This document shows, piece by piece, positions 1 to 64,000 of a stretch of DNA of 64,000 nt. The position numbers and the translations under genes are program-made. Each line of letters begins with the position of its first letter. The stretch's first letter is position 1. The notes beneath the pieces were generated by a model. It made no database searches. It saw only the letters and a program-made list of their open reading frames with translations, and was not told the origin of the DNA. The stretch comes from an uncultured Roseovarius sp. (lineage in GTDB: Bacteria > Pseudomonadota > Alphaproteobacteria > Rhodobacterales > Rhodobacteraceae): positions 372,001 to 436,000 of the forward strand of contig CANMBU010000003.1 of NCBI GenBank assembly GCA_947496175.1, read 5' to 3'.

Positions 1-2
1 CT

Positions 3-860
3 GTTGCACGGTCTGAGAGTCTGTCAGGCGCCGGGCGTGCGCTCAAACTTGATCCTGCCACAGTGGGACGGCGCATTGGCAGGCTGGAGCATGTCTACAG
101 CACGCCGCTTTTTGCCAAATCACCCACCGGATACGCGCTCACGGACGCAGGCCAACGGCTTATGGCCCATGCCAGCCGCGCCGAGCTTGCCATGCAGGAC
201 GCCTCAGAAGAACTTGCCGGACAAGCCGGGGGTCTGTCAGGTCAAATCCGCATTGGCGCACCTGACGGTGTGGCGAATTTCCTCTTGCCGCAGGTCTGTG
301 CATCCATCGCCGCCGAGAACCCCGAGCTGGAGGTTCAGATCGTCGCACAACCGCGGGTCTTCAGCCTGACGCGGCGCGAGGCGGACATGGTTGTGGCCGT
401 CAGCCCGCCCACAGCCGGACGGCTCAGCGTGCAGAAAATCATCGATTATAGCCTTCATCTGGCGGCCTCTGGTGCCTATTTGCGTCAAGCGCCAGCCATC
501 ACTGCGTTAAGCGATCTCAAGGCGCATCGCATGGTGGGGTATATCCCGGACATGATCTTCGACAAGGAATTGGATTACCTGCATGAAACCGGTATCGAGC
601 GTGTCGCTTTGGCCTCAAACTCTGTGTCGGTGCAAATGAACTGGATCAAGCAAGGCGGCGGCGTTGGCATTGTGCATGACTTTGCACGCGCCTGGTTTGA
701 TGACGTTATCACGGTCCTTCCAGAGGTATTTTCCCTGACGCGCAGCTTCTATCTTGTGCGGCACGAAGATGATCGCAGGCTTGAGCGGATGAACCGGTTT
801 GCCGAGGCGCTCAGCACCGGCATTCGGCATGAGGTGGCGCGTCTTGAGGCTAAAACTTGA
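3..860 (+). CDS. LysR-family transcriptional regulator (5' truncated by window edge)
   Basis: Frame is open to the window start; N-terminal HTH-like ALKLDPATVGRRIGRLE followed by a LysR substrate-binding domain. Confidence 0.85.
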   Translation, partial: VARSESLSGAGRALKLDPATVGRRIGRLEHVYSTPLFAKSPTGYALTDAGQRLMAHASRAELAMQDASEELAGQAGGLSGQIRIGAPDGVANFLLPQVCASIAAENPELEVQIVAQPRVFSLTRREADMVVAVSPPTAGRLSVQKIIDYSLHLAASGAYLRQAPAITALSDLKAHRMVGYIPDMIFDKELDYLHETGIERVALASNSVSVQMNWIKQGGGVGIVHDFARAWFDDVITVLPEVFSLTRSFYLVRHEDDRRLERMNRFAEALSTGIRHEVARLEAKT

Positions 861-918
861 CAGAATTCTGCGTCTAAGAGACGCTGAACACAGAAATTTT
901 CAGGAAGAGGGACCTAAA

Positions 919-1353
919 ATGATTGTCCAACAGATTTTGCAGTCCAAAGGCAATGATGCTGTGATCACCATCACGCCGCGGACAAATGTCGCTGACGCGG
1001 CAGCACTTTTGTCCGAGCACCGCATCGGTGGTCTGGTTGTTTCAGGCGACGGCAAATCCGCGGATGGCATCCTGTCGGAACGAGACATCGTGCGCGCGCT
1101 TGCCTTAAAGGGCGGTGGGTGCCTGAATGATCATGTCTCAGACCTGATGACCCCTGATCCGGTGTGTTGTTCGCGTCAGGACAGCGCCGATCACGTGCTT
1201 GGCCGCATGACCGAGGGACGTTTTCGCCATATGCCGGTGGTCGAAGACGGCGCATTGGTTGGCATCGTGACAATCGGCGACGTGGTCAAGGCCCGCCTGC
1301 AAGAGCTTTCCATGGAGAAAGAGGCGCTGGAAAGCATGGTGATGGGGCACTGA
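919..1353 (+). CDS. CBS-domain protein (tandem CBS pair)
   Basis: MIVQQILQSKG..., two CBS motifs (GGLVVSGDGKSADGILSERDIV; RHMPVVEDGALVGIVTIGDVV); internal ATG preferred over the longer ORF. Confidence 0.85.
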   Translation: MIVQQILQSKGNDAVITITPRTNVADAAALLSEHRIGGLVVSGDGKSADGILSERDIVRALALKGGGCLNDHVSDLMTPDPVCCSRQDSADHVLGRMTEGRFRHMPVVEDGALVGIVTIGDVVKARLQELSMEKEALESMVMGH

Positions 1354-1477
1354 CGCGCAAATGACGCACGGTCTCTGATTTCACTGTTTCACAAATACTC
1401 AATTCGGCGCTCGACGCTTGCAATCACCCCGGTCCTGGTGTTGCTTGCTCGGGCAATTGATGAAAGAGGCCTCTGTC

Positions 1478-1978
1478 ATGCGCATTGGTTTGTACCCTGG
1501 CACATTTGACCCAATCACGTTGGGCCATACCGATATCATCGCACGCGCTGCAACCCTTGTGGACCGGCTTGTCATCGGTGTGGCGATCAATCGGGACAAG
1601 GGGCCACTCTTTACGCTCGAAGAACGCGTGGCCATGGTCGAGGCAGAATGCGCAGGGATTTGCGATGAGACCGGTGTCGAGATCGTCGCCCATCCTTTTG
1701 AAAACCTGCTCATTGACTGCGCCCGTGATGTGGGGGCCAGTATGATCATTCGGGGTCTGCGCGCGGTGGCGGATTTCGAGTATGAATTCCAGATGGTGGG
1801 TATGAACCGGGCGATGGATGACCGTATTGAGACGGTTTTCCTGATGGCGGATGCCCGGCGTCAGGCGATTGCCAGCAAGCTGGTCAAGGAAATCGCGCGG
1901 CTGGGGGGGGATGTGTCCAAATTTGTGCCGCCTGAAGTCAATACAGCTTTGACCGCAAAGTACGACGCCAAGCGGTAA
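1478..1978 (+). CDS. coaD: Pantetheine-phosphate adenylyltransferase
   Basis: MRIGLYPGTFDPITLGHTDII nucleotidyltransferase motif and IIRGLRAVADFEYE. Confidence 0.95.
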   Translation: MRIGLYPGTFDPITLGHTDIIARAATLVDRLVIGVAINRDKGPLFTLEERVAMVEAECAGICDETGVEIVAHPFENLLIDCARDVGASMIIRGLRAVADFEYEFQMVGMNRAMDDRIETVFLMADARRQAIASKLVKEIARLGGDVSKFVPPEVNTALTAKYDAKR

Positions 1979-1984
1979 GACAGC

Positions 1985-2599
1985 TTAGAATTTCTGCGTC
2001 AGCCCAAGCTTAAGAACTGTCACGCCACCAATATTCACGGTTGTCGGCCCGCCAAGCGTGTTGCTGACCTCACCAAACCGCATATACGCAGCCTCTACGC
2101 GCAGGTTCCATCCCTCTTGAAAAGGTGCCTCATAACCGACGCCGACCTGCCAGCCCGGCGTGATATCAGACACATGACCGTGCCCAGTCAGCATCTGCGT
2201 CACGCTGGCTGCACCGTATCCCAGAGTGCCATAGAACAGGCCACGCCCTGTGTCGCGACCCAGACGGGCTTTGACAAAACCATAGCTGTCAATATCCGTG
2301 CGGCAGCCCACGCAGTTGGTTTGTGTCGCGCCTTCGACTTCACTGACAGCCAGTTCAAGCTCAATACCGTAGACGGTTTTGTTTTGCTGCCAGCTGCGCC
2401 CGCCGTAAAGCCCGGCAACCATACCGTCCGTGCTGAAATTTCCAGTGCTGACCGCACCTTGGGTCCAGCGCGAGGTGCTCGCGCCATAGCCCAAAAACCC
2501 TCCGGCATACCATTCGCCGGTTTTGTCTTGAGCATGGGTTGGCAGAGGAGAAAGGGCACACACGCCCAAGACGAGGGCCGCACTCAGAAACTTCAACAT
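1985..2599 (-). CDS. Outer-membrane beta-barrel protein
   Basis: Signal peptide, aromatic/glycine-rich barrel strands, C-terminal KLGLTQKF. Confidence 0.7.
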   Translation of the reverse strand: MLKFLSAALVLGVCALSPLPTHAQDKTGEWYAGGFLGYGASTSRWTQGAVSTGNFSTDGMVAGLYGGRSWQQNKTVYGIELELAVSEVEGATQTNCVGCRTDIDSYGFVKARLGRDTGRGLFYGTLGYGAASVTQMLTGHGHVSDITPGWQVGVGYEAPFQEGWNLRVEAAYMRFGEVSNTLGGPTTVNIGGVTVLKLGLTQKF

Positions 2600-2781
2600 T
2601 GTAAACTCGTAAAGACTAATTCGATTTGTGATGAATTAGCATGAACCTGACCCGAGCGGTCTTGGTTTCTTAACTTTTGGTTAACACGTTGAAGGGCAGG
2701 TGGCTCCGTTTAAGACGTTTCGCGACACGCCGCGCGACCCTCAATCTTTGCACGCCTTTCGCCTTTCGCCGATGTCTCGGG

Positions 2782-3810
2782 TTAAAGGTGAGGCGCTTTA
2801 GGTGACGTCTGAGCGCCCATCACCTCAGCCACATCCAGCATCCGGTTGGAAAAGCCCCACTCATTGTCATACCAGCACAAGATGCGCCCCATGGTCCCAT
2901 CCAATATGCGGGTTTCATGTGTGTCAAACACGCAAGACAGTGGATTGTGATTAAAGTCGCGCGATACCAGCGGCTTGTCAGACACACCAAGCACCGCCCG
3001 CATGGCCCCATTGGCAGCACTGCGCACCGCCTCCTCAATGGCCTCGGGTGATAGCGGTTTCTCACTCTCAAAAGTCAGATCAATCGCTGAGACATTTGGG
3101 GTTGGGACACGAATGGCTGTGCCGTCTAGTGTCCCGGCCAGTTTGGGCAGGACCAATCCAACGGCGCGCGCCGCTCCTGTGGTGGTCGGGATGATATTCT
3201 CCGCGGCGGCACGGGCGCGGCGCGCATCCTTGTGGCCGCTATCCAGCAGGCGCTGAGAGGCGGTGTAGGAATGAATCGTGGTCACAAACCCGCGTTTGAG
3301 GCCAAAAGCATCATCCAGAACCTTGGCAATCGGCGCCAGGCAGTTCGTGGTGCAGGACGCGTTGGAGACGATGGCATCGGCTTTGGTGATGTCCGTTTCA
3401 TTGACACCGAAGACCACTGTGCGTTCGACGCCTTTGCCTGGGGCCGATATCAGGACGCGCTGTGCGCCCGCCTCAAGATGCAGAGATGCCCCCGGCCCAT
3501 CGCGGAACACGCCGGTGCATTCGAGCACGATGTCCACATCGAGCTCTTTCCAGGGCAGGGCGCCTGGATCACGTTCGCGGGTCACCTTTATTGGACCACG
3601 ACCAATATCAAAACTGTCATCCTTCAGATTTACTGCGCCGGGAAAAGGGCCATGCACCGTGTCATGTTCCAAAAGTGCCGCATTGGTCTCCAGCGGCATC
3701 AGATCGTTGACGGCCACCACCTCAAGATCGTCACGTCCACTTTCGTAAAGCGCGCGTAGAACATTGCGGCCAATCCGGCCAAATCCGTTAATGGCAAGTC
3801 GCGTGGGCAT
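2782..3810 (-). CDS. gap: Type I glyceraldehyde-3-phosphate dehydrogenase (paralogue 1)
   Basis: INGFGRIGRNVLRAL, SNASCTTNCLAP, WYDNEWGFSNRM. Confidence 0.93.
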   Translation of the reverse strand: MPTRLAINGFGRIGRNVLRALYESGRDDLEVVAVNDLMPLETNAALLEHDTVHGPFPGAVNLKDDSFDIGRGPIKVTRERDPGALPWKELDVDIVLECTGVFRDGPGASLHLEAGAQRVLISAPGKGVERTVVFGVNETDITKADAIVSNASCTTNCLAPIAKVLDDAFGLKRGFVTTIHSYTASQRLLDSGHKDARRARAAAENIIPTTTGAARAVGLVLPKLAGTLDGTAIRVPTPNVSAIDLTFESEKPLSPEAIEEAVRSAANGAMRAVLGVSDKPLVSRDFNHNPLSCVFDTHETRILDGTMGRILCWYDNEWGFSNRMLDVAEVMGAQTSPKAPHL

Positions 3811-3841
3811 ATGGTGCTCCTTGAGGATGAATGAGGTGACG

Positions 3842-3985
3842 TTACCGCCAGAATTTCAGCCACTCAATGAAGTCCAAGAGCTTGCGCGCAAGAAAGAAGG
3901 TGCCGGTCATGTCAAACAGGACCGCATCGACCGCAATAGCGCAAAGGACAAGCGCCCCAAGGATGAGTGCAATTTTGTTGGTCAT
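3842..3985 (-). CDS. Small single-TM protein, 47 aa
   Basis: Hand translation MTNKIALILGALVLCAIAVDAVLFDMTGTFFLARKLLDFIEWLKFWR*; lies between two gap genes; too short for the supplied ORF track. Confidence 0.65.
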   Translation of the reverse strand: MTNKIALILGALVLCAIAVDAVLFDMTGTFFLARKLLDFIEWLKFWR

Positions 3986-4051
3986 GCGCCTGTGTGCTCT
4001 TGTTTTGCCCAAGATATGCCCGAGGTGACGCAGCCGCGCAAGGTTTCACGC

Positions 4052-4085
4052 AAAAACCCCTGCCTTCAAATAGGCAGGGGCTTTT
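4052..4085 (-). terminator. Rho-independent terminator downstream of gap paralogue 2
   Basis: CCCCTGCC-N8-GGCAGGGG stem with a T-run on the minus strand. Confidence 0.8.
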
Positions 4086-4104
4086 GCATTCTGTTCAGAT
4101 TGTC

Positions 4105-5106
4105 TTAGGACAGGCGCGCCATGGCGACGGCCACATCGGCCATGCGGCAGGAAAAGCCCCATTCATTGTCGTACCAGGCCAGCACGCGCACCAGACGCCC
4201 GCCTGTGACCTTGGTCTGGTCGGGGGCAAAGATTGAGCTTTCCTCAGTGTGGTTGAAGTCGATGGAAACCTTGGGTTCGGGATCATAGGCCAGAACGCCT
4301 TTCATCGGGCCTGCTGCGGCCTCAGCCACGACTTCGTTCACGTCTGCCTCAGTGACGTCTTTCTTGGCGATGAAAGTGAGGTCCACGGCAGAGACATTCG
4401 GTGTGGGCACGCGGATGGCCGAGCCGTCAAGTTTACCTTTAAGGTCCGGCAGCACTTCGCCAAGCGCCTTGGCAGCCCCGGTTGAGGTCGGGATCATCGA
4501 CATGGCCGCAGCACGGGCGCGGTAGAGATCCTTGTGGCGGCGGTCAAGCGTGGGCTGATCGCCGGTATAGGCGTGGATCGTGGTCATGATGCCGCTCTCG
4601 ATGCCGATGCCCTCATGCAGCACCTTGGCCACAGGCGCCAGACAGTTGGTGGTGCACGACCCGTTCGAGATCATTCGCTCACCGGGCTGCATATCCTGAT
4701 CATTCACACCGTAAACAACCGTGCGGTCCACGTTCTTGCCCGGCGCCGAGAGCAGAACCTTGCCCGCGCCACGCTCCAGGTGTTTCTTGGCCTTTTCGCC
4801 GTCGTTGAATTTGCCGGTACATTCCAGCACGACATCCACACCGGACCAGTCCAGCTCGTCCATGTCATAGGTCGAGAACATCTCCATCGGTCCACGGCCC
4901 AGATCCATGGTGCCATCGCCCAGAGTGATCTCATTGGGAAAGCGGCCATGCACGCTGTCATATTTCATCAGATGCGCCGCTGTCTCCAGCGGGCCTGTGG
5001 CGTTGACCTTCGCCACCTTGATGTCATTGCGAGTGCTGGCGGCGATATGGGCGAGGGTACAGCGACCGATGCGGCCAAAGCCATTGATGCCGACGGTAAT
5101 GGTCAT
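4105..5106 (-). CDS. gap: Type I glyceraldehyde-3-phosphate dehydrogenase (paralogue 2)
   Basis: MTITVGINGFGRIGRCTLAHI, SNGSCTTNCLAPVAKVL, WYDNEWGFSCRM. Confidence 0.95.
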   Translation of the reverse strand: MTITVGINGFGRIGRCTLAHIAASTRNDIKVAKVNATGPLETAAHLMKYDSVHGRFPNEITLGDGTMDLGRGPMEMFSTYDMDELDWSGVDVVLECTGKFNDGEKAKKHLERGAGKVLLSAPGKNVDRTVVYGVNDQDMQPGERMISNGSCTTNCLAPVAKVLHEGIGIESGIMTTIHAYTGDQPTLDRRHKDLYRARAAAMSMIPTSTGAAKALGEVLPDLKGKLDGSAIRVPTPNVSAVDLTFIAKKDVTEADVNEVVAEAAAGPMKGVLAYDPEPKVSIDFNHTEESSIFAPDQTKVTGGRLVRVLAWYDNEWGFSCRMADVAVAMARLS

Positions 5107-5431
5107 GAACAATCTCCTGAAACGAAGGGGTTTGGCAGGCATATAGACCCAGGTTTCCCGGCCCGAAAGGTGGAAAATGCCCAAAGCCCCGGTGTTTGCG
5201 GTAACGGTTATCGCAAACTGGAGAAGTTACCCTCAAAGAGGGAAACAATGACGCCAAAAACACCGGATTTCGCCAGGAGTTTTCGACTAAAGCCTGTCGG
5301 AGACGTCAAGGCGCTGCCAAAAAGTTAACGGCTAAAAAGATACCATAAATCAATCAAATTTTTGTCTTTGTTTGCCTACATCTTCTGAAGGCACGCAGAT
5401 ATTTGTATGCGGTTTGTAGGTTTGATCTGTC

Positions 5432-6463
5432 ATGGCAACTTTTGACTTTACGGTCCCAATCTACGGGTTTGACCAATGGGTTGGCGCGGACACGACCAGT
5501 ACGGTCAGCTACCCGGTTGGTACAACGTTTTCCCTAAACTCGGATGCTGCGTTGACGGTCATTGATGTCCAGGATGACGACGGGAACCCGGTTGGCTCGC
5601 CAGACAATGAATTCAGCGACGGGTTTATTGACACCCCGGGTGATGGCTCTACCCCGTCCACAGCGAACAATGACCAAGTCCTGACACAACCAGTTACAAT
5701 AAACGGCCAGAGCTTCGGCGTTGGGGACCAGGTTGAGTTGGAATTTGCCTTTACGACCACCACTGGCGAAACCTTTTGGGTCATTCGGATCAACAACATA
5801 AACGTTGGGATCAGCGGACCCTCTTTGCCAGTCCCCGGAACAACATACGAAGTTGCCAGCAGTGGAGACGGTGAGTTCACACCGGTCAGCGATGTTCCGT
5901 GTTTTGTGGATGGTGCGTTGATCCAGACCCCTAATGGCATGGTTCCCATAGAAAATCTGAAGGCGGGGGATGTCGTCACAACATTAGACCATGGAGTTCA
6001 ACCAATTAAATGGACAGGTGCGCGTCGTGTGAGCCCGCTGGACATGTTGTTTTTCCCCGATCTACGACCTATCAAGCTGTGTGCGTATGCGCTCGGCGTG
6101 CACGGTCCCGCCGAGCCGCTTTTCTTGTCACCTAATCACAGAGTGATGGTTCCAAGCACGGCGTTAGAAGTTTACTTTGCCGAGCTTGAAATGCTGGCCG
6201 CAGCAAAACATCTGGTGAATGGAACGACCATATCAGTCACGCGTCCGAAAGCGGCGTTTTGTTACCGGCATGTCATGTTGGAAAACCATGAAATCCTACT
6301 CGTGAATGGCGTGCCTTGCGAAAGCCTGTATCCCGGAGGTCAGGGCACATTCGGGGAACGGCTTCTGGAGGCAGATCTATTTGGTGGGGGGCACGCGGCG
6401 CATAGTTCGTTGGTGCGTCCGGTTTTACGGAAATATGAAGCACAGCTTTTGATTCTTGAATAG
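5432..6463 (+). CDS. Hint-domain (Hedgehog/intein-like) protein
   Basis: CFVDGALIQTPNGMVPIENLKAGDVVTTLDHGVQPIKWTG and LSPNHRVMV Hint signature. Confidence 0.8.
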   Translation: MATFDFTVPIYGFDQWVGADTTSTVSYPVGTTFSLNSDAALTVIDVQDDDGNPVGSPDNEFSDGFIDTPGDGSTPSTANNDQVLTQPVTINGQSFGVGDQVELEFAFTTTTGETFWVIRINNINVGISGPSLPVPGTTYEVASSGDGEFTPVSDVPCFVDGALIQTPNGMVPIENLKAGDVVTTLDHGVQPIKWTGARRVSPLDMLFFPDLRPIKLCAYALGVHGPAEPLFLSPNHRVMVPSTALEVYFAELEMLAAAKHLVNGTTISVTRPKAAFCYRHVMLENHEILLVNGVPCESLYPGGQGTFGERLLEADLFGGGHAAHSSLVRPVLRKYEAQLLILE

Positions 6464-6601
6464 CACGAGACAGAGCTTGCGCCAGATGATAGTCGAAGCA
6501 CGGAAGGTTGGCGCAATCTCAAGATGAGTCGAACCACGAAGCGAGCGCAGCGGTCCAGATCAGACTCTACACCTTTCAGCATCCCCCTCCATCACAGCGC
6601 C

Positions 6602-8617
6602 TCAGAGCAGTGACTTCACCTTCTCCGCCACTGCCTCTGGCGTAATCCCGAACTTCTCGTAAAGCACATCTGCCGGGGCAGAGGCGCCAAAGCCATGCAT
6701 GCCGACAAAGCCGGATTTCTCGCGTTTGCCGCGTTCGCCGTAAAGCCAGCGGTCCCAGCCGAAGCGGATCGCGGCCTCAACCGCCACGCGGACCGGGCCA
6801 GCGGGTAGAACCTTGCGGCGGTAGGCCTCGTCCTGCTCCTCGAAAAGCTCCCAGCAGGGCATGGAGACGACGCGCGTGCCAATCCCCTCGGCCTGCAGCA
6901 GATCGCGCGCCTTCATGGCAATCTCGACCTCAGAGCCCGTCGCCATGAGGAGCGCCTGACGTTTTCCGTCCGCATCAGCCAGTACATAGGCGCCTTGGGC
7001 GGTGAGGTTGCGCTGTTTGTGCTCGGTGCGCAGCGTCGGCAGACCTTGCCGCGTCAAGGACAGCACGGAAGGTGTTGATTTTGAAGACAAAGCCAGTTCC
7101 CAAGACTCTGCCGTCTCAACCGTGTCGCAGGGGCGGAACACAAACGTGTTGGGCGTCGCACGGCTGATCGCCAGATGCTCAACCGGTTGGTGTGTGGGGC
7201 CATCTTCGCCCAAACCAATGCTGTCATGGGTCATGACAAACACCGTGGGCACTTTCATCAATGCCGCCAGACGCATTGCGGGGCGCGCATAATCAGTGAA
7301 GCACATGAAGGTGCCGCCATAAGGCTTGATCCCGCCATGCAGGGCCATGCCGTTCATGGCCGCCGCCATGCCGTGCTCGCGGATACCGTAATGGATGTAT
7401 CGGCCTTTGCGGTTGGTGTCGTCAAACACCGTCATGTCACCGGATTTGGTGTTGTTAGACCCGGACAGATCCGCCGACCCGCCAATGGTCTCTTTCATGA
7501 TCGGATTGACCACTTCGAGCACCATTTCGCTTGATTTGCGGGTGGCGACCTTGGGGGCCTCATCTGTGATCTGCTGTTTCAGCGCCCGGATACGAGAGGA
7601 CAAGGATTTGGGTACGTCCCCGGCCATGACGCGGGCAAACTCGGCCTGACGGCGCTCGGACTGCTCCGCCAGGCGCGCAGCCCAGGCCGCATGATCCTCT
7701 GCACCGCGTTTGCCGATGGCTTCCCAATCGGATTTCACGTCGTCGGGCACTTCAAACGGTCCATAGGGCCACCCATAGGCGTCCTTGGCCGCCCGGAGTT
7801 GTTCCGGATCGGTCAGCGCACCGTGACCCTTTGAGGTATCCTGTGCGGCATGGCCGAGCGCGATGTGGGTTTTGCAGGCGATCATTGTTGGACGACGACC
7901 CGTTTTGGCTTTGGTTAGTGCCGCATCAATCGCTTCGGGATCATGCCCGTCACATTCCAACACCTGCCATCCCGAGGCACGGAAGCGTTTGACCTGATCG
8001 GTGCGGTCAGCAAGATCGACCGTTCCATCAATGGTGATGTTGTTGTTGTCCCAAAGCACAATCAGCTTGCCGAGGCCCAGACGCCCCGCAAGTCCGATGG
8101 CTTCTTGGCTGACACCTTCCATCAAACAACCGTCTCCGGCCATGACATAGGTGTAGTGATCCACCAGTTTCTTGCCAAACCGTGCCCGCAGCGCTTCCTC
8201 GGCGATGGCAAATCCAACGGAGTTTGAAATCCCCTGACCCAGCGGACCTGTTGTGGTTTCAATCCCGTCATGCAGGAAATTCTCAGGATGGCCTGCCGTG
8301 ATCGAGCCCCATTGCCGAAAGTTCTTGATCTGATCGAGCGTCATGCCCGGACTGCCGGTGAGGTAGAGCAGCGAATAGACCAGCATCGAGCCATGCCCGG
8401 CCGATAAGATAAAGCGATCCCGATCCGGCCATTGCGGCGCGCTTGCGTCGAACTTCAGGTGCTTTTCAAAGAGCACTGTGGCCACATCGGCCATGCCCAT
8501 AGGGGCACCAGAGTGTCCTGAATTTGCGGCATGCACGGCATCCAATGTAAGGGCGCGGATGGCGGTGGCTTTGTTCCAATGATCGGGGTTTGCAGAGCGC
8601 AGGGCGGCAATATCCAC
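6602..8617 (-). CDS. tkt: Transketolase
   Basis: TPP motif [41 protein letters not shown] start at 8617 ([14 protein letters not shown]). Confidence 0.95.
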
Positions 8618-8806
8618 GGGGCAGCTTCCTTTGGGGCTAGGTCCTGTTGGGCTGGTGCATATCAGCCTACTCTCAAAGATCAAGCGCATCAGGCCTGCGA
8701 TTTGCACCGGAGCGCGCATTTTACATGCCGTTTGACCAAAGCGCTTCGCCTTGAACCCGAGACACCCGCGAAAGGCAAAACGCGGACGCCAACTGAGGGT
8801 CGCGCG

Positions 8807-8859
8807 GCGCCTTGCGATTATCTGGGATTCAGGTTTATCGCGAAACGCTTTAGACTAAC
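8807..8859. repeat. Dispersed imperfect palindrome, copy A
   Basis: GCGCCTTGCGATTATCTGGGATTCAGGTTTATCGCGAAACGCTTTAGACTAAC; see copies at 23031 and 57561. Confidence 0.5.
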
Positions 8860-8924
8860 CTTCAAATGGGCACTCAAACGATTCGCGGTGAGTTTGATGC
8901 CGCATGACGACAGGGACAGAGTTT

Positions 8925-9422
8925 ATGAGCGAAATCGAAGAGTATCAGCGCAGGATCAGTGCCGCGTTGGATCGTATCGGCCGGCAACTTGATGCGCGCA
9001 ACGAGGCCGATGATGCACAAACGGTTGCGGAGCTGCAACAAGCTCTGGACGATGAAAAACTTGCGAACGAACAGCTCGAAGAACGCGTCAAAGCATTGAA
9101 AGACAGCAAGGAAGCCATGGCAACGGAGATTGACGACGTGCGCGCGCAAAGCTCGCAAGCTCTGGCCAAACTGGATCGGCAGTTGCAATCCTTGCGTCAG
9201 GCCAATGAGCAATTGAGACAAAACAACACTGCCCTAAGAATTGCCAATTCCGAAGGGGTTGGGGAGGCGCATCTGATAAACAAATCGATGATGGCTGAGT
9301 TGGAAAGTCTGCGTGCCAGCCGGGAGGCCGACCGTGCCGAGACCGATGCCGTGATGGCCGAACTTCAAGCTTTGATAGATAGCGCCTCGGATGCTGGCGC
9401 AAATGAGCAGGAGAATGCCTGA
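8925..9422 (+). CDS. Coiled-coil protein upstream of zapA
   Basis: Heptad-rich E/Q/L sequence; stop overlaps the zapA start. Confidence 0.75.
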   Translation: MSEIEEYQRRISAALDRIGRQLDARNEADDAQTVAELQQALDDEKLANEQLEERVKALKDSKEAMATEIDDVRAQSSQALAKLDRQLQSLRQANEQLRQNNTALRIANSEGVGEAHLINKSMMAELESLRASREADRAETDAVMAELQALIDSASDAGANEQENA

Positions 9423-9808
9423 TGCCGGAAGTTGATGTGGAAATCGGTGGCCGCAAGTTTGAAGTCGCCTGTCAGGAAGGCGAAGAGCATTACCTGCGTG
9501 CGGCGGCGGCGATGCTGGATGAAGAGGCCAGTCTATTAACGGCGCAGATCGGGCGTATTCCAGAAGCGCGTATGTTGCTGATGGCGGGATTGATGCTGGC
9601 CGACAAAACCGCAGGGGTTCAGGACAAGCTGCGTGAATCCGAGGACAAAATGACCGAGAAAGAGGCAGAGCTTGACCAATTGCGTAATGCCCAACCCGGC
9701 GAGGTGCAGCGCATTGAGGTGCCTGTGGTTCCCCGCCCGGCGCTGGATGCGCTGGATGCTCTGGCGAGGCGGGCAGAAGCTTTGGCGGAGCGCGCCGAAT
9801 CTGCTTGA
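9422..9808 (+). CDS. zapA: Cell division protein ZapA
   Basis: MPEVDVEIGGRKFEVACQEGEEHYLRAAAAMLDEEASLL. Confidence 0.88.
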   Translation: MPEVDVEIGGRKFEVACQEGEEHYLRAAAAMLDEEASLLTAQIGRIPEARMLLMAGLMLADKTAGVQDKLRESEDKMTEKEAELDQLRNAQPGEVQRIEVPVVPRPALDALDALARRAEALAERAESA

Positions 9809-9840
9809 AGTAACGCCTTTAAGCTATTGAGAAAAAAGAA

Positions 9841-9873
9841 ACTCCGGTGCAACTAAAGCACCGGAGTTTTTTT
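9841..9873. terminator. Bidirectional Rho-independent terminator
   Basis: ACTCCGGTGC-N7-GCACCGGAGT with a T-run on + and an A-rich 5' flank; lies between convergent zapA and mtkB. Confidence 0.85.
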
Positions 9874-9894
9874 GACAGTGGCGGCAGGAAGAGG

Positions 9895-10776
9895 TTACGC
9901 CACCATCTTTTCGACCGCATCCCCGAAAGAGGATGGTGTGGGGACAATTGTCACACCGGCCTCTTGCAGAATGTCGACTTTTTCTTGTGCGGATTCCCCA
10001 AAGGCGGACACGATGGCACCGGCGTGGCCCATACGCCGCCCTTTGGGAGCCGAAAGACCCGCAATATAGGCCGCGACCGGTTTGCTCATGTGATCCCGGA
10101 TGTATTCGGCGGCCTCGGCCTCTTGCGGGCCACCAATCTCACCGACCAGAACAACTGCGTCTGTGTCCGGGTCCGCTTCGAACAGCTCAAGTATGTCCTT
10201 GAAGCTTGACCCGTTGATCGGGTCTCCGCCGATGCCGATGGAGGATGACACGCCAATGCCGCGCTCACTCATCTGGCTGGCCGCCTCATAGCCCAGCGTG
10301 CCAGAGCGCCCGACGATGCCCACACGGCCCGGCTTGTAGATATGCGGGGGCATCAGACCGGCAAAACCTTCGCCAGGTGTGATGATGCCCGCACAGTTGG
10401 GTCCGATGAGGCGCATGCGCTTTTCTTCCTTATAGCGGCGCATGTAGCGTTTGACGTGGATCATGTCCTGCGCCGGGATGCCGTCTGCGATGCAGACACA
10501 GGTTTGGATACCCGCGTCCGCGGCTTCCATGATGCTGTCTGCTGCAAAGGGCGGGGGCACAAAGCTCACCACCAGATCCGCACCGGTTTCGGCCACAGCC
10601 CCTTTGACAGTGTTGAAGACCGGCAGACCAAGATGCTTGGTGCCGCCTTTGCCCGGGGTGACACCCCCTACAACATTGGTGCCGCGGTTGATCATATCCT
10701 GAGTGTGAAAACTTCCGATGCGGCCGGTGATGCCGGTGACAAGAACCTTGGTGTCTTTGTTGATGAGAATAGCCAT
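9895..10776 (-). CDS. mtkB: Malate-CoA ligase / succinyl-CoA synthetase alpha subunit
   Basis: [39 protein letters not shown]; paired with mtkA in a serine-cycle gene context. Confidence 0.83.
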
Positions 10777-11963
10777 CAGCTTGCCTCCGCCATTTGAGTT
10801 GCGCGCCATGCTGAGACAACTTTGTCAGCCGCTTCTGCCAGCGAGTTTGCTGTTTCGATGTTCAGACCACTCTCTGAGAGCAGCTTGAGACCTTCTTCGA
10901 CATTTGTGCCCGACAGACGTACCACCAGAGGCATTTTCAGATCGAGTTCCTTGACCGCGAGGATCACACCTTCGGCGATCCAGTCGCAGCGGTTGATGCC
11001 CGCGAAGATGTTCACGAGGATGGCTTCGACATTGGGGTCATTGAGCACCGCCTTGAAGGATTTAAGAACCCGCTCAGGGCTTGCACCGCCGCCCACGTCT
11101 AGGAAGTTGGCAGGCTCACCACCGGCCATTTTGATCATGTCGAGCGTCGCCATGGCCAGGCCCGCACCATTTACGATGCAGCCAATTTCGCCTTCAAGGC
11201 CGATATAGTTCAGACCGCGATCACCGGCATAGGTTTCGCGTGGGTCTTCCTGGCTCTTGTCGCGCAGCTCGGAAATCTTGGGATGTCGGTAGAGCGCATT
11301 GGTGTCAAAGCTCACCTTGGCATCGAGCGCCACGATCTCATTGCTGGCGGTCACCACCAGCGGGTTGATCTCGACCATGTTGGCGTCCATTTCCGACATC
11401 ATCTGGTAACAGCCCATGATGGTCTTGCTTGCCTGCGCGATGAGTTGGGGTTCCAGCCCAAGGGAGAAAGCAATCTCACGTGCCTGGAAGGCCTGCATGC
11501 CCACGGCCGGGTCAACGACCGAACGAATGATCGAGTCAGGCTCTTCGGCAGAGATTTCTTCAATCTCCATCCCGCCTTCGGCAGAGGCAACCACGACCAC
11601 GCGTTCCAATTTACGGTCCATCACGAAGCCCAGGTAAATTTCCTGCCCAATATCCGTGGCTTCTTCGATGTAAAGGCGGCTGACCATTTTGCCCTGTGGG
11701 CCGGTTTGATGAGTTACGAGCTTGCGGCCGAGCATCCATTGCGCGGCATCCCAAATCTCTTCTTCGCTTTTACAGATGCGCACACCGCCTGCTTTGCCGC
11801 GGGCGCCTGAGTGGATTTGTGCTTTGACCACCCAAGAGTCGCCCGAAAGTTCGGAACAGCGATAGACAGCCTGTTCTGGGCTGTAGGCGATACCCCCGCG
11901 CGGAATATTAACTCCGAATTTGCTGAGCAGTTTCTTAGCCTGGTATTCGTGGATATCCATCAA
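10776..11963 (-). CDS. mtkA: Malate-CoA ligase beta subunit
   Basis: [68 protein letters not shown]; resembles MtkA from recall; adjacent to hprA/sgaA. Confidence 0.85.
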
Positions 11964-12051
11964 ACGGACCCTCCTTTGAGAAGTATAGTCTCAATGTGGG
12001 CCATGTCTGATGGCAGAGCTATGTCCCTGCGGGTAAGAAATTGCGCACCGC

Positions 12052-12070
12052 GGGTAGGTGCGGGCTACCC
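12052..12070. promoter_or_regulatory. Putative operator, 19-bp inverted repeat upstream of mtkA
   Basis: GGGTAGGTGCGGGCTACCC; shares GGGTAGGT-N5-CTACCC with 14806-14824. Confidence 0.6.
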
Positions 12071-12229
12071 ATTGAACAGGTTTCTGGATGCAATGGGATG
12101 CGGAGGTTTGGATTTTCTTATTAAAGTCATAGTGTTTTGGCTACATGCCGTTTCACAGGGAAGTGGAATTTTGCAAAACTCCACATTGGAAAACTGCAAT
12201 TTTCCATTTCCTTTGCGGCAAACACGCTT

Positions 12230-12457
12230 CTACAAAATGCGGCGTATCGGTTCGCGGTTACAAAAAATGACTAGCTGGCCGGCATTATCGACCGCTTGAA
12301 ATCCGCGACGCTCAAGTTCTCGCAGGAAAGTAGTCCGACCAACATAACGTTCGATATCTCGTACGCTCCGCCTGATCACGCTTCCATCGCGCGCGGCCTT
12401 TGCGGCAAAGATGCCTGCCATCCAATGTTCAGGCGTAATCGCGCCATTTTGTGTCAT
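12230..12457 (-). CDS. Conserved-looking small hypothetical protein, 75 aa
   Basis: MTQNGAITPEHWMAGIFAAKAARDGSVIRRSVRDIERYVGR...; sits in the serine-cycle strand run. Confidence 0.6.
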   Translation of the reverse strand: MTQNGAITPEHWMAGIFAAKAARDGSVIRRSVRDIERYVGRTTFLRELERRGFQAVDNAGQLVIFCNREPIRRIL

Positions 12458-12491
12458 GGCGCGATACTTGATCTCTTTTGTTAAGACCGAG

Positions 12492-13475
12492 TTAATCCTG
12501 GCTCGGCGTTACCAGATCCCCGGGACGCTCACCTTTCAGGAACGCTTCCAAGTTATCGATGGCGCGATGGCCCATGGCTTCGCGCGTGCCATCCGTGGCA
12601 CTTCCCAGATGCGGGGCGAGAACAATATTGTCATAGGTTAGAAAGCGCGGATCAAGCGCAGGTTCATTGTGATAGACATCCAGTCCTGCTGCAGACAGTT
12701 TACCACTGTCGAGCGCATCAAAGAGCGCATCTTCATCCACCACATCGCCGCGCGCTGAATTCACTAGGATCGCGCCAGGTTTCAAAGCGCCAAACACATC
12801 GGCGTTGATCATTTTGTAAGTATCTGCGCCACCGGGGCAGTGCAGGGATAAGAAATCGGACTGCGCCGCAACCTCTGTCATCGACCCAAGCTGTTCGGCA
12901 TTGCCATTGGCCGCCTTGATGTCGTCTGGCACATCCCACGCATCCTGAAACACCACGCGCATGCCAAACCCGTTATGCGCCCGGCGCGCCATCGCCTGAC
13001 CGATGCGGCCAAACCCGATGATGCCGATTGTGGCCCCGGTGACCTTTTTGCCGATCATGTGAGTGGGCCGCCAACCTTCCCAGCCACCAGCTCGTGTTTC
13101 ACGCTCACCTTCGCCGATACGGCGCGCGGCGGCAAACATCAGGCCCATCGCCAAGTCAGCGGTGCAATCGGTGAGCACATCAGGCGTGTTGGTGACAGCA
13201 ATGCCGTTGGCGTGCGCCGCATCGACATCAATGTGATTGAAACCTACGCCGTAATTGGCAAAGATCTTCAGCTTGCCCTTCGCGGCAGGGTAGAACGCCG
13301 CCGGGATTTTATCCGAGACAGTGGGCATGATCACGTCATAGGTCTCTGCCGCGGTCATCCACTCCTCATGGCTCATGGACGTGTCGGGGTTGCGCAGCGT
13401 CACGTCGCCAAGCCCGGCCTGCTCAAGACGGTCTTCCGCCGCCTTGGGCCAGGCCCTGGTCACCAAAATTTTCAT
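12492..13475 (-). CDS. hprA: D-2-hydroxyacid dehydrogenase (hydroxypyruvate/glyoxylate reductase)
   Basis: GATIGIIGFGRIGQAMARRA Rossmann fold; NSARGDVVDEDAL; DVYHNEP; adjacent to sgaA. Confidence 0.85.
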   Translation of the reverse strand: MKILVTRAWPKAAEDRLEQAGLGDVTLRNPDTSMSHEEWMTAAETYDVIMPTVSDKIPAAFYPAAKGKLKIFANYGVGFNHIDVDAAHANGIAVTNTPDVLTDCTADLAMGLMFAAARRIGEGERETRAGGWEGWRPTHMIGKKVTGATIGIIGFGRIGQAMARRAHNGFGMRVVFQDAWDVPDDIKAANGNAEQLGSMTEVAAQSDFLSLHCPGGADTYKMINADVFGALKPGAILVNSARGDVVDEDALFDALDSGKLSAAGLDVYHNEPALDPRFLTYDNIVLAPHLGSATDGTREAMGHRAIDNLEAFLKGERPGDLVTPSQD

Positions 13476-13490
13476 TTATCTTCCTGTCTT

Positions 13491-14702
13491 TCAGGCCGCT
13501 TTCACGACCGGCGCGTTCACATTAGGTGTGGTCGCACGAAATTCGGCTTGTGCCGCGGCCACGCCGGACCCTGGCTCAATTTTCGCACCGGCGTCAACCA
13601 GAGCCATTTCCGCCGCAGAAATTGCACCGCAGAGCATGACCGGGTTGAGAGAGCCCAAATGCCCGATACGGAAGGCTTTGCCCATCAGTTTGTTGAGACC
13701 TGTACCCAGCGACGTTTGGTACTTGTAATAGGCGGTCGAGATCACATCGCGTGCGTCCACACCCTCAGGAGCGTAAATCGCCGAAACGGTGTCTGAGTGC
13801 CATTCGGGGCCACGCGCCACCAATTCGCACCCGTCCCATGCGCCTACGGCTGCACGGACACCTTCTGCCAAACGCTTGTGGCGTGCCCAGATGGTCTCCA
13901 TGCCCGTATCCAGCATCAAATCAAGCGAACACCGCAGACCGCGCAGAAGTTGGGTCGCAGGCGTGTAAGGGAAATAGCCGGTATCATTCAGCTTGATCAT
14001 ATCTTCAAAGCTGAAATAGCAGCGCGCCATACCAGCATTTTCAAGAGCCTTGTTGGCCGCAAGCGCTTTCTCCGACGCACCAAGAATGCCAAGGCCAGCA
14101 GGCAGCATAAAGCCCTTCTGAGAGCCGGAGACGGCGAGATCCACGCCCCATTTGTCCATCTCAAATTCGATGGACGCGATGGAGCTAACACCATCAACAA
14201 ACAGCATCGCAGGGTGGTCAGCGGCATCAAGCGCTTTGCGTACGCCCTCTATGTCTGACGTCACGCCAGTGGCGGTTTCGTTTTGCGTGGCAAAGACTGC
14301 CTTGATCTTGTGCTCTTTGTCGGCGGCGAGCCGCGTCGCGTACTCATCAACCGGCACGCCTTTGCCCCATTCGACGTCGATCACTTCGACATCAAGGCCC
14401 AGACGCTCGGCCATATCGACCCAGAGAAGAGAAAACTGACCAAACCGCGACATCAGCACCTTGTCGCCGGCCTGCAGTGTGTTTTGAATGGCCGATTCCC
14501 AAGCACCGGTGCCGGAAGAGGGGAACACGAAAATCCGACCCGTCTCCATGCGGTAGGCCTTTTTGAGATCAGTCAGCAGACCTTGGACAAAATCCGGAAA
14601 GTCCGGAGCGCGCATGTCTTCCATGGGCAGGTTCATCGCCTGACGGACAGGCTCTGGCACATTTGTTGGCCCAGGAATGTAGAGGTGTTGATATCCGTTC
14701 AT
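13491..14702 (-). CDS. sgaA: Serine-glyoxylate aminotransferase
   Basis: MNGYQHLYIPGPTNVPEPVRQAMN; SGSQKGFMLPAGLG PLP lysine region. Confidence 0.9.
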   Translation of the reverse strand: MNGYQHLYIPGPTNVPEPVRQAMNLPMEDMRAPDFPDFVQGLLTDLKKAYRMETGRIFVFPSSGTGAWESAIQNTLQAGDKVLMSRFGQFSLLWVDMAERLGLDVEVIDVEWGKGVPVDEYATRLAADKEHKIKAVFATQNETATGVTSDIEGVRKALDAADHPAMLFVDGVSSIASIEFEMDKWGVDLAVSGSQKGFMLPAGLGILGASEKALAANKALENAGMARCYFSFEDMIKLNDTGYFPYTPATQLLRGLRCSLDLMLDTGMETIWARHKRLAEGVRAAVGAWDGCELVARGPEWHSDTVSAIYAPEGVDARDVISTAYYKYQTSLGTGLNKLMGKAFRIGHLGSLNPVMLCGAISAAEMALVDAGAKIEPGSGVAAAQAEFRATTPNVNAPVVKAA

Positions 14703-14805
14703 AGTCGTCGCGCTCCATAACTCAATCTCTTTGACGGACGGAGCTAACATGCAATTTTCGTCTGAAAAGAGGGTTTTTTCGTCAAAGCATCCGAAACTGC
14801 CCAAT

Positions 14806-14824
14806 GGGTAGGTAATTCCTACCC
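14806..14824. promoter_or_regulatory. Putative operator, 19-bp inverted repeat between sgaA and a divergent luxR-type gene
   Basis: GGGTAGG-TAATT-CCTACCC, perfect 7-bp arms. Confidence 0.65.
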
Positions 14825-14973
14825 GCAAGGGTGAGAAAAAGCCGCGGAATCCCGGTCGGCATACTTTTGTATGCGGAATTTTCTTTTGATTTCATCGGGT
14901 TCTGATGGTCTACTGTCGCAAAGCATACCATCTGAAACTGGGCAGATGGCTATTGTCGAAAGAGAGATTCGGT

Positions 14974-15639
14974 ATGAAAATTGCCCAGGATATTATGGCA
15001 TTGGCTCAAAACCCTCCCATTCCGACACAAGACTTGCCTCAAGTGATTGTGGCGGACCGTCAATTGATCGTGTGTCAGGGAATCGGGTCTCTTGTGGCGC
15101 AGATTGCCGAGGTGGAACTTGGTGAATACGCAACCGACAAGGCCAGTCTCAAGGCGTTGCTGTCGAGGACCAGGGGTAAGACAATTCTGATCTTGGGCGT
15201 GCGTCTGGCGGATGGCGATTTGACCCATGTGCTTGATATGGTGCGCAAAGATCATCCTGAGGTGATGGTTGTCGTGGTGGCCGAAGACAGCGAGTTTGCC
15301 TTCATCCGAACGGCGATCAAATCCGGCGCCAACTCGGTTTGCATGATGGGGCAGGTGCTCACCAGCCTGCCACGCATTTTGGGCAAGCTGATTGAGGGCC
15401 ATTCAATTGTGCCTACGGATATCTTGCGTAAGCTGACGTCCGAGGCAGCGGACACCCTTTCTCGGCGCGAGCATGAAATCCTCGGGCTTTTGGGCGATGG
15501 ACTGACGAATTTCCAGATTTCCGCGCGGCTGGGGCTGAGCGAGAATACGGTGAAATATTACCTCAAGGCAATTTACCAAAAGTTGGAGGTGAATTCTCGT
15601 GGGGCGGCTATCGCGAAATATGTGGCTGGAAATTACTGA
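14974..15639 (+). CDS. LuxR-family transcriptional regulator with degenerate receiver-like domain
   Basis: C-terminal Ger[48 protein letters not shown]-terminal receiver-like fold without the usual phosphoacceptor Asp. Confidence 0.85.
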
Positions 15640-15688
15640 GGAGACACGCACTCAAGACGTGCTGCAACTCTTTTTTTTCCGAAGAAAA

Positions 15689-16852
15689 TTAACCCGCTGC
15701 ACGCACAAGAGGTTTACCGTTTCTCATATGGCGTTCGACAAGCCGTGTTTGCCGATGTCTTGGAGGAATGATCCGGGCAGGTTGTGGCGCGTACTCCAGG
15801 TCTGCCACCTCAGGCAGAATGGACAAGATTTCGTTTCTTGCCTCGGAACCAAGAGATTTGAGCGCTTCCGGGCCTGTGAATAGGCTCTCGGTCGGCGCGC
15901 CCTCAGCAAAGATGACCTCATGGCGATCGAACAGGAGGTGGAAATACTCTACGCTCTCAACGGTGCCGTCGGGGTAAATTCCGGGCATGTCTGTTAGCCT
16001 GATGGCCGACAGAAAAACCTCTGAATTGCCAAACATACGCGCAGCGACTTTTGACCGAACGAGCATGCGGTGCTGCCGCGACACAAGGAGGTCTCTTTTG
16101 GGAAGTCCATGACCCAGGGCCCCTGCGGTGATACGCACCGGGCGCAGCTTTGGGTCCGCGCTCAATTCCTCACAACTAATGGCGCGATTGCCGATCCAAC
16201 GGATTTTCTTGGGTCCATCGCCTGATGTGAGAACAACATCACCGGGAGCCAGGTTTTGAATTGGAACCGGTCCATTTGCTGTCTCAATCAAGGTATCTCT
16301 TGTGAAACATGCAAAACCAGTCCCGTTCTCAAAAGCCCTGTAACTGTTTGTGATCCCGGACGGCAGTGTAAAGGTGCCGTTCGACAGGCTATAGCTGCCA
16401 CCCGTTACGACCGTAAAGGTGCCAAATGTGTTATCGGTTACAACCGTTCCAACGGGTAGGTTAAGCGTATCCGTTCCGCCGCCGCCACGTATGTCACCGG
16501 TGACTGTGGTGCTGCTAAAATCAAGCGTGTCATTGCCATTGCCAAGCCGAACGTTGCCAACGTCGGAGCCTTCGATGCTGACCGTGTCGGCATTGCGCCC
16601 GCTGTTGACCTGACCGGACACAGTGCTGCCTGATATTGTGATATCATCAGACCCGGCGTTGCCGCGAACATCATTGGCGATGGTGCTGTCTGTCACGGAG
16701 ATCGTGTCATCACCACCCCGCGCCGTGATGTCATCAATCGGCGTACCCTGGGGGGTGCCGTTCAGCGTGCCATCGTCGTCAGTGACGTCGATATTGTCAG
16801 CATTGCCGGTTCCGTTGATGTCGGGCATCGTGGATATCTTTACGCGAGCCAA
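15689..16852 (-). CDS. Hint-domain protein with N-terminal ~20-aa beta-solenoid-like repeats
   Basis: CFTRDTLIETANGPVPIQNLAPGDVVLTSGDGPKKIRWIG and VSRQHRMLV; repeats DDTISVTDSTIANDVRGNAGS / DDITISGSTVSGQVNSGRNA / DTVSIEGSDVGNVRLGNGN / DTLDFSSTTVTGDIRGGGGT. Confidence 0.8.
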   Translation of the reverse strand: MARVKISTMPDINGTGNADNIDVTDDDGTLNGTPQGTPIDDITARGGDDTISVTDSTIANDVRGNAGSDDITISGSTVSGQVNSGRNADTVSIEGSDVGNVRLGNGNDTLDFSSTTVTGDIRGGGGTDTLNLPVGTVVTDNTFGTFTVVTGGSYSLSNGTFTLPSGITNSYRAFENGTGFACFTRDTLIETANGPVPIQNLAPGDVVLTSGDGPKKIRWIGNRAISCEELSADPKLRPVRITAGALGHGLPKRDLLVSRQHRMLVRSKVAARMFGNSEVFLSAIRLTDMPGIYPDGTVESVEYFHLLFDRHEVIFAEGAPTESLFTGPEALKSLGSEARNEILSILPEVADLEYAPQPARIIPPRHRQTRLVERHMRNGKPLVRAAG

Positions 16853-17163
16853 AAACTCCGGGCGCGACAGCTTTCTTCTGTCAGGCGGGGTGTTTTGTCT
16901 GGATCACGTCCCTCTTTCGTCTTTGCTGTCAGTCTATTTTTAACCATTTACGGCTGAATTTGGTTGTTTCCTTTCGCGGAGCCCACCAAGAACAAACATA
17001 CAAAAGCGCTGTTTCACTTAGAGCAAAACAGACGCCTTTAACGAATTTAAACGCTAAGTTTGGCTGAAATTTGGCAGATCCGCATATTGCTTTTGATCTG
17101 ATGCTTTTTAGCAAGAGGACGTAAATCTAGTTCTATACCAATAAGATACGGTATGTGGTTTCC

Positions 17164-18666
17164 TTAGGACCCCTCATCCACCACATCCACTTCATGCCAC
17201 AAAATTCGGTCGCTTTTGACTGCGGGCACGTTTTTCACGCGGGGGGACAGCGCCACAAGCTGGCTGCGGTGGAAAGGGATCAAAGTGCCCGAGATTTCAG
17301 CAAGGTAATCCTGAACTTCTATGTAGGCCTGCTTGCGGTCGTAGAAATCAAGTTCAGCCTGCGCGCGTTCGAGGGCGAAGTCAAAGTTGTGATCACTCAG
17401 GTAACTTTCGTTCCATTTGGCCTCGGACGAAAACGCCTCACTCAGGGCCTGATGGGCCGGACGTTCACCCCAGCTGGTAGCGAACATGTCTTTCTTCATC
17501 CAAACTTCAGACCAATAGCCGTCAGCGGCCGCGTTGACAATTTTCACCTTTATACCGGCTTTGGCGGCCTGCTGTTGAAACACCACCGCCATAGACGACC
17601 ATATCCCATCAATGGGCGCGACATGTAGCTTTATTGTGAGCCCATCGGGATAACCAGCTTCAGCCAAAAGCGCCTTGGCTTGTTCAATGTCTTGAGGGCA
17701 GTTTTGCTCACCGCGATATTGATCATTTGGCGCCACCGGGGTGTCACAGCTGATTATGCCGCCACCATCAAGGGCCAGTTTCAGCATTTCTTCGCGATCG
17801 ACAACGAGCCGCAAAGCGCGGCGGACGCGTACATCGTCAAACGGGGCCACATCGGTCCGAAAGACCAGACCTGACCAGTTGCCAGTTGGAATATCCTGCA
17901 CCACATAGCGATCGGACCGCAGAAGCGCCCGCCGCATCAGCGGCTTGACCCCGCGTTCCATGTCGAGTTGACCGGCCAGAAACGCCTGCAGTCGGGTATT
18001 GGAGTCTGGAATACCAATAAGTTCTATGCGGTTAAGCTTGGGAGCGCCTTCCCAATAGTCTTCATTTGCCTCCAGAACCGTGATGCCGTCTGCGTCAAAT
18101 TTCGAGATTTTGAAGGGGCCTGTGCCGATCCCGGTTTTGGCGATTGTATCATCTGACCCTTCGGGGATCATACGCAGACGCGCATCCATCAACTGCAACG
18201 GCAAATCCGCAAAGGCGGCATGCAGGGTAAGCTTTACCGTGGCCGTGTCTTTTGCATGCACTGACTTAACCATCCCGATGACGGATCGGGCCGGGCTGTC
18301 ACGCTGGGGATCAAGTATGCGATTGAGCGAATAGACAACATCATCGGCATCAAAGGTTGTTCCGTCATGGAAGCGAACATCACTCCTCAAGTTCAAAGTC
18401 CAGACCGTGCCGTCCTCGTTAGTCGACCAGGATTTGGCGAGATCAGGTGAAGGACGTCCCTCAGCATTGGGTCTGATGAGCCGGTTCATGGTTTTTTCTG
18501 TGATCTGAAGCACACGGCCCTTGTCGATGGGATCAAGGTTGGACAACCCCCCGGAGCCAACATCATGCGCCATGCGCAGAACCTCTCCCGATGTGGCAGG
18601 GCTTGGCAGCAGGCCAATGATGGACAAAGACCCCACGGTTACGAGCCAGTGTGTAAACTTTTTCAT
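17164..18666 (-). CDS. ABC transporter substrate-binding protein, dipeptide/nickel (SBP_bac_5) family
   Basis: Signal peptide; DGTVWTLNLRSDVRFHDGTTFDADDVVYSLNRILDP; no permease or ATPase genes adjacent. Confidence 0.88.
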   Translation of the reverse strand: MKKFTHWLVTVGSLSIIGLLPSPATSGEVLRMAHDVGSGGLSNLDPIDKGRVLQITEKTMNRLIRPNAEGRPSPDLAKSWSTNEDGTVWTLNLRSDVRFHDGTTFDADDVVYSLNRILDPQRDSPARSVIGMVKSVHAKDTATVKLTLHAAFADLPLQLMDARLRMIPEGSDDTIAKTGIGTGPFKISKFDADGITVLEANEDYWEGAPKLNRIELIGIPDSNTRLQAFLAGQLDMERGVKPLMRRALLRSDRYVVQDIPTGNWSGLVFRTDVAPFDDVRVRRALRLVVDREEMLKLALDGGGIISCDTPVAPNDQYRGEQNCPQDIEQAKALLAEAGYPDGLTIKLHVAPIDGIWSSMAVVFQQQAAKAGIKVKIVNAAADGYWSEVWMKKDMFATSWGERPAHQALSEAFSSEAKWNESYLSDHNFDFALERAQAELDFYDRKQAYIEVQDYLAEISGTLIPFHRSQLVALSPRVKNVPAVKSDRILWHEVDVVDEGS

Positions 18667-18951
18667 AAGCACCCCCGTTTGTTGGTGCAGTGTTGCGGGT
18701 TCATCCCCAGGGATCAAGTATTTCGGCGAATTCGGATGTTCACGTTTTCGGGTAACGGGAACAAACTACGGTTAAAGTTGACCAACCGAAGGTTATCATT
18801 TCTTCGATCGAAAAGGGCAATCGCATGGAGTTGCCGAATGCTGATCCGTATTCATACTGGCGACGAGACCTTTTAAATGCCATTATTCAATACTTTAGGG
18901 ACTTTTATTAATCCTACCATTCAAGCTTAAAAATAGACCTGTCACCTCAGC

Positions 18952-18965
18952 CTAACAAAAGTCAA
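18952..18965. promoter_or_regulatory. Dnr/NnrR/FNR-type box upstream of nirS
   Basis: CTAACAAAAGTCAA; 13/14 match to TTAAC-N4-GTCAA. Confidence 0.65.
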
Positions 18966-19025
18966 GGATGCCCGTTTGGGCGCGGCTCATAACACATGGG
19001 TCTCACCAGCAAACGGAGAGTGATC

Positions 19026-20702
19026 ATGTTCCTTGGACGCACTTTCTCAGCTTCGGGCCGCACATTGGGTACCGGTCTTGCTATGCTGCTCGGCAGCCTG
19101 GCATTGCCTGCCGCTGCGCAGGATCCGACGCTGAGCGAAGAGGCTTTTGAAGCCTCGAAACAACTTTATTTCGAACGCTGCGCCGGCTGTCACGGCGTGC
19201 TCAGGAAAGGAGCTACGGGTAAGAACCTGGAGCCATCCTGGAAACAAGAGGCCGCGGACGGCACTGTAAAAGAAGGCGGCACGCTCAAGCTTGGCCAAGA
19301 GCGGCTTGAAAAAATCATCGCCTGGGGCACCGAAGGCGGGATGAACAACTTCTCGGACGTAATGACCGAGGAAGAAATCCGCGACATGGCAACCTACATC
19401 ATGATGGAGCCGCCGAAGCCGCCCGAGATGTCGCTTGAACAGATGATGGCGACCCGCAAGGTTTACGTCGAGCCAGAGGATTACCCTTCTGAGCCATTGC
19501 ATGGCAGGAACTGGGAAAACTTCTTTGTCGTGATCGAGCGCGATGTGGGTAAGGTGGCTGTGATTGACGGTGACACCAAAGAGGTGCTGGCGCATATTCC
19601 AACCGGGTATGCGGTGCACGTTCTCAAGGCCTCAGAACATCACAAGCTTGAAGAGCCGGAAAACCCCGGACGCTTCTGGTACACGATGGGTCGCGACGGC
19701 AAGATGACCAAGATCGACCTTTGGCAAAACCCCGAAAACATGCTCGTGGCTGAAGTGACGATTGCCTATGACGCGCGGGACGTTGCCGTATCAGGTGATG
19801 GCAAATACGTCATTGGTGGGGCTTACTGGCCGCCGCATTTCGCGATTGTTGATGCCGAAACCATGGAGCCGAAAAAGGTTGTCTCGACCCGCGGTGTCAA
19901 CGTGGACGGTGATTACGTTGAAGAGGCCCGTGTGGCGGCGATCTACACCACGCCAAATGAACCCACATGGATTGTTGCGGTGAAAGAACTCGGCCAGCTT
20001 TGGCAGGTTGACTACACCGATCTCGACAATCTGCGGATCGACAAGATTGATAGCGCGAAGTTCCTGCATGACGGGTTCTTTGACCCAACCGGTCGTTACT
20101 TCCAGATCGCCGCGAACGCGTCGAACAAGATGGTTGTTGTGGACACGCAAAACCACAAGCTTGAAGCTATGATCGACGTTGCTGCCTTGCCGCACCCTGG
20201 CCCGGGGGCGAACTGGGAGGATCCAAACTGTGGTCCTGTGGCCGGAACGACCCATCTTGGCGAGGGCACTGTGACGGTTTGGGGCAATGATCCTGAGGGC
20301 CATCCCGATAACGCCTGGAAGGTCTGCTATGAGGTGGAAACCGACGGCGCGGGCCTGTTTATCCGGACGCATCCGACTTCGGATTACATCTGGGCCGACC
20401 AGACAAAGCACCCTGAGCCGGAAATCCAGCAATCGGTGCAGGTGATCGACAAGGCCACTGGCGAGATCGTCAAGACCATTCAGATCACCGAAGAGGAAGG
20501 CAACGTGGCTGTCCACTTTGAGTTCAACCAGGATGGATCTGAGGTTTGGGTGTCCAAATGGAACCGCTCGACCTCGAAAGAGCCGAATGGTGAAATCGTG
20601 ATCTTCGATGCCAAGACGCTGGAAGAGAAAGCGCGGGTCAAAGGGCTCTTTGCGCCGACCGGCAAGTTCAACGTCTACAACCGATCAAACCACGTGACCT
20701 GA
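19026..20702 (+). CDS. nirS: Cytochrome cd1 nitrite reductase
   Basis: CAGCH c-heme, d1 propeller sequences, heme d1 gene neighbourhood; start chosen with upstream GGAG. Confidence 0.95.
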   Translation: MFLGRTFSASGRTLGTGLAMLLGSLALPAAAQDPTLSEEAFEASKQLYFERCAGCHGVLRKGATGKNLEPSWKQEAADGTVKEGGTLKLGQERLEKIIAWGTEGGMNNFSDVMTEEEIRDMATYIMMEPPKPPEMSLEQMMATRKVYVEPEDYPSEPLHGRNWENFFVVIERDVGKVAVIDGDTKEVLAHIPTGYAVHVLKASEHHKLEEPENPGRFWYTMGRDGKMTKIDLWQNPENMLVAEVTIAYDARDVAVSGDGKYVIGGAYWPPHFAIVDAETMEPKKVVSTRGVNVDGDYVEEARVAAIYTTPNEPTWIVAVKELGQLWQVDYTDLDNLRIDKIDSAKFLHDGFFDPTGRYFQIAANASNKMVVVDTQNHKLEAMIDVAALPHPGPGANWEDPNCGPVAGTTHLGEGTVTVWGNDPEGHPDNAWKVCYEVETDGAGLFIRTHPTSDYIWADQTKHPEPEIQQSVQVIDKATGEIVKTIQITEEEGNVAVHFEFNQDGSEVWVSKWNRSTSKEPNGEIVIFDAKTLEEKARVKGLFAPTGKFNVYNRSNHVT

Positions 20703-20777
20703 TCATAGGGTCATCGAACGGGTGGGCCACAGAGCCCGCCCGTTCATCTTAAAGCAAGACATCGGAGTGTTAGTCCC

Positions 20778-22610
20778 ATGGCCGAGACCCCTGATCCCCA
20801 AGACAAACCACCGTTCTGGAAGCGCCATCTTTTCTGGGGCATGCCGCTGGCCGGCGTTGCGGGTGCATTCATCGCCGGGATTGTATTTTGGGGCGGCTTC
20901 AACACCGCCATGGAAGCGACAAACACCAAGGAATTCTGCGTCTCATGCCACGAAATGCGCGACTTTGTTTACGAAGAGTACAAGGGCACCATTCACCATG
21001 TGAACCGCTCGGGCGTAGGGGCGGCCTGTTCTGATTGTCACGTCCCCAAAGACTGGACGCACAAGGTGATCCGCAAGATCAAGGCCAGCCGGGAACTCTA
21101 CGGCAAGGTGATGGGCACCATCAACACCGAAGAGAAGTTTGAAGCCAAGCGCTTGCATCTGGCGATGAACGAATGGGAGCGGATGAAAGCCAATGACAGC
21201 CGCGAATGCCGCAACTGTCACCACTTTGATTCTATGCTGCCTGAGTTTCAAAAGCCGCGCGCGCGTCAGCAGCACCTGAACGCGATGGAAGCAGGGCAAA
21301 CCTGTATCGATTGTCACAAAGGCATTGCGCATTCCGACCTGCGCGACCGGGCGGACGAAGACTATCTGGAAGAACTGGAAGCGCCAAATCCGGATTTCAT
21401 ACGTGAGATCCCGGCCGAGTATCTGGCCTCGCTTGAGAAGATCACGGCCCAAGAGGCCGAAGTAGCGGCTGCTAAAAAGGCGGACGAGAAAGCGCAGCGC
21501 GAGACGATGATGGCACAGATCGCCGAAGCTGTTGATGCGGCGCGCGCTGATGAGCGCGCCAAGATCGAAGCAGACGGCACGCAAGCGGCCACCAGCGAAG
21601 GTGGAGAAACCGATACCGCAGCTGCCAGCGGCGGAGGCGGGACAGATGTGGCCCCTGGTGTTGATTGGGCCAATGTTGCCGCAACAGACCTGACGCTGTT
21701 CTACCCTGGACAGGCCAGCTTTGAATGGGTGCAAAACGGCAAACAGCACGGCGGGGCGCGTCCGCTGACCAAAGGCGGTGACAAATGCACCACGTGCCAC
21801 GCGGCCGAATTGGAAACCATCGGCGACAAGCTGGTGCAAGGCGCCGAGACCGAGATTGAGCCAACGCCCATCCCGGGCAAACGTGGCTTTATCAACGCAA
21901 CGCTTCAGGCCACGCATGATGCAGACACCGTCTATTTCCGCATGTCCTGGCCGGATGCCGGTCACAATCCCGCACCATTTGTGGATGGTGGCAAGATGGA
22001 TCCCGACAACCAGATCAAAGTCGCTATGATGATTGCTGGTACGGGTATTGAGATGGGCGAACAGGTCGGATGCTGGGCCTCGTGCCACGCAGATAATACC
22101 TACATGCCCTTTGACCCCGGTGCCGAGGCGATTGCCGCCAACGGTGATGTGGCGGGCCGTCTTGAGGCGACAGAAACGATCACCAAATACCTTTCCGAAA
22201 GCCGATCGGATATCGAAATTCGTGGGCGTGGTGGCAAGCCCCAAGGCGGTTGGGATCTGCTCAAGCCAGCGGAAGAAATAGCCGCTTATCTGGAAGGTGG
22301 AACGTTCCTTGATTTGCTGCGGGTCTATGCGGATGGATCATCGTCAAATGGTTATCTGCTCGAGCGCCGGGTGCAAAACGAGGGTGAAATGGCCGCCTCA
22401 GCTGTGCTTGAAGCGGGGCAATGGACGGTGACATTCTCGCGACCACTGGCGGGCGGTGCGGGCGACGTGCCACTTGAACCGGGACAGACCTACACAGTGG
22501 GCTTTGCCATTCACGATGATTTCGCCGCGGCGCGGTTCCATCATGTAACATTGGACACAAGCATGGCTCTGGACAATGCCGAAGCCCAGATCAACGTGGT
22601 GCAGCAATAG
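20778..22610 (+). CDS. NapC/NirT-like tetraheme cytochrome fused to a C-terminal probable ethylbenzene-dehydrogenase-type heme-binding domain
   Basis: N-terminal TM and CVSCH/CSDCH/CRNCH/CIDCH; Ala/Glu-rich then Gly-rich linker; CTTCH, CWASCH; C-terminal YTVGFAIHDDFAAARFHHVTLDTSMAL. Confidence 0.8.
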   Translation: MAETPDPQDKPPFWKRHLFWGMPLAGVAGAFIAGIVFWGGFNTAMEATNTKEFCVSCHEMRDFVYEEYKGTIHHVNRSGVGAACSDCHVPKDWTHKVIRKIKASRELYGKVMGTINTEEKFEAKRLHLAMNEWERMKANDSRECRNCHHFDSMLPEFQKPRARQQHLNAMEAGQTCIDCHKGIAHSDLRDRADEDYLEELEAPNPDFIREIPAEYLASLEKITAQEAEVAAAKKADEKAQRETMMAQIAEAVDAARADERAKIEADGTQAATSEGGETDTAAASGGGGTDVAPGVDWANVAATDLTLFYPGQASFEWVQNGKQHGGARPLTKGGDKCTTCHAAELETIGDKLVQGAETEIEPTPIPGKRGFINATLQATHDADTVYFRMSWPDAGHNPAPFVDGGKMDPDNQIKVAMMIAGTGIEMGEQVGCWASCHADNTYMPFDPGAEAIAANGDVAGRLEATETITKYLSESRSDIEIRGRGGKPQGGWDLLKPAEEIAAYLEGGTFLDLLRVYADGSSSNGYLLERRVQNEGEMAASAVLEAGQWTVTFSRPLAGGAGDVPLEPGQTYTVGFAIHDDFAAARFHHVTLDTSMALDNAEAQINVVQQ

Positions 22611-22623
22611 GGGAGAATTTTCC

Positions 22624-23031
22624 ATGCGACGGGCACTCTGTCTGACGGCTCTTTTGACACTGGCGAGTACGGGGGCGTTTGCATCAGACGCGCAGGCCGA
22701 GCTTTGTGCAGAGGCCGAAGAGCGGTATGTCGAGATGTTCGGTGCCCCGTCCGCGGAGGCCGAAGGTGTTACAGTTGTCACCATGTATAAATACAGCTTC
22801 TGCCCGCGCGAGATCACGATCCCGGTGGGCACGACCGTGCGTTGGGTCAATGTCGACAAGCGCACCAGTCACAGTGTGATCGTGAAAGGAGAGCCGGAGT
22901 CTGATCGGGCTTTTCCCGAAGACTCGATTGAATTTACCTTCCTCGTCCCTGGTGATCCTCAGAAATACCTGTGTGGCCCCCATTGGGAGACACAAGAGAT
23001 GATCGGCATGGTGACCGTGACGGGCGAGTAA
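22624..23031 (+). CDS. Periplasmic cupredoxin (plastocyanin/azurin-like)
   Basis: Signal peptide; ITIPVGTTVRWVNVDKRTSHSV and YLCGPHWETQEMIGMVTV, consistent with a type 1 Cu site. Confidence 0.8.
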   Translation: MRRALCLTALLTLASTGAFASDAQAELCAEAEERYVEMFGAPSAEAEGVTVVTMYKYSFCPREITIPVGTTVRWVNVDKRTSHSVIVKGEPESDRAFPEDSIEFTFLVPGDPQKYLCGPHWETQEMIGMVTVTGE

Positions 23032-23086
23032 AGCGTTTCGCGATAACCCTGACACACAGACGATCGCGAAACGTTTTGGTCTGAAA
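23031..23086. repeat. Dispersed imperfect palindrome, copy B
   Basis: AAGCGTTTCGCGAT ... ATCGCGAAACGTTTT; arms match 13/14. Confidence 0.55.
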
Positions 23087-23113
23087 CAAGCAAACCACAA
23101 AATTTTTTTGGTC

Positions 23114-23127
23114 TTGAAAAAAGTCAA
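23114..23127. promoter_or_regulatory. Dnr/FNR-type box upstream of the crp/fnr gene
   Basis: TTGAAAAAAGTCAA. Confidence 0.6.
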
Positions 23128-23238
23128 GGACCGACGCGGTAATATGTGATTCGTTTATCGTGAAATCATCTGGAGCGCCTTGGGAGAACACCCGGTGCTA
23201 GGGCCAAAAAATAAGGCCGGGAAGGTTCGAGAGACCGA

Positions 23239-23952
23239 ATGAAATCGTTGAAGAATATCGCGCTGCGCGCTCCTGTCTTTCGGTCAATGCCGGAAGAGGA
23301 CGCCATCCGATTGCTTACGAAAGGGCGCGTCAAGGACATCGGGCGCGGTGCGTCTATCCATCTTCAAGGCGAACGCGCGCACAGCATGTTCATAGTCATT
23401 GATGGGTGGGTCAAGCTCTACCGGATGTCACCTTGCGGCAGCGAAGCGGTCGTTGCGGTCTTAACCCGCGGACAGTGCTTTGGCGAAGTCGCGGCCATCC
23501 GCGATGAGGTCTATGCGACCGGTGCGGAAGCCGTATCTGAAGCCCGTCTGCTGCAATTCGATTGTCAGGATCTGTGGAAGGCCGTGGCAACCAACCTGTC
23601 GTTTTGTCGGGCGTTGTTTTCGGTCATGATGAAAGGCAATCGTGATCTGGTAGACCAACTGGAACAGCTTAAGTCGTACACCGGCACGCAGCGCATTGCC
23701 GATTTCCTGCTGGGTCTTTGCAAAGAAGAAACCGGTGAATGCACGGTTCTTTTGCCCTATGACAAGGTGCTGATTGCAAGTTGGCTTGGTATGAAGCCTG
23801 AATCGCTGTCCCGTTCCTTTCGGCGGCTTGAGCCGCATGGTGTGAAAATTATCAAAAACCGCGCAACAATTTCCTCGGTCGAGCGCCTGATGGAATTCGC
23901 AGATGAAGACCCCTCATATTCATGGAGCCAGAAAACATGCCTGACAAACTGA
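23239..23952 (+). CDS. Crp/Fnr-family regulator, Dnr/NnrR-like
   Basis: cNMP-binding fold and HTH_Crp (KVLIASWLGMKPESLSRSFRRL); no FNR-type N-terminal cysteine cluster; within a denitrification island. Confidence 0.85.
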   Translation: MKSLKNIALRAPVFRSMPEEDAIRLLTKGRVKDIGRGASIHLQGERAHSMFIVIDGWVKLYRMSPCGSEAVVAVLTRGQCFGEVAAIRDEVYATGAEAVSEARLLQFDCQDLWKAVATNLSFCRALFSVMMKGNRDLVDQLEQLKSYTGTQRIADFLLGLCKEETGECTVLLPYDKVLIASWLGMKPESLSRSFRRLEPHGVKIIKNRATISSVERLMEFADEDPSYSWSQKTCLTN

Positions 23953-24518
23953 ACCAGGTGTTGCAGGCGATTGACGCTGTGAATGCAACCGATCCCAATC
24001 TTGACCCTGATGGCACTCAAATGGTGCCCGAAGCGCAGCTCTACGGTCAGCGCATGAGTGCTGAGCTTGACCGGCTGTTCGGTGATGAGGTGTCGGACGT
24101 GCTCAAGATCGCCGTGCGCGGTCAGCATATCGAGCGCTGGAAGATTTCGCGCAGCGATTATCCCGAAGGCCGGGCCGGGTATTTGACCTGGCGGCGGGAT
24201 CAGGGGCGCGCCCATGGCGAGAGGCTGGCGGGTCTCATGGTGGATGCAGGGTATGACGCGGAAAGCTGTGCACGCGTCGGTGTGCTTTTGCGCAAGGAAG
24301 GGATCAAACGCGATCCGGAAGTGCAAATGCTTGAGGACGTGATCTGCATGGTCTTTCTTAAGTTTTACTTCGCAGCCTTTGCCGAAAAGCACCCTTTCGA
24401 GAAAGTGGTCGATATCGTGGCCAAGACAGCGCGGAAACTGTCAGACGGTGCGCGAAGCCGTGTTTTGGCAGAATTTGATCTTCCCGAAGATCTCGAATTG
24501 GCGGTGCGGGCGGCCTGA
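23937..24518 (+). CDS. DUF4202-like protein
   Basis: DKLNQVLQAIDAVNATDPN; RGQHIERWKISRSDYPEGRAGYLTWR; LEDVICMVFLKFYF. Confidence 0.75.
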   Translation: MPDKLNQVLQAIDAVNATDPNLDPDGTQMVPEAQLYGQRMSAELDRLFGDEVSDVLKIAVRGQHIERWKISRSDYPEGRAGYLTWRRDQGRAHGERLAGLMVDAGYDAESCARVGVLLRKEGIKRDPEVQMLEDVICMVFLKFYFAAFAEKHPFEKVVDIVAKTARKLSDGARSRVLAEFDLPEDLELAVRAA

Positions 24519-24521
24519 CAC

Positions 24522-24776
24522 TCAAACCAACGTGCCGATGACGTAAAGCCCAAAAAGCAGCAGCGAAAATAGCCCAAGCCCAAATAGAATCCCGCCGCGC
24601 CAGACCGGCACGTCGGCCAGTTCGAGATACCACAGAAAAATCAACCAGGCCTTGGCCCAGGCAAAGATCAGGATCAAAGCCCCGCTCCAGGGCGCAGAGA
24701 GCGGGCTCAGCGCGACAATGGTGGTTACTGAGGACAGAAGGGCCAGTCCCAGCCAGGCTCGGTCCAGCGCGGTCAT
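24522..24776 (-). CDS. norF: NorF-like small membrane protein (cytochrome oxidase subunit IV-like)
   Basis: Three TM helices; start overlaps the norE stop. Confidence 0.75.
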   Translation of the reverse strand: MTALDRAWLGLALLSSVTTIVALSPLSAPWSGALILIFAWAKAWLIFLWYLELADVPVWRGGILFGLGLFSLLLFGLYVIGTLV

Positions 24777-25303
24777 AGCAGATAAATCACAGGAAAGAGC
24801 AGGATCCACACCAGATCGACCATGTGCCAGAAAGCGGCGCCGGTTTGGATATGGGCAGCAACCCGAGTTTTGGCCACAAGAAGCAGAATGCCAATCCCTG
24901 CCAGAACATGCGCTGCATGAAATCCGGTCAAAAGATAGTAAAACATAAAGAAATCATGAGTTTCAAAGGTGATCTTGAGGTCGACTTTGTGCTGAAACTC
25001 CATACCTTTGAGGATGAGGAATACGACACCCAACATGGCCGCGCCAATCAAAAGGCGTCGCGCCCTGTCTGGAAATTTCATGGCAAGTGCTGCCATGTAG
25101 CCTGACGTGATCAAAACGATCGTGTTGACCCCTGCAAGGGCAGGTAAAAGCGCGGTTTGTGCGTGGGCAAAACCATCTGGATCGAAAATGCGCAAGGCGA
25201 GGAAAATGGCCAAACCCGCGCCAAAGACGGCCAGTTCGGAAAAAATCAGAACCCACATCATCAACTCGCCGGGCAGGCCCTTGGCAGCGGTTGCGGAGGT
25301 CAT
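24773..25303 (-). CDS. norE: NorE, cytochrome c oxidase subunit III-like protein
   Basis: GELMMWVLIFSELAVFGAGLAIFL; FHAAHVLAGIGILL; VDLVWILLFPVIYLL. Confidence 0.85.
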   Translation of the reverse strand: MTSATAAKGLPGELMMWVLIFSELAVFGAGLAIFLALRIFDPDGFAHAQTALLPALAGVNTIVLITSGYMAALAMKFPDRARRLLIGAAMLGVVFLILKGMEFQHKVDLKITFETHDFFMFYYLLTGFHAAHVLAGIGILLLVAKTRVAAHIQTGAAFWHMVDLVWILLFPVIYLL

Positions 25304-27246
25304 CCTCCACCTCCGACAAGTTGGCGATAAAGTTGCGGCAAGGCGATGGTCAGTTTGTCGGGATGTGCGATCACCGCGTAGTGGCCGGTGCCAAAGAGGC
25401 GCGGGAACCAGCTTTGGCCCTTGGGATCAATGGCTATCCCAAAGACCGCCTGACCTTGACGCCGCGCCTCGCGGATGGCCATGCGGGTGTCTTCGATGCC
25501 GTGACGTCCTTCGTAGTGGTCCAGATCGTTCGGTTTGCCATCGGTGAGCACGATCAACAGGCGTCGCGCCTGATTGCGGTTTTGCAGTTTGCTTGACACA
25601 TGACGGATCGCCGCGCCCAGCCGCGTGTAGAACCCAGGCTTGAGCGCCGCGAGGCGCCGTTCGATCAACATCCCCATGGGCGTGTCGAAATCCTTGACCT
25701 CGTTCACGTAAACCCGTTCGCGACGAAGTGACGAAAATCCGTGAATGGCCAGCGTATCTCCACAGGCCTCCAGACCCCAGGCCAGGGCGGTCAGGGCCTC
25801 TCGTTCAATATCAAGCACCGTACGTCCGGTCACGGCGCTCTCGGTCGAACGGGACGTATCGAGTAGGATGGATACCGCCAGATCGCGTGCTTCGCTTTGG
25901 GTGCGGCACCAGAGCGTGTCGCGCGGATCACCTGTGGCCTTGAGGTCGGCCCGGGCGCGCATCACCGCGTCGAGATCAAGCATATCTCCGTCCACCTGTC
26001 CGTTGATGGTGAGGGGGCGCGGACGAAACGCCTCGAACTGACGGCGCACGCGACGGATACGGCGCTGAGCTGCCGCATCGAATGGTGGAGGTTCGGCTTC
26101 TTGCTCTATGACACTCTCAAAAACGGCACAGTGGTCCTTGATGTACCGTTTTTGCCGCGTGTCCCATTCCGGATAAGTGAATTTCCCCGCGACCGCCTCG
26201 CGATTGACGTCTTCCGCTGCAAGGTCGAGATGCAGCTTGAAGCGCGTTTTGGGGGCCTTGGACACATCCGTAAGCGCGAGCTCGTCAAGGTCATCGAGCG
26301 CCTTCTTGGCCGCCTCGGGGTCATCGTCATCGACACGGCGGTTGAGATTGAGATAGTCCGCAAAGCTCAAGATCGCCTCGAACTTGTGCAGGATCAGGCT
26401 GTCTTGACGATTTGACAGATCAGACTGTTTGCGGCTGCCTTTCAGGCTTTTCTCAACAGTTTCCTGCTTGTTTTCGTTGTTTTGGCCCTGATCGGGGTCT
26501 TCGGACCGTGGCACGCGCGTGGTTTCGGGCGGGACCAGCACAGGCCAGAAAGGCACAGGTCGCATTGGCTTGTACCGGCGCGGGGCGACAAGGTCCGAAA
26601 GCATTGCATCTTGGGTCTTCAACGCGGTCCCAAGCGCCAGAACCGCCGGAGTGGGGTCGGGTGTGCCCAAGAGATGACGCAGCGTACTTTCCAAAGTGGC
26701 CTCAGCACGGGGCAGACGAGAAACGGGGCGGCGTTTGAGATAAGCTTTTGCCAATCGCCGGGCGAGGGGGATTAACCCCGGACACTGCGCTTCGGCCTCC
26801 TGAATAGCCTGCAACACAGTTGCCACGTGCCAAATGTCTGTTTGCAGTGCATCCTGACCCGCAGCCGGGAAATGCGTGGCAAAGGCGGCAATCGCGGTGG
26901 TCCAAGTGTAAGTGGCACGGTTCAGGGCCGGGTCGTCAAAGGCTGTGATCTCCGAGGGAAGGCGCAGGATTTCGCCATCAAAGCTCGACTGTTCAACCTC
27001 TTCCGCGACTGTGCCAAGCTTTCGCCGCCACGACAGGCGATGCTGCGACAAGCGACGCGGGCAGGCGCGGATTTCGACCGAAGCCGAACCGCCCAGACCG
27101 CGAAAGAGGACAGAGAGGCGACCCACCTCATCTTCCAGATAAACCGCGGCTTCAGGGGATACAGGCGGCGCATCAAAGCCGGCGGCCCAGGCGTGCCAAA
27201 GCTTGCCAACGGTTTCCTCCGGCTCCCAGGGTTCAAACCCTTCCAT
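25300..27246 (-). CDS. norD: NorD, nitric oxide reductase activation protein (VWA domain)
   Basis: SILLDTSRSTESAV MIDAS; LLIVLTDGKPNDLDHYEGRHGIEDTRMAIREAR. Confidence 0.92.
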   Translation of the reverse strand: MEGFEPWEPEETVGKLWHAWAAGFDAPPVSPEAAVYLEDEVGRLSVLFRGLGGSASVEIRACPRRLSQHRLSWRRKLGTVAEEVEQSSFDGEILRLPSEITAFDDPALNRATYTWTTAIAAFATHFPAAGQDALQTDIWHVATVLQAIQEAEAQCPGLIPLARRLAKAYLKRRPVSRLPRAEATLESTLRHLLGTPDPTPAVLALGTALKTQDAMLSDLVAPRRYKPMRPVPFWPVLVPPETTRVPRSEDPDQGQNNENKQETVEKSLKGSRKQSDLSNRQDSLILHKFEAILSFADYLNLNRRVDDDDPEAAKKALDDLDELALTDVSKAPKTRFKLHLDLAAEDVNREAVAGKFTYPEWDTRQKRYIKDHCAVFESVIEQEAEPPPFDAAAQRRIRRVRRQFEAFRPRPLTINGQVDGDMLDLDAVMRARADLKATGDPRDTLWCRTQSEARDLAVSILLDTSRSTESAVTGRTVLDIEREALTALAWGLEACGDTLAIHGFSSLRRERVYVNEVKDFDTPMGMLIERRLAALKPGFYTRLGAAIRHVSSKLQNRNQARRLLIVLTDGKPNDLDHYEGRHGIEDTRMAIREARRQGQAVFGIAIDPKGQSWFPRLFGTGHYAVIAHPDKLTIALPQLYRQLVGGGG

Positions 27247-27250
27247 GATG

Positions 27251-28063
27251 TTAGCCGAAGACCGCCGTGACGATGTCGCGCAGCCCTTGCTTGACGTCGT
27301 CATCGTCCGTGAGCGGCTCGATCATGGCTGTTTCAATAGCCTGTTCCACCGGTGTGCCATGCGCCATCAGCGAGGCAGCGTAGATGACCAACCGGGTGGA
27401 CACGCCTTCTTCCAGATCCTGCCCCTTGAGACCACGCAGCTTTCCGGCAAGGCGGACAAGCCCCTTGGCGCAGCTCTCGTCCAGCCCGCTTTCCTGTGTG
27501 ACAATCCGGATTTCCTGCTCTGCTGGCGGAAAATCAAAGGTCAGGGACAGGAAACGCTGTCGTGTGGAGGGTTTGAGCGTTTTCAGGATATTCTGATAGC
27601 CCGGGTTGTAGGACGCCACGAGCATGAAACCGGGGCCAGCCTCCAGCGTCTCTCCGGTGCGGTCGATGGGCAGGATGCGCCGGTCGTCCGTGAGCGGGTG
27701 CAGCACCACGGTGACGTCCTTGCGCGCCTCGACCACCTCGTCGAGGTAACAAATCGCACCCTCACGCACCGCGCGCGTGAGCGGCCCATCGGCCCAGACT
27801 GTGTCGCCGCCTTTCAAAAGATAGCGCCCGATCAGATCAGCGGCTGTCAGGTCGTCATGGCAGGCCACTGTGTAGAGCGGCCGGCCCAGCCTTGCGGCCA
27901 TATGCGCCACGAACCGGGTCTTGCCACAGCCTGTTGGGCCTTTGAGCAAGAGCGGCATCTGATGGCGATAGGCGGTCTCGAAGAGGGCGCATTCCGGCCC
28001 TTGTTCAAGATAGAAAGGGGCGTCTTGCGCCCCTTCCGCTATTGGTGTCGCGGCCACGTTCAT
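27251..28063 (-). CDS. norQ: NorQ, MoxR-type AAA ATPase
   Basis: [15 protein letters not shown] Walker [14 protein letters not shown] Walker B. Confidence 0.93.
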
Positions 28064-29433
28064 TCCGCCACCACCGTCGCATCTTCATCAGATGGCGTGA
28101 TGATCTCTTTGCGTGGCACTAAGATTGAGTAGATGAAGACCAAAGCCCCCAGCACCACGATCACGCCAGAGCCAAATCGCATCCAATAGAAGATGGCGAG
28201 CTGATCCTGCACATCCATGAAGTAGTCACCCTGAACCCGTTGCAGATGGGTCTGCACAGTGCCTGCAAAGGTCAGCACGAAGGTCATGAAAGTCATGCCG
28301 CCGGCCATCATCCAGAAGGACGCCATGTTCAGCACCTGATTGTACGGATCCCGGTTGAACAGGATCGGGAAGGCATAGGTAAAGATCGCCAGGTTCAGCG
28401 ACACGTAGGCGCCAAAGAAAGCCAGGTGCCCGTGCGCGGCGGTGATCTGCGTGCCGTGGGTGTAGTAGTTCACCCCGTGCAGCGTGTGCAGAAAGCCCCA
28501 GACGCCTGCGCCAAAGAAAGCCAGCGTGGCACATCCCAAGGCCCAGAGCAGGGCGGCTTTGTTCGGATGATCCCGGCGGCCCTTCCAGACCATGACAAAG
28601 GCAAAGGCCATCATCGCAAAGAAGGGCACGATCTCAAGTGAGGAGAAGATCGAACCGATCCACTGCCAGTAGCCCGGCGTGCCGATCCAGTAATAGTGGT
28701 GACCGGTGCCAAGGATGCCCGAAAAGAGCGCTGTGGCGACGATGATATAGAGCCACTTCTCCACGATCTCGCGGTCCACACCGGTGAGTTTGAGCATCAG
28801 GAAGGCCAGAATGGACGCCATCACAAGCTCCCAGGTGCCTTCGACCCAAAGGTGCACGATGTACCACCAGTATTGTTTGTCCAGTGCGAGGTTCTCAGGG
28901 TTGTAGAAGGCAAAGAGAAACAGCAAAACCAGCCCCCAGAGCCCAAGCAGCAGAACGTTGCTGATGGCCGTCTTCTTGCCCTTCAGACCTGTCATTGTGA
29001 CGTTGTAAAGGAAGAGAAGCCCGGCCACGACGATGCCAAGCTTGACCCAAACAGGCTGTTCGATGAACTCGCGGCCTTCCTTGCCCAGGAGCCAGTGCCC
29101 CTCAAAGAGGTTGAACACATAGGTAACGACCACGCCCAGTGTGCCCAGAACCAGAATGCCCAACTGCGCATAGGCCGCAGTAGTGGAGTGGATCTCTTGT
29201 TCGGTTTCTTCAGGCAGGATGAAGTAGGTCGCGCCCATAAAGCCTAAAAGCAGCCAGACAATCAAAGAATTGGTGTGTAGCATACGCACAGTGTTGAAGG
29301 GCAGAAGCTCAGAGAGCGTGTTGGGCATCACATAGATCCAACCCGCCAGCAACCCGCCCAGAACCTGGATGGCAAAGAGGGCCATGGCGACCATGAAGTA
29401 GGCCATGGCAATTTTTTGAGTTTGATATTTCAT
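28060..29433 (-). CDS. norB: Nitric oxide reductase large subunit (cNOR)
   Basis: 12-TM heme-copper oxidase family; [36 protein letters not shown]. Confidence 0.96.
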
Positions 29434-29446
29434 CTTTTGTCCCTCC

Positions 29447-29899
29447 TTAGCCCGCGTCGTTCGGGGGCCAGTCCTGCGTCTTGATTTTGTTGGTCCAAAG
29501 CAGGAATTCAGCCAGATTTCGGGTGTCTTCTTCGCTCAGGCCGAAATTAGGCATCTGCCTGCGGCCTTCGATGCCTGAGGGCTGTGAGGACATCCAACCG
29601 TCCAGAACTTCAAACGCGGCTTCGGGATCATCCAAGACCCCCCAACGTTCCATGACATTGCCCACTTCGGGTGCAAAATAGGCGCCTTCGCCAAGAAGCG
29701 TGTGACAGTTGATACAGGCGTGCCGCTCCCAGACTTTCTTGCCTTCTGCGACAGCCTCCGTGAGTTCCGCATCTGCGGTGGACGTGGTGACAATATACCG
29801 GTGCGAATGGATCGATAGCCCAACAAAGATCGCAATGAAACAGAGTGACCCACCATAAAAAATGTTTCGGGCCATGGACTTGGTCAGAACTTCGCTCAT
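29447..29899 (-). CDS. norC: Nitric oxide reductase cytochrome c subunit
   Basis: N-terminal TM anchor and CINCH heme motif; adjacent to norB. Confidence 0.95.
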   Translation of the reverse strand: MSEVLTKSMARNIFYGGSLCFIAIFVGLSIHSHRYIVTTSTADAELTEAVAEGKKVWERHACINCHTLLGEGAYFAPEVGNVMERWGVLDDPEAAFEVLDGWMSSQPSGIEGRRQMPNFGLSEEDTRNLAEFLLWTNKIKTQDWPPNDAG

Positions 29900-29963
29900 C
29901 CGGGGCTCCTTTCTGTAGTGACAGGGGTTGCACAGAAAATGAGCAAGGCGCGCGGTCGGGGCC

Positions 29964-29977
29964 TTAACGAAAGTCAA
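29964..29977. promoter_or_regulatory. Dnr/NnrR-type box (norC side)
   Basis: TTAACGAAAGTCAA. Confidence 0.7.
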
Positions 29978-30022
29978 GACGCGATGAGATGGATGTCATT
30001 GCAAGCGGCGTGGGCAAGTCTC

Positions 30023-30036
30023 TTAACATAAGTCAA
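30023..30036. promoter_or_regulatory. Dnr/NnrR-type box (nirE side)
   Basis: TTAACATAAGTCAA. Confidence 0.7.
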
Positions 30037-30238
30037 GGAAGCTCGGAGCCGCCTCTCGCTACGCATATTAGACAAGAATTGCACGTTGGGAGGATGCCAG
30101 AGAGAACCGGGATTTCATTGCCTCAAGCACATGACAAGTTCTGCCTCGTTCTCACTGGAATCGTTTTTGTTTTTCAATGTGCGCACAGCGATGTCATCCC
30201 GCTTTGGGCGGGGCGTCTTACACAGATTTGACAAGGAC

Positions 30239-31030
30239 ATGCCAATGCCAGCCGTTCGTATTCAAAGCCACGTGTATCTGATTGGCGCAGGGCCGGGCGA
30301 TCCTGATCTGTTGACGGTTAAAGCTTTGCGGCTGATCGAAACCGCGGATGTGGTGGTCTATGACAGGCTTGTCTCGCAACCCATTCTCAACCTGGTCAGT
30401 CCGGAGGCTGAGATGATTGATGTGGGAAAAGCGCCGGATCATCATCCGTTTCCGCAACCGAACATCAATTCGCTTTTGGTCTCGCTTTCGACGCGCTTTT
30501 CAAAGGTGGTTCGCCTCAAAGGAGGAGATCCTTACGTCTTTGGTCGTGGGTCGGAGGAAGCGGAAGTGTTGCGGGATGCTGGTGTGCCTTACACCGTTGT
30601 TCCTGGGATCACATCCGCACAAGGCATTGCCAGCACAACAGGTGTGCCACTGACCCATCGCGGACTGGCCACAGGCGTGCGGCTTGTGACAGGGCATTGC
30701 CGGGCCGGGCATGATCTTGATCTGGATTGGGAAGGTCTGGCCGACCCCGATACAACCTTGGTAGTTTATATGGGCCGGGGCCATGCAGCAGAGATTGCAC
30801 GCCGCTTGATGGTCGGTGGGTTGTCAGCAGAAATGCCAGTGATGCTTGTCGTCGATGGCACCCGACCGACCGAGGAACGTCATTTCACAACATTGGCCGG
30901 GTTGGGCGTAACAGCCGCCACAATCGACAAACGGCGACCTACGCTCATGGTGATTGGCCGGGTGGTTGAACTGGCCGACGATTTGGCAGTCCCTCTGGAG
31001 GCCGAGCTTGGACGGGTGGGCCATGGCTAG
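30239..31030 (+). CDS. nirE: Uroporphyrinogen-III C-methyltransferase
   Basis: VYLIGAGPGDPDLLTVKALRLIETADVVVYDRLVS; VVPGITSAQGIASTTGVPLTHRG. Confidence 0.95.
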   Translation: MPMPAVRIQSHVYLIGAGPGDPDLLTVKALRLIETADVVVYDRLVSQPILNLVSPEAEMIDVGKAPDHHPFPQPNINSLLVSLSTRFSKVVRLKGGDPYVFGRGSEEAEVLRDAGVPYTVVPGITSAQGIASTTGVPLTHRGLATGVRLVTGHCRAGHDLDLDWEGLADPDTTLVVYMGRGHAAEIARRLMVGGLSAEMPVMLVVDGTRPTEERHFTTLAGLGVTAATIDKRRPTLMVIGRVVELADDLAVPLEAELGRVGHG

Positions 31031-31340
31031 GCTTGCTTGGGTGTTTCTTATGACATGTGGGCTTGCCGCAGCGGCGTTGGCCAACACGAAAACGGATCGC
31101 GCCCCGGCCGAGCTGGAACGACTGGTGCTTCAGGATTGCGGATCCTGTCATGGGTTGACGCTCAAGGGTGGTTTAGGTCGACCAATCACACCTGAGGTGA
31201 TGCAGCATTTCGACCGTGAGGATCTGCGCGACATCATCCTGGATGGCATTCCGGGCACTGCGATGCCCCCCTGGCGGCAGGTCATGACCGAAAGCGAGGC
31301 GATGTGGATCGCCGACTACCTGCAAGGACGAGAGCGATGA
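31023..31340 (+). CDS. nirC: Periplasmic c-type cytochrome NirC
   Basis: Signal peptide and single CGSCH; between nirE and nirF. Confidence 0.85.
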   Translation: MARLAWVFLMTCGLAAAALANTKTDRAPAELERLVLQDCGSCHGLTLKGGLGRPITPEVMQHFDREDLRDIILDGIPGTAMPPWRQVMTESEAMWIADYLQGRER

Positions 31341-32485
31341 AGGTGTTTCTGAATGTTCTTTTTGTCCTGATGGGTGGCCTTGTGGCTGCCCAAGAGCGCG
31401 TTGTCGCCACCGGTGATCTGGGAGTTGTCGTTGAACGCGCCACCGGATCGGTTTTAATCGTGGATCAGTCCGAGATGGGTACAGTTGCGCGGGTCGAAGG
31501 GTTCGGTGATCTCAGCCATGCCAGCGTCGTCTTTTCACCTGATCAGCAGTTTGCCTATGTGTTTGGCCGCGACGGGGGGCTGACCAAGCTCGATCTTGTC
31601 ACACAAAGCATCGCCAACCGCGTCATCCAGGCGGGCAATTCCATTGGCGGCGCCATCTCGGATGATGGGGCGCTGATTGCGGTATCGAATTATGAACCGG
31701 GTGGCGTGAAAATCTTCGACGCCGAAACATTGGACCTTGTGGCTAATCTGCCCACCGGCTCCAAAACCATCGGGTTGGTCGATGCGCCGGGGCGCAAGTT
31801 TGTGTTTTCGCTCTGGGATGCCGGTGAGACATGGATTGCCGATCTCTCTGGCGACGAGATGCAGGTTGAGAAATTCGGCAATGTCGGTGTCAATCCTTAT
31901 GACGCCCTGATTACCGCCAATGGCCGCCGTTACATTGTCGGCCTGTTTGGCGAGGACGGGCTGACGGCGTTTGATCTGTGGGACGACACACCTCAGCCGC
32001 AAAAAATCCTTGCGGATTACGGGAAGGGTCAACAAGACCTGCCGGTGTACAAGATGCCACATCTGGAAGGTTGGGCATTGGCCGGGGATCGCTTTGTGCT
32101 TCCCGCTGTGGGGCATCATCAGGTGCTTTGGGTCAATTCCGCAAACCTGAAAGAGATCGGGCGCACCGACACCCATGGCCAGCCCATTTTTGCCGTCGCG
32201 CGCCCGGATGGCCGGCATGTCTGGGTGAATTATGCCCATCCCAACAATGACACGGTCGAAGTCATCGACAGCCTGACCGGCGAGGTCATTCAGACGCTCA
32301 CACCAGGGCCTGCCGTGCTGCATATGGAATTCACACCGCGCGGGCATCAGGTGTGGCTTTCCGTGCGTGATGCGAACCGCATCGACGTCTATGACACGCG
32401 CACATTCGAGAAGCTTGGCGAAATCCCCGCCGACACGCCTTCGGGCATATTTTTCACTGCAAGAGCGCACAAGATCGGGCTCTAG
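31337..32485 (+). CDS. nirF: Heme d1 biosynthesis protein NirF
   Basis: d1-type propeller without a c-heme domain; gene order. Confidence 0.9.
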   Translation: MKVFLNVLFVLMGGLVAAQERVVATGDLGVVVERATGSVLIVDQSEMGTVARVEGFGDLSHASVVFSPDQQFAYVFGRDGGLTKLDLVTQSIANRVIQAGNSIGGAISDDGALIAVSNYEPGGVKIFDAETLDLVANLPTGSKTIGLVDAPGRKFVFSLWDAGETWIADLSGDEMQVEKFGNVGVNPYDALITANGRRYIVGLFGEDGLTAFDLWDDTPQPQKILADYGKGQQDLPVYKMPHLEGWALAGDRFVLPAVGHHQVLWVNSANLKEIGRTDTHGQPIFAVARPDGRHVWVNYAHPNNDTVEVIDSLTGEVIQTLTPGPAVLHMEFTPRGHQVWLSVRDANRIDVYDTRTFEKLGEIPADTPSGIFFTARAHKIGL

Positions 32486-32495
32486 GAGGCTCTGA

Positions 32496-33476
32496 ATGGA
32501 TCTCGACGATCTGGATTGGAAACTGATGAACGATTGGCAACGCGCCTTGCCGCTGGTGCCGCGCCCGTTTCAGATCATCGCCGATGACCTCAAAACTCAG
32601 GAAAGCGATGTCATTCGTCGGCTCAAGTCGCTGCTTGATGTGGGCGCAATCAGCCGGGTTGGCGGCACGTGTCGCCCCAACACACTCGCGGCAAGTACAC
32701 TGGCCGCTATAGCGGCGCCTCTGGGGTACATCGAAGAGACCGCCGAAATCATCAACTCAGTCGAAGGTGTGAACCATTCCTATGAGCGCGAGAATGAGTG
32801 GAACATCTGGTTCGTGGCCACTGGGCCAACGCGGGCTTTTGTGGATGACGCTTTGGCACAAATCGCGGTGCGTACCGGATTGCGTGTCCTGGACCTGCGT
32901 CTGATTCGCCCATTCAATGTCGATCTCGGTTTTGCACTGGATGGCAAAGGCCAGATGCCCGCGCCACAGCCAGTAGATGACAGCGTGCCCCTGCGAGAGG
33001 GGGATCGCGCGGTGATGCAAGCCCTTTCTGAAGGATTGGAACCTGTGGAACGGCCCTTTGCCGTTCTGGCCAAAACTCTGGGTCGCGAAGAGGCAGATGT
33101 ATTGAGCCGGGTGCGCTCTCTCGCACAGGCCGGGATCCTGAGCCGGATTGGCTTAATTGTGCGCCACCGTCCGCTGGGATGGCGGTCAAACGCGATGTGC
33201 GTTTTCGATGTGCCCGAACATGAGATCCTTGAGAAAGGCGCTGCCCTGACCAAAGTACCCGGTGTGACGCTCTGTTACGAACGCAGGCCCGCACCCGATG
33301 TTTGGCCTTACACGCTCTACTGCATGATCCACGGTCGCAGCCGGGCCGAAACACTCGATGTTCTATCATTGGCACGGGTGCGCGCAGGTCTCACAGGCTA
33401 TCCCTACAAAGTTCTCTTCAGCTCCCGATGCTTCAAACAAACTGGTGCGCTGATCGACAGGAAGGAAAACGCATGA
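32496..33476 (+). CDS. nirDL: Siroheme decarboxylase, fused NirD-NirL
   Basis: Two tandem Lrp/AsnC-like halves (each LM..GLPLV.RPF pattern) in one 326-aa ORF. Confidence 0.88.
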   Translation: MDLDDLDWKLMNDWQRALPLVPRPFQIIADDLKTQESDVIRRLKSLLDVGAISRVGGTCRPNTLAASTLAAIAAPLGYIEETAEIINSVEGVNHSYERENEWNIWFVATGPTRAFVDDALAQIAVRTGLRVLDLRLIRPFNVDLGFALDGKGQMPAPQPVDDSVPLREGDRAVMQALSEGLEPVERPFAVLAKTLGREEADVLSRVRSLAQAGILSRIGLIVRHRPLGWRSNAMCVFDVPEHEILEKGAALTKVPGVTLCYERRPAPDVWPYTLYCMIHGRSRAETLDVLSLARVRAGLTGYPYKVLFSSRCFKQTGALIDRKENA

Positions 33477-33922
33477 CTCTAGACGACATAGATCGCCAGA
33501 TCATCAACACGCTGCAAGGGGGCTTTCCGCTGTCTTCTCGTCCCTATGCAGAGTTCGCACAGACGCTTGACCTTAGCGAAGACGCGTTGATCGCGCGCCT
33601 TTCTGCGATGAAAGACGCAGGTGTGATCACCCGGTTTGGCCCTTTTCTGGATGCCGCTGCGATGGGTGGCGCGTTTTGCTTGTGTGCCATTGCAGCGCCT
33701 GAAGATCAGTTTGAAACTGTGACCGAGGCGGTGAATGCGTTCCCCGAAGTAGCGCACAATTACAAGCGCACGCATCGGCTGAATATGTGGTTCGTGCTGG
33801 CCACCGAAACCGAATCCGGGATTACGGAGGCCGCCGATGCCATCGAAGTGGCTACTGGCCTCACCGTGTTCCGCTTCCCCAAGCTAAAGGAGTTCTTCGT
33901 GGGCTTCCGGGTGGCAGCATGA
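33473..33922 (+). CDS. nirG: Siroheme decarboxylase subunit NirG-like
   Basis: MTLDDIDRQIINTLQGGFPLSSRPYAEFAQ; ATGA-type overlap with nirDL. Confidence 0.85.
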   Translation: MTLDDIDRQIINTLQGGFPLSSRPYAEFAQTLDLSEDALIARLSAMKDAGVITRFGPFLDAAAMGGAFCLCAIAAPEDQFETVTEAVNAFPEVAHNYKRTHRLNMWFVLATETESGITEAADAIEVATGLTVFRFPKLKEFFVGFRVAA

Positions 33923-34407
33923 GCCTGAGTGTCGAAGACCGCCGTTTGATTGCCGCCTGTCAAGGCGGGTTGCCTTTCGTGCTTGCACCCTATGCCGCGA
34001 TTGCCAAAGATCTTGGCGTGGCCGAGACAGAGGTGATCGACCGCCTTGGTGCGCTCAAGGCGCGCGGAGTTATCCGTCGCATCGGTATTGCGCCGAACCA
34101 CTACAAGCTCGGCATGACGGCCAACGGCATGTCCGTGTGGGACGTTGACGACAGCATCGCCGAAGAGATCGGTCCGCTTGTGGGGGCCATGGAGGAGGTC
34201 ACGCATTGCTACCTGCGCCCGCGTGCCTTGCCCGACTGGCCCTACAACCTCTTTGCCATGGTGCACGGCAGCAACCGTGATGAGGTTGAGGAAAAACGAG
34301 GCCGGATTGCCGAATTGCTCGGCGACGCCTGCCGCGCGTCCGACATTCTCTATTCCACCGAAATCCTGAAGAAAACGGGCCTGCGCCTGAAGAAAGGAGC
34401 CGCCTGA
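33919..34407 (+). CDS. nirH: Siroheme decarboxylase subunit NirH-like
   Basis: [34 protein letters not shown]. Confidence 0.85.
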
Positions 34408-35618
34408 TGTTCCGATTGTCGCAATATATGGAGCAATTGATCACACCGACACCCGTGCGTCAGAGACGCGACGACGTGCGCCCTGTGGTGATCTGGAACC
34501 TGACGCGGCGATGCAATCTGAAATGCCGCCACTGTTACACGACGTCTGCGGACGTGCCGTTTCCCGGAGAGCTGAGCACAGAGAAAGTCATCGAGGTTCT
34601 CGATGATCTGGCCGGGTTCAAACTTCCCGCGCTGATCCTGTCCGGCGGTGAGCCTCTGTCGCGCCCCGATTTCTTTGAGATTGCGGCCTATGCACGCAAG
34701 CGGTTCCGGTATCTGGCGCTTTCAACCAATGGCACCAGGATTGAAGGCGAGGTGGCACAGAAGGTTGCCGAGATCGGTTTCAACTATGTGGGTATTTCCA
34801 TTGATGGTGTGGGCAAAACCAATGACTGGTTCCGCGGCAAAGAGGGGGCCTTTGAAGAGGCTCTGACCGGTGTTCAAAACTGCAAAGAGCTTGGTATCAA
34901 GGTTGGTCTGCGGTTTACACCCACAGATGAAAACGCCGAACAACTCTCTGAAATTCTTGATCTCTGCGAGGCGGAAGGCATCGACAAGTTCTACATGTCC
35001 CATCTGGTCTATGCCGGGCGGGGTAACAAAAACCGCGGTGAGGATGCCGGGCATATCCGGGCGCGCAACGCTGTGAACCTGCTGATTGACCGAGCCTGGC
35101 GCGCGTTGAAAGAGGGACGGCACTTTGAGGTTGTGACCGGCAACAATGACGCCGATGCCGTGCTGTTCCTCAATTGGGTGCGAGACAACTTTGCCGAAGA
35201 GCAGGCAGAGCATGTTGAAAAGCACCTGGTGGCCTGGGGCGGCAATTCCTCGGGTGTGGGCGTGGCCAATATCGACCCCACCGGCAAGGTGCACCCCGAT
35301 ACCTATTGGTCCGACTACACGATCGGCAATGTCAAACAGACGCCGTTCACGGAACTCTGGACCGGCAATGATGAAATGCTGGCGCTTTTGCGCACGCGAC
35401 CCCGCCCCTTGGAAGGGCGCTGTGGCGCTTGTGCGCACAAGGATGTTTGCGGTGGCAACACCCGTATTCGCGCCTTGCAGTTGACCGGCAACCCGTGGGC
35501 GGAGGATCCGGCCTGTTATCTCAACGACGCCGAGATTGGTGTCGATGCGGACATGCCACGTCTGGAAGTGACCACGTTCAAAGGGAAAAAATATGATCCG
35601 CAGCATCGTTTTTACTAG
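34407..35618 (+). CDS. nirJ: Radical SAM heme d1 biosynthesis protein NirJ
   Basis: [21 protein letters not shown]-terminal SPASM-like [20 protein letters not shown]. Confidence 0.95.
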
Positions 35619-37128
35619 CGTTTTCAGCGCTTTGGGCAGTGTTGTTGCAGCGGCAGAGCCCGAGGTCCTCTTTGCCACCCATTGCGCGGTGTGTCACGGC
35701 GATGACCGGTTGGGCGGGCTTGGTCCGGCGCTTATCCCCGAAAGCCTGCGCCGGTTGAAGGGCGACAAGCTTGAGGCGGTGATCACACATGGTCGGGATG
35801 CCACGCAGATGCCCGCCTTTGGGGATCAGCTCTCGACCAAGGATATCGCGACACTGGCCGCGTTCCTGCATGAACCTCTGCCTGAAATCCCGGTCTGGGA
35901 TGCGGCAAAGATTGAAAGCACGCTTGTTCAAAATGAGGACTACATCGCACCCGCCGGGCCAGAGCACAAAGCTGATCCACTGAACCTGTTTGTCGTGGTG
36001 GAAACTGGCGATCACCACATCAGCGTTCTGGATGGTGACACGTTGGAGGTGTTGAATCGCCTGCCCACGCCTCTGGCCGTGCATGGTGGCCCGAAATTCA
36101 GCCCTGATGGCCGATATGTTTTTGTGATGTCCCGCGATGGCTGGGTGCAAAAGGTTGATCTTTGGAACATGTCCGAGGTCGCGCGCGTGCGCGCTGGTGT
36201 GAATAGCCGCAACATCGCGATGAGCGGCGATGGTAAATGGCTGGCTGTCGCGAATTACCTGCCGATGACGCTGACCATCCTGTCGACCGAAGATCTGAGC
36301 GTCGCCGAGGTCAAGGATATTGTCGGCAAGAACGGCGAGGCCAGTCGCGTCTCTGCGGTTTATCAGGCCCCACCAAGAGAAAGCTTCGTTCTGGCGCTCA
36401 AGGATGTGCCCGAGATTTGGGAAGTTTTCTATGGGGAAGACCCGCCATTCTATGGCTTTGTGCATGACTTCCGTGACGAAGGGCCCTTGGGCTATGACGA
36501 GTCGTTCCCGGTGCGGCAGATCACGTTGCCTGATGTGCTCGACGATTTCTTCTTCAGCCAGGACTATGAATACGTCATGGGCGCGTCGCGGGACGGGCAG
36601 GGCGGTCAGGTGGTTGATCTGGTGATTGGTCACAAGATTGCCGATCTCGATCTGCCCGGTATGCCGCATTTGGGCTCTGGCATCACGTGGGAACGAGACG
36701 GCACCACGGTCATGGCCACGCCGCATCTGCGCGATGGGGTATTGTCGGTCATTGACATGGAAACCTGGGAAACGGTGGATCAGATCACCACTGAAGGCCC
36801 CGGTTTCTTTCTCAGAAGCCATGTGAATTCGAACTACCTGTGGGCAGATGTGTTCTTTGGCCCCAACCGTGACGTGATGCACGTGATCGACAAGCAAAGT
36901 CTGGAGATCGTGAAAACCCTGCGCCCCGCGCCGGGTAAAACCGCGGCGCATGTGGAGTTTGACAGATACGGCAAATACGTGCTGGTCAGCCTGTGGGACG
37001 AGGACGGCGCGGTGATTGTCTATGACGCAGCAACGCTGGAGGAAATCAAGCGGCTGCCAATGGTGAAACCATCAGGAAAATACAATGTATTCAACAAGAT
37101 TACCTTTTCTGCCGGGACAAGCCACTGA
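35593..37128 (+). CDS. nirN: NirN, cytochrome c/d1 dihydro-heme d1 dehydrogenase-like
   Basis: CAVCH c-heme plus d1 propeller; distinct from nirS; end of the nir operon. Confidence 0.88.
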
Positions 37129-37819
37129 GCTTTTGATCGTTTCGCATGGCTCGCCCTCTGATCCCGAACCGCAAGAGCGTTTTGTGCGCCGCCTTGCCAC
37201 ACGCGTGGGTGCGCGGACGGGAGCGGACGTGCGCGGCACGACACTGGCCAAACCCGGCGCGCTGGAGGCTGCCGTTTCAGGGTTTCGCGCTCCGATGGTC
37301 TTTCCGCAGTTCATGACCGATGGCTGGTTTGTCTCAACGAATTTGCAAAACCGGCTGGCCAAGGCGGGGCTGACGGCGTGGACGACGCTGACACCTTTGG
37401 GGTTAAACGCAAAGCTGCCGGATCTGGCGCTGCGCAGGGTGCGAACCGAAATCTCTACGCTGGGACTGCCCGAGCAGGACACCACACTTGTGGTGGCGGC
37501 TCACGGCTCTCCATCTGATCCGCGTCCGGCAAGGGCGACAGAGGCCTTTGTGTCAGTTTTGAAAACAGACGGCGCGTTTCACGATGTGCGCGTGGGCTAT
37601 GTCGATGAAGACCCCTCATTGGAAGAGGCCGCCTCCGTCGATGGTCCGGCGATCGTCCTGCCGTTTTTTGCAGCACGGGCTGGGCATGTTCTGGAGGACC
37701 TGCCAGAAGCGCTGGACGCGGCGGGCTTCACCGGTCCAGTTCTGCCGCCCATCGGAGCGTGGGACGAAATCCCATTCCTCATTGCCGCGCTTTTGCAACG
37801 TCAAAAGGCCGCTGCATGA
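37085..37819 (+). CDS. CbiX/SirB-like sirohydrochlorin chelatase family protein with two repeats
   Basis: IVSHGSPSDPEPQERF and VAAHGSPSDPRPARAT in the two halves; overlaps the nirN 3' end. Confidence 0.8.
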   Translation: MYSTRLPFLPGQATELLIVSHGSPSDPEPQERFVRRLATRVGARTGADVRGTTLAKPGALEAAVSGFRAPMVFPQFMTDGWFVSTNLQNRLAKAGLTAWTTLTPLGLNAKLPDLALRRVRTEISTLGLPEQDTTLVVAAHGSPSDPRPARATEAFVSVLKTDGAFHDVRVGYVDEDPSLEEAASVDGPAIVLPFFAARAGHVLEDLPEALDAAGFTGPVLPPIGAWDEIPFLIAALLQRQKAAA

Positions 37820-38043
37820 GTGACGCCCGTTGGCCCATCTGGAAGCTGAGCATTCTGCTTTACCCCTTTGCCGCCGGGGCCGTCGCAATCAATCTCTTTT
37901 TGCTCTTCCTGATGCTGCAAGCCATTGGCGTGACGGCAATTTCACCGGAAACCTCGGTTATGGGCGGCATCATCCTTGGTGTGCCTGCGGCTTGGGCTTC
38001 GGGCAAATGGGCGCGGCATTTGATGGATGAAGCGGACTCTTGA
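37816..38043 (+). CDS. Small two-TM protein, 75 aa
   Basis: MSDARWPIWKLSILLYPFAAGAVAINLFLLFLMLQAIG...; ATGA overlap with the preceding gene. Confidence 0.75.
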   Translation: MSDARWPIWKLSILLYPFAAGAVAINLFLLFLMLQAIGVTAISPETSVMGGIILGVPAAWASGKWARHLMDEADS

Positions 38044-38053
38044 CCTTGGTTAA
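38040..38053. promoter_or_regulatory. Dnr/NnrR-type box upstream of hemA
   Basis: TTGACCTTGGTTAA, identical to the nosR box. Confidence 0.75.
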
Positions 38054-38112
38054 GGTCTGCAGCGTGTGCAGATGGTTTTCTGAGTTCAAATAAGTCAGCC
38101 TGGAGAGCCATC

Positions 38113-39327
38113 ATGGATTACGACCGTTTCTTTACCACCGCGTTGGATGATCTTCGGGCATCAGGCAATTACCGCATTTTCGCCGAGCTGGAACGCCCTG
38201 TAGAGGACGCACCGCAAGCTATTCAGCATGTTGAAGGGCAGACCCGCCCCGTGACAGTGTGGTGCTCCAACGATTATCTCGGCATGGGCAAAAGCCCCCT
38301 GGTGCGCGAAACCATTGCCAAAACGGTGATGGAAGACGGCGCCGGCGCCGGAGGCACGCGCAATATCTCGGGCACGGCGCATCTGCATGTTGAGCTGGAA
38401 AAAACACTCGCGGAACTGCACGGCAAGGAAGCCGCGCTTTTGTTCACATCCGGGTATGTGTCCAACTGGGCCAGTCTTTCAACGCTCGGATCAAAACTGC
38501 CCGACTGCACGATCCTGTCGGATGCCAAGAACCATGCCTCGATGATCGAAGGCATCCGCCATTCCAAGGCGCGCAAGGTGATATGGGAGCATAACGATCC
38601 CGAAGACCTCAATCGCAAGCTCGCGGCCCTTCCCAAGGAGAGCGCCAAAATCGTGGCGTTTGAAAGCGTCTATTCCATGGATGGTGACATCTCTCCGATG
38701 GCTGAAATTCTGGATGTGGCCGAGGCGCATGGGGCGATGACATACTTGGATGAAGTGCATGCCGTTGGGCTCTATGGTCCGCGTGGGGGTGGCATTGCGG
38801 ACCGCGAAGGTCTGGCGCATCGGGTGACAGTGATTGAGGGCACATTGGCAAAAGCCTTCGGTGTTCTCGGTGGATACGTGGCGGCCTCGGCTGCTCTTTG
38901 CGACTTCATTCGGAGTTTCGCCAGCGGGTTCATTTTCACGACTGCACTTCCACCTGCCTTGGCGGCGGGCGCGAATGCCAGTGTGCGCCACCTGATGGAA
39001 TCAGACATGGAGCGGATGCGTCAGCGGAGGAATGTTGCGCGTCTGCGTGCACGCCTGGACCAGCAACGCATTCCGCATATGCAAAACCCAAGCCACATTG
39101 TGCCAGTGATGGTGGGCGACCCGTTTAAAGCCAAGTTCCTGAGTGATACACTGTTAGAGCAGTACCAGATCTACGTGCAGCCGATCAATTATCCCACGGT
39201 GGCCAAAGGCACCGAGCGGCTGCGGATCACGCCATCGCCCCTGCACACCGAGGCCGATATTGATCATCTGGCAAATGCGCTCTCAGAGCTTTGGGCGCAA
39301 TGCGCACTCAGTCGCGCGGTGGCTTAA
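38113..39327 (+). CDS. hemA: 5-aminolevulinate synthase
   Basis: [71 protein letters not shown]. Confidence 0.95.
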
Positions 39328-39335
39328 GACGCACT

Positions 39336-40256
39336 TCAGGCGCGGTAGACAATTTTGCAATCTGCGAAGGTCGCCATAGCGGCGGCATGATCTGCCGGTG
39401 GCAGAACCGAGAGCGCGGTGGACAGCCCATCCGCCAACGCTGCGGTTGGTGCCGTTACGGACACAACCTCAAGTGCTTTTGGATTTGCCCCGGTGCTGGG
39501 GTCAAAGATATGTCCAGACGCGCCGACTTGCGTCCCAAATGGCGCTGACGTCGCCAAAGCACGGTCGCTGAGTGTGACTCGGGTTGCAATCTCACCCGAC
39601 GGCGCCTGAATCCCGGCGCGCCATGGCCGACCATCAACGGCATGACCCTGCGCGCGCAACTCGCCCATATCGACCAGTACATTGCTCAGGTCATGCGACC
39701 TCAAAAGATCCGCAACCCGGTCTGTGACATACCCTTGGGCAATTCCGTTGAGAGTCAGAGCCGCACCGTCACGGCGAAGGCTCACTTGGCCGGTGTCAAA
39801 TTCGACACCGGCCCAGCCCACCTTGGACCGCGCCACATCCAATTCTTCCTGTGATGGCTGGCGCCCCTCATTCGTGGCCTGTGCGGTCACGTCAAAGATG
39901 GGCTGTACGGTTGGGTCAAAGGCACCCTGGCTGGTTTTGTGCAAATGATCGGAGAGCGCCAAGACTGTCAGAAAATCCGGAGGTGGGGTTGCGAGAACCC
40001 CATCACGGTTGAGTTGGGAAAGCATAGAGGCAGGGCGATACAGGCTAAAGATGCCCTCAAGCCGCCCAAGCTCGGCTTCCACGGCAGCAAAGATGGGACG
40101 CGCTTCGTCGGCCGTTACGCCTACCAACCGCAACGAGGCTGGAGCGCCAAGTGCAATACCACGCCAGCTCGCGCCTGGTGCAGCATGAGCAGGCAAGGCG
40201 GCACAGCTACACGCGGCGGCTGACATGGACAGAAAACGTCGGCGGGAGCAGCTCAT
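39336..40256 (-). CDS. nosX: NosX, ApbE-like FAD:protein FMN transferase
   Basis: Tat-like RRRFLSMSAAA; ALTLNGIAQGYVTDRVADLL; LATSAPFGTQVGASGHIFDPSTG. Confidence 0.88.
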   Translation of the reverse strand: MSCSRRRFLSMSAAACSCAALPAHAAPGASWRGIALGAPASLRLVGVTADEARPIFAAVEAELGRLEGIFSLYRPASMLSQLNRDGVLATPPPDFLTVLALSDHLHKTSQGAFDPTVQPIFDVTAQATNEGRQPSQEELDVARSKVGWAGVEFDTGQVSLRRDGAALTLNGIAQGYVTDRVADLLRSHDLSNVLVDMGELRAQGHAVDGRPWRAGIQAPSGEIATRVTLSDRALATSAPFGTQVGASGHIFDPSTGANPKALEVVSVTAPTAALADGLSTALSVLPPADHAAAMATFADCKIVYRA

Positions 40257-40777
40257 GACGTTGGCTCCGTCAATGGGATATCGGGATCAACCGGGCCGAT
40301 GACAACCTCGTCGGGGATCTCTTCCAGCGACACAATGCGCCCACCATACTGCGCGACAAAGGCTTCGGCCTTGGCCTCTTCCGCGAAAGGCACCACCTCA
40401 GGCGCGCCCATTCCTCCGCGAATACCGCCTTCGATCACGAACACAGCGGTGTCCGCAACGGTCCAATTGTCGATGCCTGGTGTTTGCCAGTCACTGGCCA
40501 CGCCCATATCGCTGACATAGGTGACAATGACGCGGCGATCGCGCTCGGGGCTTTTGAGAAAGGCCATCGCGTCACGCACCTGCGCAAAGAAGAGCGGCGC
40601 TGGCATGCCTTCGAGATGGATTTGCGCCTTGGGGCCGCCATGTTCCAGCACGCTCATCTGACAAAAATAACTGACCGCCTCGACGCTCATGTCGATCGGT
40701 TGCGGGATTTCGGCGATCTCTTCCTTGCAGGCCCCAAGACAGGCCAGAGCGGCAAGAGTGAGGACAGTCCGTTTCAT
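40253..40777 (-). CDS. nosL: NosL copper chaperone lipoprotein
   Basis: Lipobox LGACK; CQMSVLEHGGPKAQI. Confidence 0.9.
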   Translation of the reverse strand: MKRTVLTLAALACLGACKEEIAEIPQPIDMSVEAVSYFCQMSVLEHGGPKAQIHLEGMPAPLFFAQVRDAMAFLKSPERDRRVIVTYVSDMGVASDWQTPGIDNWTVADTAVFVIEGGIRGGMGAPEVVPFAEEAKAEAFVAQYGGRIVSLEEIPDEVVIGPVDPDIPLTEPTS

Positions 40778-41604
40778 GGTTCCAACCTCCGAAAGGCAAA
40801 ACGCGCGGCAAAAAAGGCCATCACAGGCCAGAGCACAAGCGACACAGGCGCGGCCCATTTGGGCAGGCTGTCGGCGACACCCGACATGCCGGCAGCCATG
40901 GCAACCCCTTCGGCCCCGGCGATGTTCCAAAGCCGGAAGGCATCAGCCGGGTTCGCCGTCATTACCCAGGGAAAAATATGCCGCGTGAACATGCCATCGC
41001 CATCAATCACCACACTGGCCAAAAGGGCCAGATCATAGAGCACAACAAATACAAGCCAAAGTGCTGCGGCCATCCCGGCGGCCGCAGCAGAGCTGCTTGC
41101 CAGTGAGGACACGAGGTATCCCAGAGCAATAAAGACCGCACCCAGTATCACGGACGTGGCCATCAAGCGTAAAAGAGCCATCAAGCTCTCAGCACTGACA
41201 CCGCCCGCAATGGCAGCTGCAACTCCGGCAACGCCAAAGCCAACGACGCAGGCAATCGTAAGTGCGGTCAGATGCGCCAGAGCTTTGCCCGCCAGGATTT
41301 CCGCCCGGCTGGCCGGGTAAGAGAGCAAAAGACCAAGGGATCCGCGGTCTGCTTCGCCAACCACGGCATCAAAGGACATCAAAAGCGCCAGAAGCGGGAT
41401 CAGGTAGACCGCAAGCGTTGTCATTGATGTGACTGACACCGTCAGCATATCGACACCCAAAGTGCCGGTTGGTGCGCTTCCGGCAAAGGTGAGAGCGAGG
41501 GCAAAGGCCACCATGATCAGCGTGGCCATCACCAGCCACCGATTGCGCCGTAAGATCAGGCTCTCGGCACGGGTGATCGCAGTGACGCGGGCGAGGGTGC
41601 TCAT
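40774..41604 (-). CDS. nosY: NosY ABC-2 permease
   Basis: 6-TM permease; LLLSYPASRAEILAGK. Confidence 0.9.
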   Translation of the reverse strand: MSTLARVTAITRAESLILRRNRWLVMATLIMVAFALALTFAGSAPTGTLGVDMLTVSVTSMTTLAVYLIPLLALLMSFDAVVGEADRGSLGLLLSYPASRAEILAGKALAHLTALTIACVVGFGVAGVAAAIAGGVSAESLMALLRLMATSVILGAVFIALGYLVSSLASSSAAAAGMAAALWLVFVVLYDLALLASVVIDGDGMFTRHIFPWVMTANPADAFRLWNIAGAEGVAMAAGMSGVADSLPKWAAPVSLVLWPVMAFFAARFAFRRLEP

Positions 41605-42494
41605 GACAGCCTCCCGGAGTAATAGCGATAAAGTTCTTCAAGACCGGGTGGCGTGATGTCGATATCCGCAACATCAGTACCGCCTTCAAAAAGCGCTTGC
41701 AGCGTGCCCATCTTCTGATCCGGGCCACAATGGATTTCCACCGATGTGCCATTGATCCGCGCGCCACCGGTTTGCGCGGCAATACGGTCAGCGACCAGCG
41801 TTTCACTGGCGCGCACACGCACAGTCGTGTGCAATCCGGCTGTGGCGGCAAGATTGGCAAGCGTGTCATCGGCCACAAGCTCTCCCTTGCGCAGAATGGC
41901 GATGCGGTCGGTCCTCGCCTCAACCTCTGTCAGGGCGTGGCTTGCGATGAGAACGGCGGTGCCTTGTGCGGCCAATTCGTCGATTATGGCGTAAAGGTCG
42001 TAACGTGACACCGGGTCCAGTCCGCTGGTGGGTTCATCAAGCAGGGCCAGTCGCGGCTGACCGATTAAAACCTGCGCCAAACCAAGACGTTGGCGCATAC
42101 CTTTGGAGTATGTTTTGACCCGTGCATCCGCCGCTTCACTCAGGCCGACGCGGTCCAGCAGCGCACCGCTGTCCAAACCTTTGTGACCGGATAAAGCGCC
42201 AAACATATTGAGGATCTCACGCCCGGTCAGAGCGTTGGGAAACGCCACGGCCTCGGGCAGGTAAGCAACATCGGCGCGCGCCTGCGTACTGCCCGGTGCA
42301 TGGCCGCAAATCTCAATCTTGCCTTCAGAAAGGGCTGTGAGACCCAGAATGATCTTGATCAGCGTCGATTTGCCCGCGCCGTTATGCCCCAAAAGGGCAA
42401 TTCGCGCGCCGTCCTCCACATCCAGCGATACAGAAGACAAAACAGGGGTCTTGCCTCTGAATTTTGTGACTTCGCGGCAGGATAAAACCGTCAT
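41601..42494 (-). CDS. nosF: NosF ABC transporter ATP-binding protein
   Basis: LLGHNGAGKSTLIKIILGL Walker A; YSKGMRQRLGLAQ; LALLDEPTSGLD. Confidence 0.93.
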   Translation of the reverse strand: MTVLSCREVTKFRGKTPVLSSVSLDVEDGARIALLGHNGAGKSTLIKIILGLTALSEGKIEICGHAPGSTQARADVAYLPEAVAFPNALTGREILNMFGALSGHKGLDSGALLDRVGLSEAADARVKTYSKGMRQRLGLAQVLIGQPRLALLDEPTSGLDPVSRYDLYAIIDELAAQGTAVLIASHALTEVEARTDRIAILRKGELVADDTLANLAATAGLHTTVRVRASETLVADRIAAQTGGARINGTSVEIHCGPDQKMGTLQALFEGGTDVADIDITPPGLEELYRYYSGRLS

Positions 42495-43747
42495 GATCCA
42501 CCCCCTTCCAAGTCTTCGGGGACTGCAATTTCAATCGGTTTCATCAAAGCATGGCTGTCGATCACCCCACCCGGCAATAGCGATGGGAAGGCTGATTGAG
42601 ACCAGCGTACAAGTTGAACCGCAGGTGAGCCAAGCAACAGTTTGGCCGAAGGTTGGGTCCAGAGCACATGATCCATGCTGTCATTTGGCCGGTAGGGCAC
42701 ATCGGCCACGCCATTTGCATCAAGGTCATAGGCCGCAAAGTCGGACCAATAGTTGCCGCGCCCATCCTCCGACCATTCATCCCATTTGGTGGAGACGTAT
42801 TTGACTTGTGTCCGGTTGCCGATAAAGGCGTTGCCGACAATGCGATTGCGGTCGGAGCCGGCAGTAAAGTGAATACCGATATCGCAGCCCTCAAACCGGT
42901 TGTCTTCGAATTCATTCTTGTGGCTGTTGTAGAGGAAGGCGCATTTTTCCGGGCCACCTCGCACGAGGTTGCCAGTGATCTCGCTGCTGTTGGCGTAGTT
43001 GAGCATCACGCCATGATCGCGGTCGTTGATCGAGATGTTGTCTGTGACCTTTACACGGGTGGAAAACATCACCGCATAACCCAGGTGATTGCCAATCGAG
43101 ACATTGCCCGACACCTCGCTGTCATCGGCATACATGTAATGCACCCCAAAGCGCAGGTCGCGGAACCTGTTGTTGGTGAAGGTATTTTTCTTCGATGAAT
43201 TTACGAAGATCCCGTCGCGCCCCCAGCGGATATCATTGCCATCCACAACTGCCCCCGGTGCGTTCCAGACATAAATGCCATTGCCCCGCCGGTTCATTTG
43301 GTCGTGCTGTTGGCCTTCGATCACGTTGCCGGTGACACGGGAATTTTTCGCCCCATGAATGTCGACACCGTAAAGATTGCCCTTGAGCACATTGTCCTCG
43401 ACCACTGCGCCATGGGCGGTCTTGCTCAGTTGAACACCGCTGTCGATGCCATCATGGCTGTCGCCAGAGCCGGTGATGGTCAGCCCCCGAATGGTCACGT
43501 CCTCGGCTGTGACTGTAATCACCGATCCTTCACCGCCGCCGTCGATATGCACGCCGTCTGTGCCAATCAGCGTTAATGATTTATCAAGCACAACTGGCCC
43601 GGTATAGTTGCCCGGCGCAAGCCGTAAAGTGTCACCGGGTTCAGCCCGTGCCAGAGCACCGGCCAGCCCACCCGGAGAGACCTCAATCTTCCCCGCCGCA
43701 AGTGGCAGAGGAGCAAGGGCCATACATATGACCGCCAGCGCGCGCAT
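42491..43747 (-). CDS. nosD: NosD periplasmic copper-binding/beta-helix protein
   Basis: Signal peptide; repeated N-x-F/x-G-N beta-helix repeats. Confidence 0.93.
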   Translation of the reverse strand: MRALAVICMALAPLPLAAGKIEVSPGGLAGALARAEPGDTLRLAPGNYTGPVVLDKSLTLIGTDGVHIDGGGEGSVITVTAEDVTIRGLTITGSGDSHDGIDSGVQLSKTAHGAVVEDNVLKGNLYGVDIHGAKNSRVTGNVIEGQQHDQMNRRGNGIYVWNAPGAVVDGNDIRWGRDGIFVNSSKKNTFTNNRFRDLRFGVHYMYADDSEVSGNVSIGNHLGYAVMFSTRVKVTDNISINDRDHGVMLNYANSSEITGNLVRGGPEKCAFLYNSHKNEFEDNRFEGCDIGIHFTAGSDRNRIVGNAFIGNRTQVKYVSTKWDEWSEDGRGNYWSDFAAYDLDANGVADVPYRPNDSMDHVLWTQPSAKLLLGSPAVQLVRWSQSAFPSLLPGGVIDSHALMKPIEIAVPEDLEGGGS

Positions 43748-45642
43748 CAGGTCGCGCGCGGTTCCACGAGCATGCGGCCCCGCATTTCCATGTGCAGCGC
43801 ATGGCAGAACCACTGGCAATAGAACCAGTGCACGCCTGGGCGTTCCGCGGTGAAGGTGACCGAGGCAGTGGCCTGCGGCGCGACCTCCATCGCGATGCCG
43901 TAATTGGCCAGACAGAAGCCGTGGGTCACATCGTCGATATCATCAAGGTTTGTGACATAGATCGTAACCTCATCGCCCTGTTTGACGGTGAACTTCTCTA
44001 TCGAGAAGGAGGGCGCGATCGAGATCATGTAGACCCGCACCTTGTTGCCATCCCTGATTGGTTCATCGGCACCGTCCTCAAGCGTGATGCCATCGGCCTC
44101 GGCCTGAATACGGGCGTCTTCCCATGTCGGGTCGTTGCGATCCCAAAGATTGACCGGGTTCACGATATCCCGACGGACGATGATGCTGTCATGCGGCTCG
44201 GCAAAGGTCGGGCCATCGTGCACCAAGGTCATGCCACCATCCGAGATATCCATGAGCTGTTCATTCTCAGGCTTGAGCGGTCCGACATTTAGGAACCGGT
44301 CCTTCGAGAACTTGTTCATCGAGATCAGCAACTTGCCATCGGCTTCTTTGGTTTCGCCCATAGAAGTTGAGTTGTGGCCCGGCTGGTAGTGCACATCGAT
44401 CTTTTCGACAATCGGGTCTTCTCCCGCCAGCGCCTTGTCGATGTTCCACTTGACCACCTGGCTGTCGAGGAAGAGCGTGGTAAAGCAGTTGCCTTGCCCG
44501 TCAAAAGCGGTGTGAAGCGGCCCGAGACCCAGTTCCGGTTCGGCCACGATACAGTCGCGCGGATCAATGGCGTCGGCAAAGAGATCATCCAGCTTGGTGA
44601 CATCCATCACCGATACGGTGGGCGACAGTTTCCCGTTGATCATCACGTGCTTACCATCAGGCGCCGTGTTGATGCCATGCGGTGAGTTCGGGATCGGGAT
44701 GTAGCGGGTATAGTTCTTGTTCGACCCTTTCCGGCCATCAAGCACTTTGACACCGTTCAGTTCCTGATAGTCCCCGGCAGCAACACCAGCCTCGATTTCC
44801 TTGATGTTGAAGACCACCACGTGATCAAGTTCGTTCTCGGTCATCTCGGCAAGGGTCATGCCCATTTCCGAGTTGTAGGAGGTCGAGAAGGCGTATTTGC
44901 CCTGATAGTCGCAATCGGTGTTATCGAGGTTGCCCGACACCATCACCTGCCAGGCGATCTCCATCGTATCACCATCAATGGCGGTGTAGATGTTCACATA
45001 TTGTGACGGATCATCAAGGATTTGACCGTCATTGACGAGCGGTGCCTCATGTTCTCCATTGGCAAAGACATAACCTGTGCGCGGGAATTTTTGTGGCCGC
45101 AGCCCGTGGATGTCATGCGCGTTCGGGATCTCGATGATCTTGTCGCATTTCATCACGTCGCAGCGCACCCGCGCCACGCGCGTGTTGGCCTTGTCGTTCA
45201 TAAAGAGATAGCGCCCGTCATAGGTGCCGTCGGTGAAGGACATATGCGGGTGGTGCAGATCGCCATTGTCATAGGTGACCTTGCCTTGCGTCGCGAGGAA
45301 GGCCTTGGTTTCTTCTGTCAGACCTTCGGTCAGAACCTTCAGGCTTTCGTTGGTCTGACCCCAGCCGGTGGCTGAACAGCGGTTGAACACAGGCACGCGC
45401 ATGAATTCCCGCATCGAAGGCACCCCGAGGATGCGCAACTCACCGGTCTGGCCTGACGACCAGAAGCCGTAATATTCGTCGAGTTCGCCCGGGGCCAGAT
45501 GCGCGCCCTCAGCGGCGCGAGCCTGGCTTGTACTGGACAAAAGGCCGCTTCCCATGCCTGTGGCGGCGACCACAGCGCCTGTCGCGGTCGCGCCAAGCAG
45601 GCCGCGTCGCGAGACGTTTAGTTTTGGAGTTTGGTCTGACAT
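43747..45642 (-). CDS. nosZ: Nitrous oxide reductase (clade I, Tat-exported)
   Basis: Tat motif [10 protein letters not shown]; CuA motif [14 protein letters not shown]. Confidence 0.97.
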
Positions 45643-45670
45643 AGCTTTCTTCTCCTTCTGGATGCGCGGG

Positions 45671-47812
45671 CTATTCGGCCGCGGCTTTTTTGACGAGGGC
45701 GTCGGGCACTTTGCCCACGGCCGCCCGGCGTTTGAGCGTCTTGATCACCTGAGGGCACTTGGCCTCGGACTGGTAGAGAACCTGACAATGCAGGCAGTTG
45801 ACGCATTCATTGGGGTTGATCTCCCCGGTTGGGTGGATGGCATCGACCGGACATTCATTGGCGCAGGTGTGGCAGGGCGACCCGCACATCTGATAGCGTT
45901 TGAGCCAGTCGAACATGCGCATACGCGCCGGGATCGCCAGTGCAGCGCCCAGCGGACACAGGTAACGACAGTAGAATCGTTCGATAAACAGCCCGGCAAT
46001 GAGCAGGGCCACGGCAAAGACCACGAAAGGCCAGTCTCGTACGAATTTCAGGATGATCGCCGTTTTGAAGGGCTCGATCTCGGCCAGTTGCTCGGCAATC
46101 TGGATTGAGGCCAGCGATATGCCAAAAAGCCCAAGGAAAATCATGTATTTCGCCGCCCAAAGCCGTTCATGCAGCCCCCAGGGCAATTCGATCTGCGGGA
46201 TTTTGACAAGACGTCCCAAGCGATTGGTCAGCTCTTGCAGCGCGCCAAAGGGGCAAAGCCATCCGCAATAGGCTCCGCGCCCCCAGAACAGAAGCGCGGC
46301 GGCGACAGCGAACCATTGGATGAATACCAGCGGGTCGAGAAAGAAGGCATCCCAGGTAAATCCACTGCGCAGCGACCCGGCCAGCGCCATAAGGTTCACG
46401 ACACTCAGCTGCGCATTCATCATCCAGCCCAGCCACACAAGCGTGAAGGTCAAAAACCCCATGCGGAACCAGAAATAGGCGCGTGCATGCCGCGTTGCCT
46501 GCATCTGAAAGAAAAACACGCCTGTGAGCACCGCAAGCATCACGCCAAGGATGGCAATATCCACGGTCTTGTCGCGCCAGATGCGTTGCCAAAGCTCGGC
46601 CTTGGCCTCGGCCTCTGATTGCACATCCGCATGGTCCACCGAGGGTGTGACGGCGGGCAGGAGATAGCTCTCGGGTAAATCATAGGCCAGATCAAAGGTT
46701 AGAAAGGTTTTGTCCACGGCTCCAACGGCGCGTTGTGCGAGCAGTTGGATGCGAAACGGTTCCGTTGGATCAAATCCGATATCTGCGGGGATCTTGAAGA
46801 GATCCAATTCTGTAAAGCTGGGCGCATCCGGCGTGCCCAGGTTCAGAACGCGCTTGTGCTGCTTGTCGAAGAAACGGGCCGACACATCGCCCTGGATAAG
46901 TTGGAACCGGTCAAAAATGCCGCCGCGCACATAGCCCGACCCTTTGAAAGAATAACGTCCGCGGCCCAGCAGAATAATCGCCTGCTCTCCGGGTTCCAGC
47001 CATTCCACCAGGTTGGCATATTCACGATCTCCAAGCAGGCTTTGGCCAATGGTCGGGACGCTGACAAGGGCTGCGTACATGTCGATATAGGTCTCATCCT
47101 CCGTACCTTTTTCGGGCCGCGCGATGGCACGTTCATCGCCTGTTGCCGCGAAGGCGGCGTTGATCTGGCCAATATCCAGCGTGAGGCGACGGATGGATCC
47201 ATCGCCGGAAAGTGTGGTCCAGTCGCGCGTCTCTGCCGCGCTCATATCAATCTCTCGTGGCGGCCCGGTTGGAGTTTCTGTCGCCAATCCGCCTAGGCCC
47301 AGGGCCCGGGCGACTTTCAGACCGCCGCGCACCAGAGAGTCGTCGATGACCATGACGGTGACTGTGGCCCCGGAGATGATATCGAGATCATGCGCAGATC
47401 CGCCCGCGGCGGCCTCGGCTTTGAGGTCAAGTCCCGCATAGCTTTCGGTCAATGCGCGCATCTTGCTGTCTGGAATGCCGATCAGTACGATAGGCTCTGA
47501 GTGCTCTACCAACTTCGCGCCGGTGACGATGCCATCGGCGTCCACTGCTGCTGCGACATGGATGGGTTTGCCCGAATAACCAGTGGTGCCCACAAAATCG
47601 GATGTGATGAAGACCCAGGCAACGGTTTCACCATCTTTCAGAACAGGGGCCACAGGCACATCTTCGCGTAGCGGGCCAAAGCCTGTGGCCCCTTCAACAA
47701 AGTCGTTTGGATTCAGGTCTGGAAGAAAACGGGGCAGTTCCTCGGCAACCGCAGCAACGGTCAGCAAGACTAAGGCCAAGGCGCCACGCGCAATGAGACT
47801 CAACATACCCAT
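45671..47812 (-). CDS. nosR: NosR regulatory/electron-transfer flavoprotein
   Basis: FMN-binding domain ([13 protein letters not shown]), 4Fe-4[18 protein letters not shown] and [11 protein letters not shown]. Confidence 0.95.
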
Positions 47813-47846
47813 AGGGGAATTTACGGGTGAGTAATCGTTTCTGGCC

Positions 47847-47860
47847 TTGACCTTGGTTAA
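47847..47860. promoter_or_regulatory. Dnr/NnrR-type box upstream of nosR
   Basis: TTGACCTTGGTTAA. Confidence 0.75.
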
Positions 47861-47943
47861 GTAGCATGTAACTCAATTAATTGAGAAAAAGCGTAATAAT
47901 GTTTTTAAAACAGTTTATTAAGCGATTTACTTAATCTGGTCGA

Positions 47944-49164
47944 CTAGAGTGATGTTGGACTCTTTGATGCCCTTTGCGTGACCCTTGGCCGAAGCAATCT
48001 AGAGCCATAGAGACAAACAAACCCCAAAAAAGACAAACACCAAAAACCGGCAGCTGCGTTTTGCATCGCTGACGGATCGTCACTGAAGGCAGCTAAAGTG
48101 CGTAGACACACGGCGCAAAAGAGAGCCAGGTAGAGGCATATCGTGCCGGATCCAGCGTGCAGACCACCTCCTGTGTGCCCCAAAGTGGCACGGGTCATGA
48201 CCGCAAGGGTCATCATCCCGATTGCCCCAATCATCCAGATATGCTGTGTGCTGGCCAAATGCTCTGTCGCGCCACCTAAAATAACCCCGGCATGCACCAA
48301 GGCGCCTACTGGAATGAAAAGGTAAGACAGATGCAACACCCAAACCAAGGCTTCTGGCCCTGTGCGATGCCCTTGCCATCGCGCCAATCGGATCAGGTGC
48401 AAGATACCTGCAACGGCAAGCAAAACGCCGGTCATTTTGGTATCCGGCCAGATCACCCAAACCAGCAACGACACCAAAAGCGCCAGAAGAGCCAGCTTGT
48501 CGTATGCCTGCATCGGCGGAGCGGGCAGGTGATCATTGCCGACCTTGACCAGCCAGTTACGGGTAAAAGACGGCACCACGCGCCCGCCGACGACCGCAAC
48601 AAGCATCAAAGCCGTCGCAAGCCCAAGCCGCAGACCGGGGCCACTTGCAGCATACCCATCAAGGGCCTCGAAGTGGAACATCGCATTGGCCACAAGAAAG
48701 GCCAGCAAAAGGCTCAGGATAATGAGGTTTTTCCAATTCTTACCGGCAAAAATCTCGCGCGCGGCGACAAGCGACAGAGCCAACGGAAAGGCAAGATCAA
48801 GCAGCACAGCGGCCGAGGCAGGCAGCAGCTCAGATATCGCCATTGCGATGCGCCCAATCAGCCATAATCCGGCCAAGGCGACCAAGGACCACCCCATGAC
48901 CGGCAATCGCCCGGTCCAGTTTGGCACTGCCGTCAGCAAGAATCCCGCGATCACTGCGCCGAGATAGCCAAAGAGCACCTCATGCGCATGCCAACTCACG
49001 ATGTCATAACGAATTGGCAGCTGCAGCCGACCCCCGAGCATGGCGACCCATGCCAGCATAGACAGAACAGCCCAGACAGCAGCACCTAGAAAGAAGGGTC
49101 GGAACCCGAAACTAAAGAGTGCGGGTCCCGTCCAGGCGCGCACCCTTTGCTGCGTTGTGGTCAT
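47944..49164 (-). CDS. nnrS: NnrS family heme-copper membrane protein
   Basis: FSFGFRPFFLGAAVWAVLSM; WHAHEVLFGYLGAVIAGFLLTAVPNWTG; multi-TM. Confidence 0.93.
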   Translation of the reverse strand: MTTTQQRVRAWTGPALFSFGFRPFFLGAAVWAVLSMLAWVAMLGGRLQLPIRYDIVSWHAHEVLFGYLGAVIAGFLLTAVPNWTGRLPVMGWSLVALAGLWLIGRIAMAISELLPASAAVLLDLAFPLALSLVAAREIFAGKNWKNLIILSLLLAFLVANAMFHFEALDGYAASGPGLRLGLATALMLVAVVGGRVVPSFTRNWLVKVGNDHLPAPPMQAYDKLALLALLVSLLVWVIWPDTKMTGVLLAVAGILHLIRLARWQGHRTGPEALVWVLHLSYLFIPVGALVHAGVILGGATEHLASTQHIWMIGAIGMMTLAVMTRATLGHTGGGLHAGSGTICLYLALFCAVCLRTLAAFSDDPSAMQNAAAGFWCLSFLGFVCLYGSRLLRPRVTQRASKSPTSL

Positions 49165-49539
49165 GGCCGGACTTCACCTTTGATTAGACAGTGGCACCTT
49201 ATGCGATTTTCGTACTTCTTGTCGCTGGCCGGACCGATTTTGTCGGCAGTTTATTACTTGTCCTGTTGATCACTAAGGTCTTTTTTTATTCACTGCGTCG
49301 ACCGATTTGCATACCTCCCAGCTACGCTTTAACAAGTCGTCGACTTTTTGCAATGCATAGTCGATTTCTTCTTCGTAAATGGGGTCTGCACATATTTCCT
49401 TGTTTTAGAAGTAAACGTTCTTCAATTACGATTTCGATTGTGAGTTTCGTATCGCGTTACACCAAATGTTGCCCTGGGCAAATGTTGCGCGGGACAAAAA
49501 ATATATCTGAAGTTTAAATATTAAATTTGTTAAGATTTT

Positions 49540-49614
49540 TGGCTCCGGCGGTAGGGATCGAACCTACGACCAATTGATTAACAGTCAACTGCTCTACCGC
49601 TGAGCTACGCCGGA
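49540..49614 (-). tRNA. tRNA-Asn(GTT)
   Basis: TCCGGCGTAGCTCAGCGGTAGAGCAGTTGACTGTTAATCAATTGGTCGTAGGTTCGATCCCTACCGCCGGAGCCA. Confidence 0.95.
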
Positions 49615-49696
49615 CCAACGAGCGGGATATAGCAATCTGGATTCTGCGCGTCCAGAGGGATTGTGACAAATTTTTCTCGGCGCGTCTGTAACGACC

Positions 49697-50599
49697 TCAG
49701 GTCAGGGTGAAGATGGCATCGCGCGTCAGCTCGCCCGTCGGCTGTACGGAGTTTTTACCATGAAGGTCAATAAGATGCGCCAGCACGTTGCGCTCGGCAG
49801 CGGGCAAGAGGGCTTGCGGCGTGTCGGTGTAAATTTGTCGTGTCAGCGTCTCTGCGGTGGCGGGGGCTGTGCTCAGTGCTGTCAGGATCGACGCTTCCCG
49901 CTCATTCCTGTGGGCGATGAGCCAGTCGATCCGCGTGGCGGGATCGGTGATCGGGGCGCCGTGACCGGCATGCAGAACACGCGCGTTTATGCTTCTTAAC
50001 CTGCGGCAGGAGGCCATGAAATCGGTCAGATCCCCATCGGGCGGCGCGACCAGAGAGCTGGCCCAGCCCATGACCAGATCCCCGCTGAAGACCACATCGC
50101 CCATGGCAAAGCACAGGTGATTGCCCAGATGCCCCGGCGTCCAGAGCGCGGTCAGGGACCAGTCGGGGCCCTCCACTTGCGCGCCATCCTCCAACGCAAT
50201 ATCGGGCGCAAAATCAGAATCCACGCCTTCACCGGCATCCGCCAACCCGGCTGCAGCAAGGCTTTGCATGACGGCACTACGCCCGGCGCGGGACGGCCCA
50301 AACGCGTGAACCTTGGCCCCGGTTTCGCGTGCCAGGGCCGGGGACAGGGGAGAATGATCAAGGTGGCTATGGGTGACAAAGATATGCGTGATACGCTGAT
50401 CCGGAGCAAGGGCCGTGAGAATGGCCGTCAGGTGGCTTTCATCCGCAGGTCCGGGGTCTATCACCGCCACATCGGTTGCGCCGATAAGATAGGTGTTCGT
50501 CCCCCGAAAGGTCATAGGTGACGGGTTAGGCGCCAGAATACGCCGGACGCCATCGCCAAGCTCTGCGACCACACCCGGTGTGGGATCAAATTCGTTCAT
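49697..50599 (-). CDS. MBL-fold metallo-hydrolase
   Basis: IFVTHSHLDHSPL HxHxDH motif. Confidence 0.9.
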   Translation of the reverse strand: MNEFDPTPGVVAELGDGVRRILAPNPSPMTFRGTNTYLIGATDVAVIDPGPADESHLTAILTALAPDQRITHIFVTHSHLDHSPLSPALARETGAKVHAFGPSRAGRSAVMQSLAAAGLADAGEGVDSDFAPDIALEDGAQVEGPDWSLTALWTPGHLGNHLCFAMGDVVFSGDLVMGWASSLVAPPDGDLTDFMASCRRLRSINARVLHAGHGAPITDPATRIDWLIAHRNEREASILTALSTAPATAETLTRQIYTDTPQALLPAAERNVLAHLIDLHGKNSVQPTGELTRDAIFTLT

Positions 50600-50645
50600 G
50601 CTGATCGCTCTTTCCGTCTGCTCTGCCTGCCGCTACGTTTAGCGC

Positions 50646-51950
50646 ATGTCGTTCCGCTGGCTCAAACGCTATATGCCCCGCAGCTTGTATGGCCGGGCCT
50701 TTCTTATCCTGCTTTTGCCGGTGATCACACTGATGCTTGTCGTCTCTGTTATTTTCATCCAGCGCCATTTTGAGGGTGTGACCAACCAGATGACGCGCAC
50801 CGCAAGCCGCGAAGTGCGTGTGCTGCTCAACAGTGGTGAAACCGCACAAGAGATCGCACAAAGTGGCGTGGCAGCAACGCTTCAGGTTATGGTGGAGGAT
50901 GTAGCGATGGCCGAACTGCCGCTCCAGAACACCCGGCGCTGGTACGATTTTACCGGGGCGTTTGTGATACGAGAGTTCACCCAATTGCTGCCATCGGTCA
51001 AAGCGATTGAATTGCCGAATGAAAAGGATGTGAATCTCTATTTCCAGAACGGCACAGATGCGTTCCGCCTGACCTTTGACCGTCGGCGGGTGTCAGCCTC
51101 CAATCCGCATCAGCTTTTGGTCAATATGGTGGTGTTTTCGGGCATCATGACGGTCATCGCTTATTTTTACCTGCGCAATCAACTGCGTCCCATCACGCGG
51201 CTGGCCTCCGCGTCAGAAGCATTTGGCCGAGGGCGGCATGTCGAATATCGCCCGGCGGGGTCTGTCGAGGTGCGCGCAGCGGGGCATGCGTTTCTGGACA
51301 TGCGCGCGCGCATTGAGAGGCAGATTGAGCAGCGCACGATGATGCTCTCGGGTGTCAGTCACGATCTGCGCACACCCATTACCCGGCTGAAGCTCGCGCT
51401 CAGTATGATGGATGAGACCGAGCGCGCTCCGCTGGAACGCGACGTGAAAGACATGGAACGGCTGATCACGGAATTTCTAGATTTCGCCCAGGGCGCGCAG
51501 GAGGGTGAGCCGGAACCAGTTGATCCACACGCGTTGGTTCTGGATGTGGTTGGCGGGTTTCAGAGAGAAGGCAAGGACGTCACATTGGCGCAATCAGAAG
51601 GGGAGGGTGATGTGCCATTGCGCCCCGGCGGCATCCGAAGGGCGGTGGAGAACCTCGTCGGCAACGCAGTACGCTACGGCAAGAAAGCAGAAATTTCAGT
51701 TCAGATCACGGATCGCGCGCTGCGCATCCGGATTGAGGATGATGGGCCAGGCATCCCCGAGGACCGGCGCGAAGAGGCGCTCAAACCATTTGCCCGCCTG
51801 GTCGAGGCGCGCAATCAGAACCTTGGAACTGGTGTCGGGCTTGGCTTGTCGATTGCCATGGACATCGCACGCGCCCATGGCGGAACCCTGAGGCTTGGCG
51901 AAAGCAAGGCCTTGGGTGGATTGCAGGCGGATATCGTGATCGGGCGGTGA
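50646..51950 (+). CDS. EnvZ-type sensor histidine kinase
   Basis: HAMP-like region; SGVSHDLRTPITRLKLAL H-box; NLVGNAVRYG N-box; DDGPGIP; GVGLGLSIAMDIARAHGG. Confidence 0.93.
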   Translation: MSFRWLKRYMPRSLYGRAFLILLLPVITLMLVVSVIFIQRHFEGVTNQMTRTASREVRVLLNSGETAQEIAQSGVAATLQVMVEDVAMAELPLQNTRRWYDFTGAFVIREFTQLLPSVKAIELPNEKDVNLYFQNGTDAFRLTFDRRRVSASNPHQLLVNMVVFSGIMTVIAYFYLRNQLRPITRLASASEAFGRGRHVEYRPAGSVEVRAAGHAFLDMRARIERQIEQRTMMLSGVSHDLRTPITRLKLALSMMDETERAPLERDVKDMERLITEFLDFAQGAQEGEPEPVDPHALVLDVVGGFQREGKDVTLAQSEGEGDVPLRPGGIRRAVENLVGNAVRYGKKAEISVQITDRALRIRIEDDGPGIPEDRREEALKPFARLVEARNQNLGTGVGLGLSIAMDIARAHGGTLRLGESKALGGLQADIVIGR

Positions 51951-52048
51951 GGGAGTGGATTTGTCAAAAATTCCAGCCCAGAAAACGCCTCTATTCAAAT
52001 GTTTCGCACGCGAAACGCTTTAACAAACTGTCAATCGTTTCACGCCAG

Positions 52049-52327
52049 TCACCGCTGCCAGAACCGCTTCTTTTTGGGCTTTTGCGCTTTGAGATGTTTC
52101 TTTAGATCGGTGTACCCCCCGATCTTGACGCCGTCGATGAAGACAAGCGGTGTGGTGGTGATGTGATGCTTGTCCTTGAACTTGTCCGTTGCCGCCCGTG
52201 TGCGCAGGATGTGTTCTTCGATGTCAAAACCATTACTGCGCAGAAGATCACGCGCCGCGGTACCATAGCCGCAGGTGTAGTTAGGAAGCTCCATCCGGTA
52301 GAGGGTCGCTTTTGGCATTTTGGTCAT
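52049..52327 (-). CDS. Glutaredoxin family protein (CGYG)
   Basis: LPNYTCGYGTAARDLL; TTPLVFIDGVKIGGYTDLKKHL. Confidence 0.85.
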   Translation of the reverse strand: MTKMPKATLYRMELPNYTCGYGTAARDLLRSNGFDIEEHILRTRAATDKFKDKHHITTTPLVFIDGVKIGGYTDLKKHLKAQKPKKKRFWQR

Positions 52328-52411
52328 CCTTGTTCTTGTGGCGGATTAGGACTGCGCAAGGCAAGCGCGCAAGGGGCGGCGGATCACGATTGCGTAAAGT
52401 GCAGTGAAAGA

Positions 52412-52488
52412 TGGTAGGCCCGGAGGGACTCGAACCCCCAACCAAAGCGTTATGAGCGCTCTGCTCTAACCAATTGAGCTACAGGCCC
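52412..52488 (-). tRNA. tRNA with CAT anticodon (Ile2/lysidine type or elongator Met)
   Basis: GGGCCTGTAGCTCAATTGGTTAGAGCAGAGCGCTCATAACGCTTTGGTTGGGGGTTCGAGTCCCTCCGGGCCTACCA. Confidence 0.9.
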
Positions 52489-52596
52489 GACCTGGGATCG
52501 TCCTAGGCGGGCAGACGTGGAGCGTCAAGGCTTTGTGATTGCGCGGGCCAGCATGATGGTCTAACCGAACACCGCAGGACCAAAGCGGAGCGGGCC

Positions 52597-53643
52597 ATGA
52601 GCGACGGCAAAAAAGGCATCACCTATGCGGATGCGGGTGTGGATATCGACGCAGGCAACGCGCTTGTCGACCGGATCAAGCCTGCGGCCAAGCGTACGAC
52701 ACGCTCTGGTGTAATGGCCGGGCTTGGCGGGTTTGGCGCGCTTTTTGATCTTAAAGCCGCCGGGTACAACGACCCCATTCTTGTGGCCGCCACAGATGGG
52801 GTGGGCACCAAGCTGCGCATCGCAATTGATACAGGCAATGTGGACGGTGTGGGCATTGATCTGGTGGCGATGTGCGTCAATGACCTTGTATGCCAAGGGG
52901 CAGAACCGCTCTTCTTTCTTGATTATTTTGCAACCGGCAAACTGGATACCGGGAGTGCTGCGCGTATTATCGAAGGAATCGCGGAGGGCTGTGTCCGCTC
53001 GGGCTGTGCGCTGATCGGTGGCGAAACAGCGGAGATGCCGGGCATGTACCCGGACGGCGATTTTGATCTGGCAGGCTTTGCCGTGGGCGCGATGGAGCGC
53101 GGTGCTGATTTGCCTGCCGGGGTGGTTGAGGGCGATGTGCTTCTTGGGCTGACCTCGGACGGGGTGCATTCCAATGGCTATTCATTGGTGCGCAAACTGG
53201 TGGAGGTCTCTGGCCTTGGCTGGGATGCGGAGTGTCCTTGGGACAAAGGCACGCTTGGAGCATCCCTTCTGACGCCGACGCGGCTTTATGTGAAAGAGGC
53301 GCTGGCAGCGGTGCGTGCTGGCGGTGTGCATGCTTTGGCGCATATCACCGGTGGCGGACTGACCGAGAATATCCCGCGGGTTCTGCCGGACGGTATGATG
53401 GCGCAGATTGATCTTGGATCCTATGAACTTGCCCCCGTTTTCAAATGGCTTCAGGCAACAGGCGGCATGGCGGAAGCCGAAATGCTCAAGACCTTTAACT
53501 GCGGCATTGGCATGGTTCTGGCCGTGGCTGAAGACCGGGCCAGGTCTTTGACAGCGCTTCTTGAAGGTGAGGGGGAGACTGTTGTCCACCTGGGCCGCGT
53601 CACTGCGGGGCAGGGCGTGTCTTACACCGGTACGCTGTCTTGA
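52597..53643 (+). CDS. purM: Phosphoribosylformylglycinamidine cyclo-ligase
   Basis: [43 protein letters not shown]. Confidence 0.97.
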
Positions 53644-54233
53644 GCAAACGCGTGGCGATCCTGTTTTCCGGTGGCGGCTCCAACATGGTGGCGCTGATTG
53701 AAAGCATGGTCGGCGATCACCCCGCAAGACCTGTGGTGGCAGTGTCCAACAATGCACAAGCTGCGGGATTGACCAAGGCGCAGACACTCGGTGTGGCCAC
53801 AGATGTGGTGGACCACCGTCCCTTCAAGGGCGACCGGGATGCCTTTGAGGCCGTACTCAACGAAACGCTGGCTGCACATGCGCCAGACATTATTTGCTTT
53901 GCTGGCTTCATGCGGATCTTCACCGAACGTTTCATTTCCCGCTGGGCAGGGCAGATGATCAACATTCACCCTTCGCTCTTACCGAAATACAAAGGCCTCA
54001 ACACCCATGCGCGCGCTTTGGAGGCCGGAGAGACCGAAGCCGGGTGCAGCGTACATGAGGTGCGTCTGGAGCTAGATGACGGACCGCTGTTGGGGCAGGC
54101 GCGGGTCCCGGTTCTTTCGGGCGACACGCCCGACACGTTGGCGGCGCGTGTGCTGGAGCAAGAGCATAATCTGTACCCTGCCGTATTGAAACGTTTCGCA
54201 GAAGGTGACAAAACACCCGTGCTTTTGCCATGA
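53640..54233 (+). CDS. purN: Phosphoribosylglycinamide formyltransferase
   Basis: [41 protein letters not shown] start overlapping the purM stop. Confidence 0.95.
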
Positions 54234-54323
54234 ATTCTGGCGTTTTCATTTTGGCGTGCCTGCCCTATACCGGATTAAGGCACCGGGCCTGATAAAACCA
54301 ACAAGAGACAAGACCCGCTGAAT

Positions 54324-55484
54324 ATGAAGACAATCACCACCACCGATGAGCTGTCCGAATTTTGCAAACGCGCTCAGGATGTGGATTACGTGACAGTCGA
54401 CACTGAATTCCTTCGCGAACGTAGTTATTATTCCAAACTGTGCCTCATCCAACTGGCCTTGCCGGGGCGCAGTGATGACGACGCTGTTCTGGTCGACCCC
54501 ATCGAGGGTGTGTCCATGTCGCTAGAGCCGCTCTATGAACTTTTTCGCGCGCCGAATGTAGTGAAGGTGTTCCACGCGGCCCGTCAGGATCTGGAAATTT
54601 TCCATGTGGATGGCGGGCTGATCCCTGCGCCATTGTTTGACACCCAGGTTGCGGCGATGGTCTGTGGTTTTGGGGAACAGGTGGGCTATGAAACGCTGGT
54701 GAGGCGCATCCCCAAACAATCGCTCGATAAAACCTCGCGCTTCACGGACTGGTCACGGCGTCCGCTTACCAGCGCGCAGAAGAAATACGCCCTCGCGGAC
54801 GTCACACATTTGCGGCAGATCTACGAACACTTGTCGGCCAAACTGTCCGAGACAGGACGCGACAAATGGGTGGCAGAGGAGATGGAGGTTCTGACAAACC
54901 CCGAAACCTATATCACCCGCCCCGAAGATGCCTGGCTGCGCGTGAAAACACGTAACGTCTCTGGACGGTTCTTGGCCATTGTCCGCGAACTGGCACGGTT
55001 TCGCGAAGAATATGCGCAGACGCGCAATGTACCACGCAATCGTGTTTTCAAGGATGATGCGCTGGTTGAGCTTGCGTCAACCAAACCCGGATCACACAAA
55101 GACCTGTCACGCGCGCGGCTGTTGTTGCGCGAAGCGCGTCGAGGAGACATTGCGGATGGTATCCTCAAAGCCGTTGAGACCGGTCTCGCCTGTGCCAATG
55201 ATGACCTGCCCAAACCGGACCGGTCCCGTGATAAGCTTCAGGTCAACCCAGCTTTGGCGGACCTTCTGCGCGTATTGCTCAAGGCCAAGACCGAGGAATA
55301 TGCGGTCGCGTCCAAACTGATCGCCTCTGCCGCTGATCTTGATGCGATATCAGCGGGTGAACGTGATGTACCCGCACTGGGCGGGTGGCGTTATGATGTA
55401 TTTGGAGCGGATGCGCTTCGGCTTTGCAATGGAGAAGTCGCTTTGGGCGCCAAAGGCGGCACAATCCGCACGGTTGATCTTTGA
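54324..55484 (+). CDS. rnd: Ribonuclease D
   Basis: VDTEFLRERSYYSKLCLIQLA; DTQVAAMVCGFGEQVGYETLV; HRDC region. Confidence 0.95.
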   Translation: MKTITTTDELSEFCKRAQDVDYVTVDTEFLRERSYYSKLCLIQLALPGRSDDDAVLVDPIEGVSMSLEPLYELFRAPNVVKVFHAARQDLEIFHVDGGLIPAPLFDTQVAAMVCGFGEQVGYETLVRRIPKQSLDKTSRFTDWSRRPLTSAQKKYALADVTHLRQIYEHLSAKLSETGRDKWVAEEMEVLTNPETYITRPEDAWLRVKTRNVSGRFLAIVRELARFREEYAQTRNVPRNRVFKDDALVELASTKPGSHKDLSRARLLLREARRGDIADGILKAVETGLACANDDLPKPDRSRDKLQVNPALADLLRVLLKAKTEEYAVASKLIASAADLDAISAGERDVPALGGWRYDVFGADALRLCNGEVALGAKGGTIRTVDL

Positions 55485-55497
55485 ACGTTGTAAGGTC

Positions 55498-56094
55498 CTA
55501 ACGACGCGTCGATAACACGTTGCGTTCGGCTGAGACACGAATTTCACGCACGTCTTCCAAGAGCGCGTTGCCGATAAATGCGCCGGCTTTCACCTCGCGG
55601 GTGCGTTGCGTGCCAACACGCGTTTGAACAGGCTGGACCGCGTTCAACGTATATTCCAGCACGCCATCCACCGGACCATCAAGATTGACCCGCAAAAGAC
55701 GCACGTCGAACGCCCCTTCGCGGTTGGGCAGACCTGTAACACGAACAATCGCACCCGAGGGCGTGCGTTCCACAACGAGGTCGGTCACTTCGTCCACAAG
55801 CGTGCCTTGATACTGCACTTGCGCGTTGCGACGGCGAAAAAGACCGGTGCGCTGAACAGTGGTGACATTGCGCCGGACCAATTGATTCCCGCCTCGTGTG
55901 TCAATCAGCGGGTTGTTCGTCTGACGGTCGTCTGGTGCAATCGTTGTTGGGGTTTGCGCGCGCGTTTCCACAACCGCCGATCTGCTGTTGCCAAACCAGT
56001 TGGACGGGTTGGCCCGCGACTCGCGCCACGCGCTGCAACTGGACAGGACCAGAGTGCCAATCAAGAGAACAGAAACTACGCCGCGCATCATCAC
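55498..56094 (-). CDS. Hypothetical lipoprotein
   Basis: Lipobox LVLSSCSAW; no recognised domain. Confidence 0.7.
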   Translation of the reverse strand: MMMRGVVSVLLIGTLVLSSCSAWRESRANPSNWFGNSRSAVVETRAQTPTTIAPDDRQTNNPLIDTRGGNQLVRRNVTTVQRTGLFRRRNAQVQYQGTLVDEVTDLVVERTPSGAIVRVTGLPNREGAFDVRLLRVNLDGPVDGVLEYTLNAVQPVQTRVGTQRTREVKAGAFIGNALLEDVREIRVSAERNVLSTRR

Positions 56095-56262
56095 CGCCTT
56101 TATTCACCTGTTACCCGAGTACCCGATCCTCTGCGGCTTGAAAAGATGCAAGCGCGCGAAGTTTGTCTGCGGTTCGGGCCAGACAATGGAATGAATTCAC
56201 TCTGGACGTCCTTGGACACTGCGCCTACCTGTGGATCAGCATAAACCAAAAGGATCAGGCGC

Positions 56263-56673
56263 GTGGCAAGCGAAGCGTTTGAAGCAATAGTCGAAGATTT
56301 CGAATTTCTCGAAGAATGGGAAGATCGTTATCGCTATGTGATTGAGCAGGGTAAGGCAATGGACCCATTGGAGGACGCACTGAAAGTGACGGCCACCAAG
56401 GTGGATGGCTGCGCCAGTCAGGTATGGTTGCATCCACAGGTCACAGGCGGCACGTTTCGCTTTGATGGCGACAGCGATGCGATGATCGTGCGCGGACTGA
56501 TTGCTGTGCTCAGAGCACTTTATAACGATATGGCTGTGCGCGATGTGCCTCAGGTGGACGCTCATGGCCAGTTGGCGCGGCTGGGCTTGAATGATCATCT
56601 GTCGGCACAGCGCTCAAACGGCTTGCGCGCAATGATCGAGAGGATCAGGGCCGTCGCTTCAGAAGCGGCGTGA
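56263..56673 (+). CDS. sufE: SufE cysteine desulfuration protein
   Basis: DGCASQVWLHPQV active Cys; LIAVLRALYND. Confidence 0.92.
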   Translation: MASEAFEAIVEDFEFLEEWEDRYRYVIEQGKAMDPLEDALKVTATKVDGCASQVWLHPQVTGGTFRFDGDSDAMIVRGLIAVLRALYNDMAVRDVPQVDAHGQLARLGLNDHLSAQRSNGLRAMIERIRAVASEAA

Positions 56674-56752
56674 ACTCAGGGCGGTGTCATGAACGCTGCG
56701 AACTAGGAGCCAATCCTTGGTGCTCTTTGAGGCGTTTTCAGCAAATCAAAGC

Positions 56753-57388
56753 TTAGGCTTGAGATTTCAGCGCCTTGGCCAGATCTCCGTAGCCAGTGAA
56801 TCGGTACTCATAATCCAGACCCAGTCGATTGGCGCAGTCTTCGGCCTTGGCGCGCAGGGCAGGGTCCTCCACTTGTGCCTGATAGACCAGTTTGGTGTAG
56901 TTGCCAAAAAGCATATCGCGTAGCTCTGGATGCCGATCGAGCCCCATTGGTTTCCATACGAATGCATCGAATTGTTTGACCAGAAAATCCGTTAGGTAAA
57001 AGGCAGTGATTTCGTCACGCTTGGCAAAATCATCATTGCCTTCGAAGAAGGAGTAGCAATGCGGGCCAGCGACCATTTCCACACCAAGTTCTTCACATTT
57101 CTTCTGCAACAGCCCACCTGTGCCGCAATCGGCGTAAACAACAAAGATGCGCTCATAGCGGTTGCGATGTTTTCGAACGGTGTCTTCCACTGCGTCTGTG
57201 ATTTTGTCCGGGTAAAGGTGGTATTTCGCAGGCAGGCACTGGAGAACCATGTGATCCCAGCCATTGGTCTCTTTGAGCGCAAGAATTTCGCGCGCCAAGG
57301 CACCGCAGGCGATGAGCAGAATCTGACCTCTGCTGCTTTCGGAAAAGCCGTATTCGGTTAGCGTTTTGTCGTCAGGCACTTTGGTCAT
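56753..57388 (-). CDS. DUF1638 protein
   Basis: ILLIACGALAREILAL; VVYADCGTGG; MVAGPHCYSFF. Confidence 0.85.
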   Translation of the reverse strand: MTKVPDDKTLTEYGFSESSRGQILLIACGALAREILALKETNGWDHMVLQCLPAKYHLYPDKITDAVEDTVRKHRNRYERIFVVYADCGTGGLLQKKCEELGVEMVAGPHCYSFFEGNDDFAKRDEITAFYLTDFLVKQFDAFVWKPMGLDRHPELRDMLFGNYTKLVYQAQVEDPALRAKAEDCANRLGLDYEYRFTGYGDLAKALKSQA

Positions 57389-57560
57389 TCACGTACCTCA
57401 TGCGGATCATAGTTGCCGATGTTGCCAGCTTGCAACTGACACCTTAGGACCGCGCGCTCAGTTACGCCAATTCGGGATTATCGAGCGACTTTAAAGTATT
57501 TCGACGTCAACCTGAGATATCAGCGATAGGCGAAGCGCGTGCAACGATTAGGCGTCGCGC

Positions 57561-57614
57561 TGCGTTTCGCGATTATCTGTGAGCCAGGTTTGGTTCGAAC
57601 CGCTTCAGTTTGAC
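57561..57614. repeat. Dispersed imperfect palindrome, copy C
   Basis: TGCGTTTCGCGATTATCTGTGAGCCAGGTTTGGTTCGAACCGCTTCAG; co-linear with copy A; overlaps the 3' end of the PAP2 gene. Confidence 0.45.
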
Positions 57615-58547
57615 TGGTTTTGCACCAAATACGCCTCGATATTGTGGGCGTTGTGCAAGCAGAACAACGGCCGCGATAGCGAACAAAGCGCCGGCGAATA
57701 TGTCCACAAAGTAATGCCCGCCAAACACCGGCGTCGATGCAATCATGGTGATCGAATAGAGCGACATCGGCCAAAACATCCACGTGCGGAAAAAGCAAAT
57801 CGCCAGAAGAACACCGGAGGCTGTGTGATATGATGGAAAAGTCACCAAACCAGGCAAACCGACGGGACTGATCAAAACGCTAACCTGAGAGTCGCGCAAC
57901 ATATCGAAATATGGGATATGATACACACCCGGCGGCTCTGGGAAGTTCGTGTAGGCTGACGGATCAAGAATATAGCGGTCCACGGCTGCCATGGCCGGGA
58001 ACAGGGCACCGACCAGAACGCATATAACGGCCGTGTAAAAGAAGACGTCCATATAAAATCGGGTGCGTTGCCAGTCGCCGGAGAAAATCAGGGCTGTCAT
58101 GCCCAGCAGCCCGACCATAGACAGCCACACATAGGCTTGATCCAACAGCGAAATCAACATGGGGCGCCCGTGAACCCATTCAAAATACGCAACCCAGTTG
58201 AACCCTAGGCTTTCGTCCCATCCGGCCAGCAGGTCGTCCTGGAAAGGGACCGGGATCATCATCGTCAGATGGTTGAGCGGAGGGACCACAACGGAGATAC
58301 AGCACATGAACAGCATACCTTCGCAGAAGGCTTGCAGTTTTGGCACCAGCGGAGATCGAATTTTGCCGCGTTGCGACACCTTCAGCAGACAAATCCAGAA
58401 TCCGCCAAACGTGAGCGCCAGCTTTACATAGAGCCCAAGGCCGACAAACGAGAGCGTCGCACGCGTTGCCCAAAAGGCCACGAGATTCACCACCAGGATG
58501 GCCAAAACGCTCAACCAGAGCCATTTACTCGTAATAAGAAGAGGCAT
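57573..58547 (-). CDS. PAP2-family phosphatase / inositolphosphotransferase-like membrane protein
   Basis: Multi-TM; FPSYHTASGVLLAICFF; FGGHYFVDIFAGALFAI. Confidence 0.8.
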   Translation of the reverse strand: MPLLITSKWLWLSVLAILVVNLVAFWATRATLSFVGLGLYVKLALTFGGFWICLLKVSQRGKIRSPLVPKLQAFCEGMLFMCCISVVVPPLNHLTMMIPVPFQDDLLAGWDESLGFNWVAYFEWVHGRPMLISLLDQAYVWLSMVGLLGMTALIFSGDWQRTRFYMDVFFYTAVICVLVGALFPAMAAVDRYILDPSAYTNFPEPPGVYHIPYFDMLRDSQVSVLISPVGLPGLVTFPSYHTASGVLLAICFFRTWMFWPMSLYSITMIASTPVFGGHYFVDIFAGALFAIAAVVLLAQRPQYRGVFGAKPVKLKRFEPNLAHR

Positions 58548-58656
58548 TCAGCCGATCCGGACCCATTTCGTGACGAACCTGATTTTTTCAGAAAACTATG
58601 TCGAAAATTGGGGTCGGGCATGGCGAGTTTTTGCGCCTTGCGACTGCAAACAAAGA

Positions 58657-58680
58657 AGCGAGGCCCAAACAGACCTCGCT
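58657..58680 (-). terminator. Probable terminator of the corrinoid protein gene
   Basis: AGCGAGG-N10-CCTCGCT stem, modest T-tract. Confidence 0.55.
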
Positions 58681-58706
58681 TAACTGTAATTGACCAGTGT
58701 AACGGC

Positions 58707-59411
<705 letters not shown>

Positions 59412-59594
59412 TGGCTTTATCCTTGGGGCTCGGGCGCAAGCGTGCGCGCATGTATACTGACTGAGCATTCACCGAAAGTTTCCAAATTCACTGTTCGAAT
59501 TGCGACATAGGTGGCCCTTTCCCCGACTTCTAACGCAGATTTGCCTCGGCTATGTGTGAAAACTTTCGAAGAGATATATGAGTTTATTGCATAT

Positions 59595-59609
59595 GTTCCT
59601 CATTTGTTC
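59595..59609 (+). promoter_or_regulatory. Putative alphaproteobacterial LexA/SOS box
   Basis: GTTC-CTCATTT-GTTC, exact GTTC-N7-GTTC. Confidence 0.65.
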
Positions 59610-59621
59610 CAAAATCACACC

Positions 59622-60713
59622 ATGCAGGAAAAATCTCTCTCATACGACCCGACTTTGCGCCGTGCAGGGCGTGGGGCCGTGAGCAATACAGCCGGGCGCT
59701 ATGAAACACATGAAAGACCATATGAAGCGGATGGCTGGAATATGGACGACGAGGTTCGCCCATTGCGTACAGAGGTCAGTGTGGAATGTCCGCGAAAGGC
59801 CATTACCTACAATCGTTCACCTGATTTGCCCTTCGACCGGTCAATCAACCCTTACCGCGGGTGTGAGCATGGGTGCATCTATTGCTTTGCGCGGCCCACG
59901 CATGCCTGGCTAGGTTTGTCAGCCGGTCTGGATTTTGAAACCTGATTGGTGGCGCGTCCCGAGACACCGCGGGTTTTGGCACAGGAGTTACGAAAACAGT
60001 CCTATCAGGTCGCGCCTATCGCCATTGGGACCAACACGGACCCCTATCAACCGATTGAAAAGACGCATGAAATCATGCGTGCCTGCCTTCAGGTTCTGTC
60101 CGATTTCAACCATCCGGTCGCGATCGTCACCAAGGGAAGTTTGATTGAACGCGATATCGACATCCTGTCGGATATGGCCACGCGCGGGCTGGTGAAAGTT
60201 GGCATATCCGTGACAACGCTCGATGCGGAGATGTCGCGGAAATTGGAGCCGCGTGCGCCTGCGCCGAAGCGGCGATTGAGAATGATTTCTCGATTGGCCG
60301 AAGCCGGCATTCCTGTGCGGATTATGACCTCGCCAATCATTCCCGGGCTGACCTGCCACGAGATTGAGCCATTGCTGGCTGCCGGGGCCAAGGCGGGGGC
60401 GACGGCGGCGACATGGGTGATGCTGCGGCTACCCTTGGAGGTGTCTGCGCTCTTTCGCGAATGGCTGGATGCGCATGTGCCGGACCGTGCAAAGCGGGTT
60501 ATGGGCCTGGTGCGCGAGATGCATGGCGGTCAGGATTACGCCGCGGATTGGGGGCGCCGAATGCGCGGGCAGGGGGCCTATGCCGACATCATTGCGCAAA
60601 GGTTCAAGCTGGCCAGCGCCCGTTTGGGCCTGGATCAGGAGATGTCCGCGTTGCGCTGCGATCTGTTTCGACCGCCGCCCAGACCCGGTGATCAGCTTTC
60701 ATTGTTTGAATGA
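59622..60713 (+). pseudogene. PA0069/SplB-like radical SAM protein interrupted by an in-frame TGA at 59943-59945
   Basis: [48 protein letters not shown]: both halves in the same frame, contiguous. Confidence 0.8.
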
Positions 60714-60780
60714 GATGGGCGGCATGAGATCGTCGGAAACGGGTGCCACCGCAGGTTTGGTTCACCTCAGCAGGACTTCC

Positions 60781-61800
60781 TTAGGCGCGCCTGCGGCGTC
60801 TGCGCCGGTCTCTCTCAGGGGCGCCTGCGCCCTCTTCGGTGCCGTCCACGGCAGAGGAAAACGGGCCAATCGCGTCGGCAATCGCATCTAGCGTGGGCCG
60901 TTCACCTCGTGGGCGGCTTTCAAGGGCATCCCGCATCAATGCCAGATGCTCGGCTTGGGTGCCGCAACACCCCCCAATGATCGTCGCACCGGCATCGCGG
61001 GCAAGAACCGCATACTCAGCCATCAATTCGGGGGTGCCGTCATAGTGGATGTGACCGTCAACATATTTAGGAATGCCCGCATTGCCTTTCGCGATCACGG
61101 GCCGGTTGCTTCCTTGCGCGGCAAAGCCGAGGACCGTTCGCAAAAGGTCAGACGCGCCGACACCGCAGTTTGCACCATAGGCCAAGGGGGCGTTTGGCAA
61201 TTTATCCACCAGTTTGGCCATATCGGCCGATGTCAGCCCCATCATGGTGCGTCCGGCAGTGTCAAAACTCATCGTGCCGCACCAGGGGATGTCAGCCAGA
61301 GCAAACGCCTCGGCGGCGGCTTTGTATTCCTCAGGCGCTGAGATGGTTTCGAGCCAGAGCACATCTGCGCCGCCCTCTTTCAGCCCATCCGCCTGTTCAT
61401 GGAAAATCTCCACAGCAAGCTCGTGCGTGAGGCTGCCCATGGGGGCCATGATTTCACCGGTGGGGCCAACCGAGCCTGCAACCACAACTTTGCGGTCTTG
61501 ACGATCAACAACCTCACGGCCGATTTCGGCGGAGATACGCGAAAGCTCATGCGCGCGCTTTTCCGCGCTGTGCAGCTTCAGGCGCGCGGCGTTGCCGCCA
61601 AAGGAGTTGGTGAGGAACAGGTCCGATCCCGCATCCACCGCCAGTTTGTAAAGTTTCTCGATCCGGTCGGGGTGCTCAACATTCCACATCTCCGGCGCGT
61701 CGCCCGAGCTGAGCCCCATGTTGAACAGGTTGGTGCCAGTGGCACCATCGGCAAGGATCCAGTCCCGCTCGGTCAGCATCGCGCTCAGGGCGTTGGTCAT
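60781..61800 (-). CDS. bmt: Betaine/methylated-amine-homocysteine S-methyltransferase
   Basis: WILADGATGTNLFNMGL; ANCGVGASDLL; IIGGCCGTQAEHL zinc-binding Cys motifs. Confidence 0.88.
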   Translation of the reverse strand: MTNALSAMLTERDWILADGATGTNLFNMGLSSGDAPEMWNVEHPDRIEKLYKLAVDAGSDLFLTNSFGGNAARLKLHSAEKRAHELSRISAEIGREVVDRQDRKVVVAGSVGPTGEIMAPMGSLTHELAVEIFHEQADGLKEGGADVLWLETISAPEEYKAAAEAFALADIPWCGTMSFDTAGRTMMGLTSADMAKLVDKLPNAPLAYGANCGVGASDLLRTVLGFAAQGSNRPVIAKGNAGIPKYVDGHIHYDGTPELMAEYAVLARDAGATIIGGCCGTQAEHLALMRDALESRPRGERPTLDAIADAIGPFSSAVDGTEEGAGAPERDRRRRRRRA

Positions 61801-61833
61801 AATGTCGCTTCCGTTGTGATGCCATGGGATGTC

Positions 61834-63693
61834 TCACACCCCTCGCGCGCGCGCAAATTCATTATTTTCATGATGATTGTGAGCCAGATTGCGATTGGGG
61901 CGGCGGACGGCGCGCAACAGATCACCCAGACCAATGGCAAGCTGAACCCAGCTTGGGGCCAGCGCATAGCGCGGTGAGCGTTTAGGATTGAAGCTTTTTT
62001 TGAACTGGGACAAGCCGGTGGAGCATCCCGACTTGGCGGCCAACCACGCGATCAAACCCCGCTCTGGCGGCAGTGCGGCCAGACAAAATCGCGGCACACC
62101 AGCCTCATTGGCAGCAGCAATAGCCGCGGTGATCAGCGCATGCATGGTACCATCCGGGACCGGCGCATTGGCCCGCATCAGGTCCAGACACCACTCATCC
62201 GTACTGACGTGAAAGCTGGCAAAGGCCACAACACGGCCCTTGAGACGTGCAAGAAAAACATCTTGATGACTAAGGTATTCGGGACAAAACTGTCCCATTG
62301 TCATACCGCGCGCCCGACCTTGACGCGCCTGCCAATCAGCGTCGACTTGCGCCAGCTCTTTCCACGGCAGGGCCGTCCCGCGCTCGATTGAGAGGCCTGC
62401 CTGTTCTGCCTGACGTAGTTTGCGCCGCAACTGTCGATACGCGCGACCCTCGGTCTGAAACTCTGACGGTTTGAGCACCAGATCATCCGCCACATGCAAC
62501 GCCCGCCATCCAGACTTTGTCGCAACAGCCGTCATGCGGCCATCGGCTTTGTAAACTATGGGAAAAAGCATTTCCCGGTGCGCTTGCTTTTTCAAGGTTG
62601 CAAGCGCCGCTTCGGGGGCTCCGCCAAGAGCTGCGAACAGCAGACACAGACTTTGCCCTGGGCGCAACACGGGCAGGCTGACATGACGCGATGCGATAAC
62701 ACCAGCGTCCGCTTGCCGGCACAGGCCAATTTCGGCGCGGGGCGCTTTCCTGAGGTCGCGTTCGTGCAGGTTGCGTCGGCAAATGTCGGAATGCGCCAAT
62801 GGCGCAAACGGGCGCAGCAGCAGCAAAGCGGCCAGGCTGAAGGGTATTGCATAGTAGATCAGACGAAATGCGACGATGCCGCAAAGTAATTCAGCCTGAG
62901 GAATGCCCGGAAGAGCCGCCAGCAACACAAGCTCAAACGGCCCCACACCGCCGGGCGTGCCGCTCAGCAGGGCCGCGCCAAGCGCCAACATATAGGCAGG
63001 CATAAGCGCAAGAAGCGGCAACGCGGTGTCAGAAGGCATAAGACACCACAGAGCCACCCCTGCACAAAAAGTGTCGATCAGGGTGAGACTGGCAATACCC
63101 CCGAGCATTCGCAGGCTCGGGCCCCGGAGAATGGCGCGTCCAAGTCTGAATGTTGGATAAAGAAAGCAGAGTAACCCAAAGCTACAAAACAAAAATAAGC
63201 AAAACAAACCTTGATGAAATGACAGGACATCTGATGGGAACAAAACCCCTATCAGGCCAAGGCACAGCACCAAACCCAACAGAAAACTCACCGCCACGCC
63301 CGTGGCGATTTTTGTAGCCTGAGCCAGCGACAGGTCGGGCACCAGACGCCATCGCACCAAGGCGCCGCTCAGAACCCCAAGGCCGATGGTTTGACCGATC
63401 GCAATGGCCGCAGCACCGCTGGCGCAGGCCTGACGAGGGCTGCAATCGGTGCGTAAATGCCGGTGCAGGATCAAATCGTAGCGACCCAATGCCCAAAAGC
63501 TCACAGCTGTGGCCAATCCGGCCGATATCCATTGTGCCGATGTCAGGTTCGCCAGAGCAGTCCCAAGGCCCGCAAAGGTGTCTGATGAAATTTGGCCTTG
63601 CAGTATCCAAAGGCACAAAGCGCCGACGGCAAGTGGCATGACATGGCGCAGGAAACTTGTTGCGGGTGCCTTGCCCCCGACCAGTGTGAACAT
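61834..63693 (-). CDS. MprF-like membrane protein with C-terminal DUF2156-like domain
   Basis: Multi-TM LPG_synthase_TM-like N-terminus (GTPGGVGPFELVLLAAL); soluble C-terminus GRAYRQLRRKLRQAEQAG. Confidence 0.78.
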   Translation of the reverse strand: MFTLVGGKAPATSFLRHVMPLAVGALCLWILQGQISSDTFAGLGTALANLTSAQWISAGLATAVSFWALGRYDLILHRHLRTDCSPRQACASGAAAIAIGQTIGLGVLSGALVRWRLVPDLSLAQATKIATGVAVSFLLGLVLCLGLIGVLFPSDVLSFHQGLFCLFLFCSFGLLCFLYPTFRLGRAILRGPSLRMLGGIASLTLIDTFCAGVALWCLMPSDTALPLLALMPAYMLALGAALLSGTPGGVGPFELVLLAALPGIPQAELLCGIVAFRLIYYAIPFSLAALLLLRPFAPLAHSDICRRNLHERDLRKAPRAEIGLCRQADAGVIASRHVSLPVLRPGQSLCLLFAALGGAPEAALATLKKQAHREMLFPIVYKADGRMTAVATKSGWRALHVADDLVLKPSEFQTEGRAYRQLRRKLRQAEQAGLSIERGTALPWKELAQVDADWQARQGRARGMTMGQFCPEYLSHQDVFLARLKGRVVAFASFHVSTDEWCLDLMRANAPVPDGTMHALITAAIAAANEAGVPRFCLAALPPERGLIAWLAAKSGCSTGLSQFKKSFNPKRSPRYALAPSWVQLAIGLGDLLRAVRRPNRNLAHNHHENNEFARARGV

Positions 63694-63775
63694 GCAACCT
63701 CCAGACGGATGAATTTCAACCGTGCCTTGGTGCCATGTTCGGGCTTTCAGCCGCCTTAACGTTTAAAATACGCAT

Positions 63776-63808
63776 GAAAAAAGGCGCGTTCTGATCAGAC
63801 GCGCCTTT
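63776..63808 (-). terminator. Rho-independent terminator of the partial minus-strand gene at the right edge
   Basis: AAAGGCGCG-N11-CGCGCCTTT with a T-run on the minus strand. Confidence 0.75.
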
Positions 63809-63829
63809 CATCTGCAGGTGGAACGAATG

Positions 63830-64000
63830 TCAGATCTCGCTCATAATCTGGTCCTGGGCGACACGCACCATTTCCTCGATCTTGGCTCGCACGGTGTCCG
63901 CATCGGCCAGATCGCCCAGATCACCAGCCACTTTGCGCACGACATCCTCATAACCGGCCTCTTCAAAATCAGCCAGAACCACCTCTTTGGCATAGGCCTG
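63830..64000 (-). CDS. 3' end of an unidentified CDS running off the window
   Basis: Open frame ...QAYAKEVVLADFEEAGYEDVVRKVAGDLGDLADADTVRAKIEEMVRVAQDQIMSEI*, followed by a terminator. Confidence 0.55.
   Translation of the reverse strand, partial: QAYAKEVVLADFEEAGYEDVVRKVAGDLGDLADADTVRAKIEEMVRVAQDQIMSEI

Follow-up and report, generated by a model that had tools for sequence, protein, structure and literature searches.

A conserved outward-facing CTACCC repeat as the probable operator core of a local serine-cycle circuit in Roseovarius

Introduction

The serine cycle is a main bacterial route for one-carbon assimilation. Its known regulator is QscR of Methylobacterium, a CbbR-like protein of the LysR family, which controls clustered serine-cycle genes together with its own transcription, also activates glyA, and is itself encoded away from the serine-cycle genes (PMC2680597). 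Two regulators of another family are relevant because of the DNA they bind. NarL of Escherichia coli combines a receiver fold with a LuxR-type helix-turn-helix (HTH), is phosphorylated by a kinase, and binds TACCC half-sites as dimers on inverted heptamers in a preferred 7-2-7 arrangement (site TACCCCTAAAGGGGTA), with several sites also present at one promoter (PMC4549865). BldM of Streptomyces is an orphan NarL-type protein reported to act independently of phosphorylation; it governs a large sporulation regulon through a 16-bp box (TCACcCgnncGgGTGA), a head-to-head 6-4-6 palindrome with the half-site GGGTGA (PMC4125116). For atypical receiver regulators in general, phosphorylation-free action is possible, and how they are switched has been described as unsolved (PMC12632262).

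The present study concerns 64,000 nucleotides of DNA from an uncultured Roseovarius sp. (the window), in which a first-pass annotation had noticed a 19-bp inverted repeat upstream of two serine-cycle transcription units and proposed a dedicated operator for C1 assimilation genes. Like QscR, the regulator of the circuit that we propose would act both on a cluster of serine-cycle genes and on the transcription of its own gene. Unlike QscR, whose reach is broader, the candidate regulator carries a LuxR HTH in place of LysR domains and lies beside its targets, and no copy of the repeat (P1) was found here for glyA. The P1 half-site is similar to the ACCC/GGGT-like half-sites of NarL and BldM. However, the invariant pair of P1 is arranged the opposite way from the BldM box, tail-to-tail with a spacer of 6 to 8 bp, and GGGTAG-N7-CTACCC likewise runs opposite to the half-site orientation preferred by NarL. 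Thus, the regulator-plus-operator pair is of a familiar type, but its half-site arrangement is unusual. Beyond the case of QscR, the evidence presented here points, in the Roseovarius group and many other Rhodobacteraceae, to a regulator from a different family, together with the site it would bind and precisely which units it would control, all of which one protein and two short promoters suffice to test. It would also provide a compact example of pseudo-receiver control, with a very small and clearly bounded regulon.

Results

Both repeats of the first-pass annotation are found exactly where it had placed them. P1-A (GGGTAGGTAATTCCTACCC; 14806..14824) lies in the divergent gap between sgaA on the minus strand and luxR on the plus strand, and P1-B (GGGTAGGTGCGGGCTACCC; 12052..12070) lies upstream of mtkA-mtkB; as GGGTAG-N7-CTACCC, neither is assigned to a strand. 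P1-A is 103 bp upstream of the sgaA start codon (14702) and P1-B is 91 bp upstream of that of mtkA (11960). The earlier figures of about 104 and 89 bp are thereby slightly corrected, and the similarity of the two promoter distances stands. With up to three mismatches allowed, the window contains nine strand-matches against 2.05 expected in shuffles, and none of 100 shuffles reached nine. Genome-wide statements are the outcome of pattern searches. In the 3.85-Mb genome, exact GGGTAG-N7-CTACCC occurs twice, as P1-A and P1-B, so the motif is not frequent at non-promoter positions. Among 397 genomes of the family, nearly all from other genera, only seven more exact core sites (~0.02 per genome) lie outside the serine-cycle locus, and most of those checked fall within reading frames. 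The reversed control pattern is far commoner in the same sample.

A relaxed pattern (spacer 6 to 8, arms with R/Y) brings up one more site in this genome, which is absent from three close relatives; only P1-A and P1-B are common to the four genomes. No P1 copy bringing in glyA, ppc or ftfL was found in this genome. Two candidates for a wider regulon were discarded: a one-mismatch site (C1:457910) that falls in a reading frame among ABC-transporter genes, and a third exact site ahead of thrS in one relative (G021), which we take as chance.

The gene names given to the neighbours by the first-pass annotation were upheld. The product of mtkA (10776..11960, minus strand), the malate-CoA ligase beta subunit, scores 690.7 bits against NF010647 (cut-off 604). 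Family matches were obtained for mtkB (malate/succinate-CoA ligase alpha subunit; 9895..10809, minus strand) and for hprA (hydroxypyruvate/glyoxylate reductase family; 12492..13475, minus strand). The product of sgaA (13491..14702, minus strand) fits the serine-glyoxylate/BhcA group of class-V aminotransferases; since its 564.7 bits on the BhcA model fall below the cut-off of 650, its exact substrate is read from the context. Between hprA and mtkA, a 75-aa reading frame (12230-12457, minus strand) has no Pfam or NCBIfam match and may be a small gene or chance. Elsewhere in the window, two type I glyceraldehyde-3-phosphate dehydrogenase genes lie close together (2782-3810 and 4105-5184), and a transketolase gene occupies 6602-8719.

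The gene divergent from sgaA, luxR (14974..15639, plus strand), encodes a NarL/FixJ-type protein. It matches GerE (1.5e-17) and aligns over its full length to ChrA, VraR and NarL. The AlphaFold model (mean pLDDT 82.5) has NarL topology, (beta-alpha)5 plus four helices, that is, a receiver fold followed by the four-helix LuxR HTH, as in NarL/FixJ proteins. Foldseek places RcsB first (1.4e-13; best fold matches 5vxn and 6zj2), and other NarL/FixJ regulators match too. RcsB shares the overall fold of both domains at ~23% identity; its phospho-site is intact and its DNA box is of a different kind. In the alignment, the window protein has Gly75 at the position of the phospho-acceptor Asp and Asp28-Arg29 at the acidic pair, and the Lys is lost. 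These changes are common to all Roseovarius-clade proteins aligned, and the window protein gave no match to Pfam Response_reg. Because the phospho-acceptor Asp, acidic pair and Lys are not intact, the protein is, judged from its sequence, a pseudo-receiver regulator in the Roseovarius clade. Distant LuxR homologues keep the phospho-acceptor Asp, and one of them matches Response_reg. No kinase gene was noticed among the genes adjoining luxR. A literature search, from which most subscription journals were out of reach, found nothing on this LuxR-type regulator.

Conservation was followed in 56 loci encoding the LuxR protein, of which 53 include sequence upstream of luxR and three are cut inside the gene. 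At least 51 of the 53 carry GGGTRG-N6/7-CYACCC in the gap ahead of luxR, down to 41-44% protein identity, and the two remaining loci (L044 and L060) have near matches; the repeat is thus conserved upstream of orthologous genes. Loci that appeared negative with the spacer fixed at 7 were accounted for by a spacer of 6. The gap is shared by divergent luxR and sgaA (or mcl); in the loci without sgaA (L043, L049 and L051), P1 lies between mcl and luxR.

The position of P1 also follows the transcription units. In most relatives the malyl-CoA lyase gene mcl (CitE family) stands ahead of mtkA. Where (mcl-)mtkAB forms a separate unit, P1 is found at its head in 28/28 loci, 91-197 bp before the unit, whereas a second P1 occurs in 0/20 loci in which (mcl-)mtkAB is contiguous with sgaA or hprA; as the loci are related by descent, these raw counts overstate the statistics. 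In four of the 28 (L043, L049, L051 and L060) mcl directly adjoins luxR, and the site counted there is the one in the luxR gap; without them the count is 24/24. The contrast holds after near-identical loci are merged (24 versus 12 groups at 95% identity). A tree built from the mtkA, mtkB and luxR proteins places at least three switches of arrangement on supported branches, and parsimony counts six; the presence of P1 is concordant with every one.

The invariant part of P1 consists of two outward-facing CTACCC half-sites. G and C are tolerated at position 5 in one arm and at position 2 in its partner, and the remaining arm positions are fixed. Of the motif as first proposed, the arms stand and the fixed spacer of 7 does not, the spacer being 6, 7 or 8 among loci. 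N6 and N7 operators even occur within the same genome (L015-L017, L038-L040), an unusual feature if a single rigid dimer is bound. A third half-site, GGGT, lies 4 bp beyond P1 on the sgaA-luxR side in 25/51 loci, against a background of 0.9%. In the window it reads GGGTGA (14829-14834), identical to the BldM half-site, and forms with the right arm of P1-A a 6-4-6 dyad, CTACCC-GCAA-GGGTGA (14819..14834, plus strand). The corresponding BldM box is TCACCC-N4-GGGTGA; the window dyad occurs only once in the whole genome as CTACCC-N4-GGGTGA, and is not conserved at the mtk promoter. The overlapping ACCC-GCAA-GGGT noted earlier at the sgaA site is real, as a part of this 16-bp dyad. A weaker dyad to the left, CTGCCC-AAT-GGGTAG (14797..14811, plus strand), has a partly conserved flank.

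Between P1-B and mtkA, the GGGTA half-site previously seen at 12031, 21 bp from the mtkA site, also proved genuine and is conserved as GGGTAAGAA (leftwards TTCTTACCC; 12031..12039, plus strand), a further half-site or a promoter element. Its distance to P1-B is 21 bp in two lineages and ~41 bp in others. The outer half-sites, including the third half-site dyad, show no conservation at the B sites. We infer that the 19-bp repeat would form the inner pair within a larger CTACCC array, its two arms belonging to two adjacent dimer sites; this is put no more firmly because conservation of the outer half-sites fails on the mtk side and because a single genome can hold both N6 and N7 spacers. Loci of other genera have a complete CTACCC-N4-GGGTAG dyad ~30-57 bp ahead of the luxR start. 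Such 6-4-6 dyads near luxR resemble the NarL and BldM boxes.

A second palindrome accompanies P1. P2-A (GCATAC-TTTT-GTATGC; 14859..14874, no strand assigned) is unique in the genome, and nearly every relative keeps its pattern GCATRC-N4-GYATGC on the right-hand side of P1. At the mtk side it is degenerate: P2-B (GGATGC-AATG-GGATGC; 12086..12101, no strand assigned) lies 15 bp from P1-B, and the degenerate form has about the same spacing at other B sites. Measured from centre to centre, the distances between P1 and P2 form separate groups near 32, 39, 50 and 60 bp. Helical phasing is given no weight here, since the groups are suggestive yet give no clean fit and kinship among the loci is uncorrected. 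In the distant locus L065, P1 is kept and P2 is weak or missing.

The linkage between site and regulator extends to other genera. Homologues of mtkA are present in 93/397 family genomes, and close LuxR homologues coincide exactly with the 81-83% mtkA clade. When 74 loci of other genera were inspected, 44 had a related, mostly distant LuxR gene near the serine-cycle genes. GGGTRG-N6-8-CYACCC (mostly N8) and/or CTACCC-N4-GGGTAG lies within 450 bp upstream of that gene in 39/44 loci, as compared with 2.7% of the control windows taken from these loci; the motif is missing in the other five. In loci without the LuxR gene, it was found at 0/25 sgaA and 1/29 mtkA promoters (1/54 together). The half-site thus stays with the LuxR gene even where the proteins have diverged widely, and no other available evidence speaks as strongly for the LuxR protein as the binder. 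Serine-cycle clusters of the other mtkA type are without the LuxR gene; in one such locus (L211:2271-3734), the gene divergent from sgaA instead encodes a short-chain acyl-CoA regulator of the RamB/ScfR type.

Discussion

P1 is conserved at its target promoters, rare elsewhere and linked to a regulator gene, as is expected of a transcription-factor operator. We consider it very likely that P1 is the operator core of a local serine-cycle circuit run by the adjacent LuxR/NarL-type protein, which is the predicted binder by fold, residues and linkage. The proposal of a dedicated C1-assimilation operator finds strong support in footprint, unit heads and LuxR linkage for sgaA-hprA and (mcl-)mtkAB; it does not extend to all C1 genes. 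The regulon would be tiny, comprising two promoters here, those of the sgaA-hprA and (mcl-)mtkAB units, and presumably that of luxR itself. As mcl heads the mtkAB unit in most relatives, it is counted in their regulon. The adjacent regulator seems to govern the building of cell material from one-carbon compounds.

In the proposed circuit, LuxR/NarL-type dimers would bind CTACCC half-sites. Each target promoter would present the outward-facing pair GGGTAG-N6-8-CTACCC, often with weaker flanking half-sites, which two adjacent dimers could occupy. From this position, ~90-145 bp ahead of the start codon, the regulator would most likely activate sgaA-hprA and (mcl-)mtkAB. Many NarL-type proteins are activators acting from upstream sites, and each enzyme unit has P1 at a good distance ahead of it, for which reasons activation is favoured. 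From the shared gap, luxR transcription would be adjusted by its own product. Since the receiver has no phosphorylation site, the signal is probably the regulator's own level or a ligand, perhaps a serine-cycle intermediate, instead of a partner kinase. In this scheme the binder, activation, autoregulation, the signal and the arrangement of dimers are all inferred. More tentatively, one may imagine an undescribed pseudo-receiver protein that regulates the serine cycle throughout the family Rhodobacteraceae, with elastic outward half-sites 6-8 bp apart, a phased palindrome and direct sensing of C1/C2 metabolites; we regard this broader picture as doubtful.

P1 could instead be the operator of another regulator encoded elsewhere, with the LuxR protein bound to P2, whose 16-bp 6-4-6 form suits NarL-type dimers. 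In keeping with this, P2 has been retained next to P1, is found only once in the genome and can still be recognised at the mtk-side P1 sites, and the distance groups look as if two proteins cooperate on one DNA face. However, it is P1 that tracks the presence of the LuxR gene over ~100 loci and has retained an ACCC/GGGT half-site of the NarL and BldM kind, whereas P2 degenerates at the mtk promoters and fades in L065, where P1 persists. Furthermore, no other regulator gene stood out as a recurrent neighbour at these loci. We therefore judge this alternative improbable.

Even less probable is a core-promoter element or a general architectural site. Every separate transcription-unit head at the locus does carry the repeat, as such an element would require, but all other promoters of the genome lack it, and so do orthologous promoters where the LuxR gene is missing. 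With only two exact copies per genome, the repeat is no general promoter element, and on this rarity and this absence we rejected that reading. An RNA hairpin in the leader (attenuator, terminator or protein-binding stem), for which a (near-)perfect inverted repeat 91-103 bp from start codons in a possibly long leader might speak, is hardly credible and was rejected for its broken pairing, as 15 A/C and 6 G/T combinations at the variable pair of 51 sites disrupt it on one strand or the other, both sides changed in only two of the 51, the arms are fixed while the spacer varies, no T-run follows, and the repeat also serves the divergent gene.

Returning to P1 as the operator of the adjacent LuxR protein, one further copy was observed in a relative. 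In G007, an exact N6 copy (GGGTAGGGGGTGCTACCC; L244:2518-2535) precedes a pyruvate carboxylase gene by ~210 bp, by which the regulon might possibly extend to oxaloacetate supply.
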